Notes: generated by a model from the sequence alone, not told the origin. A stretch of 43,593 bases of DNA from Nitrospinaceae bacterium (GCA_024644405.1 JAHELC010000017.1:1-43593), one strand, 5' to 3'. Counted from the first letter of the stretch, positions 1 through 43,593 are shown. A program made the numbers and translations.

Positions 1-54
1 CCGAATGTCCGCTTTTGGCCGAAAGCTGACCTCTGTGGTTCGAAATCCACACAT

Positions 55-70
55 CCCCCTTTACAAGGGG
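55..70. repeat. Small palindrome, CCCCTT-tac-AAGGGG type
   Basis: An inverted repeat with arms CCCCTT (56-61) and AAGGGG (65-70) around a three-base loop. The same design returns at 1757-1777, 2414-2432 and 2593-2609, so it is a dispersed element of this intergenic DNA. Such G/C-armed hairpins can act as terminators or REP-like elements. No T-run follows, so termination is not shown. Confidence 0.55.
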
Positions 71-78
71 AGTTAAGA

Positions 79-118
79 ATCTGTCTTCATCCGTGTTCAT
101 CTGTGTCTATCTGTGGTT
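79..118. repeat. Degenerate tandem repeat, 10-base period
   Basis: Four consecutive 10-base units of the form ATCtGTgTTC occupy 79-118. They differ at one to three positions each. The stretch lies in non-coding DNA next to the palindrome at 55-70. Similar 'ATCTGTGTTCATCTGTG' strings are common intergenic filler in many bacterial genomes (recollection, not checked). No gene function is seen. Confidence 0.6.
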
Positions 119-196
119 AATCAACCATATTGCTCCCTATCCTAAAACTAGTGTAGACTGGCTCCTCAAAAGGGGAAGTTATCAACCACCCCCAGC

Positions 197-240
197 CCCT
201 TCCTTCGACAGGCTCAGGACAGGCTCTTGGAAAGGAAGGG
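197..240. repeat. REP-like composite palindrome upstream of the coiled-coil remnant
   Basis: Outer arms CCCTTCCTT (197-205) and AAGGAAGGG (232-240) enclose the core 'cgacaggctcaggacaggct'. Related cores with the CTGTCGAAGG / CTTCGGCAAGCTCAGG signature occur at 1848-1880 and 2479-2530. They are dispersed extragenic palindromes of the REP type. No transposase of the RAYT type is present in the window. Confidence 0.6.
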
Positions 241-264
241 AGTCAGATTACAGGAGAAAAACCA

Positions 265-369
265 ATGGGCATTCAAGAAGAGTATCAGAAGAAACGGCAT
301 GAACTGAAAGATGGCAGCGGGGACGGTTCGGGGTACAGTACCCGGCGTTTTGCGCGGAGGGTGAACTGA
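265..369 (+). pseudogene. Internally deleted copy of the small coiled-coil protein gene (34-codon remnant)
   Basis: From CAGGAGAAAA (251-260) through the first nine codons this stretch matches the leader and start of the intact gene at 1425. It then jumps to a segment matching the later KKLHELKDASGD part of that protein. About 49 codons are missing between two CAGAA-containing sites, consistent with deletion across short direct repeats. After the ELKDGSGD segment the frame no longer resembles the family and ends at a TGA. That stop overlaps the ATG of the aldo/keto reductase (TGATG at 367-371). The remnant keeps a start codon and ribosome binding site, so it could still be translated and couple translation to the next gene. 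It is probably a decayed paralog, but use as a leader peptide cannot be excluded. Confidence 0.7.
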
Positions 370-1319
370 TGCATTCGAAAAAAGTCGAAGGACTCGATAT
401 CCCCTGGACGGCTCTCACTCTGGGCTGTTTGCAGATTGCCCCCAGCCAGGCGTGGGGGGACTTGTGTTCGGCAGAAGAGGCCGACCGGGTGGTGAAGACC
501 GCCCTGGAGGGCGGCATCCGGGCGTTTGATACCGCCGAGGGTTATGGCGACGGGGAATCCGAACGCCGCCTCGGCAAGGCTTTGGGTTCCCGCAAAAACG
601 AGGTCCTCATCATTTCCAAAATCTGGCCCGATGCCGAATTGTCACTCGAGGCTTACCAGTCGCGCCTGGAGGGGACGTTGAAAGCGCTTGGGCGGGATTA
701 TGTCGATGTGTATCTGGTCCACTGGCCGGGCATGTATTTGGACACCATGGTAAAGACCGGGAAGATGTGCGACTTTATGTCTGCTCTCAAAGAAAGCGGC
801 AAGGCCCGTACCGTAGGTATCTCGAATTTCCGGGCGCCGGACATTGGCCTGATGTCAGGCGCCGCCTCGTTGTTCACCGTCAATCAGGTTCCTTATAACC
901 TGCTTCAGCGCGAGTACGAAGGTGCGCATTTAAGACAATGTGAAAGGGCCGGTATCGGTTACATGGCGTATGCGCCCAGTGCCCGTGGTCTGTTAGCCGG
1001 TCGACTCGATGAAGAGGCCTTAAAGGCACCCACCCGCCAGGACTATCACCTGTATTACCAGCCTCATTTGGGTGAATCGCAAATCGTGCGCCACACGGTT
1101 CAGGAAATTGCACAGGAACTCAATACGGTCCCCATCAACGTGGCACTCGCATGGGTGATCCAGCAAAGGAATATCATCACCGCTGTGGTGGGGTCACGCA
1201 AAGTGGATCAGGTGAAGGAATTTTGTGCTGCCGGGGATATTACGCTGACTCCCGGTCAGCTGGACCGTCTCAACAAGTCGAGCGCTCAGTTTCATTCCGC
1301 CAGCGGTATAATTGTCTGA
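369..1319 (+). CDS. Aldo/keto reductase
   Basis: A 316-residue NAD(P)H-dependent oxidoreductase with the (beta/alpha)8 aldo/keto reductase fold, expected in the cytoplasm. The catalytic tetrad is intact: Asp54 and Tyr59 in the DTAEGYG motif, Lys84 in IISKIWP and His118 in LVHWPG. The C-terminal cofactor region (AVVGSRKVDQVKE) is also typical. Length is normal for the family. The ATG at 369 overlaps the stop of the upstream remnant and follows GGAGG at about 356-360. The substrate cannot be read from sequence; members of this branch reduce aldehydes or ketones. It is followed by an unrelated coiled-coil gene with its own promoter, so it is probably transcribed separately. Family assignment is firm, physiological role unknown. 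Confidence 0.93.
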   Translation: MHSKKVEGLDIPWTALTLGCLQIAPSQAWGDLCSAEEADRVVKTALEGGIRAFDTAEGYGDGESERRLGKALGSRKNEVLIISKIWPDAELSLEAYQSRLEGTLKALGRDYVDVYLVHWPGMYLDTMVKTGKMCDFMSALKESGKARTVGISNFRAPDIGLMSGAASLFTVNQVPYNLLQREYEGAHLRQCERAGIGYMAYAPSARGLLAGRLDEEALKAPTRQDYHLYYQPHLGESQIVRHTVQEIAQELNTVPINVALAWVIQQRNIITAVVGSRKVDQVKEFCAAGDITLTPGQLDRLNKSSAQFHSASGIIV

Positions 1320-1365
1320 TGACGACTGGGGAAAGCCGCCCTCAGGGGTGCGAAACCTCTCAATA

Positions 1366-1393
1366 CCAATTTAGTGTAAACTTGTCCTATAAT
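1366..1393 (+). promoter_or_regulatory. Probable promoter of the first coiled-coil gene
   Basis: A perfect -10 box TATAAT lies at 1388-1393. CCAATT at 1366-1371 and GTGTAAA at 1374-1380 precede it. The same pair with nearly the same spacing and a TATAAC box lies upstream of the paralog (1944-1970). This suggests a shared duplicated promoter. No consensus -35 is visible, so the CCAATT/GTGTAAA pair may be an activator or alternative-sigma element. Confidence 0.5.
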
Positions 1394-1424
1394 GGTATAA
1401 GCGCAATTTTCAGGAGAAAAGCCA

Positions 1425-1712
1425 ATGGGCATGAAAGAGGATTATCAGAAGGAACTGCAGGCGCAACTGGACGAGTGGGGCAAGGAGATCGACAAGCTCA
1501 AGATCGTCGCCGGCAAGGCCAAGGCGGGATTACAAGGCGAGTATTACAAGGAAGTTGAGGACCTGCGATGCAAACAGCTGGCGGCCCAGAAAAAACTCCA
1601 TGAACTCAAAGATGCGAGCGGAGATGCCTGGGGAGACCTCAAGGAAGGTTGTGAAGGTGCCTGGGATTCTCTGAGCAAGGGCGTGAAAAAAGCCGCCTCC
1701 CGCTTCAAGTAG
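1425..1712 (+). CDS. Small coiled-coil protein, sll1863-like stress family
   Basis: A 95-residue highly charged protein. Residues 5-65 form a probable long amphipathic helix or coiled coil rich in Glu, Lys, Gln and Ala. A C-terminal segment with Trp residues follows (DAWGDLKEG, AWDSLSKG) and ends in KKAASRFK. The layout resembles small 'coiled coil domain-containing/sll1863 family stress response' proteins. No signal peptide, membrane segment or catalytic motif is visible. The start is supported by AGGAG at 1412-1416. A closely related paralog lies at 2000-2302 and a deleted copy at 265-369, so the gene has been tandemly amplified. One Cys in each half (CKQL, EGCEG) is not found in the paralog. 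Function unknown. Confidence 0.8.
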   Translation: MGMKEDYQKELQAQLDEWGKEIDKLKIVAGKAKAGLQGEYYKEVEDLRCKQLAAQKKLHELKDASGDAWGDLKEGCEGAWDSLSKGVKKAASRFK

Positions 1713-1756
1713 CGGTGAACCGCCGCAGGTAATTTTAAAACCTACCCCACCTCAGT

Positions 1757-1777
1757 CCTCCCCTTAGAAAGGGGAGG
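1757..1777. repeat. Palindrome CCTCCCCTT-aga-AAGGGGAGG
   Basis: A perfect 9-bp inverted repeat with a three-base loop lies 45 bases after the stop of the first coiled-coil gene. It belongs to the same dispersed class as the hairpins at 55-70, 2414-2432 and 2593-2609. It could end transcription by stem formation, but no T-tract follows on either strand. Confidence 0.6.
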
Positions 1778-1847
1778 CGGCGAATTGTCGCAGATAATAC
1801 AGGGTCCAGCGTCACGCTGGCCGGGCAAGGGCCCGGAGCAAATTATC

Positions 1848-1880
1848 TGTCACCCTGAGCCTGTCGAAGGGCGACACCGG
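1848..1880. repeat. REP-like element
   Basis: The stretch contains TCACCCTGAGCCTGTCGAAG followed by GGCGACA. It is related to the elements at 197-240 and 2479-2530. It lies between the two coiled-coil paralogs, in the segment separating the duplicated genes. No coding potential is seen between 1713 and 1999. Confidence 0.55.
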
Positions 1881-1943
1881 CTCGCGCCGGAAGCAGTTCA
1901 GTCCATCGTTACGCCGTAAATCCTTCCTATTGCCCCCCATTCG

Positions 1944-1970
1944 CCAATTGGTGTAAAGTAAACCTATAAC
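1944..1970 (+). promoter_or_regulatory. Probable promoter of the second coiled-coil gene
   Basis: CCAATT (1944-1949), GTGTAAA (1951-1957) and TATAAC (1965-1970) repeat the arrangement seen at 1366-1393 in front of the paralog. The duplication therefore covered the promoter as well as the coding region. A strong AGGAGG (1984-1989) follows, 10 bases before the ATG. Confidence 0.5.
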
Positions 1971-1999
1971 AAACCCAATTTATAGGAGGTACACCGATT

Positions 2000-2302
2000 A
2001 TGGGAGACAAGCCGACGAGTATGAAAGAAGAGTATCAAAAGAAACTGCAGGCGCAATTGGACGAGTGGGGGGCCGAAATCGACCAGTTGAAGGCAAAAGC
2101 CGACAAGACCAAGGCGGATTTGAAGATCGAGTATCACAAGGAGATCGAGGGTCTGCGCGCCAAGCAGGAGGCGGCCCAGCAGAAACTGCATGAGCTCAAA
2201 GAAGAGAGCGATGAAGCCTGGGAAGACCTCAAGGGGGGTGTTGAAAGCGCGTGGGAAGCTTTAAGCAAAGGCGTGAAATCGGCCGCTTCCCGTTTCAAGT
2301 AG
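2000..2302 (+). CDS. Small coiled-coil protein, sll1863-like stress family (paralog 2)
   Basis: A 100-residue charged protein nearly identical in plan to the one at 1425: an N-terminal KEEYQKKLQAQLDEWG segment, a long Lys/Glu/Ala coiled coil and a C-terminal AWEDLKGGVESAW segment ending in KSAASRFK. It has five extra codons after the initial Met. There are no Cys residues, signal peptide or membrane segment. The ATG at 2000 is set by AGGAGG 10 bases upstream. The REP-like repeat at 2479-2530 and hairpins at 2414 and 2593 separate it from polA, so it is probably a single-gene transcript. The family is known from stress-responsive bacterial proteins. The exact job is unknown. Confidence 0.82.
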   Translation: MGDKPTSMKEEYQKKLQAQLDEWGAEIDQLKAKADKTKADLKIEYHKEIEGLRAKQEAAQQKLHELKEESDEAWEDLKGGVESAWEALSKGVKSAASRFK

Positions 2303-2616
2303 CCCTCTGGCGAGGAAGGCAATTTCGCTGGGGCGTTACACCGCGATTGATAATCCCTCTTCGCCAACTACGGCTTTAAAGTCGCCAGCGGAGTACCGCC
2401 GCAGGTAACTTAGCCCCTCTTGTAAAGAGGGGTTGGGGTGATTCCTCCACTATCTTTTATCAGATTAAAATTATCGCCTGTCGCCCTTTCCTTCGGCAAG
2501 CTCAGGACAGGTTATCGGCTCAGGGTGACCGTGTATTGGCTCGCGCCAGAATATAGTGTACAGTAGCCCCTCCAAAGGAAGAATCCCCCTGACCCCCTTT
2601 ACAAGGGGGAATATTT
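2303..2616. other. Non-coding, repeat-filled gap before polA
   Basis: No gene is seen here. The stretch holds a hairpin CCCCTCTT-gta-AAGAGGGG (2414-2432), a REP-like element with CTTCGGCAAGCTCAGGACAG (2479-2530), the sequence TATAGTGTACAGT (2553-2565) resembling the TAGTGTA motif of the coiled-coil promoters, and the hairpin at 2593-2609 that abuts the polA start. Confidence 0.6.
2593..2609 (+). promoter_or_regulatory. Hairpin whose right arm supplies the polA ribosome binding site
   Basis: CCCCCTT (2593-2599) pairs with AAGGGGG (2603-2609) across a three-base loop. The right arm is the only purine-rich Shine-Dalgarno candidate for polA, seven bases before the ATG at 2617. If the stem forms in the mRNA it would hide the binding site. 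The element belongs to the dispersed palindrome class seen in this region. Any regulatory effect is inference. Confidence 0.5.
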
Positions 2617-5328
2617 ATGCCGAAGAAACCGAAACTGTATCTGATTGACGGGTCGTCGTATATCTTCCGGGCGTTTTACGGCATCCGGCAGTTCCTGTCC
2701 AATTCCAAAGGACTCCCCACCAACGCGCTGTACGGTTTCACCACCATGCTCTCCAAGGTGGTGCGCGACGAACAGCCGGACTACCTCGCCGTGGTGTTCG
2801 ACTCGAAGGGAAAAACCTTCCGCCACGACCTGTACCCCGAATATAAAGCAAACCGCGACGTGCCGCCGGAAGACCTCGCCGAACAGTTCCCCTACTTTGA
2901 GCCTCTCGTGGAAGCGTTCAATATTGTGAGTCTCAGGCAGGACGGCTACGAGGCGGACGACATCATAGGAACATTGGCGAAGAAGGGCGAAGCGGCGAAG
3001 ATGGAGGTGACGATCGTTTCCGGCGACAAGGACATGATGCAGTTGATCTCCCCGCACGTCCACATGCTCGACACCATGAAGGACAAGCGCTTCGAGAAAC
3101 CGGAGGTGATCGACAAGTTCGGCGTGCCGCCGGAACAGGTGATCGAGGTGATGGGCCTGATGGGCGACTCCAGCGACCACATCCCCGGCGTGAAGGGGGT
3201 GGGACCCAAAACGGCGACGGAGCTGATCCAGAAATACGGCTCGATCGAAAAGCTGTACAAGAATATCGACAAGATCGATAAGGCGAAGCTCAAGGAAAAA
3301 CTGGAGACGGATAAAGAGAACGCCCTGCTCAGCCGCCAGCTGGTGACGATTGATACGGAGATGAAACTCGACTGCAACGTCGAGGATTTAAAGATGCGCG
3401 AACCGCATACCGACAAGTTGCGGGCTCTGTACACAGAGTTTGGGTTTAAAAGTCTGTTAGAGAATTTGCCGGAAGGTAGTGAGGATTCAGGCGCCGGTGT
3501 GCCACCGGCGGCAGATTCTGCCAAGAAAGAGTCCAATTACCAAACCCTATTGGATTGGAAATCTTTTGAGTCGTTATTAAAAACCCTTAAAAAATCTAAA
3601 GAATTTGCGCTCGATCTGGAAACGACGAGCAAGAGTCCGACGCGCGCCGAGATGGTGGGCATTTCGTTTTCCTGGGCGGAGGGCGAGGCGTGCTACATCC
3701 CGGTGAGTCACCGCTACCTGGGTGCGCCGGAACAACTGGATAAAAAGAAAGTCATCGCCGCTCTGAAACCTTTGCTTGAGGATGGAAAACTAAAAAAATT
3801 CGGGCACAATATCAAGTATGATCTGATCGTCCTCGCCAACGAGGGCGTGAAACTTAAAGGCGTGGCGTTCGATTCCATGCTGGCGTCGTACGTGCTGGAC
3901 CCGTCGAAGCGGCAGCACGGTCTTGACGACCTGGCGCTGGAGATATTACAGCACCAGAACATCACTTATTCCGACGTGGCGGGGAAGGGCGCCAAGCAGA
4001 TTGGTTTCGACGAGGTGGAGATCGAACCGGCCGCCGAGTACGCGGCGGAGGACAGCGACGTCACCTTTCGCCTGACGCATGCTCTGAAGGCGCGTTTAAA
4101 AGATGAATCGTTGAAGCTCTACGATGAATTGGAACTGCCGCTGATCGATGTGCTGGCGGATATGGAAATGACCGGCGTGCGGGTCGACCGCGAGCATCTC
4201 AAAAAACTGTCGAGCAAGTTGAGCAAGCGATTAAAGAAGCAGGAGGACGAAATTTATGCGCTGGCGGGGGAGCCATTCAATATCAATTCGCCGAAGCAGT
4301 TGGGGGTCATCCTGTTCGAGAAGCTGGAGTTGCCGGCAAAAAAGAAAACCAAGACCGGCTACTCGACCGACATGAGCGTGATGGAGGAACTGGCGGACGA
4401 GCACGAACTGCCGGCGATGATTGTCAACTTCCGCCAGCTGTCGAAACTCAAGTCGACCTACATCGACGCCCTGCCGCTGGAGATCAATGACAAGACGGGG
4501 CGGGTTCATACCTCCTATAATCAGACGGTGGCAGCAACCGGACGGCTGAGCTCCAGCGATCCGAATCTGCAGAACATACCGATCCGGTCGGACCTCGGCA
4601 AGGAAATCCGGCAGGCGTTCGTCGCCGACAACAGCGGCTGGCTGCTGTCGGCCGACTATTCCCAGATCGAGTTGCGCATCCTGGCGCATCTGTCGGACGA
4701 TCCCGCGTTGATCAAGGCGTTCAAGAAGGGCGAAGATATTCACACGCGCACGGCAGCGGAGATATTCGGGCAATCGCTGGACGCGGTGGATGAGGACGGG
4801 CGCCGCATGGCCAAGGCGGTGAACTTCGGCATCGTGTACGGGTTGAGCGCGTTCGGCTTGTCGCGGCAGTTGAAGATATCGCCGGGCGAGGCGAAGGCGT
4901 TCATCGAGCAGTATTTTGATCTGTACAAGAACGTGAAGACCTTTATGGACAGCACCATTGAACAGGCACGGCAGTGCGGCTATACGGTGACGATGATGAA
5001 CCGTCGGCGCTACCTGCCGGACCTGCACAGCAAGAACCGGCAGGTGCGCGAGGCGGCGGAACGGGTGGCGATCAATTCGCCGGTGCAGGGCAGTGCCGCG
5101 GATATGATCAAGCTGGCGATGATCCGCCTGCACCAGAAACTGCCGAAGCAGAAACTGAGGTCGAAGATGATCATGCAAGTGCACGACGAACTGGTGTTCG
5201 AGTGTCCGGCAAAAGAGAAGAAGGACGTCGAAGTGCTGGTCAAAAAAGAAATGGAGGGCGTGTGGCCGATGCAGGTGCCGGTGGTGGTGCATCTCAACTG
5301 GGGCAAGAACTGGGACGAAGCCCATTAA
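2617..5328 (+). CDS. polA: DNA polymerase I
   Basis: A 903-residue full-length Pol I for Okazaki-fragment processing and repair synthesis. The N-terminal 5'-3' exonuclease (about 1-285) carries IDGSSYIFRAFYG, EADDIIGTLA and the helix-hairpin-helix GVKGVGPKTA. The 3'-5' proofreading domain (about 310-500) looks active: Asp333/Glu335 in LDLET, Asn398/Asp402 in HNIKYD, and Tyr475/Asp479. The polymerase domain has motif A around Asp680 (ADYSQIELR), motif B from Arg729 (RRMAKAVNFGIVYG) and motif C with His856-Asp857 (QVHDE). A Pro/Ala/Gly/Ser-rich linker at about 287-308 contains an in-frame DNA palindrome. The start is the ATG after the AAGGGGG arm at 2603-2609. It stands alone; the next gene begins 142 bases downstream. 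Confidence 0.98.
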   Translation: MPKKPKLYLIDGSSYIFRAFYGIRQFLSNSKGLPTNALYGFTTMLSKVVRDEQPDYLAVVFDSKGKTFRHDLYPEYKANRDVPPEDLAEQFPYFEPLVEAFNIVSLRQDGYEADDIIGTLAKKGEAAKMEVTIVSGDKDMMQLISPHVHMLDTMKDKRFEKPEVIDKFGVPPEQVIEVMGLMGDSSDHIPGVKGVGPKTATELIQKYGSIEKLYKNIDKIDKAKLKEKLETDKENALLSRQLVTIDTEMKLDCNVEDLKMREPHTDKLRALYTEFGFKSLLENLPEGSEDSGAGVPPAADSAKKESNYQTLLDWKSFESLLKTLKKSKEFALDLETTSKSPTRAEMVGISFSWAEGEACYIPVSHRYLGAPEQLDKKKVIAALKPLLEDGKLKKFGHNIKYDLIVLANEGVKLKGVAFDSMLASYVLDPSKRQHGLDDLALEILQHQNITYSDVAGKGAKQIGFDEVEIEPAAEYAAEDSDVTFRLTHALKARLKDESLKLYDELELPLIDVLADMEMTGVRVDREHLKKLSSKLSKRLKKQEDEIYALAGEPFNINSPKQLGVILFEKLELPAKKKTKTGYSTDMSVMEELADEHELPAMIVNFRQLSKLKSTYIDALPLEINDKTGRVHTSYNQTVAATGRLSSSDPNLQNIPIRSDLGKEIRQAFVADNSGWLLSADYSQIELRILAHLSDDPALIKAFKKGEDIHTRTAAEIFGQSLDAVDEDGRRMAKAVNFGIVYGLSAFGLSRQLKISPGEAKAFIEQYFDLYKNVKTFMDSTIEQARQCGYTVTMMNRRRYLPDLHSKNRQVREAAERVAINSPVQGSAADMIKLAMIRLHQKLPKQKLRSKMIMQVHDELVFECPAKEKKDVEVLVKKEMEGVWPMQVPVVVHLNWGKNWDEAH
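3492..3510. repeat. In-frame palindrome in the polA linker
   Basis: An 8-bp perfect inverted repeat CGCCGGTG / CACCGGCG with a TGC loop lies inside polA. It encodes GAGVPPA in the flexible linker between the 5'-3' and 3'-5' exonuclease domains. It looks like a small mobile palindrome tolerated in frame in a non-structured segment. Confidence 0.55.
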
Positions 5329-5470
5329 CGATTCCCGAACCTTTTGTTATAGACACGTTAGAGCCCTTTTCCCCTCCCCGTAGGTTCTCATCTTTTCCTT
5401 TCCAGCCCATGGCCCTTTGTTATACTTATAGGGGCATGTTTATAACACTGTCCTGCATGAGGATCGTTTC

Positions 5471-6373
5471 TTGAGTGAATCATCTAAATTTTTCAGCCGT
5501 CCGCTGAGCCGGCGATTTTTTTTGAAAGCCGGGCTGGGGATTTTCGGAGTGACCGCGCTGGGTGTGGGAAAGGGCTACGCCAACACACTAAAATCCCAAA
5601 TTGAAGTGGAGCGCGTGCCGGTTAAGTTAGAGCGTCTGCCGAAAGCGTTTCGCGGATTCAAGATAGCCCAGCTCAGCGACCTGCATTCATCGCCGTTGGT
5701 CGATCAGGAGCACCTGGACCATGCGGTGGACCTCGCGCTGGCGGAAAAACCGGATCTGATCGCGTTGACCGGAGATTTTATCGGTCATACATTAAGGTCA
5801 CACCGCCAGGAGATTCATGAATTTGATGCGCAGTATCTGGACAACCTGGTCGCGGCCCTCGGCCGTGCCAGGGCCCCGTTCGGGACGTTCGCGGTTTTGG
5901 GCAACCATGATTTCTGGAGCGGGCCGGAGGTGACAAAGCGCATTCATCATGATTTCGAGAACCATGCCGGGATTCGCGTGTTGCGCAACCAGCGCGTCAC
6001 GCTGACCAAAGAAGAAGCGTCGATTCAACTGCTGGGAGTGGATGATTACTGGCACAGTTGGGATTTGAGCAAAACCCTGCGCAAGGTTCCCAGGAAATCG
6101 GTAAAAATCCTGTTGAGTCACAACCCTGAAATCAATCGTCAGCTCAAGCCATCCCACAAGATTGACCTGGTGTTGTCCGGTCATACTCATGGCGGGCAAA
6201 TCTCTTTCCCGTTTATCGGGCCTCCCTTCAGCCCAACCCGGGATTTAAGATACTTGAAGGGTCTGGTGCGGGATGGCGACCGTCAAACCTACATCACCCG
6301 CGGCGTCGGACATCTGGTGGTGCCGATCCGTTTCAACTGCCCGCCGGAAGTGACGCTGATTACCCTGGTTTGA
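5471..6373 (+). CDS. Tat-exported metallophosphoesterase, YkuE/YaeI-like
   Basis: A 300-residue calcineurin-like phosphoesterase with a twin-arginine signal (SRRFFLK at 13-19, then a hydrophobic helix to about 36), so it acts outside the cytoplasmic membrane or is membrane anchored. All metal-binding motifs are present: DLH (70-72), GD (101-102), GNHD (144-147), SHNPE (216-220) and GHTHGG (237-242). Two divalent metals are expected. Relatives include Bacillus YkuE and E. coli YaeI, some of which hydrolyse lipid-linked or UDP-sugar pyrophosphates. The substrate here is not defined. The start is TTG at 5471, with GAGG eight bases upstream; no in-frame ATG precedes the Tat motif. The stop overlaps or abuts the following beta-barrel gene, so the two are probably co-transcribed. 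Confidence 0.9.
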   Translation: MSESSKFFSRPLSRRFFLKAGLGIFGVTALGVGKGYANTLKSQIEVERVPVKLERLPKAFRGFKIAQLSDLHSSPLVDQEHLDHAVDLALAEKPDLIALTGDFIGHTLRSHRQEIHEFDAQYLDNLVAALGRARAPFGTFAVLGNHDFWSGPEVTKRIHHDFENHAGIRVLRNQRVTLTKEEASIQLLGVDDYWHSWDLSKTLRKVPRKSVKILLSHNPEINRQLKPSHKIDLVLSGHTHGGQISFPFIGPPFSPTRDLRYLKGLVRDGDRQTYITRGVGHLVVPIRFNCPPEVTLITLV

Positions 6374-6387
6374 GTCAGGAGGGATTT

Positions 6388-7083
6388 TTGGTATCGCCCG
6401 CCACCTTTCATAGACATTCATCCAGTCTTTGCGCCCTCCTTTGTATTTATATGATGATATTGGGCAGCGGGACAGCGCAGGCGGAGGGAGAGAACTTCAT
6501 GAGTTTTGGTATGGCGGGCGGTATGGTGTTCGCCCCCAATGCTGAGTTGGAATCCATCCCGCCCGCGGGCGATGCCGATTTTGAGGGCGGCTATTCCTTC
6601 AAAACATCGCTGGGAGTTTTGCTGGCACAGAAATTCCAATTGGAAGCCGAATACCTTTACACGTTTAACAGTATCGACGGGATCATCAATCCACCGACGA
6701 CAACCGAACTGGTGAACTCGGACCGGGTGACACACAACCTGATGCTGAGTGCGACCTATCGTGTGGAGGTTCCTCCGCAGGGAGATACGTTATGGGTGCG
6801 TCGGGGGTATTACGTTTACTTCGGGGGAGGTGTCGGGGTTTCCTGGCAGGATTACACTTTGGAAACCCTGGCGAGTAAGTCGGCCTCCAGCCTCGCCTGG
6901 CAGGTACTGATCGGGTTTGAAAAAATGAATTCTTCCCCGTATCTGTTTGCAGCTTTTCCCTCTCCTTTTTTGCAGTACCGGTATCTTAATATCACCGAGG
7001 GTGATTTTGGAACATTCAAGACGGATGCTTCCCTGCATCTCATCGAGTTTGGTTTTCGATTTTATGGCGGGTTCGGTTATTAA
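6388..7083 (+). CDS. Outer-membrane beta-barrel protein
   Basis: About 231 residues. A signal peptide covers roughly residues 1-29 (LCALLCIYMMILGSGTAQA before the cut). The rest alternates short aromatic/Gly-rich strands with polar turns and ends with an aromatic residue after FGFRFYGGFG, as in OmpA/OmpW-like barrels. TTG at 6388 was chosen because AGGAGGG (6377-6383) lies five bases upstream; an in-frame TTG at 6370 that overlaps the previous stop is the alternative. The upstream gene ends at 6373, so the pair forms an operon with an exported phosphoesterase. Barrel family and ligand are not recognised. It may be a small porin or structural envelope protein. Confidence 0.75.
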   Translation: MVSPATFHRHSSSLCALLCIYMMILGSGTAQAEGENFMSFGMAGGMVFAPNAELESIPPAGDADFEGGYSFKTSLGVLLAQKFQLEAEYLYTFNSIDGIINPPTTTELVNSDRVTHNLMLSATYRVEVPPQGDTLWVRRGYYVYFGGGVGVSWQDYTLETLASKSASSLAWQVLIGFEKMNSSPYLFAAFPSPFLQYRYLNITEGDFGTFKTDASLHLIEFGFRFYGGFGY

Positions 7084-7404
7084 TCCGACCGCTCATCCTT
7101 GAACCCTCCTTAAATTCGTATTGTGATCAAGCAAGGCCCGATTACACACGATCAGGCTGAAGGGGGATAAATGCACGAATCTCCGCGGGGATAAAAAGAG
7201 GTTAGAGATCTGAAGGGAATCAGGGCGTAAATCAACCTTTTTGGGGTGATTGAATTGTATGGCGAGCGCAGTTCTTCTTCTAGCCGGCCAAAATCTAAGA
7301 GAAAAATGTCCTCCATATATCAAAAAAGATAAAGTTCCCTTACAATGTAAAGGTATGAAAATCGGGTCATTCCGTCTTATTGGGGTGCCTCTTGGAGGAC
7401 AAGA
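7084..7404. other. Non-coding gap before the TPR membrane protein
   Basis: No gene is seen. Near 7340-7350 there is a short palindrome TTACA-a-TGTAA that could be an operator. GGAGG at 7395-7399 is the ribosome binding site for the gene at 7405. No clear terminator follows the beta-barrel gene. Confidence 0.4.
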
Positions 7405-8853
7405 ATGAAGAATAGTGCTATTTGGGTTTACGTGGTGGGAATCCTTATGTTTGTTTGGGGATTCTGTCAAATGGGGTATGCCTTTATGGGTTTCGATCTC
7501 CCCATCACGATTCCATATACCGAGTGGGGAACCCTGTTGGGTGAAGAGGAGTTTTTCAGCGATATGCAGCTGGGATTGGCGATAAGCTGCATGGTGACCG
7601 GAGTGGGTTTGCTGATTTTTCGAGCTTGGGCCCGGATTTTTACCATATGCATCATCTGGACTTTTGCCGGTTTTTTCTTTTACATTTTTCTGCTGGTGGG
7701 TCCGATGGAGTTCGAGGAATTCTTCATGCAGAAGTTTGCCCTGTTTTTCGGGATGGCTCTTATACTGCTCTGGTTTTTCAATCAAGAGGAGACACGGGAA
7801 ACCCTGAATGCAGATCCCCAGAAAAAGCGCAACCGGCTGATCCCTTTTTTCACCATGCTTCTGATATCGATAGGTATTTTTGTTTTTGTCAATTTGCCCG
7901 CCCAACTCCCCCTGGTTTTCACCGATGCCCGGTTTCCTGAAATTGAGGAGGTGAGTTACTCATCCCCAAGCAAGCGGCATTATGCAACCAAATACTATCG
8001 TACCGAGTTTCCTTTGCCTTACACAGTAGCCGTTCCCAAAGGAACTGTGCTGGTATCGTTGAATCAGGCGTCCGGTTTTACAAATGAGGGACATTGTGAG
8101 CTTCGTTTGGATACTCCCAGCCAGGCTCAGACTATTCTGTTGGCCCGGCAAACGCCGCTGCAGGTCGAGTGGGGTTCTGAAAATACCCAGAAGTTTCTGA
8201 AAAGAATTTATCCCTTAACGCCCTACCATTATGCAAGAAAGATTTTTTCCGACCGCAGAAGTATCATTTACTGGCGATCGCGCAACAAGATCGGTCAGTG
8301 GGGAGGCGATGAAATTCATGAGGTTCATATGGGCGGCATGAAAAACTTTGTGGTGAAGGTCGAAAAACCAGGAAAAGTCTTTGGGAAGGATATTCGCTGG
8401 TATTTTGATTTTAATCTTTATCTGAAAGACCAGTCCGCGGGCGGGGGCAAGATTTTCGTATTTAAGGGTGACCAGAAGGTTTCTACAAATATTCTTGCTT
8501 CCTTGCAACCCCAAACAGCTCAATCCAAAACTGCATTCGACTTTCACCAGGAAGGGAAGGATTTCGTCAAGAAAAAGAATTACGAAAAAGCCAAGTTGTC
8601 TTTTGCCTCCGCCTTATGTCTTGAAGAGGAAAATCCGGAGTATCACTATTCCATGGGAGAGGCTTTTTACAAAAGCCGTGACTATAAGCAGGCGGACCGA
8701 CATATGACTAAAACGATGGAGCTCAATAAAGAGTTTTTCGGAGCTAAAGAATTGTTTGAAAAAATCAAAAAAAAGTTAAACAAATCCACAGCTGAAAGAA
8801 AAAAGGATCTGCGGGAATCCCCGCAGACCCGATTTTACCTGGCAAGACGTTAA
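7405..8853 (+). CDS. Membrane protein with C-terminal TPR repeats, function unknown
   Basis: A 482-residue protein. Five probable transmembrane helices lie at about 6-28, 54-72, 77-99, 109-126 and 146-163. A soluble beta-rich region with no recognised domain spans about 170-375. The C-terminus (about 385-455) has two TPR-like helical pairs, including YEKAKLSFASAL and YHYSMGEAFYKSRDYKQA. The tail is strongly basic. The start is ATG 7405 with GGAGG nearby. The gene stands alone and converges with the secreted-protein gene at 8902. Its last 50 bases contain a hairpin that looks like a terminator for that opposite gene. TPRs suggest a scaffold or partner-binding role. I do not recognise the family. 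Confidence 0.8.
   Translation: MKNSAIWVYVVGILMFVWGFCQMGYAFMGFDLPITIPYTEWGTLLGEEEFFSDMQLGLAISCMVTGVGLLIFRAWARIFTICIIWTFAGFFFYIFLLVGPMEFEEFFMQKFALFFGMALILLWFFNQEETRETLNADPQKKRNRLIPFFTMLLISIGIFVFVNLPAQLPLVFTDARFPEIEEVSYSSPSKRHYATKYYRTEFPLPYTVAVPKGTVLVSLNQASGFTNEGHCELRLDTPSQAQTILLARQTPLQVEWGSENTQKFLKRIYPLTPYHYARKIFSDRRSIIYWRSRNKIGQWGGDEIHEVHMGGMKNFVVKVEKPGKVFGKDIRWYFDFNLYLKDQSAGGGKIFVFKGDQKVSTNILASLQPQTAQSKTAFDFHQEGKDFVKKKNYEKAKLSFASALCLEEENPEYHYSMGEAFYKSRDYKQADRHMTKTMELNKEFFGAKELFEKIKKKLNKSTAERKKDLRESPQTRFYLARR
8797..8826 (-). terminator. Rho-independent terminator for the 8902-9309 gene, inside the opposite coding sequence
   Basis: CTGCGGG (8809-8815) pairs with CCCGCAG (8820-8826) around AATC. 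Read on the minus strand it is followed by ATCC and six T residues. It lies 76 bases past the stop of the minus-strand gene and within the last codons of the TPR protein gene. The plus-strand side has no T-run. Confidence 0.6.
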
Positions 8854-8901
8854 GTTTTTTAATTCATCCTGCCAATTGACCCACCTGTCCTGACAATCGA
8901 T

Positions 8902-9309
8902 TTATCGCCGCCATTGGCGTCCATTGTGATTATGTCGACGATGGTTTCCACGGTTTTGACCGTAGTCACCACGATTATATTTGCGTTGATTGCGATAGGA
9001 ACGGCCTTTGTTGTAGTGGCCTGACCTATGCTGACCCCAATGATTGTGGTTATGGCGGTGATGCCCCCGATATCCGCCCCATCCCATATAAGGACGATTC
9101 GGATAGTATCTGGAATAAGAATTATAGGGGTAGGGCCGATAGTTGTTATTCCAGTAGGGCGAATAACCCTGGTAACCATTGTACAAAGAAAATCCGAGTC
9201 CATTTCCACCCAGGTCTATGCGAAGCCCGGATTGAGGGTGAGCCCAGGCGCTACTGGTGAATGTGATAACGAGCAATGTGCCGATGAGTCCTACGGTTGC
9301 TTTTTTCAT
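8902..9309 (-). CDS. Secreted Gly/Tyr/Asn/Arg/His-rich low-complexity protein
   Basis: A 135-residue protein with a clear signal peptide (Lys-Lys start, hydrophobic stretch, cut after AWA at about residue 23). After a short segment (SGLRIDLGGNGLGFSLYNG) the mature part is low complexity: many Tyr-Pro, Tyr-Asn and Arg-Gly units, then clusters of His, Asn and Arg (RGHHRHNHNHWGQH). The His runs could bind metal. The Tyr/Arg repeats suggest an extracellular or surface structural role, or phase separation. AAGGAG lies eight bases before the ATG. No family is recognised, though similar short YRP/GYR-rich exported proteins are common in Gram-negatives. The gene ends convergently with the TPR protein gene and uses the terminator at 8797-8826. 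Confidence 0.75.
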   Translation of the reverse strand: MKKATVGLIGTLLVITFTSSAWAHPQSGLRIDLGGNGLGFSLYNGYQGYSPYWNNNYRPYPYNSYSRYYPNRPYMGWGGYRGHHRHNHNHWGQHRSGHYNKGRSYRNQRKYNRGDYGQNRGNHRRHNHNGRQWRR

Positions 9310-9598
9310 GACCGTTTCTCCTTAAAGTAGTTTGGTATTACTTTCATCAGCCAAAATCAAACAATTGTTGAACAACTGATACCAATATAGTTACATTCAT
9401 ATTTATAGTCAAATTTATTTGCAATATTTTACATTAATTTTATTTAATCTTTCAATTGATTTGTTTATAATAGTTTATGTAAGGCTTTTTCGGTGCCTTT
9501 TGACTTGGGAATTCTTTTATAAATAAAAGTGGAATTAATTTTTACGTTAAACGTGTTGCCCGTGCAGGTATCGCAAGGGTTTTCTGAGGCAGGTGACT

Positions 9599-10009
9599 AT
9601 GGATCTTCAGTACAACGAGAGTCAGCGCAAAGAATACCTGAATATGATCGACCGCATCGGTTTGGAGTGGTTGGAAGTCTTTAAAGGAGATACCGAGTTT
9701 TACCAGGCGGCGTATTGGGACTTGTTCACCCGCCTGTGGAAGTCCAGCGTTCCGGAACGTAAAACCGATGCTCTCAAGTTCATGGTAGGAATCAAAAGCG
9801 CGCAAACGGCAGGCAAGTATATTGAGACAGCTATTAAGAAGAAGTTGATTGTCGAGAAAGTCAACCCGGCAGATGCCCGTTCCCGCCTCCTCGAGTTATC
9901 ACCCCAAATGAAAGAACGACTGGATTTGTTTTTCGATCAGGCCGTCGGAAATTTAAAAACTTCCAACCGTATTATCGAATCCAGCGAAACCCCGTCGATA
10001 GAAGTTTAA
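9599..10009 (+). CDS. MarR-like winged-helix protein
   Basis: A 136-residue cytoplasmic protein. The middle (about 45-105) looks like a winged-helix DNA-binding domain of the MarR type: a helix-turn-helix-like stretch (IKSAQTAGKYIETAIKKKLIVEKV) followed by a wing with the NPADARSRLLELSPQ signature seen in MarR proteins. A C-terminal helix rich in Leu and Phe could mediate dimerisation. The start is ATG at 9599; an in-frame GTG at 9593 is possible. The 290-base AT-rich region upstream could hold its promoter. No adjacent divergent target is obvious: the neighbouring charged-protein and methyltransferase genes face the other way. Regulator assignment is moderate; the ligand is unknown. Confidence 0.65.
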   Translation: MDLQYNESQRKEYLNMIDRIGLEWLEVFKGDTEFYQAAYWDLFTRLWKSSVPERKTDALKFMVGIKSAQTAGKYIETAIKKKLIVEKVNPADARSRLLELSPQMKERLDLFFDQAVGNLKTSNRIIESSETPSIEV

Positions 10010-10090
10010 TCCGACAGAACAACCGGTTCTGGTTCAGGTTGACACGATATTTGGGAGAAAGCGGGATAGAACGGGTTTTAGAGCGCACGG

Positions 10091-10513
10091 TCATTTGTTG
10101 TTGCGGTTCAGTTCGGCGATCATCTGCTCCCGCTCGAGCCGCAGTTTTTCCCGGAACGCCGCCACGCCCCCGTGCTTTTTATCGTAATGCTTCCGGATTT
10201 TATCGACGCTGACCACCTTGTCCGCGTGCTCTCCTGTTAGACACCTTTCATGCCGGTCGCATGCCCAGATTGGATAGTCCTTCTCCACCTGGTCGCGCAG
10301 GTCCTCGGGCAGGTTCGTGTTGTGCGGCAGGTTGTTGTAGTTGGCATCGATCCGTTCCTCGATGCGGTCCAACTCCTTCACCAGGTCGTCGATGTTTTCG
10401 CCGTCCCAGTCGCCGACATGGTCGTCATCTTCTGCCGACAATATGCGGTTTTTGATGGCTGGATCGATCACCACCTTGTCCAGCGAAAACCGCCGTCTGA
10501 ATTCCTCAGCCAT
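10091..10513 (-). CDS. Charged cytoplasmic protein, unrecognised
   Basis: A 140-residue protein with many Asp, Glu, Lys and Arg residues and no signal peptide or membrane segment. The N-terminal third is acidic (AEDDDHVGDWDGENIDD). The middle predicts helix. Near residues 83-115 a compact motif holds two Cys and several His (WACDRHERCLTG, then IRKHYDKKHGG) and could bind a metal. The start is ATG at 10513 with GGAG nine bases upstream. It is followed by a 128-base gap upstream towards the methyltransferase gene at 10642, on the same strand. No family is recognised; no function is proposed. Confidence 0.7.
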   Translation of the reverse strand: MAEEFRRRFSLDKVVIDPAIKNRILSAEDDDHVGDWDGENIDDLVKELDRIEERIDANYNNLPHNTNLPEDLRDQVEKDYPIWACDRHERCLTGEHADKVVSVDKIRKHYDKKHGGVAAFREKLRLEREQMIAELNRNNK

Positions 10514-10641
10514 AATAAATCTCCAATAGGCAAATTTTAATTTGAATGATCCAGATACCTTACCGTTCCTTTGCCGTCTATGTCAATCGGATAAGTCGTC
10601 ATTGAGGGATGAACAGTTTATTTATTGATTCTGCCGGAGAA

Positions 10642-11292
10642 TCATGAAGCATTGAAACCGGTGGAGCAATAAACCCAGCCGCCGTAGCGTTCCTCGAAAG
10701 TGGTTTCCTGGAAGTGCCGTTCGACCGATTCCCAGGGGCGTTTGTCGAAATATTCAATACCCAGTCCCAGCGGTTTTTTGATCTTGAACAACAGTTTAAA
10801 AAGCCACTGAGGCCAGGCATCCGGTTTTTTGGCGTCGAGGATGACCAATCGTCCGCCGGGTGCTAAAGCCTGCGCCGCAGATTGGATGACACGGTCAGAC
10901 TCGGGCACGTAACCCATCACGCCGGTGGTGAGTACCGCATCAATGCTCTGCGGGAATTCATACTTCGTGATCTCGGATTGGACCAGTTCGACGTTATGCC
11001 AGCCAGACCGGTCGCATCGCTCCCGGGCGCAAGCCAGCATGCCAGCGGTCATGTCCACACCGGTCAGATGTCCTTCAGGGCCGATGCGTTCGACTATATG
11101 GGAAAAACTGAGCCCCGTACCGCATCCCAGGTCCACCACCCGGTCGCCGGGTTTCAATTTCAACAGATCCACCGCGTGCCGCCGGTAAACCCCGATGCGC
11201 AGTCCTACGAGGTTATAACACCTCATGTGCCAGTCGTAGCGCCGTGAAATTTTCCGGAAAGTGGACTGTATGTCCTGGTTCAATTCGTTCAA
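10642..11292 (-). CDS. Class I SAM-dependent methyltransferase, UbiE-like
   Basis: A 216-residue enzyme with motif I VVDLGCGTGLS (about 52-62), an acidic residue after strand 2 (GVDMTAGML) and motif post-II LTTGVMGYVP. The fold is that of UbiE/COQ5-type methyltransferases, which methylate small quinones, lipids or other metabolites. The acceptor is not readable. TTG at 11292 is the start because GAGGGG lies eight bases upstream and no in-frame ATG is nearby. It is on the same strand as the seven-gene block beginning at 11449, but 156 bases separate it from the enolase-superfamily gene. It may therefore be the last gene of that block or independent. Confidence 0.85.
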   Translation of the reverse strand: MNELNQDIQSTFRKISRRYDWHMRCYNLVGLRIGVYRRHAVDLLKLKPGDRVVDLGCGTGLSFSHIVERIGPEGHLTGVDMTAGMLACARERCDRSGWHNVELVQSEITKYEFPQSIDAVLTTGVMGYVPESDRVIQSAAQALAPGGRLVILDAKKPDAWPQWLFKLLFKIKKPLGLGIEYFDKRPWESVERHFQETTFEERYGGWVYCSTGFNAS

Positions 11293-11309
11293 AGCATCAT
11301 CCCCTCTGA

Positions 11310-11435
11310 ATGGTGTATCCTGTTAAAGACTTTCCCATCACCGCTCTGGCCCGCGCCTTTGAAACCGACCTCCTGGAAATGCAGGACGAAACAGAAATCT
11401 TCGTCAGGTTAGAATCTAAAAAACATCTTTTTTAG
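11310..11435 (+). CDS. Possible 41-codon ORF in the methyltransferase/enolase gap
   Basis: An ATG-GTG-initiated frame of 41 codons runs divergently from the methyltransferase gene and ends just before the convergent enolase-superfamily stop. Its composition looks protein-like (for example PVKDFPITALARAFE and LEMQDETEIF). It has no ribosome binding site and resembles no family I recognise. It may be a remnant of a larger gene or chance. Listed because the gap is otherwise empty. Confidence 0.25.
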   Translation: MVYPVKDFPITALARAFETDLLEMQDETEIFVRLESKKHLF

Positions 11436-11448
11436 GAAGCCGCCCAGG

Positions 11449-12570
11449 CTAAGCAGTGATCGAGGGCAAATCCGCTTCGGCTATTTCGATCCCGAGACCG
11501 GGTTTTTGCGCGAAATAATGATCAGATAAGTGTCCATTTTTCCCAAACATGATCGGTTGTGCGGTGATATCGCGTTCGAGCAGGTGGGTTCCAAAAGCTC
11601 CCTCCTGAGCAGCAAGATTGTTTGAACAGGTGCTGGCAACGGTCAGAGCAGCCCGGGTCAGGATGCTGGTTTCACCAACCTGGGCGCCGACAATGACGGG
11701 GATGCCCAAATCCCCGGCTCGTCTGGCAATGGCGAGAGAGCGCACGATACCGCCCATTTTGGAAACGCGGAGATTGATCATCCAGGTTTTTGGTGACTGG
11801 GCAATGCATGCAAATTGATCCTGCCTGATGAAGCTCTCGTCTAAAATGATGGGCGTTTGTGTTGCATTGTAAAGCTTTCGGCAGCCTTCGTAATCGCCTA
11901 TTTGCAATGGCTCTTCTATGGCGACAAATGTATGCTCCAGTTTTTCTATGTAGTCAATCGCTTCGTCGGACGTTTTCCAGAAATTATTGGCATCCAAGCG
12001 CAGTTTGGATGGCTCACTGGTGACAGTGTTAAACAAATCAATCTTTTCCTTGTCTTCTTTGAAGTTTCCTGAAACTTTAACTTTAAAGTCTCCGAATCCC
12101 ATTTCAGAATACTGTCGCAATTGTTTTTCGAATCCACTGAGACTGTTTACCCCCAATACGGCTGTGTATTGAAAGTTACCCTTTAACTCTGGTAAGGATA
12201 ATAAAGTTTCTATCGGCCGCCCCTTTTCCTTGCCAAGTATATCCAGCATTGCCAGTTCCAGAGCGCACCAGGCCGCCGGGTTGCGGTCGATTTCTTCCCG
12301 GTGATCCGATATCCAGGACATCAACTGATTGAAGTCTCCAATCTGGATTACCTGCGGTCGGCAATCCTCAAAAAATTGAAATGCCGTTTTAAGAGTCTCC
12401 CCTGTAACATAGGATCTTGGGCATCCTTCGCCATATCCCTTGTGCCCGTTTTCTGATTCAGTAATTACAATAACGCTTTCAGTTTTGGAGCGTGTGGCCG
12501 AGGCATGAGTAAACGATTGTCTGAAAGGGATATTCAGCTTCTTCAGAGTTAATTTATTAATTTTCATCAT
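11449..12570 (-). CDS. Enolase-superfamily enzyme (mandelate racemase/muconate lactonizing subgroup)
   Basis: A 373-residue member of the MLE/epimerase branch, which removes the alpha proton of a carboxylate substrate and performs racemisation, epimerisation or dehydration. The active-site set is present: KxK at Lys163/Lys165 (DFKVKVSG), metal ligands Asp193 (LRLDA), Glu219 (AIEEP) and Asp244 (ILDES), and Lys271 (RVSKMGG). The DxD motif used by known dipeptide epimerases to hold the alpha-ammonium group is not seen in the corresponding C-terminal stretch (AAQEGAFGTHLL), so dipeptide epimerase is not supported. N-acyl-amino-acid racemase or OSBS-type chemistry is possible. The start overlaps the upstream GH3 gene stop by four bases (ATGA). 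That is tight coupling and suggests a shared pathway. Confidence 0.88.
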   Translation of the reverse strand: MMKINKLTLKKLNIPFRQSFTHASATRSKTESVIVITESENGHKGYGEGCPRSYVTGETLKTAFQFFEDCRPQVIQIGDFNQLMSWISDHREEIDRNPAAWCALELAMLDILGKEKGRPIETLLSLPELKGNFQYTAVLGVNSLSGFEKQLRQYSEMGFGDFKVKVSGNFKEDKEKIDLFNTVTSEPSKLRLDANNFWKTSDEAIDYIEKLEHTFVAIEEPLQIGDYEGCRKLYNATQTPIILDESFIRQDQFACIAQSPKTWMINLRVSKMGGIVRSLAIARRAGDLGIPVIVGAQVGETSILTRAALTVASTCSNNLAAQEGAFGTHLLERDITAQPIMFGKNGHLSDHYFAQKPGLGIEIAEADLPSITA

Positions 12571-14234
12571 TTTCCTATTTGAAAAGGCAGGAAATTAAAG
12601 GAGCAGTCTCTGGTGTATTGAAGCCTTACTATTTTGAACTGGCCTTCCCGCTGGTTATTGGCAAGGGAGTGTTTTTTGTATTCTTCTTCAGTGCCCTCTC
12701 TGAGGAAGATGACTTGGATCGGGTGCAGGCGGCCGCTTTTTCTTTTTGCCTCAAATTCCATATTCACCCGACTCAACTGGTCTTCCAATTGTGTGGCCAG
12801 GGATTCCTGGAGAGGGGTTTCGATATAAAGGGTATATCGCAGTTCCTCAGGGTCAGCGAGCATGATGAAAAAACCGACGGGAGCATCAAAATCCTTTTGG
12901 AGGCGGTTCAAGGCATCGATCAGCTGTTGCTCGGAAAGTTTCTCGCCGGTTATATTGGTAATGCCTTTTCCCTTTTGCACAAACTCGATGGTCGGGGTTT
13001 TATTGAAAAATCCTGTTACCGTGATAATGTCGTTGATGAAATATCGAAATAGGGAGTTTTGTGTGGTTACAATGATGTAATAGTGCTTGCCAGCTTCAAT
13101 TTGATCGAGGGTGAGAAAACGCGGATTATCCCGATTCCAATCCTCCAATTCCACAAATTCATAAAAATTTTCATGAAATGTCGGAACGCATCTATTGTTG
13201 ACCGGATCCAGTGCCAGGCTGCCTCTGAACTCACTGGAGAGGTAACCCAGTTCAATGATCCGGGTCTGGTCCGCCAGCAAGGCGCGAAGTTTTGGGAGGA
13301 GTATCCTGCAGCTTCCTCCCGTCCAGGTAGCCACCGCCCGGAGATTCGGCCACAGGGTTTGAAAAGTGAGTTTGTTTGCAGGGCCTGAATATGTTTTTAA
13401 TGCGTTTGCACGAGCGGGATCGGGTTTGAAATACTTGTCAATCAACGCCTTATATTGAGGCTTGGGCGTGACCCAGTCGGGCAGCTCACCGGTGCTTATA
13501 AAACGGATCAGGTTTTCCCAATCGTTTCGGATAATATCCATCATCTTCAAGAATGTCGAGGGATTGGCGCTGGTCAAAAAGGAAACCTCCGGTTCCCTTG
13601 CGCCGAAACCGCAAATCAGAAAATACTTTAACGGGTAGTCCTCTATTTCAAAAATCTCAGAAGGGAGGAGATACTTGCGCCGGATGAGAAACGGCACGCT
13701 TTTAAAAAGCAGGCCGGAAACCGAACCATAGGGGGTTCCGGAATCAAGATATCCTTCGATAACGGGGCTTCCGATTCCAATAATTCTTCCGCTGAAGATA
13801 CCCGGTATAGCTTGCAATTGAGCGAATGAAACCAGAGCCAGCCCGCTTTTGAGTTGAACCATCGAGCTGGGGTAGAGGGGAATATACTTGCATGCACCCG
13901 TGGTTCCGCTGGTAACCGAAAACAAGATCAGGCGTTCGGTATGTATGGCGGGTTCCTTTTTATTATCCTGTTCCTTGATGTAAGGACTGAGGTCATCATA
14001 GTTGTGTACGGGGATGGCTTTCTGGAACTGCAGGTAGGTTGAAATGAAATCGAATCCGTACTTTTTACCGAACCGGGTGTTTTTATTGGCCCTGATAATT
14101 TTTTGCAGAAGCTTGTTCTGAATTGCCTGCGGGTTATGGGTTTTCTGGATAAAGGGTTTCCAGGAACATTGCTGTATGGCCATCATTTGCAGGTGAATCA
14201 GGAAATTGAGGAACACATTTAGAAGTCGTCCCAT
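12567..14234 (-). CDS. GH3-family acyl-acid amido synthetase
   Basis: A 555-residue ANL-type adenylating enzyme of the GH3 family. Plant members join carboxylic acids to amino acids through an acyl-adenylate; bacterial members are less studied. Motif I is TSGTTGACKYIP (108-119), motif II is YLSSEFRGS, motif III is LFRYFINDIITVTGF, and the C-terminal hinge has ITGEKLSEQQ. The N-terminus (about 1-65) is helical with a weakly hydrophobic first segment. Length is normal. The upstream desaturase-like gene ends four bases before the ATG and the downstream enolase-superfamily gene overlaps by four bases. The acid and amino acid substrates are unknown. Family assignment is strong. The product being an acyl-amino-acid conjugate is inference from plant members. 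Confidence 0.9.
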   Translation of the reverse strand: MGRLLNVFLNFLIHLQMMAIQQCSWKPFIQKTHNPQAIQNKLLQKIIRANKNTRFGKKYGFDFISTYLQFQKAIPVHNYDDLSPYIKEQDNKKEPAIHTERLILFSVTSGTTGACKYIPLYPSSMVQLKSGLALVSFAQLQAIPGIFSGRIIGIGSPVIEGYLDSGTPYGSVSGLLFKSVPFLIRRKYLLPSEIFEIEDYPLKYFLICGFGAREPEVSFLTSANPSTFLKMMDIIRNDWENLIRFISTGELPDWVTPKPQYKALIDKYFKPDPARANALKTYSGPANKLTFQTLWPNLRAVATWTGGSCRILLPKLRALLADQTRIIELGYLSSEFRGSLALDPVNNRCVPTFHENFYEFVELEDWNRDNPRFLTLDQIEAGKHYYIIVTTQNSLFRYFINDIITVTGFFNKTPTIEFVQKGKGITNITGEKLSEQQLIDALNRLQKDFDAPVGFFIMLADPEELRYTLYIETPLQESLATQLEDQLSRVNMEFEAKRKSGRLHPIQVIFLREGTEEEYKKHSLANNQREGQFKIVRLQYTRDCSFNFLPFQIGK

Positions 14235-14238
14235 AGCC

Positions 14239-15129
14239 TTATTCCTGCTCGATTCCTTTAATAAAGGGCGTTTTCAGTTGCGAGATAAAAGGCAGTGGGT
14301 AGTTTCTATTGGTCAGCCCGAGGAGATTGACTTGTCTTTCTCTGGGCAAGAACCATGTGCCGAACAACAAATCCCAAACGATGAGATTATTGCCGTAGTT
14401 CTGGTTGGACTCCCTGGCGACCATTGAATGGTGCCACCGGTGCAGCTCCGGACCGCTGATAATATAATTCAGGACCCCAAGACGCAACTTGATATTGCAA
14501 TGCTGGAAAAAGCCGTTGATGGAATAGAAAACAAAATATAAGGCTAAAACTTCCTCTGCAATCCCCAGAACAATAAAAGGCAATGCGTCGAACAAATACT
14601 GCAGCGCTTTTTCAATGGGATGAAACCGTGCGACGTTGACCCAGTAAAGCTTGTGGGGGGAGTGATGAACCGCATGAAGGCGCCACAGCAACGGCCACTC
14701 GTGCGAATACCGGTGCAACCAATACCTCAAAAAATCAGCCGACAAGATCATCAGCAGGGCTTGCACGAACACCGGCCAATCGTAAGGCCACCAAGAGTCG
14801 AATGTCATGTTCCGGGTTTTCAAATAGCTCAGCAGCGTGATTGCCAATGCAAAGGATAAAACCCTGGGCAGGACGATCTGGACGATGACCATATAAGCGG
14901 AATCGTTCAAAACGTCATTGGAGTTTGCGGACCATTCTTTCCGTTGGGGATAATAGATTTCCAGGAAGGTGATCGCACCGGCTCCAAAAATGGCGGGAAT
15001 ATAAGTTGCCGTGGTTAATTCAAAACCCCAATGGAGAATCAGGTAATGCAGGCCAATGCCTGCCGCCATCACCAACGGGTAAGGGCACCACGGGAAAAGG
15101 CGATCGTAAAAAGAAGCTTTGTTGCTCAT
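14239..15129 (-). CDS. Sterol desaturase/fatty acid hydroxylase family membrane protein
   Basis: A 296-residue integral membrane non-haem diiron enzyme. Three His clusters are intact: HRYSH (139-143), HAVHH (152-156) and HRWHH (230-234), with a further His at 210 in FFQHCN. Hydrophobic segments at about 17-35, 42-60, 78-100, 118-135 and 185-205 fit a polytopic membrane enzyme. Family members hydroxylate or desaturate fatty acids, sterols or other lipids using O2. The substrate is unknown. The ATG overlaps the upstream membrane-protein stop (ATGA), and the GH3 ATG follows four bases after this stop. The gene is therefore tightly embedded in a four-gene operon. Confidence 0.92.
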   Translation of the reverse strand: MSNKASFYDRLFPWCPYPLVMAAGIGLHYLILHWGFELTTATYIPAIFGAGAITFLEIYYPQRKEWSANSNDVLNDSAYMVIVQIVLPRVLSFALAITLLSYLKTRNMTFDSWWPYDWPVFVQALLMILSADFLRYWLHRYSHEWPLLWRLHAVHHSPHKLYWVNVARFHPIEKALQYLFDALPFIVLGIAEEVLALYFVFYSINGFFQHCNIKLRLGVLNYIISGPELHRWHHSMVARESNQNYGNNLIVWDLLFGTWFLPRERQVNLLGLTNRNYPLPFISQLKTPFIKGIEQE

Positions 15130-15590
15130 AATAATTTATGAACACCCCTTCCAAATTTATAATAATAATGTCCAACGATGATCAGGAAGGATGCCAGAAC
15201 AAGATGAAAGAAAGTGGGCAATCTTGCCCCCAGCCAGGCATGATCGGGTGCAAAAGTCAGTCCCGCTATCATTCGGAACAGCATGATGGAAAAATAAATA
15301 AATCCGAAAACAAGGCACAGTTTTCCTATCTTGAAATTAGGCCGGGCTGTTCCAGTGATGAATTGATAAGTAATTCTAAGACAGATGGCAATGATTGCAA
15401 TTTGGGAGACCACCAAAATCCAATAGGGCAGGGCTCCGCTGTGCCAGTCCTCAAAGGCAGGAAGAAAGGAAACTGGATAAAAACTCTGTAGAAGCTGGGC
15501 CCCCACGCGAAAACTAAAAAGAAATAAAAGGAGCGTCAGCCAGTAGCCATGTTTCTTAGATGCGTTTTCAGAAAAATGTTGTTCGTTCAT
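15126..15590 (-). CDS. Small integral membrane protein, unrecognised
   Basis: A 154-residue protein with four probable transmembrane helices (about 15-35, 53-74, 87-108, 122-145). There is no signal peptide cleavage site and no catalytic motif. It ends with FGRGVHKLL on the inner or outer side. AAGGGGA lies nine bases before the ATG. Its stop overlaps the ATG of the fatty-acid-hydroxylase-type gene, so it is probably a partner or membrane subunit of that enzyme or pathway. It is the first gene of a coupled set of four. I recognise no family. Confidence 0.75.
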   Translation of the reverse strand: MNEQHFSENASKKHGYWLTLLLFLFSFRVGAQLLQSFYPVSFLPAFEDWHSGALPYWILVVSQIAIIAICLRITYQFITGTARPNFKIGKLCLVFGFIYFSIMLFRMIAGLTFAPDHAWLGARLPTFFHLVLASFLIIVGHYYYKFGRGVHKLL

Positions 15591-15706
15591 GCGGCTTCCC
15601 CTTGAAAGGCCTCCCTTTTATATTAAGGCAGGTAAGCCTCGAATGGAAAAAATTTTGAATATTTCACTGGCGTGGTTTTCCAAAACTCCGTTTCGATAGC
15701 TGAGTT

Positions 15707-18700
15707 TTATTGTTTTGAGAAGTGAATTCTATCGAGGTCGCCTAGAATCGCATACAGCACAGGCACGACCAGAAGTACCAACAAGGTGGAGGCGAGCATA
15801 CCGAAGACGATGCTGGTCACCAACGGAATCAGTACCTGGGCTTGCAGGCTTTTTTCCATCAGGAGTGGTAGCAGTCCCATGATCGTGGTCAGCGATGTTA
15901 AAAGGATTGCCCGAAAACGCAGGCGGCTGGCCTTTTTTGCGGCCTCTGCCGGGGGATCCCCTTTCCTCAGGTGTTGCTTGATAAATGTGACCAGGAGAAT
16001 TGAATCGTTGATGACCACCCCGGTCAGGGAAACCAGGCCCATCAGGCTCACCATGGAAATATCCAAACCCATGAGATAGTGTCCCCAGATCACGCCCACC
16101 AGTGCCAACGGAATAGCGGACATAACTGCCAATGGTTCCACATAGTTCCTGAACTGAAAACTGAGCAATACAAAAACTCCTATGATTCCGACAAGGAAGG
16201 CTTTGAGCATGGACTTCCCCGTTTTTTGGGATTCTTTTTCCTGGCCTTCCAGGTTAAAAGTGATGTCCGGGTATTTCTGTTTTAGGTTGGGTAAAAAATT
16301 TGCTTTGGTGTCTGCCAGAATCTCCGCAGCATTTGCGAGGTGGGTGTCCACATCTCCTTGAATGGTGACCGAGCGTATGGAATTGATTCTTGAGATGCGG
16401 GCGGTACCTCGCTGATATTCCAGGTGAGCCACATTTTTTAAAGGGATGCGTTCACCGGTTTTTGTAGTGACGTAAAAATAGTCGAGATCGTCCAGGCTGT
16501 TCTGGTCCAGGGTGGAGAGTTGCACGTCAATTTCATACGATTCGGAACCCAATTGGAACTCATCCGCCGTTTGACCATAAAAAGCGGCCCGCAATTGGTT
16601 GGCGATGGTAGAAGCATCCATTCCCTGGGCCAGCGCCCCGGCTTTAAGGCGTACCCGTACTTCCGGTTTTCCCGGCCGCAAGTCATCATTCAAGTCAAAA
16701 ACCCCCACGTATTGATTCAACCAGTCCTGCAACTCCAGCGAAGACTGTTTCAGTTGTTCCAGGTCGCTGCCCTGCAGCCGGATTTCGATGGGCAGACCCC
16801 CCGGACCGATAGTGGGTTCTTTGAAAGTTAAATTAATAATGTCCGGCAGGTCCTGCAGTTTTTCCCGCCACATATTTTTGACGGTATCCAGCTTGGCGTT
16901 CCGCTTTTCCGCCTTTAACAGATCCACCGAAACCGTAGCCACATGAGTCCCGGTTTCATTCGCATCGATATTCTTGTTGTACTGGATGTTTATATTCTCG
17001 ACCAGCGGCTGTCCTTCCGGCTGAAGGGGTTGGAGCTTTTCGTTGACCTCTTTGAGAGCTTTGACTGTTTTTTCTGCGATTTCTTCCGTTCGGGACAAGG
17101 GAGTTCCCTGAGGGAGCAGAATCCGTGCCTCCAGCACATCGCCGTCAATTTCGGGAAAGGCGATAATCTTGATTTTTCCGCTTGTCACCATTCCCAGTGA
17201 AAAAACAAAAATTAAAATGACCAAGCCGATAAAAAAATATTTCCAATTCACCGACCAGTCCACGACGCGTCCCAATACCTGTTCGCGCAGATAATTCAAG
17301 GAAACATTCACCTTGTGTTTGAACTTATTCGGGGCCGAGGCTGAATTCAAATGAAGGGAATGCGAGAGATGATGAGGCAGTATGAAGAAGGCTTCGACCA
17401 GGCTGACGGTCAAGGTCACTATAAGAACGACCGGCATCACCCAGAGCACCAAACCGATTTCACCCTCGATCAAAACCGCAATGGAGCCGAAGATCGCCAC
17501 CGTGGTTAAAAAAGAGGAAAACACGCCAGGCAGGACCTCCAGGGTGCCATCGACAGCGGCGTCCAAGGGTTTCTTGCCTCGTTGTGAATGAGAAGATATA
17601 TTTTCGGAAATAACGATAGCGTCGTCCATAAGGAGTCCCAAAGCCACCAATAACCCCACCATGGTCAACATGTTTATGGAAAAATCTATGGCATGCATGA
17701 CAAACAGGGTGCCGAGGAAGGAAACCGGCAGCCCCATGGCCACCCAAAAAGATGTTCGTAAGGTGAAGAACAACCACATGGTCAAAAAAACCAGGATCAA
17801 ACCCTGGATCCCATTTCTTAAGAGCATGGTCAGCCGGTCCCGCACAATATCCGAAACATTTTGAGTGAGAACCATTTTTACTTCCGGGGGATGCTGCAGG
17901 CGCTCCTTTTCCAGGAAATTCTGCACGGCATCCAGAATATTGAGCGAATCCTCGCTTTTCATTTTCATGATTCTCAACAGGCCGGCCCGTTGCCCGTTAA
18001 AGATTATCTTGTCCTCATCCAATTCAAACCGGTCCGTAATTTTGGCAATGTCCCCCAGTCGAATTTCTTCCCCGGTGGAGTGTGAGACGATGATTAGGTT
18101 TTCGAATTCCGGTACCGTGTACCGTTTGTCCTGAAATCGGAGCATGACGTTCTGATCGGGAGTTTCAATGGTTCCGGCGGGTAGGTCCACATTTTGGCGG
18201 GAAAGATTTTCGGTAATGTCGTTGAGATTCATCCCCAATTGGAGGAGATTCTGAGCGGGAATTTCGATTCGGATCTGGTGGTCCGAAAAACCCAGGATAT
18301 TGACTTGGGACACTTCCTCCAAAAGCAACAGACGGTCTTTGAACCTTTCGCAAAACAACTTCAAGTCGGGGACCGACATGGGACCCGTAACCGCCACAGA
18401 CACCACCTGATCGACTTTTCCCAGTTGTTTGATGATGGCGCGTTCCACCTCCTCAGGGAAATCATCGATCGCCTCAACCTCTGTTTTGATGTCATCCAGA
18501 AAGCGTAGAAAGTCGCCTTCATCCCGCATCTCTACCACCACGCGGGCCCGGTTCTCCTGGGCCTCGCTGCGGATTTCCTCAATGTGATTGACTTCATCCA
18601 GGGAGTCTTCGATGCGCTGGCAAATGGCTTCTTCGATTTCTTCGGCGCTCGCTCCGGGATAGTTCACCAGGATCTCGACTTCTTTTGGAGTGAAGTCCGG

Positions 18701-18817
18701 GAAGGTCTCGCGGCGAATATCCTGAACCGTGGCCAGCCCGAGGAAAATAAAAATCAGCATTATAAGGTTGGCGGCGGTCGGATGATTGGCAAAAAAACGA
18801 ATGAAAGGTCCGGACAT
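15707..18817 (-). CDS. RND efflux transporter, AcrB/MMPL-type inner-membrane pump
   Basis: A 1036-residue tripartite-type pump. The N-terminus begins with a transmembrane helix (ANLIMLIFIFLGLATV) after MSGPFIRFFANHP, followed by the periplasmic porter domain. Proton-relay residues Asp398/Asp399 lie in TM4 (GLLMDDAIV), so proton-motive drive is expected. A second half carries the repeated porter and TM10-12 set. There is no metal-binding signature of the CzcA type, so export of an organic compound is more likely. The membrane-fusion protein lies one base upstream. No TolC-like outer-membrane partner is present in the window. Neighbouring biosynthetic-looking genes on the same strand suggest, but do not prove, that it exports their product. 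Confidence 0.95.
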   Translation of the reverse strand: MSGPFIRFFANHPTAANLIMLIFIFLGLATVQDIRRETFPDFTPKEVEILVNYPGASAEEIEEAICQRIEDSLDEVNHIEEIRSEAQENRARVVVEMRDEGDFLRFLDDIKTEVEAIDDFPEEVERAIIKQLGKVDQVVSVAVTGPMSVPDLKLFCERFKDRLLLLEEVSQVNILGFSDHQIRIEIPAQNLLQLGMNLNDITENLSRQNVDLPAGTIETPDQNVMLRFQDKRYTVPEFENLIIVSHSTGEEIRLGDIAKITDRFELDEDKIIFNGQRAGLLRIMKMKSEDSLNILDAVQNFLEKERLQHPPEVKMVLTQNVSDIVRDRLTMLLRNGIQGLILVFLTMWLFFTLRTSFWVAMGLPVSFLGTLFVMHAIDFSINMLTMVGLLVALGLLMDDAIVISENISSHSQRGKKPLDAAVDGTLEVLPGVFSSFLTTVAIFGSIAVLIEGEIGLVLWVMPVVLIVTLTVSLVEAFFILPHHLSHSLHLNSASAPNKFKHKVNVSLNYLREQVLGRVVDWSVNWKYFFIGLVILIFVFSLGMVTSGKIKIIAFPEIDGDVLEARILLPQGTPLSRTEEIAEKTVKALKEVNEKLQPLQPEGQPLVENINIQYNKNIDANETGTHVATVSVDLLKAEKRNAKLDTVKNMWREKLQDLPDIINLTFKEPTIGPGGLPIEIRLQGSDLEQLKQSSLELQDWLNQYVGVFDLNDDLRPGKPEVRVRLKAGALAQGMDASTIANQLRAAFYGQTADEFQLGSESYEIDVQLSTLDQNSLDDLDYFYVTTKTGERIPLKNVAHLEYQRGTARISRINSIRSVTIQGDVDTHLANAAEILADTKANFLPNLKQKYPDITFNLEGQEKESQKTGKSMLKAFLVGIIGVFVLLSFQFRNYVEPLAVMSAIPLALVGVIWGHYLMGLDISMVSLMGLVSLTGVVINDSILLVTFIKQHLRKGDPPAEAAKKASRLRFRAILLTSLTTIMGLLPLLMEKSLQAQVLIPLVTSIVFGMLASTLLVLLVVPVLYAILGDLDRIHFSKQ

Positions 18818-18818
18818 T

Positions 18819-20177
18819 TTAATTCACGGTTTTGGAGCCGGTGGCCTCTTTGATGATCTTAGAAAGAGCGGCCTCGTCGGTTTGAGGTTTGAGAAGCATT
18901 CCGCTGATGGCTGGAACCAGATCGCTGATTATAATTTTTTCGTTGGGACGAATTCCCGATTTGACCGATATGAGATTTCCTTGTTGGAAATCGATTTCAA
19001 TCGTCTTCTTTTCCAGCCGGTTTTCTTCGGTGACGAAATAAACCTGTCCCTCGTGGACGGCCGACCGGGGAATAACGATGGTTTGGTCGCGTGGTTTCCC
19101 GCGCAGTTCTACTTCGACATACATGTTTTTTTGCAGAGGCGGTTTTTTACCGGGTTGAATCTTCTGGAAGGGGTTATCCACGGCGACATACACGCCAATC
19201 GAGCCGGTTTTGATATCCGTTTCTCCAAAACGGGCAAAACGTCCTTCCCACTCCGCCATGCGTCCCCCCATTTCGAGGCGAACGATGGCTTTAAGACCCA
19301 ACTTGCCCTGGACATCTCCACGGCTCAAGCCTTTTAAGTTTTGAATGTCGATAGGCTTCCCCAAGTTCTTGGGGATCAGGTTTTTCATGTAATGACGGGA
19401 GACTTGAACCAGAACTTCCGAAATTCCCACGCTGTCGAGGGTGACCAGGATTTGTCCGGCAGTGGCCGCCTGGCCCTTTTGGATATTGACTTCCGCCACC
19501 CGGCTGTCAAATGGAGCTTTGATCACGGTTTTTTTTAGAGTAATCCGTGCATCCTGGGATCGGGTTTTGAGGGCACGCAGGGAAGCTTTCAGGGCGCGGC
19601 GCTCCGAGGGCAGTTGATTCAATATTCCTTTGTAATTTTCGACCGTATTTTTTTGTGTTAAAAGGTTCTGCTCTTCCCGGTTCAGGTCGGAGCGGGAAAT
19701 GATGCCGCCCTCAAAGAGCTTTTTCTTTCGTTCCAGCTCATTTCTGTAAATTTCAAGAGATCGTTGCTCGACTTTAAGTTGCCGCTGGGTGTCGGCTTTT
19801 TTCTGGTCCAATTCTTCGATTTGCGCCTGCATTTTTTGTATTTCGGCTTCGATTTCCTGCAGGGCCAATTGACTCTGTTCCGGCGCAATGCTGACCAGCA
19901 GATCGCCCTTGGCCACGAACGCTCCCTGCTGCAAATCGGGATTGAAATCGACGATTCTCCCGGCAACTTCCGCAACGGCTTTCCAGGTTCGCTCGGGTTG
20001 CACGTAACCGTTGCCTACGGCAATGGGAATTAAAATAACTTTGGGGGCGGGGATGACGCGGACCGGCTTGGCCCGCTCCTGGGTTTGGGTTTTCTCAGGC
20101 CCGGTCTTGCTTTGGGACATGTACCAGAATACGGCGATTCCTAATATAAGACCCGGCAGCAGCAGTAGTTTTTTCAT
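18819..20177 (-). CDS. RND membrane-fusion protein, HlyD/AcrA family
   Basis: A 452-residue periplasmic adaptor that bridges an RND pump to an outer-membrane channel. An N-terminal membrane anchor or signal (LLLLPGLILGIAVFWYM, about 4-20) is followed by a lipoyl half-domain. A long alpha-helical hairpin spans about 105-215, rich in Gln, Glu and Lys, and the second lipoyl half lies near KAPFDSRVAEVNIQKGQ. A beta-barrel and a membrane-proximal domain follow. The stop TAA is one base before the RND pump ATG, so translation is coupled. Upstream, 188 bases separate it from the diiron-enzyme gene on the same strand. Function as adaptor is well supported; the exported substrate is unknown. Confidence 0.95.
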   Translation of the reverse strand: MKKLLLLPGLILGIAVFWYMSQSKTGPEKTQTQERAKPVRVIPAPKVILIPIAVGNGYVQPERTWKAVAEVAGRIVDFNPDLQQGAFVAKGDLLVSIAPEQSQLALQEIEAEIQKMQAQIEELDQKKADTQRQLKVEQRSLEIYRNELERKKKLFEGGIISRSDLNREEQNLLTQKNTVENYKGILNQLPSERRALKASLRALKTRSQDARITLKKTVIKAPFDSRVAEVNIQKGQAATAGQILVTLDSVGISEVLVQVSRHYMKNLIPKNLGKPIDIQNLKGLSRGDVQGKLGLKAIVRLEMGGRMAEWEGRFARFGETDIKTGSIGVYVAVDNPFQKIQPGKKPPLQKNMYVEVELRGKPRDQTIVIPRSAVHEGQVYFVTEENRLEKKTIEIDFQQGNLISVKSGIRPNEKIIISDLVPAISGMLLKPQTDEAALSKIIKEATGSKTVN

Positions 20178-20365
20178 GGATATCCCAAAAAGCGGGTGGA
20201 CTCGCTATTGGACAACTTGGACGATCTATTAAAGCAGGATATCGTGAAAACATCAAAAAAAGATTTAAGGTGAATACCTTAAGCCTTGTAAAAGGGCAGG
20301 GGCTTTATTGCAAAAAGAGAGTTGCGGATAACTCCGCTTATGGAAGAACTCGGGGACCAGTTGTT

Positions 20366-21427
20366 TTATGCTTCCCGGATGGATCGGGCAATGGCTTGGC
20401 TGGCTCTCGCGCTGATGAATTGTTGCTGGTCGTAACCCCACACAATTTCCCAGGCGAGGTCCGGGTAACGGTCGACCAACGGGAGGGCGACATCGTCCAC
20501 CATCCATCGACCGTGCCGCAGGTCTTCCTTGATATGCAGTTCCCAGTAGTCGGTGGCCTCCGGACCCAAGCCGAGACGCTCCCCGGCGAGCTTGTAGCTT
20601 TCAAATGCCGCGGGAACTGAAACTTCAAAGAAAAGAAGAGAGCCGATATAACGTAAAAAATTCCGCTTGCGCTCGCACAGAAAAAAACTGTGATTGATAT
20701 TGGCTAGCACTTCCCAGGGAGCCAAATCAAAGTAAGCTTCCGGTCGGGTATCCATATTGAATTGTTTCAGCATGGTAGAGAAATAGGTCGAATGTTTCCT
20801 GGCCAGGATTCCTTTTCCGTACTCTTCGGAAAAAATTCGGGTGAGCATCGATTGAACTTCATTCCCAACCCCTCCTAAAACCCGGGAGAGTTGGCTTGCC
20901 TCAACCAATCCGTCAAGAGAAGCGATAGCTAAAAGTCGGCGGTAACCGGTTTTCGTCATTTCATTTCGAAAATAAAGGCCTTCCGCTGAAGGCTCCGGAT
21001 CGAGGCCCTCAGCCACCCGATCCCGCAAAGCTTTTCTGACTTCGGCAATCGTATCGACGGGCTCAACTTCTATATGGTTCGATTCCCAATCCTGCCAAGC
21101 TGATTCAATTCGGTTTTGGATCCCGAAAAGATAATGGGAATCTTCATTGGAATAATTTTCCAGGTCGTCATACCAAAAAAGTTTTAACCGGTTGATGCGA
21201 TATAGAATTCTTTGAAGAAAAAGAAGGGCCTGCGGTTCGCAACCTGACTCATCAAGGCCATCCGAAAGAGCGTACTCAAGCGTATCTTCGAAGTCCTCTT
21301 TTAATGCGGGATTTTCGTTAATTTTTTGTTCCAAATTGTCCAGGTGAAGTAATTGAGTAAATTGATCTTCAATATCCTGGAAATCGATATCGGAGACGTC
21401 CGTCGTTGAATCTATTTTTGAATGCAT
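20366..21427 (-). CDS. Haem-oxygenase-like diiron enzyme (iron-containing redox enzyme family)
   Basis: A 353-residue protein from the chosen ATG at 21427. An in-frame ATG at 21529 would add 34 residues that read like intergenic DNA. The C-terminal half has the residue pattern of haem-oxygenase-like diiron oxidases (the UndA, SznF and CADD superfamily). Candidate ligands are Glu202 and His212 (EEYGKGILARKHS), Glu268 (LLFFEVSVP), and His298-x3-Asp302-x2-His305 (ELHIKEDLRHG). Such enzymes use O2 for N-oxygenation, C-C cleavage or decarboxylation of small amino-acid-like substrates. The N-terminal 150 residues are acidic and unrecognised. It is divergent from an EgtD-like methyltransferase. In streptozotocin synthesis an N-methyltransferase and a diiron enzyme of this class work in sequence, which makes the pair suggestive. 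The ribosome binding site is weak, so the start is uncertain. Confidence 0.78.
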   Translation of the reverse strand: MHSKIDSTTDVSDIDFQDIEDQFTQLLHLDNLEQKINENPALKEDFEDTLEYALSDGLDESGCEPQALLFLQRILYRINRLKLFWYDDLENYSNEDSHYLFGIQNRIESAWQDWESNHIEVEPVDTIAEVRKALRDRVAEGLDPEPSAEGLYFRNEMTKTGYRRLLAIASLDGLVEASQLSRVLGGVGNEVQSMLTRIFSEEYGKGILARKHSTYFSTMLKQFNMDTRPEAYFDLAPWEVLANINHSFFLCERKRNFLRYIGSLLFFEVSVPAAFESYKLAGERLGLGPEATDYWELHIKEDLRHGRWMVDDVALPLVDRYPDLAWEIVWGYDQQQFISARASQAIARSIREA

Positions 21428-21553
21428 TTGGCTTTCATTGGAAAATAATTGGGTTTTTAGGATTGCAGGGTAAGTTTGAAAGATTGTACCATAACACACT
21501 CTTTCTAAGACCTCAAACAACAGGACCATTTTACTTTCAATATAAGGACAATA

Positions 21554-22552
21554 ATGTCATTTGATTTTAAAAACCTCAGGCCAGACAGTAACTCCGATTC
21601 CAAGGATCATGAATTTACGCAAGCGGTTATCAAAGGATTGTCTGAAGAGCGAAAAAGATTGCCGTCATGGCTCATATTCGATGACCGGGGAAGTGAGATA
21701 TTTGAAGAAATTGTGGGGCTGAAAAATTATCATCCTGCTGTTTGTGAGTTTGAAATATTCCATACACACAAACAAACTATTGCGGAACTCATTTTTGATG
21801 AAGCCTTGCAGATTATCGATCTCGGTTCGGGGGATGCGCGTAAGACCAGGGTCCTTCTTGAGCATTTAGTAGAAAATGAACTGCAGATTCATTACATTCC
21901 CATTGATATCTCTGCCGGTGCTGTTAAAAATCTGGTCACTTTACTGGAATCAAAATTCGGTAACACTTCTTTGGCAGTCACCGGGATCGCCTCCGAATAT
22001 TTTCAAGGGCTGGAAGCCGTTCCCCGGGAACAGTTCAAGCGAAACTTTGTTTTTTTTCTGGGGTCGACTATCGGTAACCAGGATTACCCTGCCGCCGGAA
22101 AGTTTTTGCGCAGGCTGTGGGAATCTCTCAATGACGGGGACTACGTGATGATCGGATTCGATCTCATGAAAAATCCCAAACTCCTTTACCGCGCCTACAA
22201 CGATCCCGAAGGTGTTTTTCAAAAATTCAATTTGCATCTACTGGACCGCATCAACCAGGAACTTGGTGCCAATTTCATTAAAAGTAATTACGTCCAGGAA
22301 GGGCATTACAATGAGCAGTCTCATGCCGTTGAAAGTCATGTTTACAGCACCGAGGACCAAACGGTTAAAATGCCGGCGCTGGGCAAGGAATTTCACTTCA
22401 AAGCGTGGGAAGGGATGCAGACCGAACATTCTTACAAATATACGATGCCTGAAATCGAAGCGCTGGCTCAAAATAACGGATTTGAAATTGTTGAACACCT
22501 CTTTGATTCAAAAAAGTTCTTTGTCGATTCGATCTGGAAAGTCAAAAAATAA
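21554..22552 (+). CDS. egtD: EgtD-like L-histidine N-alpha-methyltransferase
   Basis: A 332-residue SAM-dependent methyltransferase of the EgtD/DUF2260 family, which trimethylates the alpha-amine of histidine to hercynine in ergothioneine synthesis. Motifs present: FDDRGSEIFEEIV (42-54), IDLGSGDARKT (88-98, SAM), GSTIGN with Asn175, AYNDPEGV (214-221) and a C-terminal TEHSYKY (290-296) whose Glu291 and Ser293 match amino-acid-binding residues in characterised EgtD. The usual YYPTRTE motif reads NYHPAVCE here, a deviation near the substrate site. No EgtB or EgtE gene is in the window, so ergothioneine production is not shown. AAGG at 21541-21544 serves as ribosome binding site. It is divergent from the diiron-enzyme gene and has a short shared upstream region. 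Confidence 0.8.
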   Translation: MSFDFKNLRPDSNSDSKDHEFTQAVIKGLSEERKRLPSWLIFDDRGSEIFEEIVGLKNYHPAVCEFEIFHTHKQTIAELIFDEALQIIDLGSGDARKTRVLLEHLVENELQIHYIPIDISAGAVKNLVTLLESKFGNTSLAVTGIASEYFQGLEAVPREQFKRNFVFFLGSTIGNQDYPAAGKFLRRLWESLNDGDYVMIGFDLMKNPKLLYRAYNDPEGVFQKFNLHLLDRINQELGANFIKSNYVQEGHYNEQSHAVESHVYSTEDQTVKMPALGKEFHFKAWEGMQTEHSYKYTMPEIEALAQNNGFEIVEHLFDSKKFFVDSIWKVKK

Positions 22553-22580
22553 CTTTCCGTGAGGCCTCGGACTTAAATGC

Positions 22581-22614
22581 AAAAAAAGAGGCGCCGGAAA
22601 TACTCCGGCGCCTC
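22581..22614 (-). terminator. Strong Rho-independent terminator of the multicopper oxidase gene
   Basis: A perfect 11-bp stem, GAGGCGCCGGA (22588-22598) with TCCGGCGCCTC (22604-22614), encloses AATAC. On the minus strand it is followed by seven T residues. It lies 20 bases after the oxidase stop. It also sits in the convergent gap after the EgtD-like gene, but the plus-strand side lacks a T-run. Confidence 0.85.
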
Positions 22615-22633
22615 GGGATGGAAACGTAAACGG

Positions 22634-25108
22634 TCAGTTGTTGTTATGAGGCGCAACAACTGTAGCGCTATCGTCCGCATCATTACCGGATGCATCGGAC
22701 CCCGTGTAAGTGACCGTGTAGGTGCGTCCGATTTTAGCACCATCACGTTCGGCGCGGACTTGGAACGTAGTATCAGGTGTCCCCAGTTCCGTTCCCGCAA
22801 TGTCGTCGGTAGTGTGACCGTCCCCGGTCGCGTCATCAAATTCACTGCTGGTGACCGATTTGAGGACAAACGTTGGATTGGGATCACACACGTCGGTAAC
22901 GTTGACCGTTGCCGTGATGTCGTGCATCGTATGGTTCGGAGGCCACAGCATGTTGGGGCTGAGAGAGACGTTGACTACCGGATCGGTCGTGTCAACCACC
23001 TCAGCGGTCATGGTATCCGAGTCGTCCAACGCTCCGTCGGAAACGGTGAGGGTTACCTCCGTGCTTCCCAGCGGAAAAGTTGCGCTGGGATTGACACTGG
23101 TCGGATCGCTGAATACGATTCCCGGTGCCGTCCACATATAGGTGAGCATATCACCATCGGGATCGGTTGAGCCCGATCCGTCCATGAACATCACAGTCCC
23201 TGCGTGTGAGGCGCACTCAACGGTCTGATCCGGCCCGGCGTCCGCTACCGGCGGGTTGTTGGGAACGATGACCAGCTCGGAAATCATTCCGATGGTGGCG
23301 TGCAGAAACAGGTGACAGTGAAAGACCCAACGGCCCTCGGCGCCGCCCGTGGGAAAGAACTGATTGGGATCCGGGGCGTCCATTTCCTGCCGGTTGTCGG
23401 TGATTCTCGGCCGGTCCTCCAGCCGCATACGCACCACGACGCGTTGACCACTGAAAATGTCAATGACATCGACAAATTCTTCATAGTCAAACTCGTATAA
23501 AATCGTGTCCATTGCTGTGTTCTCTTTATCTCCAAGATCCCCAATCTGTATAATGCGTACGGGTTGAAAAGAGAATCCATGATGATGAAATGGATGATGC
23601 TGGCCCCCGCCGCCCCCGCCGGTGAAATTCGAAATTGTGAACTCAATCGTATCCCCCGTCCTTGCGTAGCGGGTGGCGTCTTGATAGGGCACGAGGGTAT
23701 AGTCAGGACCGCTGTCCTCAAAGTGACCTTGCACGCCATCGATCGCGAGGTGTCCAGGTATGCCACCTGCACTACCCAATCTGATAACTGGATCGGAAGA
23801 GCCCACCCCCATGAAAGGAGGCGTAAGGGGTGGGGGATCGATAAAGCCGGATACCGCCACGCTCTTCAAATCATCGATACCGCCATCGCCCAGAACATCC
23901 TGGCCGGCGACGATCGTGAAAGGGTCGTCCACCAGGGTGTTGTCTATCTCAATGTAGAGCAGGTCGCCTGCGGTATCATCGTTGCCGGGCGGACCCGCAC
24001 GATTGTAATCAAGACCCGATATGGTTATGATGTCACCGTTGTTTCCCGTGGGAACAATCACCACATCGGCTCTTCCGGATGCGGGGACTACAATTTCGCC
24101 GACATTGTATTTGGTGTCCCAGCTACCCAGCATGCCGCCTTCCAGCCGCACATGTTCGAGAAAACCGCCTTCTCCGCCGATACGGTAGAGATTGTTGTCA
24201 GAACCGTTACCCGTTACAGCCAGGCGAAAATAACGGTTGGTGGAAGGATTGATCAAACGCAGGCGTATGCCGGCCCCTGATTTGGCGGTGATCATGGGCG
24301 TGCTTGCTGTTGGCTTTTGACCGTTCACCAGAACCGTGTCGCCATTGCTGACAGTCTGGCAATTTCCGCCTGTAGTCGCGCATTCATCCGTAAGCACAGC
24401 CCAGGTATCAAAAACGTCCGGGGTCATAGGATCAAAATCGTCATCGTAGTTGTATCCAACATCGCCTGCTCCGTTAAATTCGATATCGCTCAAGACCACC
24501 GTATGGGTGTTGGCCGCCGAGGGAATCTTGCCGTCGGCTTCAAGCGTGGCTTCATTGGGATCCTTAACGATAAACGAGCCGTACATGCCGGCAAACGTTT
24601 GCGGTCCGGGCAGCATGTGCGTGTGGAACCAGAAAACACCCGGGCGGTGTGTTAAAAAGCGGTAAGTGTAAGTCTGGCCCTGGGTCAGATGGTTCTGTGT
24701 GACGCCGGTGCCATCGCTGTCATTGTCTAATTCGAGGCCGTGCCAGTGGATGCTGGAATCGCAGGCACCGGCAGCGCATGCCATGGGAATACTGTTCGTT
24801 AACGTAACGATGACCTCATCCCCGACATTCACAATAATCTGGGGAATGGGAATGCCGTTGGGTTCTACGGCCGCGTAGCCCCCGACCCGGTTGTCATCTT
24901 TGTAGATCATGGCGTGAACCGTGTTGCCGTCAATGGTCACGTCCTGCTCGGCGGCGGTGAGTGCCGCTTCAAAAATGTTAGGATCCGGATTGATGTCAAC
25001 CACATTGAGGACCGGCTGGCTTAAGGTTGTTGCGGCCACCGGTTGCACACATAAAAAAATTAACAGTGCACTGAATATGGAAACCAAATAGCTGTGTCTG
25101 AGTTTCAT
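22634..25108 (-). CDS. Exported multicopper oxidase with PKD and HYR-like C-terminal domains
   Basis: An 824-residue exported oxidase; signal peptide to about residue 26. Copper motifs are complete: HWHG (121-124), HTH (162-164), HHPFHHHG (504-511), and HCH (597-599) with His603 and Met608 (HLFLHATIGM). The enzyme should carry one type-1 and a trinuclear centre and oxidise metals, phenols or nitrogen species. From about 617 a PKD domain begins (ADAGPDQTVEC, then GSGSTDPDGD), followed from about 705 by an HYR/Ig-like module ending in a Thr/Asn/Asp-rich tail. Such tails anchor or bind surfaces in exported proteins. The start follows GGGAGG. Fusion of a laccase-type oxidase with PKD/HYR is unusual. 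It is a single-gene unit with a strong terminator. Confidence 0.93.
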   Translation of the reverse strand: MKLRHSYLVSIFSALLIFLCVQPVAATTLSQPVLNVVDINPDPNIFEAALTAAEQDVTIDGNTVHAMIYKDDNRVGGYAAVEPNGIPIPQIIVNVGDEVIVTLTNSIPMACAAGACDSSIHWHGLELDNDSDGTGVTQNHLTQGQTYTYRFLTHRPGVFWFHTHMLPGPQTFAGMYGSFIVKDPNEATLEADGKIPSAANTHTVVLSDIEFNGAGDVGYNYDDDFDPMTPDVFDTWAVLTDECATTGGNCQTVSNGDTVLVNGQKPTASTPMITAKSGAGIRLRLINPSTNRYFRLAVTGNGSDNNLYRIGGEGGFLEHVRLEGGMLGSWDTKYNVGEIVVPASGRADVVIVPTGNNGDIITISGLDYNRAGPPGNDDTAGDLLYIEIDNTLVDDPFTIVAGQDVLGDGGIDDLKSVAVSGFIDPPPLTPPFMGVGSSDPVIRLGSAGGIPGHLAIDGVQGHFEDSGPDYTLVPYQDATRYARTGDTIEFTISNFTGGGGGGQHHPFHHHGFSFQPVRIIQIGDLGDKENTAMDTILYEFDYEEFVDVIDIFSGQRVVVRMRLEDRPRITDNRQEMDAPDPNQFFPTGGAEGRWVFHCHLFLHATIGMISELVIVPNNPPVADAGPDQTVECASHAGTVMFMDGSGSTDPDGDMLTYMWTAPGIVFSDPTSVNPSATFPLGSTEVTLTVSDGALDDSDTMTAEVVDTTDPVVNVSLSPNMLWPPNHTMHDITATVNVTDVCDPNPTFVLKSVTSSEFDDATGDGHTTDDIAGTELGTPDTTFQVRAERDGAKIGRTYTVTYTGSDASGNDADDSATVVAPHNNN

Positions 25109-25526
25109 CGTAACCTCCCAGTTTATTAAAAACTCTCTCTCCTGAATGTTCGATTGGTTTTAACCGAAAGAAATACTCCTGCAAAAGTTAACTAAAAACG
25201 AAGCTGATTGGATGACCAGTAAAGCAACTCCCAAGCTCTCTCCAAACTTGGTACAAAATCAGACATGAAATTTTTGATTCTGTCCGGACGAGTAAAATCG
25301 TTGATTTATAGCCAATTAAATTGTTTTATTAAATACCCCGGCAGGGTTATTTTTTGTTTTGCGCGCCCCTCCTGGCTAATGCTTTGAAACTATGGGCAAA
25401 CAATTGCAGAAGGGGTGGACGTTGGGCAAGAAATAAAAAAGAGGTACATTTTAAGTTTATGAAATTGAAAAGCCGGTATGTCTTAAAACGTAACATCCAT
25501 TTCGGGGGGGCAACTTGCAGGTTCAC
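25109..25526. other. Non-coding gap upstream of the multicopper oxidase
   Basis: About 420 bases without a convincing gene. It should contain the minus-strand promoter of the oxidase; an exact -35/-10 pair could not be chosen. A stretch at about 25390-25430 (GGGCAAAC then GGACG) recalls part of a c-di-GMP-I riboswitch core, but the conserved remainder is missing. Confidence 0.35.
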
Positions 25527-25562
25527 AAAAAAAATGGGTTATGGCCGAAACCATAACCCATT
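25527..25562 (-). terminator. Terminator downstream of tRNA-Pro
   Basis: AATGGGTTATGG (25533-25544) pairs perfectly with CCATAACCCATT (25551-25562) over a six-base loop. On the minus strand the stem is followed by a T-run (complement of A residues 25527-25534). It lies eight bases after the tRNA 3' end, so it ends the tRNA transcript. Confidence 0.85.
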
Positions 25563-25569
25563 ATTAAGC

Positions 25570-25646
25570 TGGTCGGGATGAGAAGATTTGAACTTCCGAC
25601 CCCCTCGTCCCGAACGAGGTGCGCTACCAGGCTGCGCTACATCCCG
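25570..25646 (-). tRNA. tRNA-Pro(CGG)
   Basis: A 77-base tRNA on the minus strand with CCA encoded. The acceptor stem is CGGGATG/CATCCCG, the anticodon stem CCTCG/CGAGG encloses TTCGGGA with anticodon CGG, and the T loop reads GTTCAAATC. It reads CCG proline codons. It is followed by a strong terminator at 25527-25562. The FmdB gene lies 41 bases upstream on the same strand. Confidence 0.95.
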
Positions 25647-25687
25647 AATTTCTTGTTTGTCTATGAACCGACGGCGGACTACTCGAA

Positions 25688-25876
25688 TTAACTTTTATCC
25701 CACACGTAGCGGTTGATACTCTCGCTCTGGAACGAGGTGTTGGTCACGTTGCGTTCCACGTCCTTCGACTTCTTGCACTTGGGACACTTGACTGCCTTTT
25801 CGCCCACTTCGGACATCTTCATTTCCACGACAAAGTCGTGCTTGCATTTTTTGCAGGTATGATCGTACTGTGGCAT
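25688..25876 (-). CDS. FmdB-type zinc ribbon protein
   Basis: A 62-residue protein of the FmdB regulatory-protein family. Two Cys pairs form a zinc ribbon: CKKC (9-12) and CPKC (31-34). The N-terminal MPQYDHTCKKC motif is the family signature. These small proteins are widespread and their function is largely unknown; some are linked to formamidase and amidase gene regulation. AGAGGT lies eight bases before the ATG. It lies between tRNA-Pro and cmoA on the same strand and may be co-transcribed with cmoA. Confidence 0.9.
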   Translation of the reverse strand: MPQYDHTCKKCKHDFVVEMKMSEVGEKAVKCPKCKKSKDVERNVTNTSFQSESINRYVWDKS

Positions 25877-25952
25877 AATTTCGACCTCTGAAAACCGTTA
25901 AGATTATCCTATTTATATCCTCTTTTCAACGTCCCCGCAAGCGCCGGATGCG

Positions 25953-26702
25953 TCAACTCCGTCTTTTTCCCGGCTTGATCGCCAGGAATCCCGCAAAATT
26001 GAACCATTTGAAAAACACGTCCACCCGGCGGAATCCGGCCCTTGTCAGCAGATCCCGGTTTTTACCCGGTTTCAGGGGGATCAGCACGTTGTCCAGCGCT
26101 TCTCGCTTCTTCGCGATTTCCAGCTTCGAATATCCCTGGCTCCGCTTGTAGCTGTGATACTGCTCGACGAACAGGTCGTTGAGGCCGTCCGATTCGCCCC
26201 GCACTTTTTCGATGAGGATCAGCCCGCCGCCGGGCTGAAGTCCCTGGTAAATCTTTTTCAGCATGGCTGCGCGTCGCTTCGGCGGAATGAACTGCAGGGT
26301 GTAATTCATGATGACCACACTGGCGTTGGCCAACTCGAAATCATCTTCCAGGTCCGCCGCCACCAGTTCGCACCGCTTCAAATGACCCTTCAGTTTGCCG
26401 CGCGCTTTTTTCAACATAGCCGTAGAATTGTCCAGACCAATGAAGCGTATGTTTTTTGTTTTGGGAATGGCTTTGACCAGGTGACGGAGCAGGGTGCCGG
26501 TGGAGCATCCCAGGTCGTACACCGACGAATCCTTTTGTGCGAAGTGCAGGGCGAGGTCGATCACCATCTGCTGGCACTCCTTGTAGAATGGCACGCTCCG
26601 CTCCAGCATGTCGTCGAACACCCGCGCCACCGGTTCGTTGAACTCGAATTTACCAGGAGCCGACGACTGTTTGAATAGCGTGTCCTTTTTTTTATTGGTC
26701 AT
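25953..26702 (-). CDS. cmoA: CmoA-like carboxy-SAM synthase
   Basis: A 249-residue SAM-using enzyme closely similar in motif order to E. coli CmoA, which turns SAM and prephenate into carboxy-SAM for the cmo5U34 tRNA modification. Matching features are DTLF near the start, FNEPVARVFDDMLERSVPFY, YDLGCSTG (62-69), GLDNSTAML (89-97), MNYTLQF, KIYQGLQPGG, and a C-terminal SYKRSQGYSKLEIAKKREALDNV. ATG 26702 is chosen; the upstream TTG-initiated extension lacks family similarity. No ribosome binding site is obvious. The partner CmoB is not in the window. cmo5U occurs in tRNA-Pro(UGG), so lying next to a tRNA-Pro may be coincidence. A stable hairpin at 26731-26756 lies just upstream. Confidence 0.85.
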   Translation of the reverse strand: MTNKKKDTLFKQSSAPGKFEFNEPVARVFDDMLERSVPFYKECQQMVIDLALHFAQKDSSVYDLGCSTGTLLRHLVKAIPKTKNIRFIGLDNSTAMLKKARGKLKGHLKRCELVAADLEDDFELANASVVIMNYTLQFIPPKRRAAMLKKIYQGLQPGGGLILIEKVRGESDGLNDLFVEQYHSYKRSQGYSKLEIAKKREALDNVLIPLKPGKNRDLLTRAGFRRVDVFFKWFNFAGFLAIKPGKRRS

Positions 26703-26730
26703 ACGCGAAAAGGTTGCGCCGAAACGCAAT

Positions 26731-26756
26731 CAGGGCGGCTCCTACGAGCCGCCCTG
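26731..26756. terminator. Stable hairpin between leuA and cmoA
   Basis: An 11-bp perfect inverted repeat CAGGGCGGCTC / GAGCCGCCCTG surrounds CTAC. It lies 31 bases after the leuA stop and upstream of cmoA, both on the minus strand. No T-run follows on either side, so it could be a terminator, a processing site or a partial attenuator. Confidence 0.5.
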
Positions 26757-26787
26757 ACAGGATTGATGGAACAATAGAGGTGAACGA

Positions 26788-28347
26788 TCAGGGGCCCTGG
26801 ATTTCGCCACCGCCCACCGGACCGGATTTGGTTTTGACCAGCAGTTTGTTGACAGCATTGACGTAGGCCTCGGCGCTGGCTTCCACCGTGTTGACGCCGG
26901 TACCCTTGCCGAGCACCTCGCGGCTCTCATGGAGCACGCGCACGGTGACTTCTCCTTGAGCGTCCTTGCCGCGGGTCTTTGACATCACCTGGTAGTCGAG
27001 CAGTTTGCAGGTCATCCCGGTGATGTGGTCGATGGCGTTGTACATGGCATCGACCGGACCGTCGCCCCGGCCGGTCTCCGTGTGCACCTTACCGTCGCGG
27101 CTTTTCAAGGTGACCGTGGCTCCGGGCGTCGCGCCGCTTTCAAAGGTTCCCTGAACTTTTTCCAGAGTGTAAGTGTTCAGTTCTTCATCGGTGAATTTTC
27201 GTTTCTGGATCAAGGCTACGATATCCTCGTCGAACACTTCCTTCTTCTGGTCCGCCAGGGATTTGAAGCCGGCGAATACCCGGTCCAGTTCCTCCTGCGT
27301 CACCTGGTACCCCATCGCTTCGATTTTTTTCGACAGCGCGTTGCGGCCCGAGTGTTTTCCCAGAACCAATTCGGAACTTTCGAGTCCGATATCATGCGGA
27401 TTCATGATCTCGTAGGTATCCTTCTTCTTAAGGAATCCGTCCTGATGCACGCCGGACTCGTGCGCGAACGCGTTTTTGCCGACGATGGCCTTGTTGCGTT
27501 GCACGAAGAAACCGGTGAGACTGCTGACCAGCCGGCTGCAGGCCATGATGTGCCGGGTGTCGATACGGGTATCGATGCCGAAGAAATCTTTGCGCGTTTT
27601 GAGCGCCATGACTATTTCTTCCATCGCGGCGTTGCCGGCGCGTTCGCCGATGCCGTTGATGGTACACTCCACCTGCCGCGCCCCTTCCTTGATGGCTTCA
27701 AGCGAATTTGCCACTGCCATGCCGAGATCGTTGTGGCAATGCACACTGATCACCGCCTGCTCGATGTTGGATACCTTCTGTTTCAGGGTACGGATGATCT
27801 GGCCGAACTGCGCCGGCACCGAATAGCCTACCGTATCGGGGATATTCACCGTGCCCGCCCCGGCATCGATCACCGCCTCCACCACCTCGGAGAGAAACTC
27901 CGGTTCGGTGCGCGAGGCATCTTCCGGAGAGAACTCGATGTCGTCACAAAACTTGCGGCCGAGTTTGACGGCATCTACCGCCATTTGGATGATCTCATCC
28001 TTGCCCTTCTGCAGTTTGTGGTCACGGTGCAGTTTGGAGGTCGACAGGAATATATGAATGCGGGGCGACTCCGCCTTTTCGAGTGCGCGCGCTGCCGCTT
28101 CGACATCTTTTTCGAGCGCGCGGGCGAGACCCGCCACCGAGGAACCCTTGATCTCCTTGGCGATCTGCTGGACCGATTCGAAATCGCCGGGGGACGCAAC
28201 CGGAAACCCCGCCTCAATGACGTCCACTTTTAATAGAGCCAGCTGCCGCGCGATTTCCAACTTTTCCTTGTTGTTCATGCTGGCGCCGGGGCATTGTTCC
28301 CCGTCTCTTAAAGTGGTGTCGAATATAATGAGTCGTTCCGGTTTCAT
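26788..28347 (-). CDS. leuA: 2-isopropylmalate synthase
   Basis: A 519-residue enzyme that condenses acetyl-CoA with 2-ketoisovalerate, the first committed step of leucine synthesis. The TIM-barrel catalytic half contains FDTTLRDGEQ, EFSPEDASRTE, IPDTVGYSVP and HCHNDLGMAVANSLEA. The linker region has CSRLVSSLTGFF and GKHSGRNALSKK. The C-terminal LeuA regulatory dimer domain (about 390-519, feedback by leucine) is present. ATG 28347 is chosen because the catalytic domain starts at once; an upstream in-frame TTG adds residues without family similarity. GGAGG lies 15 bases upstream, further than usual. The CBS-domain gene lies 114 bases upstream on the same strand. Confidence 0.95.
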   Translation of the reverse strand: MKPERLIIFDTTLRDGEQCPGASMNNKEKLEIARQLALLKVDVIEAGFPVASPGDFESVQQIAKEIKGSSVAGLARALEKDVEAAARALEKAESPRIHIFLSTSKLHRDHKLQKGKDEIIQMAVDAVKLGRKFCDDIEFSPEDASRTEPEFLSEVVEAVIDAGAGTVNIPDTVGYSVPAQFGQIIRTLKQKVSNIEQAVISVHCHNDLGMAVANSLEAIKEGARQVECTINGIGERAGNAAMEEIVMALKTRKDFFGIDTRIDTRHIMACSRLVSSLTGFFVQRNKAIVGKNAFAHESGVHQDGFLKKKDTYEIMNPHDIGLESSELVLGKHSGRNALSKKIEAMGYQVTQEELDRVFAGFKSLADQKKEVFDEDIVALIQKRKFTDEELNTYTLEKVQGTFESGATPGATVTLKSRDGKVHTETGRGDGPVDAMYNAIDHITGMTCKLLDYQVMSKTRGKDAQGEVTVRVLHESREVLGKGTGVNTVEASAEAYVNAVNKLLVKTKSGPVGGGEIQGP

Positions 28348-28461
28348 GGTTCGGGTTCGTATCCTCCGCAAAAGGGTTGTAGTGAGCCGATATCTTTGGC
28401 TTTTATCATCTCATAGCTTTCCCGTTTAGAAAAGCCGCTTTGAGCTATTTTTTGAATGGAA

Positions 28462-29106
28462 TTAATTGATCGCGCTGACGACTTTAAATCCGGCTTTTTC
28501 AATTTTTTGGACGACGCTCGCCGTGTCACACAAATCGAGGCGGAAAAAATACACCTGCTTGCCACCGCCGGCGCTGTGAGGCGCCATGCCAACGCTGATG
28601 ATATTCAGGTTTTCCCCGTGGATGATGTTCGAGACGGTTTCAAAATTTTTCGGATTTTTGTCCATCACCACGTCCACGCGCGAGCTGGAATGAAGAATGC
28701 CCATCAGGTCCACGAAGATGCCCAGGATATCCATGATGGAGACGAGACCCACCAGCTTGTTGCGCTTGATCACCGGCAGGGCGCCGATTTTATATTTGTA
28801 GATGATCAAAGCCGCATCTTCGATATGAGTCTCCGGTACCACCACCATCGGGTCACGCGTCATGAAGTCAGAAACTTTCATTTTGGCCGGATTCAAAGGC
28901 TGTATTTTCCCCGAATTGGTTTTAGCTCCTTTGCCAATGAATGCGCCGCGGATATCGCTTTCGGTGATGATTCCCAGAAGCTCGGAACCATCCATTACCG
29001 GGAGATGGCGGATGGCTTTTTCGACCATAACGTCCTGCGCTTTTTTCAGGGAGTCGGACTTTTTAACGGTGATCAATTTCTTCGACATGACTTCGCCGAC
29101 AATCAT
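28462..29106 (-). CDS. CBS-pair protein with C-terminal ACT-like domain
   Basis: A 214-residue cytoplasmic regulator. CBS repeat 1 spans about 1-55 (VGEVMSKKLITVKKSDSL, IRHLPVMDGSELLGIITESDIR); CBS repeat 2 spans about 75-135 (KVSDFMTRDPMVVVPE, IGALPVIKRNKLVGLVSIMDIL). The C-terminus from about 137 has an ACT-like beta-alpha-beta pattern (SSRVDVVMDKNP, IISVGM, VYFFRLDLCD), as in AcuB-like proteins. CBS pairs bind adenosine nucleotides such as AMP or SAM. GGAGG lies before the ATG. It precedes leuA by 114 bases on the same strand, so a link to acetate/CoA or leucine regulation is possible but inferred. Confidence 0.88.
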   Translation of the reverse strand: MIVGEVMSKKLITVKKSDSLKKAQDVMVEKAIRHLPVMDGSELLGIITESDIRGAFIGKGAKTNSGKIQPLNPAKMKVSDFMTRDPMVVVPETHIEDAALIIYKYKIGALPVIKRNKLVGLVSIMDILGIFVDLMGILHSSSRVDVVMDKNPKNFETVSNIIHGENLNIISVGMAPHSAGGGKQVYFFRLDLCDTASVVQKIEKAGFKVVSAIN

Positions 29107-29555
29107 AACGAGCCTCCAAGATTTCAGTAACGGTTATTCATACCTATGTTGAGTATCGAGGATGAGGAATCTGCCGGGAAACGGGTGGTAAGATTTGAGC
29201 CGGCTTAATCAACCAGGAAAAACCCGGGCAACTGCGGTTTGTGTTCTGCCGAAACCCTGCCTTGAACCTTTTTACCAGAATGGGAATCTAAAATATATTA
29301 AAAACAAAAGCTTGCCAGAGGATCGGTATTTCAGAGATATGTAAATTTAAGTATTAATATGTAATTAAAATACACTATTAAGTATAATTAATATACATAA
29401 ATTAATCGGTCAGTTTACATTTCCTTTAAATTCAATAGCTTAGTGGTTTGGCACACCATTTGCTCTATATGGTCACTCTGGGAACGCTTAGACAGGTCTT
29501 GATTTTGCCTGAAATCCCTATAGAATTTCAAGATTCCGCAATCATCCAATAGCAT
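29107..29555. other. Divergent intergenic region upstream of gltB and the CBS gene
   Basis: 449 bases with no gene. The stretch 29290-29400 is very AT-rich and probably flexible or bent. A sigma-54-type promoter at 29448-29464 faces gltB. The left end should hold the minus-strand promoter for the CBS gene. No convincing NtrC dimer site was picked out by eye. Confidence 0.6.
29448..29464 (+). promoter_or_regulatory. Sigma-54 (RpoN) promoter of gltBD
   Basis: TTGGCAC at 29448-29454 and TTGCT at 29460-29464 match the -24/-12 consensus TTGGCAC-N5-TTGCW. The GG (29450-51) to GC (29462-63) spacing is exactly 12 bases. Predicted transcription starts near 29474, about 80 bases before gltB. Sigma-54 dependence implies an activator of the NtrC type acting from upstream DNA, consistent with nitrogen control of glutamate synthase. 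Confidence 0.75.
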
Positions 29556-34090
<4,535 letters not shown>

Positions 34091-34091
<1 letters not shown>

Positions 34092-35560
34092 TGGGTGCGG
34101 TCAAAGGATTTATGGAACACCCCAGGGAGACTCCGAAGTCTCGTCCTGTCAGCGAACGGCTGAAGGATCAGACGGAGGTGTACGAACCGTTTCCGCTGGA
34201 AAAATATCAGGAGCAGGGTGCGCGCTGTATGGATTGCGGCGTGCCGTTTTGCCAGAGCGATACCGGATGCCCGCTGGGCAATGCCATCCCCGACTGGAAT
34301 GACATGGTGTACCGCGACAAGTGGGAAGAGGCGTTGTCCCTGCTTCTCAACACCAACAATTTCCCCGAGTTTACCGGCCGTATCTGTCCCGCACCCTGTG
34401 AAGGGGCGTGCGTGCTGGGAATCACGGAACCGCCGGTGACCATCCGCAATATTGAAGAGATCATTGCGGAAAAGGGATTTGAGAACGGCTGGATGCAGCC
34501 GAATCCGCCTAAAAAACGGACCGGTAAAACGGTGGCGGTGGTGGGTTCCGGTCCTGCAGGGTTGGCGGCTGCGGACCAATTGAATCATGCCGGGCATACA
34601 GTGACGGTTTACGAAAAGGCCGATCGGATCGGCGGGCTTTTGATGTACGGCATCCCCAATTTCAAGCTGGAAAAGAGAATCGTAAAGCGCCGCATAGATT
34701 TGATGGAGGCGGAGGGAGTCATTTTTAAACCCAACTCGCATGTGGGGGTGAACCTGCCCGGCAAAGAACTGTTGGATAATTTCGACTCGGTCATTCTGTG
34801 CTGTGGTTCTGAAAAGCCGCGGGACTTGCCGGTACCGGGACGGGAACTGGACGGCATTCATTTTGCGATGGATTTTCTCCCGCAACAGAACAAGCGCAAC
34901 GAGGGCGATGCCATACCCGAGGATATCAGTATCACGGCGAAAGACAAAAACGTGCTCATCATCGGCGGCGGGGACACCGGATCAGACTGCCTGGGAACGT
35001 CTCTTCGGCAGGGCGCCAAAAAAGTGCATCAGTTTGAACTGCTGGATCAACCGCCTGAGGAGAGAGCGTCCAACAATCCCTGGCCGCAATGGCCGGCCGT
35101 CATGTACACCACTTCCTCCCACGAGGAAGCGCAGGAGCGGGTCACCAAATACAATATCTCGACTCAAAAATTCTCCGGCAAAGACGGGCAGGTGACCCAG
35201 GTTCATGCCGTTAAGATCCAATTCGGCGAACCCGATCCTGAAACCGGTCGCCGTTCCCTGGAAGAGGTTTCCGGTTCCGAGTTCACTCTGGATGTCGAAC
35301 TGGTCCTGCTGGCGATGGGCTTCGTCCATCCCGTGCATGAGGGATTGGTCAAGGAATTCGGGCTGAATCTCGATGGCCGAGGCAATGTGGCCTGTGACCA
35401 GAAGAAGATGACCAGTGTGGACGGTGTGTTTGTGGCCGGTGATATGACGCGGGGTCAGTCGCTGGTAGTCTGGGCGATTGCCGAAGGCCGCGAAGCCGCG
35501 CGCTCCGTCGATGAATACCTCATGGGTTACACTTTCCTGCCCCACAGCGAGTTTCTATAA
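34091..35560 (+). CDS. gltD: Glutamate synthase (NADPH), small subunit
   Basis: A 489-residue NADPH oxidoreductase that feeds electrons to GltB. The N-terminal ferredoxin-like part has two Cys sets for [4Fe-4S] clusters: Cys46, Cys49, Cys54 and Cys60, then Cys99, Cys103 and Cys107. An FAD-binding site lies at 151-160 (VGSGPAGLAA) with YEKADRIGGLLMYGIPN following. The NADPH site is near 298-312 (LIIGGGDTGSDCLG). The C-terminus ends with GQSLVVWAIAEGREAA. ATG 34091 shares its A with the gltB stop (TGATG), so the two are translationally coupled; a longer frame from 33986 overlapping gltB lacks family similarity. Gene order gltB-gltD fits the enterobacterial arrangement. Confidence 0.98.
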
Positions 35561-35637
35561 AACCCTCTCCAAGTCTCGCAGATTTTATCCAAAGCCGTAC
35601 TTAATAACTCTTAAAAAATCAGGGATGGGAAGTGACG

Positions 35638-36243
35638 TTATTTTCCCAGAGAAACGATAAGCTCCACACGTTTGTGGATGCCCAGTTTTTTGAAGATGCG
35701 TTTCATGTGGAATTTGACGGTGAAGGCGCTGATGGAAAGCATTTTTGCGATTTCGTTATCGTTGTAACCCTGCGCGGCGTATTGAACCACTTCTTTCTCC
35801 CGCCGGGTGAGCCCGGCTTCCTCTAATTTTAAGTTTTGCGAGAAATCTGGTTTGGGATTGGCAGGATTTGAATCAATCTTCTTTTCCAGGCAGTGGTGGA
35901 CTTTATGGAACAAATCATCACGATTCACAGGTTTCAAAACATAATCATCCAAGTCCAGGCGGATCGCTTCAATCGCGGTTTCCATGGACGCGAAACCCGT
36001 TAAAATCATAATTGGAGTTTTCGGGTTCAGTTGTTTTATTTTCCGCGACACTTCCAAACCGTCCATGTTTTCCATTATTAAATCAATGATTACGAGATCG
36101 TGTTGTATCATTTTGAAGCTTTTCAGGCCCTCTTCGCCGGACTCTGCGGTAGTGACTTTATACCCGCCCTCTTTAAGATCATCACCTACTGTTTCCAAAA
36201 GAACTTTTTCGTCGTCTATGAGTAGAATGGAGTTTCCGGTCAT
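35638..36243 (-). CDS. Orphan FixJ/NarL-type response regulator
   Basis: A 201-residue two-component regulator. The receiver domain (about 5-120) has Asp10-Asp11, phospho-acceptor Asp54 (VIIDLIM), Thr in MILTGFAS and Lys in YVLKPV. The LuxR-type HTH DNA-binding domain (about 140-200) has LTRREKEVVQYAAQGYNDNEIAKML and the recognition helix TVKFHMKRIFKKLG. ATG 36243 starts the receiver cleanly; an upstream TTG adds residues without similarity. No histidine kinase is adjacent. It converges with gltD, with 77 bases between the stops and no clear terminator. The target genes are unknown. Confidence 0.92.
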   Translation of the reverse strand: MTGNSILLIDDEKVLLETVGDDLKEGGYKVTTAESGEEGLKSFKMIQHDLVIIDLIMENMDGLEVSRKIKQLNPKTPIMILTGFASMETAIEAIRLDLDDYVLKPVNRDDLFHKVHHCLEKKIDSNPANPKPDFSQNLKLEEAGLTRREKEVVQYAAQGYNDNEIAKMLSISAFTVKFHMKRIFKKLGIHKRVELIVSLGK

Positions 36244-36449
36244 ATTGATATTTTGATTCCTTAAAAATATTGGTAAACATTGAAATCGGATGTAAGTTGG
36301 ATATAGTATCAAAATAATTTTGATAAAATCTAACGAAAAGAATGGGATAATTGAAAATAATTGGTATTCCGAACCTTAAAAGGGGGAGTTTCCCTATATA
36401 AATTAATTCTTTTTGGGTGACTTTACCTAAAACAGGGTAAGGAGAGAAA

Positions 36450-37529
36450 TCAGAATTTCAGGCGCTGAAAAATCCCTTTTAATTTTTCTTTGACGGGTTT
36501 GCCGTCTATTTCGGAGAGTTCGTGGAGTAATTCTTTTTGTCTCTTGTTTAATTTTTTTGGAGTTTCAACAATCAATTGAATGATCTGATCGCCTCGGCCG
36601 CGTCCTCTGATTTGCGGAATGCCGGCTCCCTGGATGCGGTAACGGTCTCCGGATTGTGTTCCGGGAGTGATGGAAATCACTTTAGTTTTATTGTCGAGCA
36701 AGGGCACTTCGATTTCCGCTCCCAGCGCCGCCTGAGAAAAGGAAATATTCAGCTGACTGTAGATGTCCAAACCTTCGCGATGAAAAAACTCGTGGGCCTG
36801 GACATGGACAAACACATAAAGGTCGCCGGCAGGCATTCCCGGTGGCGCTTCGCCTTCGCCCCGGAGCCGAAGTCGTGAGCCATCGTCTACGCCTGCAGGG
36901 ATGTTGACTGAAATTTCTTTTTTGTCGATTTCGACGCCTTCCCCATGGCAGGTGAGGCAGGGATCCTTGATGATCTGTCCGGTTCCATGGCAGTGAGGAC
37001 AGGGGCTTTGTAAACTGAAAAATCCCTGAGACCGCACCACCTGTCCCGTTCCGCGGCAGGTCCCGCAAAGAACCGGCGAGGTGCCGGGTTTGCTTCGGGA
37101 ACCTTTGCAGGTCCGACAGGGTACGTGTTTACGGATTTCCACGGATTTTTCTGTTCCAAAGGCGGCCTCTTCGAAAGAGATGGTGGTATCGGCGCGCAGG
37201 TCGGCGCCCCCTCTCTGGCCACCCCCGCCGCCGAAGAAATCACCGAAGATGTCACCAAAGGCGGAAAAAATGTCTTCAAATCCGCCAAACCCGCCGACTC
37301 CTTTGCCTTTTAAACCCTCGTGTCCAAACTGATCGTAGATTTTTCTTTTTTCCGGGTCGCGCAGGACTTCGTAGGCTTCTGCGGCTTGCTTGAATTTTTC
37401 CTCGGCTTCATGATCGCCGGGATTTTTATCCGGATGGTACTTGAGTGCCAATTGGCGGTAGGATTTTTTCAACTCGGATTCGGAAGCATTGCGGCCAACA
37501 CTCAAAACTTCATAATAATCTCGCTTCAC
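36450..37529 (-). CDS. dnaJ: Chaperone DnaJ (Hsp40)
   Basis: A 359-residue type I J-protein that delivers clients to DnaK and stimulates its ATPase. J-domain with HPD at 32-34. A Gly/Phe-rich region spans about 75-105 ([26 protein letters not shown]). The zinc region has four repeats, but the first is degenerate (CRTCKGSRS instead of CxxCxGxG); the others are [16 protein letters not shown] and CLTCHGEG. Two C-terminal substrate-binding domains follow. It lies nine bases after grpE on the same strand, as part of a dnaK-grpE-dnaJ operon. No terminator with a T-run is visible downstream, only a weak TTACC/GGTAA hairpin near 36422-36442. Confidence 0.96.
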
Positions 37530-37538
37530 TCAAGCTCC

Positions 37539-38153
37539 TTACTGTTTCAGTTTTGCCACTTTAACTTTGGCGGGTTTAAGTAACCGGTCTTTAAAAATGT
37601 AACCCGGTTCCAGCTCCTCCACAACCTCATTATCTTTGTCCGGGTCGGTTGTGTCCTCGGTCATGAAGGCTTCATCGGTCTGGGGATTGAATTTGCGTCC
37701 AGTCGTGGACAGGGTTTCAACACCGCTTTCCTTGAGTGTGCTGAGCAGTTGAGAATAAGTCATATCGATCCCCTGTTTCAGGCTTTCATAATCGGCAGAG
37801 GATTGAGCGGAATCGATCGCCCTTTTAAAATTATCCAAAATGGGGATCAGTGTTTTGAAGAAATCGGCTTTGATCTGCTCAAGTCGGTTTTCGTTCTCTT
37901 TTAGAAGACGAACGCGGATTTCATCGGTTTCCGCAGTTTTGGCCTTGTAGGCGGCGATATATTCCCGAAGCTGTTTGTCCTTGGCGTCGGCTTGATCCTT
38001 TAACTGTTGAACGTAGGAAGGAAGGCGTTCGGCAGGTTCGCCGCCCGGGGATTCTGCTTCATCTTCGTGGACCCAATGGCGCCGGTCACTGACGGTGAAC
38101 CGGGGCGTTTCCCGGTTTTCTGTTGGGTTGTCTTGGCTTTTTGACTCGTTCAT
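37539..38153 (-). CDS. grpE: Nucleotide-exchange factor GrpE
   Basis: A 204-residue GrpE that releases ADP from DnaK. The N-terminus (about 1-50) is acidic and disordered. A long coiled-coil helix follows (about 50-110: QLKDQADAKDKQLREYIAAYKAK, KENENRLEQIKADFFKTLIPILDNFKRA). The C-terminal beta domain has FNPQTDEAFMTE and VVEELEPGYIFKDRLLKPAKVKVAK. It lies between dnaK and dnaJ. The 160-base gap upstream towards dnaK holds two stable hairpins that may process the operon transcript. All three genes are on the minus strand, so grpE is the middle gene. Confidence 0.96.
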   Translation of the reverse strand: MNESKSQDNPTENRETPRFTVSDRRHWVHEDEAESPGGEPAERLPSYVQQLKDQADAKDKQLREYIAAYKAKTAETDEIRVRLLKENENRLEQIKADFFKTLIPILDNFKRAIDSAQSSADYESLKQGIDMTYSQLLSTLKESGVETLSTTGRKFNPQTDEAFMTEDTTDPDKDNEVVEELEPGYIFKDRLLKPAKVKVAKLKQ

Positions 38154-38177
38154 AAATGCACCGTATGCTGATAAATT

Positions 38178-38215
38178 TCAGGCGGGAAAGCCATGGAAAA
38201 GGCTTCCCCGCCTGA
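38178..38215. other. Hairpin 1 in the dnaK-grpE spacer
   Basis: TCAGGCGGGAAAGCC (38178-38192) pairs with GGCTTCCCCGCCTGA (38201-38215) with one mismatch over an eight-base loop. The stem starts 25 bases downstream of the grpE start codon as read on the plus strand, within the leader of grpE on the minus-strand mRNA. A role in mRNA processing or stability is inferred. Confidence 0.55.
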
Positions 38216-38241
38216 GAGAGGTTAAAACCCCTAAGGGAGGT

Positions 38242-38267
38242 GAGAAACCGGGCATGCCCGGTTTCTC
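38242..38267. other. Perfect palindrome in the dnaK-grpE spacer
   Basis: The sequence GAGAAACCGGGCA (38242-38254) pairs perfectly with TGCCCGGTTTCTC (38255-38267), a 26-base palindrome with no loop. It lies 46 bases downstream of the dnaK stop on the minus-strand transcript. It lacks a T-run, so attenuation or RNase processing between dnaK and grpE is more likely than full termination. Confidence 0.6.
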
Positions 38268-38313
38268 GATACTAGCCGGAGCGATGTTCTAAGACACCCA
38301 CCAGCCTTGGCAA

Positions 38314-40248
38314 TTACTTTTCTTTGCTGACGTCTTCAAACTCGGCGTCAACGACGTCCTCATCGGATTTGCCGGAGTCGTCTCCGCCTCCACCTTCACC
38401 CGATTCGGGGCCGCCTTCCGGTCCACCTTCCGAACCGGGAGCATCGGTTTGTGCGTACATTTTTTGAGCCAGGTTATGGGAAGCCTGCGTCAGGGCTTCA
38501 ATTTGAGTTTTGATTTGCTCGACATCGGGTTCTTCGCCTTCCAAAGCCTTTTTGGCTTCGGCGACGGCATCTTCCGCGGCTTTGATGTCTTCCTCACCCA
38601 GCTTCTCCTTATTGTCCCGGATGGTTTTTTCGGTGCTGTAGATCAGGGAATCCAGCTGGTTGCGGGCGTCGATCGCTTCACGCCGTTGTTTGTCGGTTTC
38701 CGCATTGGATTCGGCATCCTTGACCATGTTTTCGATTTCACTGTCACTGAGACCGGTGTTGTCGGTAATGGTAATCTTCTGTTCCTTGCCGGTGCCCTTG
38801 TCCTTCGCGGACACGTGGAGGATACCGTTGGCGTCGATGTCGAAGGTGACCTCGACCTGCGGCACGCCCCGGGGCGCGGCGGGAATCCCGTCGAGATGAA
38901 ATTTACCCAGCGAGCGGTTGTCTTTCGCCATTTCCCGCTCCCCTTGCAGGACATTGACCTCGACGCTCGGCTGGTTGTCCGATGCGGTGGAGAACGTCTC
39001 GCTTTTGCGGGTCGGGATCGTGGTGTTGCGGTCGATCAGCCGGGTGGTGACTCCGCCCAGGGTTTCGATTCCGAGGGAAAGGGGAGTGACGTCCAGCAAC
39101 AGGATATCTTTCACATCACCGGAAAGAACACCGGCCTGTACGGCGGCGCCCAGAGCCACGACTTCGTCAGGATTGACCCCGCGGTGGGGTTCTTTCCCGA
39201 ACAGTGTCTTGACGATTTCCTGGACCTTGGGAACTCGAGTAGAACCTCCCACCAGAATCGCTTCATGAATTTTGCCGGAATCCAGTCCAGCATCTTTGAG
39301 GGCTTTTTTGCAGGGCTCTTTGGTGCGATCCAGCAAATCGTCCACCAATGACTCGAACTTGGCGCGAGACAGTTTCACGTTGAGATGCTTGGGACCCGTT
39401 TGATCGGCGGTGATGAACGGGAGATTGATATCGGTTTCACTGGTAGAGGAAAGCTCCATTTTGGCTTTCTCCGCCCCTTCTTTCAATCTTTGCAGGGCCA
39501 TGCTGTCATTGGACAGATCAATGCCGCTGTCTTTTTTGAATTCGGCCACCAGCCAGTCGATCACGCGCTGATCGAGGTTGTCGCCGCCGAGATGGGTGTC
39601 CCCGTTGGTGGCTTTCACCTCGACGACGTTGTCGCCGACTTCAAGAATGGAAACATCGAACGTTCCGCCGCCAAAATCATAGACGGCGATCATGTGGTCT
39701 TTGTTTTTGTCCAGACCGTAAGCGAGGGCGGACGCGGTCGGCTCGTTGATGATCCGCTTGACGTCCAGTCCGGCGATTTTCCCGGCATCCTTGGTGGCTT
39801 GTCTCTGGGCATCGTTGAAGTAAGCAGGTACGGTGATGACTGCCTCTGTTACGGTTTCTCCCAGATAGGTTTCGGCTGATTTTTTCAGTTTTTGGAGAAT
39901 CATGGCGGAGATTTCTGGAGGGCTGTACTGTTTGCCCTGGACTTCGATCCTCACGTCGTGTTTGGGACCCTTGACAACTTTGTAAGGGACCATTTTCATT
40001 TCTTCGCTGACTTCTTCAAAGCCCCGTCCCATGAACCGCTTCACGGAAAAGATGGTGTTCTCAGGGTTGGCGATGGCCTGCCGTTTGGCCACCTGACCCA
40101 CCAGGATTTCCCCCTCCTTGGTGAACGCCACGACGGATGGAGTGGTCTGGTTACCCTCCTCGTTGACTATAACCTTCGGTTCATTCCCTTCCATCACGGC
40201 AACCACGGAATTGGTGGTCCCCAAGTCGATTCCAATGATCTTTCCCAT
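38314..40248 (-). CDS. dnaK: Chaperone DnaK (Hsp70)
   Basis: A 644-residue Hsp70. The ATPase domain begins [13 protein letters not shown] and has [34 protein letters not shown] and [13 protein letters not shown]. The linker and substrate-binding domain contain [14 protein letters not shown] and [18 protein letters not shown]. The tail is Gly/Asp/Glu-rich ([21 protein letters not shown]). ATG 40248 is chosen because AAAGGA lies nine bases upstream; six extra codons before it are not family-like. No CIRCE element (TTAGCACTC inverted repeat) is seen in front, so HrcA control is not shown. A sigma-70-like promoter (TTGACT-N17-TATTTA) lies at 40340-40368. Confidence 0.98.
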
Positions 40249-40339
40249 GGGTGCAAATCCTTTCAAAGTATGCGATATTAGTATTAAGTCTTATATTTTA
40301 AACAGTTATCGTTTTTGGTTTATTTAACGTTACTTGGGT

Positions 40340-40368
40340 TAAATAAAACCCCTGGGAGGCAGAGTCAA
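40340..40368 (-). promoter_or_regulatory. Possible sigma-70-like promoter of dnaK
   Basis: On the minus strand TTGACT (complement of 40363-40368) and TATTTA (complement of 40340-40345) are separated by 17 bases. They lie about 95 bases before the dnaK ATG. The -10 is imperfect. No sigma-32 or CIRCE motif was found. A short GGGTT/AACCC inverted repeat overlaps the -10 region and could bind a regulator. Confidence 0.4.
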
Positions 40369-40501
40369 GCTGGCGGGACTTAAAACTTATCAATAGGATC
40401 AGGGCCGTAATTTTTAAAATAAATGATAAATTCATTTAAAAACAATAAGTTATATGAAATTTACCCTGGTTTCTGAGTAAAATCATGCTGGAGAAGTGGT
40501 C

Positions 40502-40888
40502 GTGAAAGATAAAATTAAGGAAGATCATAGAGAATTTTCCCGGGTCGACATTCAAATAATTGCCAAAGTACAGGCCAAGGGCAGGGAAATGGTCTCTACA
40601 GGTGTGCATGATGTCAGTATGAAGGGTGTGTTTGTAAAGGGCAGAATCGATTGGACCCTTGGGACTGAATGTGAGATCCACTTGATTCTGGAGGGCCAGA
40701 ATCCGCCTGTGGACATTAATGTGAAGGGCAGGGTGCAGCGGGTTACAGAAGAGGGAATAGCGCTGTTGTTTACCGAGGTCGGTCTTGAAGCCTATGAGCA
40801 CCTTCACAACCTGGTCCTGTTAAACACCGACGACCCTGAAAAAGCCGAGCGGGAGTTCAACAATCACCTGGGCCTGAAAAAGAAATAA
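40502..40888 (+). CDS. PilZ-domain protein (c-di-GMP binding)
   Basis: A 128-residue protein made almost wholly of a PilZ domain. The c-di-GMP-binding RxxxR motif is Arg10/Arg14 (HREFSR), and the DxSxxG motif is Asp37-Val-Ser39-Met-Lys-Gly42 (DVSMKGVF). GTG at 40502 is chosen because GGAG (40490-40493) lies eight bases upstream; an earlier GTG at 40496 would be too close. The C-terminus is charged (DDPEKAEREFNNHLGLKKK). It converges with the CheX-like gene, whose stop is 16 bases away. It probably relays c-di-GMP levels to motility, exopolysaccharide or chemosensory components. The partner is unknown. Confidence 0.85.
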   Translation: MKDKIKEDHREFSRVDIQIIAKVQAKGREMVSTGVHDVSMKGVFVKGRIDWTLGTECEIHLILEGQNPPVDINVKGRVQRVTEEGIALLFTEVGLEAYEHLHNLVLLNTDDPEKAEREFNNHLGLKKK

Positions 40889-40903
40889 TTCCACCGAGGT
40901 GGA

Positions 40904-41359
40904 TTATTTTACATGTTCCTGGAGCAGGACCACAAGAATAGACAGGCCCTCGCAATCAAAGTTAACGGCAGAAACGGTTTCGCTTCCCGGGTGATGCAGA
41001 TTGTAATCGGTAATCGCCACACAAGGCAGGGAAATGGAACAGGGGGCCGGCAAGAGCGATTTGATATTCCCCGCCAGGATATTCGTAATCTCCCCTATGA
41101 CATCCTGAACCTGCTGGTTGTCTACTTCCTTCTCATCCAGACCATACATCGTTGCGGCAACCCGTTTGCCGATTTCCTTGGGTGCATATAGGGTGACCGC
41201 TCCCTGCCATTCTCCGGTAATTTGAACGCATCCGGCCAGTGTATTGTCTTTGCCTTTGGGCTTGAAGGGTTTATCGGTAGGAGAAACCTTCATGCTCAAA
41301 AAGGTAGACCAAATATCAGTAACAAATTGACTGATTTCTGCTTCACATTCAAACGCCAT
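40904..41359 (-). CDS. CheX/CheC-like chemotaxis phosphatase
   Basis: A 151-residue protein of the CheX/CheC family, which dephosphorylates CheY-P. The catalytic ExxN motif is Glu90-x2-Asn93 (GEITNILAGNIK). The start GDAL-like CheX pattern LAGCVQITGEWQGAVTLYAP is present. It lies six bases downstream of the CheR-like gene on the same strand, so the two are probably co-transcribed. The cluster order on the minus strand is response regulator, methyltransferase, phosphatase. No CheA kinase or receptor is in the window, so the cluster is either a remnant or serves proteins encoded elsewhere. Confidence 0.82.
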   Translation of the reverse strand: MAFECEAEISQFVTDIWSTFLSMKVSPTDKPFKPKGKDNTLAGCVQITGEWQGAVTLYAPKEIGKRVAATMYGLDEKEVDNQQVQDVIGEITNILAGNIKSLLPAPCSISLPCVAITDYNLHHPGSETVSAVNFDCEGLSILVVLLQEHVK

Positions 41360-41365
41360 AGTATT

Positions 41366-42187
41366 TTACCTTTTCAAGCGATAACAACCTGAGTGCTTGT
41401 AGTTCATCCGCTCAAAAGAACTATCCAGGTTAATGGTGGATTCCGCCGCGCCCAAAAATAGATACCCATCGGGTTGAAGTATGGATCTCAGTTGATTTAA
41501 AATTCTCTTTTTCGTTTCAATATCAAAATAAATCAAAACATTCCGCAGGAAAATGATGTCCATTTTTGGAAGGTAGGGCAATTCCATGGACAGATTGATT
41601 TGTTGGAAATGGATCATTTCCCGGAGTTGGTTTTTGATAGACCATGTCGCTCCGTTTTTTTCAAAGTATTTGACCAGAAATGCGGCCGGTAGACCGCGGT
41701 TCACCTCGAGCTGGCTGAACTTTCCAGACCGGCACCGCTCAAGCATTTTCTCGGAGATATCGCTTGCGATAAAATGCGTTTTCCAGCCGAGGAGTGCCGG
41801 AAAGTGATCCCGGATAAGCATGGCAATCGAGTAAGGTTCCTGACCGCTGGAACTGGCGGCGCACCAGATATTCAATTTTTTGGTGTTTTCACGACTTTTA
41901 AGTATTTCTGGCAGAACAGGGTCCTTAAGAATTTCAAAGGGATGAATATCCCGGAAAAAGGATGTTTCATTCGTGGTCAGAGCTTCGATCACTTTGGACT
42001 GGAGGCCATTGTGAGAATTTTTGCGCAGGGCCTCGACCAGTTGGCCGATGGTATCGAATCCTTCCGTCTCGACGACCTGTCCGATACGGGACTCGACCAA
42101 ATATTGCTTGCCGTCCTCAAGGACAATGGCGGAACGCTCCAAAACCAATTCCCGAATATAATTAAAATCGCTCTCTGAAACCGACAT
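41366..42187 (-). CDS. cheR: CheR-type protein-glutamate methyltransferase
   Basis: About 273 residues. The CheR N-terminal helical domain (about 1-65, FNYIRELVLERSAIVLEDGKQYLVESR) precedes the SAM-dependent methyltransferase domain with TTNETSFFRDIHPFE, IWCAASSSGQEPYSIAML, ASDISEKMLERCRSG and FLRNVLIYFD. This enzyme methylates chemoreceptors on glutamate. No TPR or receptor-binding beta-subdomain beyond the usual is seen. ATG 42187 is chosen; a GTG at 42310 overlapping the response-regulator stop would add 41 residues without similarity. No strong ribosome binding site is visible for either. It lies 109 bases after the CheY-like stop and six bases before the CheX-like gene. Confidence 0.9.
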   Translation of the reverse strand: MSVSESDFNYIRELVLERSAIVLEDGKQYLVESRIGQVVETEGFDTIGQLVEALRKNSHNGLQSKVIEALTTNETSFFRDIHPFEILKDPVLPEILKSRENTKKLNIWCAASSSGQEPYSIAMLIRDHFPALLGWKTHFIASDISEKMLERCRSGKFSQLEVNRGLPAAFLVKYFEKNGATWSIKNQLREMIHFQQINLSMELPYLPKMDIIFLRNVLIYFDIETKKRILNQLRSILQPDGYLFLGAAESTINLDSSFERMNYKHSGCYRLKR

Positions 42188-42296
42188 AATTTTATCGTAA
42201 TGCTTTCCAGGTGTTAGGGTTTGACAGGAGGTTTGCTTTGAAACCGATGTGGTGCGGTCGGCCTTCGACAATTGCTCCCGCCTGGCATAATGGATT

Positions 42297-42677
42297 TTAC
42301 TTGGGTGCACTGGAAATACTGATACCCATCAAGACCAACTTTTCTATAATCATTTCCCTGGTAAATGGCTTCATGATGTATTCATCCGCGCCTGCTTCCA
42401 GCGCTTCTGCTACCTTGTTGATTGCCGTTTCAGTGGTCACCATCATCATTCGCATATTTTTGTAGGCATTGTCTTTGCGAACCTCCTGGATAAACTCACA
42501 ACCGTTCATATCCGGCATGTTCCAATCGACCAGCGCCAAGTCCACTTTTTCTTTTTTGATCAGAGCCATAGCCTCCAACCCATTGGCGGCCTCCTCAACC
42601 GCAAATCCTATCCCTGCGAGAATTTCGGTTAAAATTGTTCGAATGGATTTGGAGTCGTCAATTATTAAGGCGCGCAC
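42297..42677 (-). CDS. CheY-like single-domain response regulator
   Basis: A 126-residue receiver domain with no output domain. Asp7-Asp8, phospho-acceptor Asp51 (ALVDWNMPD), Thr in MMVTTE and Lys in YIMKPF are all present. GTG at 42677 is set by GGAGG six bases upstream. It is the first gene of the cheR-cheX group on the minus strand. The nearby CheX-like phosphatase suits a phosphorylated CheY. The partner kinase is not in the window. Confidence 0.9.
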   Translation of the reverse strand: MRALIIDDSKSIRTILTEILAGIGFAVEEAANGLEAMALIKKEKVDLALVDWNMPDMNGCEFIQEVRKDNAYKNMRMMMVTTETAINKVAEALEAGADEYIMKPFTREMIIEKLVLMGISISSAPK

Positions 42678-43003
42678 CCATTACCTCCTGCGGTATGAAA
42701 CTCTATTTGAATCGAAAAGTCCTTTAAATATAAAGACTTATAGGGTAATATTGTTAGCTGTTTGAATTTAGACTAAGGGGTAAACCGGGGTCTGTCAATT
42801 GAAAAAGAATGGATTGGGAGGGCTCGGAACAGCCAGGGGTGTTCCTATAAACTATTGGTTTTTTTATAAAATAATGGAGTAGCGATTCAGGCCTGGGGAT
42901 TTCACATGGGGGGTGGTTCAGGTAGCGGCTGGGAATTGCTTGAGAAGGATAATCGGGGGGGGGGTGACTGAAAAAAAAGGCCCGCCAAAGCGGGCCTCAA
43001 GAT
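42678..43003. other. Non-coding gap with a terminator at its right end
   Basis: 326 bases with no gene. It should contain the minus-strand promoter of the CheY-like gene; the stretch 42720-42770 is AT-rich. The right end holds the terminator of the gene at 43004. Confidence 0.5.
42971..42997 (-). terminator. Rho-independent terminator of the 43004 gene
   Basis: AGGCCCGC (42978-42985) pairs with GCGGGCCT (42990-42997) around CAAA. On the minus strand it is followed by eight T residues (42971-42978). It begins seven bases after the stop of the right-edge gene. Confidence 0.85.
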
Positions 43004-43593
43004 TTATTCCTGGTTTTCGTCAAGTCCCTGGTGAAGCTCTCCCATAAACAGAGTCGCATCCTCCTTGGTTTGTGCTTTAAGCCTTTCCTTATTCGCCGCG
43101 ATTTCTTCCAGTTCTTCCTTGCCCTGGGGAGTCAGGGCCCAGGGAGTAATGGATTTTTTGGCCTTTTTAATGGCTTCGGTAATTTTGACTAATTTGTCCG
43201 AATCCAAATCCCGAATGGACAGCAGGGCATCCTCATGGCCATCATAAGCGCACCAGGCCTGGGTATAGCAGTTGGTGTTCGCCCGGATCATTTTCAGAGT
43301 GATGTTGGCGAAATGGCAATGAACCCCGATTAAAGCACACACGTGAATTTTGTTGTGTTGAATGGTCAAATTCGGGTGACAGGGATTGATTACGGCTTCC
43401 GGATCGATCTTGGGATAAATCGGTCGATAATCCGGCATAGGAATGATGTTCATACCCGGAACTTCTTTGACCAGTTCGAGAGCCAGCTGGGCTTTATGCC
43501 GGGTTTCTTCAGTCCATCCCCAAACCAGCATGGGTCCGGGAAACAAGGTCGGGTTCCTTCGGGTCAGTAATTCGTGCGCAGCCTTTTCGATGG
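43004..43593 (-). CDS. CO-dehydrogenase-beta-like family protein (5' end cut by window edge)
   Basis: At least 196 residues; the open frame runs to the window edge, so the true start is beyond it. Visible text includes LFPGPMLVWGWTEETRH near the left part, then PMPDYRPIYPKIDPEAVINPCHPNLTI, two Cys near CALIGVHCHFAN, and CYTQAWCAYDG. The Cys/His distribution suggests a metal or cluster site. The family resembles proteins annotated as carbon-monoxide-dehydrogenase beta subunit-like, found with 2-oxoacid:ferredoxin oxidoreductases in Nitrospira, Nitrospina and Aquificae (recollection). Its own function is unproven. A strong terminator lies seven bases after the stop, so it ends its operon. The C-terminal 30 residues are Lys/Glu-rich. 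Confidence 0.6.
   Translation of the reverse strand, partial: IEKAAHELLTRRNPTLFPGPMLVWGWTEETRHKAQLALELVKEVPGMNIIPMPDYRPIYPKIDPEAVINPCHPNLTIQHNKIHVCALIGVHCHFANITLKMIRANTNCYTQAWCAYDGHEDALLSIRDLDSDKLVKITEAIKKAKKSITPWALTPQGKEELEEIAANKERLKAQTKEDATLFMGELHQGLDENQE

Follow-up and report, generated by a model that had tools for sequence, protein, structure and literature searches.

Conserved SMP-FAH-GH3-ENOL gene module from a Nitrospinaceae genome as a candidate operon for modified N-acyl amino acids

We analyzed a 43,593-nucleotide stretch of DNA from a Nitrospinaceae bacterium (the window; GCA_024644405.1, JAHELC010000017.1:1-43593) in which positions 11449 to 22552 had been flagged as a single small-molecule cluster with its own RND exporter. 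The flagged region consists of three separate things: a conserved, compact module of 3 to 4 genes (SMP-FAH-GH3-ENOL, 11449 to 15590, minus strand), an RND pair, and an HO-EgtD pair. We see about even chances that the module is an operon complete in itself and spread by horizontal transfer, with a modified N-acyl amino acid (either an amino-lipid or a lipid-like signal) as its product. We file it as a variant of GH3-dependent amino-lipid synthesis that lies outside OlsH, OlsE, and the dipeptide epimerases.

Gene content of the flagged region

The assembly that holds the window totals 3.0 Mb (the window is C13), and we assign it to Nitrospinota on the basis of its relatives in the genome collection, whose labels are Nitrospinaceae and Nitrospina. 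ORF and profile checks recovered all eight named ORFs where the original prediction had placed them, and the family profiles agreed with its assignments. The features discussed here are as follows.

15126..15590, minus strand: SMP, a 154-aa four-helix membrane protein without a known family; first gene of the module
14239..15129, minus strand: FAH, a membrane diiron hydroxylase of the OlsE-like fatty-acid-hydroxylase superfamily (PF04116, E=1e-29)
12567..14234, minus strand: GH3, an ATP-dependent acyl-acid amido synthetase (PF03321 and two further GH3 domains, E=1.5e-57)
11449..12570, minus strand: ENOL, enolase superfamily, MLE subgroup, a predicted N-acyl amino acid alpha-carbon epimerase (MR_MLE_C, E=2e-32)
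10642..11292, minus strand: UbiE-like SAM methyltransferase, a possible accessory gene, absent together with the module at the empty site
10594..15713, no strand assigned: segment absent from the matching site of the same-genus genome G002 (DNA comparison with L062)
15707..20177, minus strand: RND permease and adaptor, judged a bystander; orthologues occur in module-free genomes
20366..22552, HO-like (heme-oxygenase-like) gene on the minus and EgtD-like gene on the plus strand: independent, conserved divergent pair (HO in 42 of 61 relatives)

The four core genes are translationally coupled, with 4-bp overlaps between SMP and FAH and between GH3 and ENOL and a 4-bp gap between FAH and GH3; the intergenic gap between the RND genes and SMP is 116 bp. 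A promoter scan returned no more sites than were found in shuffles. Outside the core, the RND permease matched its family at E=1e-169 and the adaptor matched TIGR01730 at 120 bits, while the HO-like and EgtD-type genes matched PF14518 (E=1.6e-27) and PF10017 (E=1e-88), respectively. The start of the HO-like gene is probably set ~30 codons too early in its 387-aa ORF, because its relatives are ~356 aa long. Judged by its score of 76 bits against the UbiE cut-off of 216, the UbiE-like gene is not UbiE itself.

Conservation and co-inheritance of the module

GH3 homologues were found in 5 of 60 relatives of the window genome, and the order SMP-FAH-GH3-ENOL is the same in all five, in differing surroundings. 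A collection-wide scan with a six-sequence GH3 profile returned 37 loci, 4 of them overlapping the earlier set, for a total of 39 distinct loci. HMM searches placed FAH adjacent to or fused with GH3 at 38 of these 39 loci and ENOL directly after GH3 at 35 of the 36 where the contig was long enough; the sole exception in both cases is L046, which carries the most distant GH3. SMP homologues accompany GH3 at 26 of 39 loci, and the 13 loci without a match include some short contigs. FAH and GH3 form a single protein at 13 loci, and SMP is fused to FAH at two (L030 and L049); no internal stops occur in the 12 FAH::GH3 and 2 SMP::FAH fusions that were translated. All-against-all clustering of the genes neighboring the module revealed no further core gene common to many loci.

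Co-occurrence leads to the same grouping. Among 61 genomes, strong ENOL matches (530 to 571 bits; next best, 63) and strong FAH matches (441 to 464 bits; next best, 167) were detected only in the six GH3 genomes, and two sets of 6 from 61 would coincide by chance about once in 5.6e7 if kinship is ignored. These six genomes span three families; GH3, ENOL, and FAH are missing from other members of the genus to which the window belongs. Pairwise distances of GH3, FAH, and ENOL are correlated (Spearman, 0.81 to 0.84; 0 of 999 permutations). The SMP-FAH-GH3-ENOL arrangement is thus far beyond chance, and the neighborhood of RND, HO, and EgtD is not. The original prediction had proposed scattering in related genomes as a refuting observation; RND, HO, and EgtD are indeed scattered, whereas GH3, FAH, ENOL, and SMP stay together. 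Its central idea, an uncharacterized small-molecule or lipid pathway with GH3, FAH-type, and enolase-superfamily enzymes, is strongly supported by linkage, fusions, and co-occurrence. Fusion and co-inheritance of the three enzymes make the product class predictable and testable with three genes.

Predicted chemistry of the module

GH3 conserves the ATP-site motif SGTTGxxK, and its only NCBIfam match is OlsH, at 86 bits against a cut-off of 620 (NF052613). OlsH uses ATP to convert a fatty acid and ornithine into N-acyl ornithine; such GH3-dependent amino-lipid synthesis was reported in 2025 from one planctomycete, with the products of other bacterial GH3 enzymes left open (PMC12493201). The module resembles the OlsH/OlsI/OlsG pathway of Singulisphaera acidiphila (PMC12493201) in having a GH3-family enzyme, with its GH3 domains and ATP-site motif, in a small operon, in the N-acyl amino acid expected from free fatty acid and ATP, and in a methyltransferase that is sometimes nearby. 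It differs in lacking OlsI and OlsG and in its partners SMP, FAH, and ENOL; neither the hydroxylase nor the enolase-superfamily enzyme is reported in the OlsH/OlsI/OlsG pathway. The module includes no OlsA/OlsI-type acyltransferase and hence does not imply a lipid with two chains, and no PF13444 (OlsB-type) acyltransferase was detected in the window genome. The module GH3 forms a separate clade tied by fusion and co-inheritance to the hydroxylase and the enolase-superfamily enzyme.

We propose that GH3 would adenylate a fatty acid and couple it, in the way OlsH acts on ornithine, to the alpha-amine of an amino acid. FAH, covalently fused to GH3 in some bacteria, would dock with SMP and hydroxylate the conjugate, probably on the amino-acid head. 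OlsE is the sole NCBIfam model matched by all 36 FAH homologues, and it hydroxylates the ornithine head group of the lipid (PMC3972451), at C4 according to the title of a cited paper. FAH shares full-length similarity, PF04116, and the histidine motifs with OlsE, and its diiron histidine motifs are invariant across homologues, but it scores below the cut-off in the window (185 versus 475 bits, NF052566), is GH3-fused at 13 loci, and has SMP as a partner. With both GH3 and FAH so far below the OlsH and OlsE cut-offs, their substrates may differ, and the 13 of 39 loci where SMP was not found also count against the proposed reading. SMP has a confidently predicted structure (mean pLDDT, 92.8), no match in Pfam or NCBIfam, and no match in a fold search of the PDB. 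Docking of SMP to FAH could not be read from the natural SMP::FAH fusion, in which the SMP part was predicted at a pLDDT of ~50 to 75 and the fold search gave nothing.

ENOL retains K163, K165, D193, E219, D244, and K271, all invariant in 29 homologues, and its closest solved chains are the dipeptide epimerase 3JVA and 2P88, which we take to be an N-succinyl-Arg/Lys racemase. ENOL has the fold of dipeptide epimerases and N-acylamino-acid racemases, whose reactions take place at the alpha-carbon of N-acylated amino acids, and it shares with them the KxK motif, the opposite lysine, and the Asp/Glu/Asp metal ligands. From this homology, ENOL is predicted to be an N-acylamino-acid racemase. We link it to GH3 because such racemases use N-acyl amino acids with a free carboxylate, the product class of GH3. 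Unlike the dipeptide epimerases, ENOL is nearly always linked to GH3 and FAH and does not keep the DxD motif, the DLD of 3JVA aligning with gap-Q-E. In dipeptide epimerases, this motif binds the free amine of the dipeptide, so its loss fits an acyl group in that place. ENOL would epimerize the Mg-bound N-acyl amino acid from L to D by abstracting its alpha-proton.

Against epimerization, ENOL does not have the complete DxD motif, and its scores for several MLE-subgroup reactions are about equal, all below their equivalog cut-offs, including menC models (100 bits), muconate cycloisomerase (97 bits), and cis-3-hydroxy-L-proline dehydratase (91 bits). In an unlikely but serious alternative, the same operon would act differently at this step, with FAH hydroxylating the amino acid and ENOL eliminating water or cyclizing, to give an N-acyl dehydroamino acid or a lactone. 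The cycloisomerase and dehydratase matches, almost as good as those to epimerases, speak for such a reaction, as does a hydroxylase that nearly always adjoins ENOL; the closest solved chains, however, are epimerases or racemases, and both face-opposed lysines are invariant, as expected for racemization though not exclusive to it.

We regard a nonlipid amide as quite improbable. ENOL, as an OSBS- or MLE-like enzyme, would here prepare a substrate such as an aromatic acid for conjugation by GH3 and oxidation by FAH. The menC matches fit this role, and plant GH3s, the sole solved relatives of the module GH3, conjugate jasmonate, benzoates, and auxin. Plant GH3s (AtGH3.15, GH3.12, and JAR1) share the three-domain family and ATP-site motifs with the module GH3 but are distant from it; the module GH3 belongs to a bacterial operon, its fusion in some species to an integral-membrane hydroxylase argues against this alternative, and the nearest families, OlsH and OlsE, point to long-chain lipids.

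Returning to an epimerized, hydroxylated N-acyl amino acid, if ENOL is an epimerase, stereochemical inversion would be added to bacterial lipid chemistry. More tentatively, and with less than even chances, head-group-hydroxylated N-acyl D-amino acids or derived lactones could constitute a new class of lipids or signals in bacteria, made by a 3- to 4-gene cassette that recruited an enolase-superfamily epimerase and spread across phyla, including nitrite and ammonia oxidizers. Most likely, the module conjugates a fatty acid with an amino acid, hydroxylates the conjugate, and inverts its stereocenter, yielding a lipid or signal for which the open-access papers searched give no description. We also found no account of the combination of GH3, hydroxylase, and enolase-superfamily enzyme in the open-access literature.

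Neighboring genes, insertion site, and host range

The RND permease has orthologues of ~90% identity in the same-genus genomes G002 and G004, beside the adaptor, HO, and EgtD, and these genomes lack GH3. Further orthologues (61 to 64%) occur in G008, G011, and G013, of which the latter two also lack GH3. In G008, the RND pair (at 2.34 Mb) and the module (at 3.01 Mb) are on the same contig, 660 kb apart, and the best RND match in the remaining four module-bearing relatives is only ~24 to 26% identical. Because sister genomes carry the RND pair without the module and the two are so widely separated in G008, we conclude that the RND pair is a bystander and that the claim of a dedicated exporter does not hold. 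The RND pump was also rejected as a common part of the module; an RND gene lies upstream at only 3 of 39 loci, and the three are not orthologous (L029, 22% identity; L045, 31%).

The HO-like and EgtD-like genes, likewise proposed as cluster members, are an independent divergent pair that is not conserved beside the module. HO occurs in 42 of 61 relatives, versus 6 of 61 for GH3, and EgtD stands divergent beside HO at 11 of 12 loci checked. As a check for EgtB, PF03781 gave 31 matches in the window genome.

A single cluster of all eight genes, as envisaged by the original prediction, with an RND exporter and tailoring that depends on HO and EgtD, is very improbable. In its favor, the genes are contiguous and mostly on one strand in the window, and in Colwellia L045 the module is likewise preceded by an RND set. 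Against it, same-genus genomes have RND-MFP-HO-EgtD but not the module, the RND pair and the module lie 660 kb apart in G008, the other module-bearing relatives have no RND orthologue, and the Colwellia permease is only 31% identical. Synteny and the empty site led us to reject the eight genes as one cluster.

At that site in G002, L062:8375 matches window position 10593 and L062:8434 matches position 15714, with ~58 bp between them; DNA identity is 79% in one flank and 84% in the other. The ~5.1 kb of missing DNA corresponds precisely to the module together with the UbiE-like gene. Because this same-genus genome lacks the module at an otherwise matching site, the module and UbiE-like gene look like a recent insertion in the window genome. 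In G006, almost nothing separates HO (window 20365) from the sequence that matches window position 10607, and the RND pair is missing as well. The G+C content of the module genes is 42 to 48%; that of glutamate synthase and dnaK, elsewhere in the window, is ~55%.

The 39 loci are distributed over Nitrospinota, Nitrospirota, Nitrosomonadaceae, Gallionellaceae, other Proteobacteria, Bdellovibrionota, Armatimonadota, and others, and their flanks are otherwise unrelated. A quick GH3 tree, with some weak forks, placed Nitrosomonas with Poribacteria and Verrucomicrobia, away from other Betaproteobacteria, and nested Nitrospirota among Nitrospinota. Horizontal transfer is the simplest reading. Host labels are partly unsafe: L017 (SAR324) is nearly identical to L034 (Verrucomicrobia), and L022 and L024 (Verrucomicrobiota) have a very close relative in L021 (Thioglobus). 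Bins may therefore hold stray contigs. Carriage on plasmids was considered, and no close GH3 was found among the plasmids searched.

The module is found in several nitrifier lineages that matter to the nitrogen cycle. It is not a nitrifier-specific marker, as it was present in just 4 of 120 Nitrosomonadaceae genomes and many of its hosts fall outside the nitrifiers.

Accessory genes vary among loci. A SAM methyltransferase, of at least three types, follows ENOL in the window, L009, L036, L043, and L045; L043 and L045 have an MMPL exporter and an ICMT/PEMT-type methyltransferase after the module; and a Peptidase_S15-type alpha/beta-hydrolase follows ENOL in L015 and L028. The core enzymes may thus be followed in some hosts by the action of an additional methyltransferase, an MMPL exporter, or an alpha/beta-hydrolase. 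These weak, lineage-specific signals fit a lipid-like product that is later modified or exported.

Module copies and flanking genes in other bacteria

Copies of the SMP-FAH-GH3-ENOL module are nearly identical or very close within loci L017/L034 and within L021/L022/L024. Because these copies sit in bins of different phyla, we suggest that some of the bins contain misplaced contigs. The following genes flank the module in other bacteria, in two cases after a fused form in which FAH and GH3 are one protein:

L043:11704-14573, MMPL exporter and ICMT/PEMT-type methyltransferase, after the fused module, Halobacteriovorax
L045:11604-14441, the same two genes, after the fused module, Colwellia
L045:1460-7358, RND set of permease, adaptor and outer-membrane factor, upstream of the module, Colwellia
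L015:11737-13560, Peptidase_S15/PepX_C alpha/beta-hydrolase, immediately 3' of ENOL
L028:6675-8480, the same type of hydrolase, immediately 3' of ENOL

The two loci with the hydrolase represent distant lineages. The Colwellia RND permease shares 31% identity with that of the window.

The HO-like/EgtD-like pair and its neighbor

20366-22552, two divergent genes, one for an HO-like diiron protein and one for an EgtD-like methyltransferase
22634-25108, large, secreted-looking multicopper-oxidase-like ORF, adjoining the EgtD-like gene

The divergent pair is conserved order-wide independently of the module and could constitute a separate pathway of its own. The EgtD-like protein scored 272 bits, slightly below the EgtD cut-off of 290.9. 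By DNA comparison, the sequence beyond the EgtD-like gene in two same-genus genomes (G002 and G004) did not match the window's multicopper-oxidase-like ORF.

FGE-sulfatase matches

The 3.0-Mb genome containing the window has 31 matches to PF03781 (FGE-sulfatase), which looks unusually high for a genome of this size.
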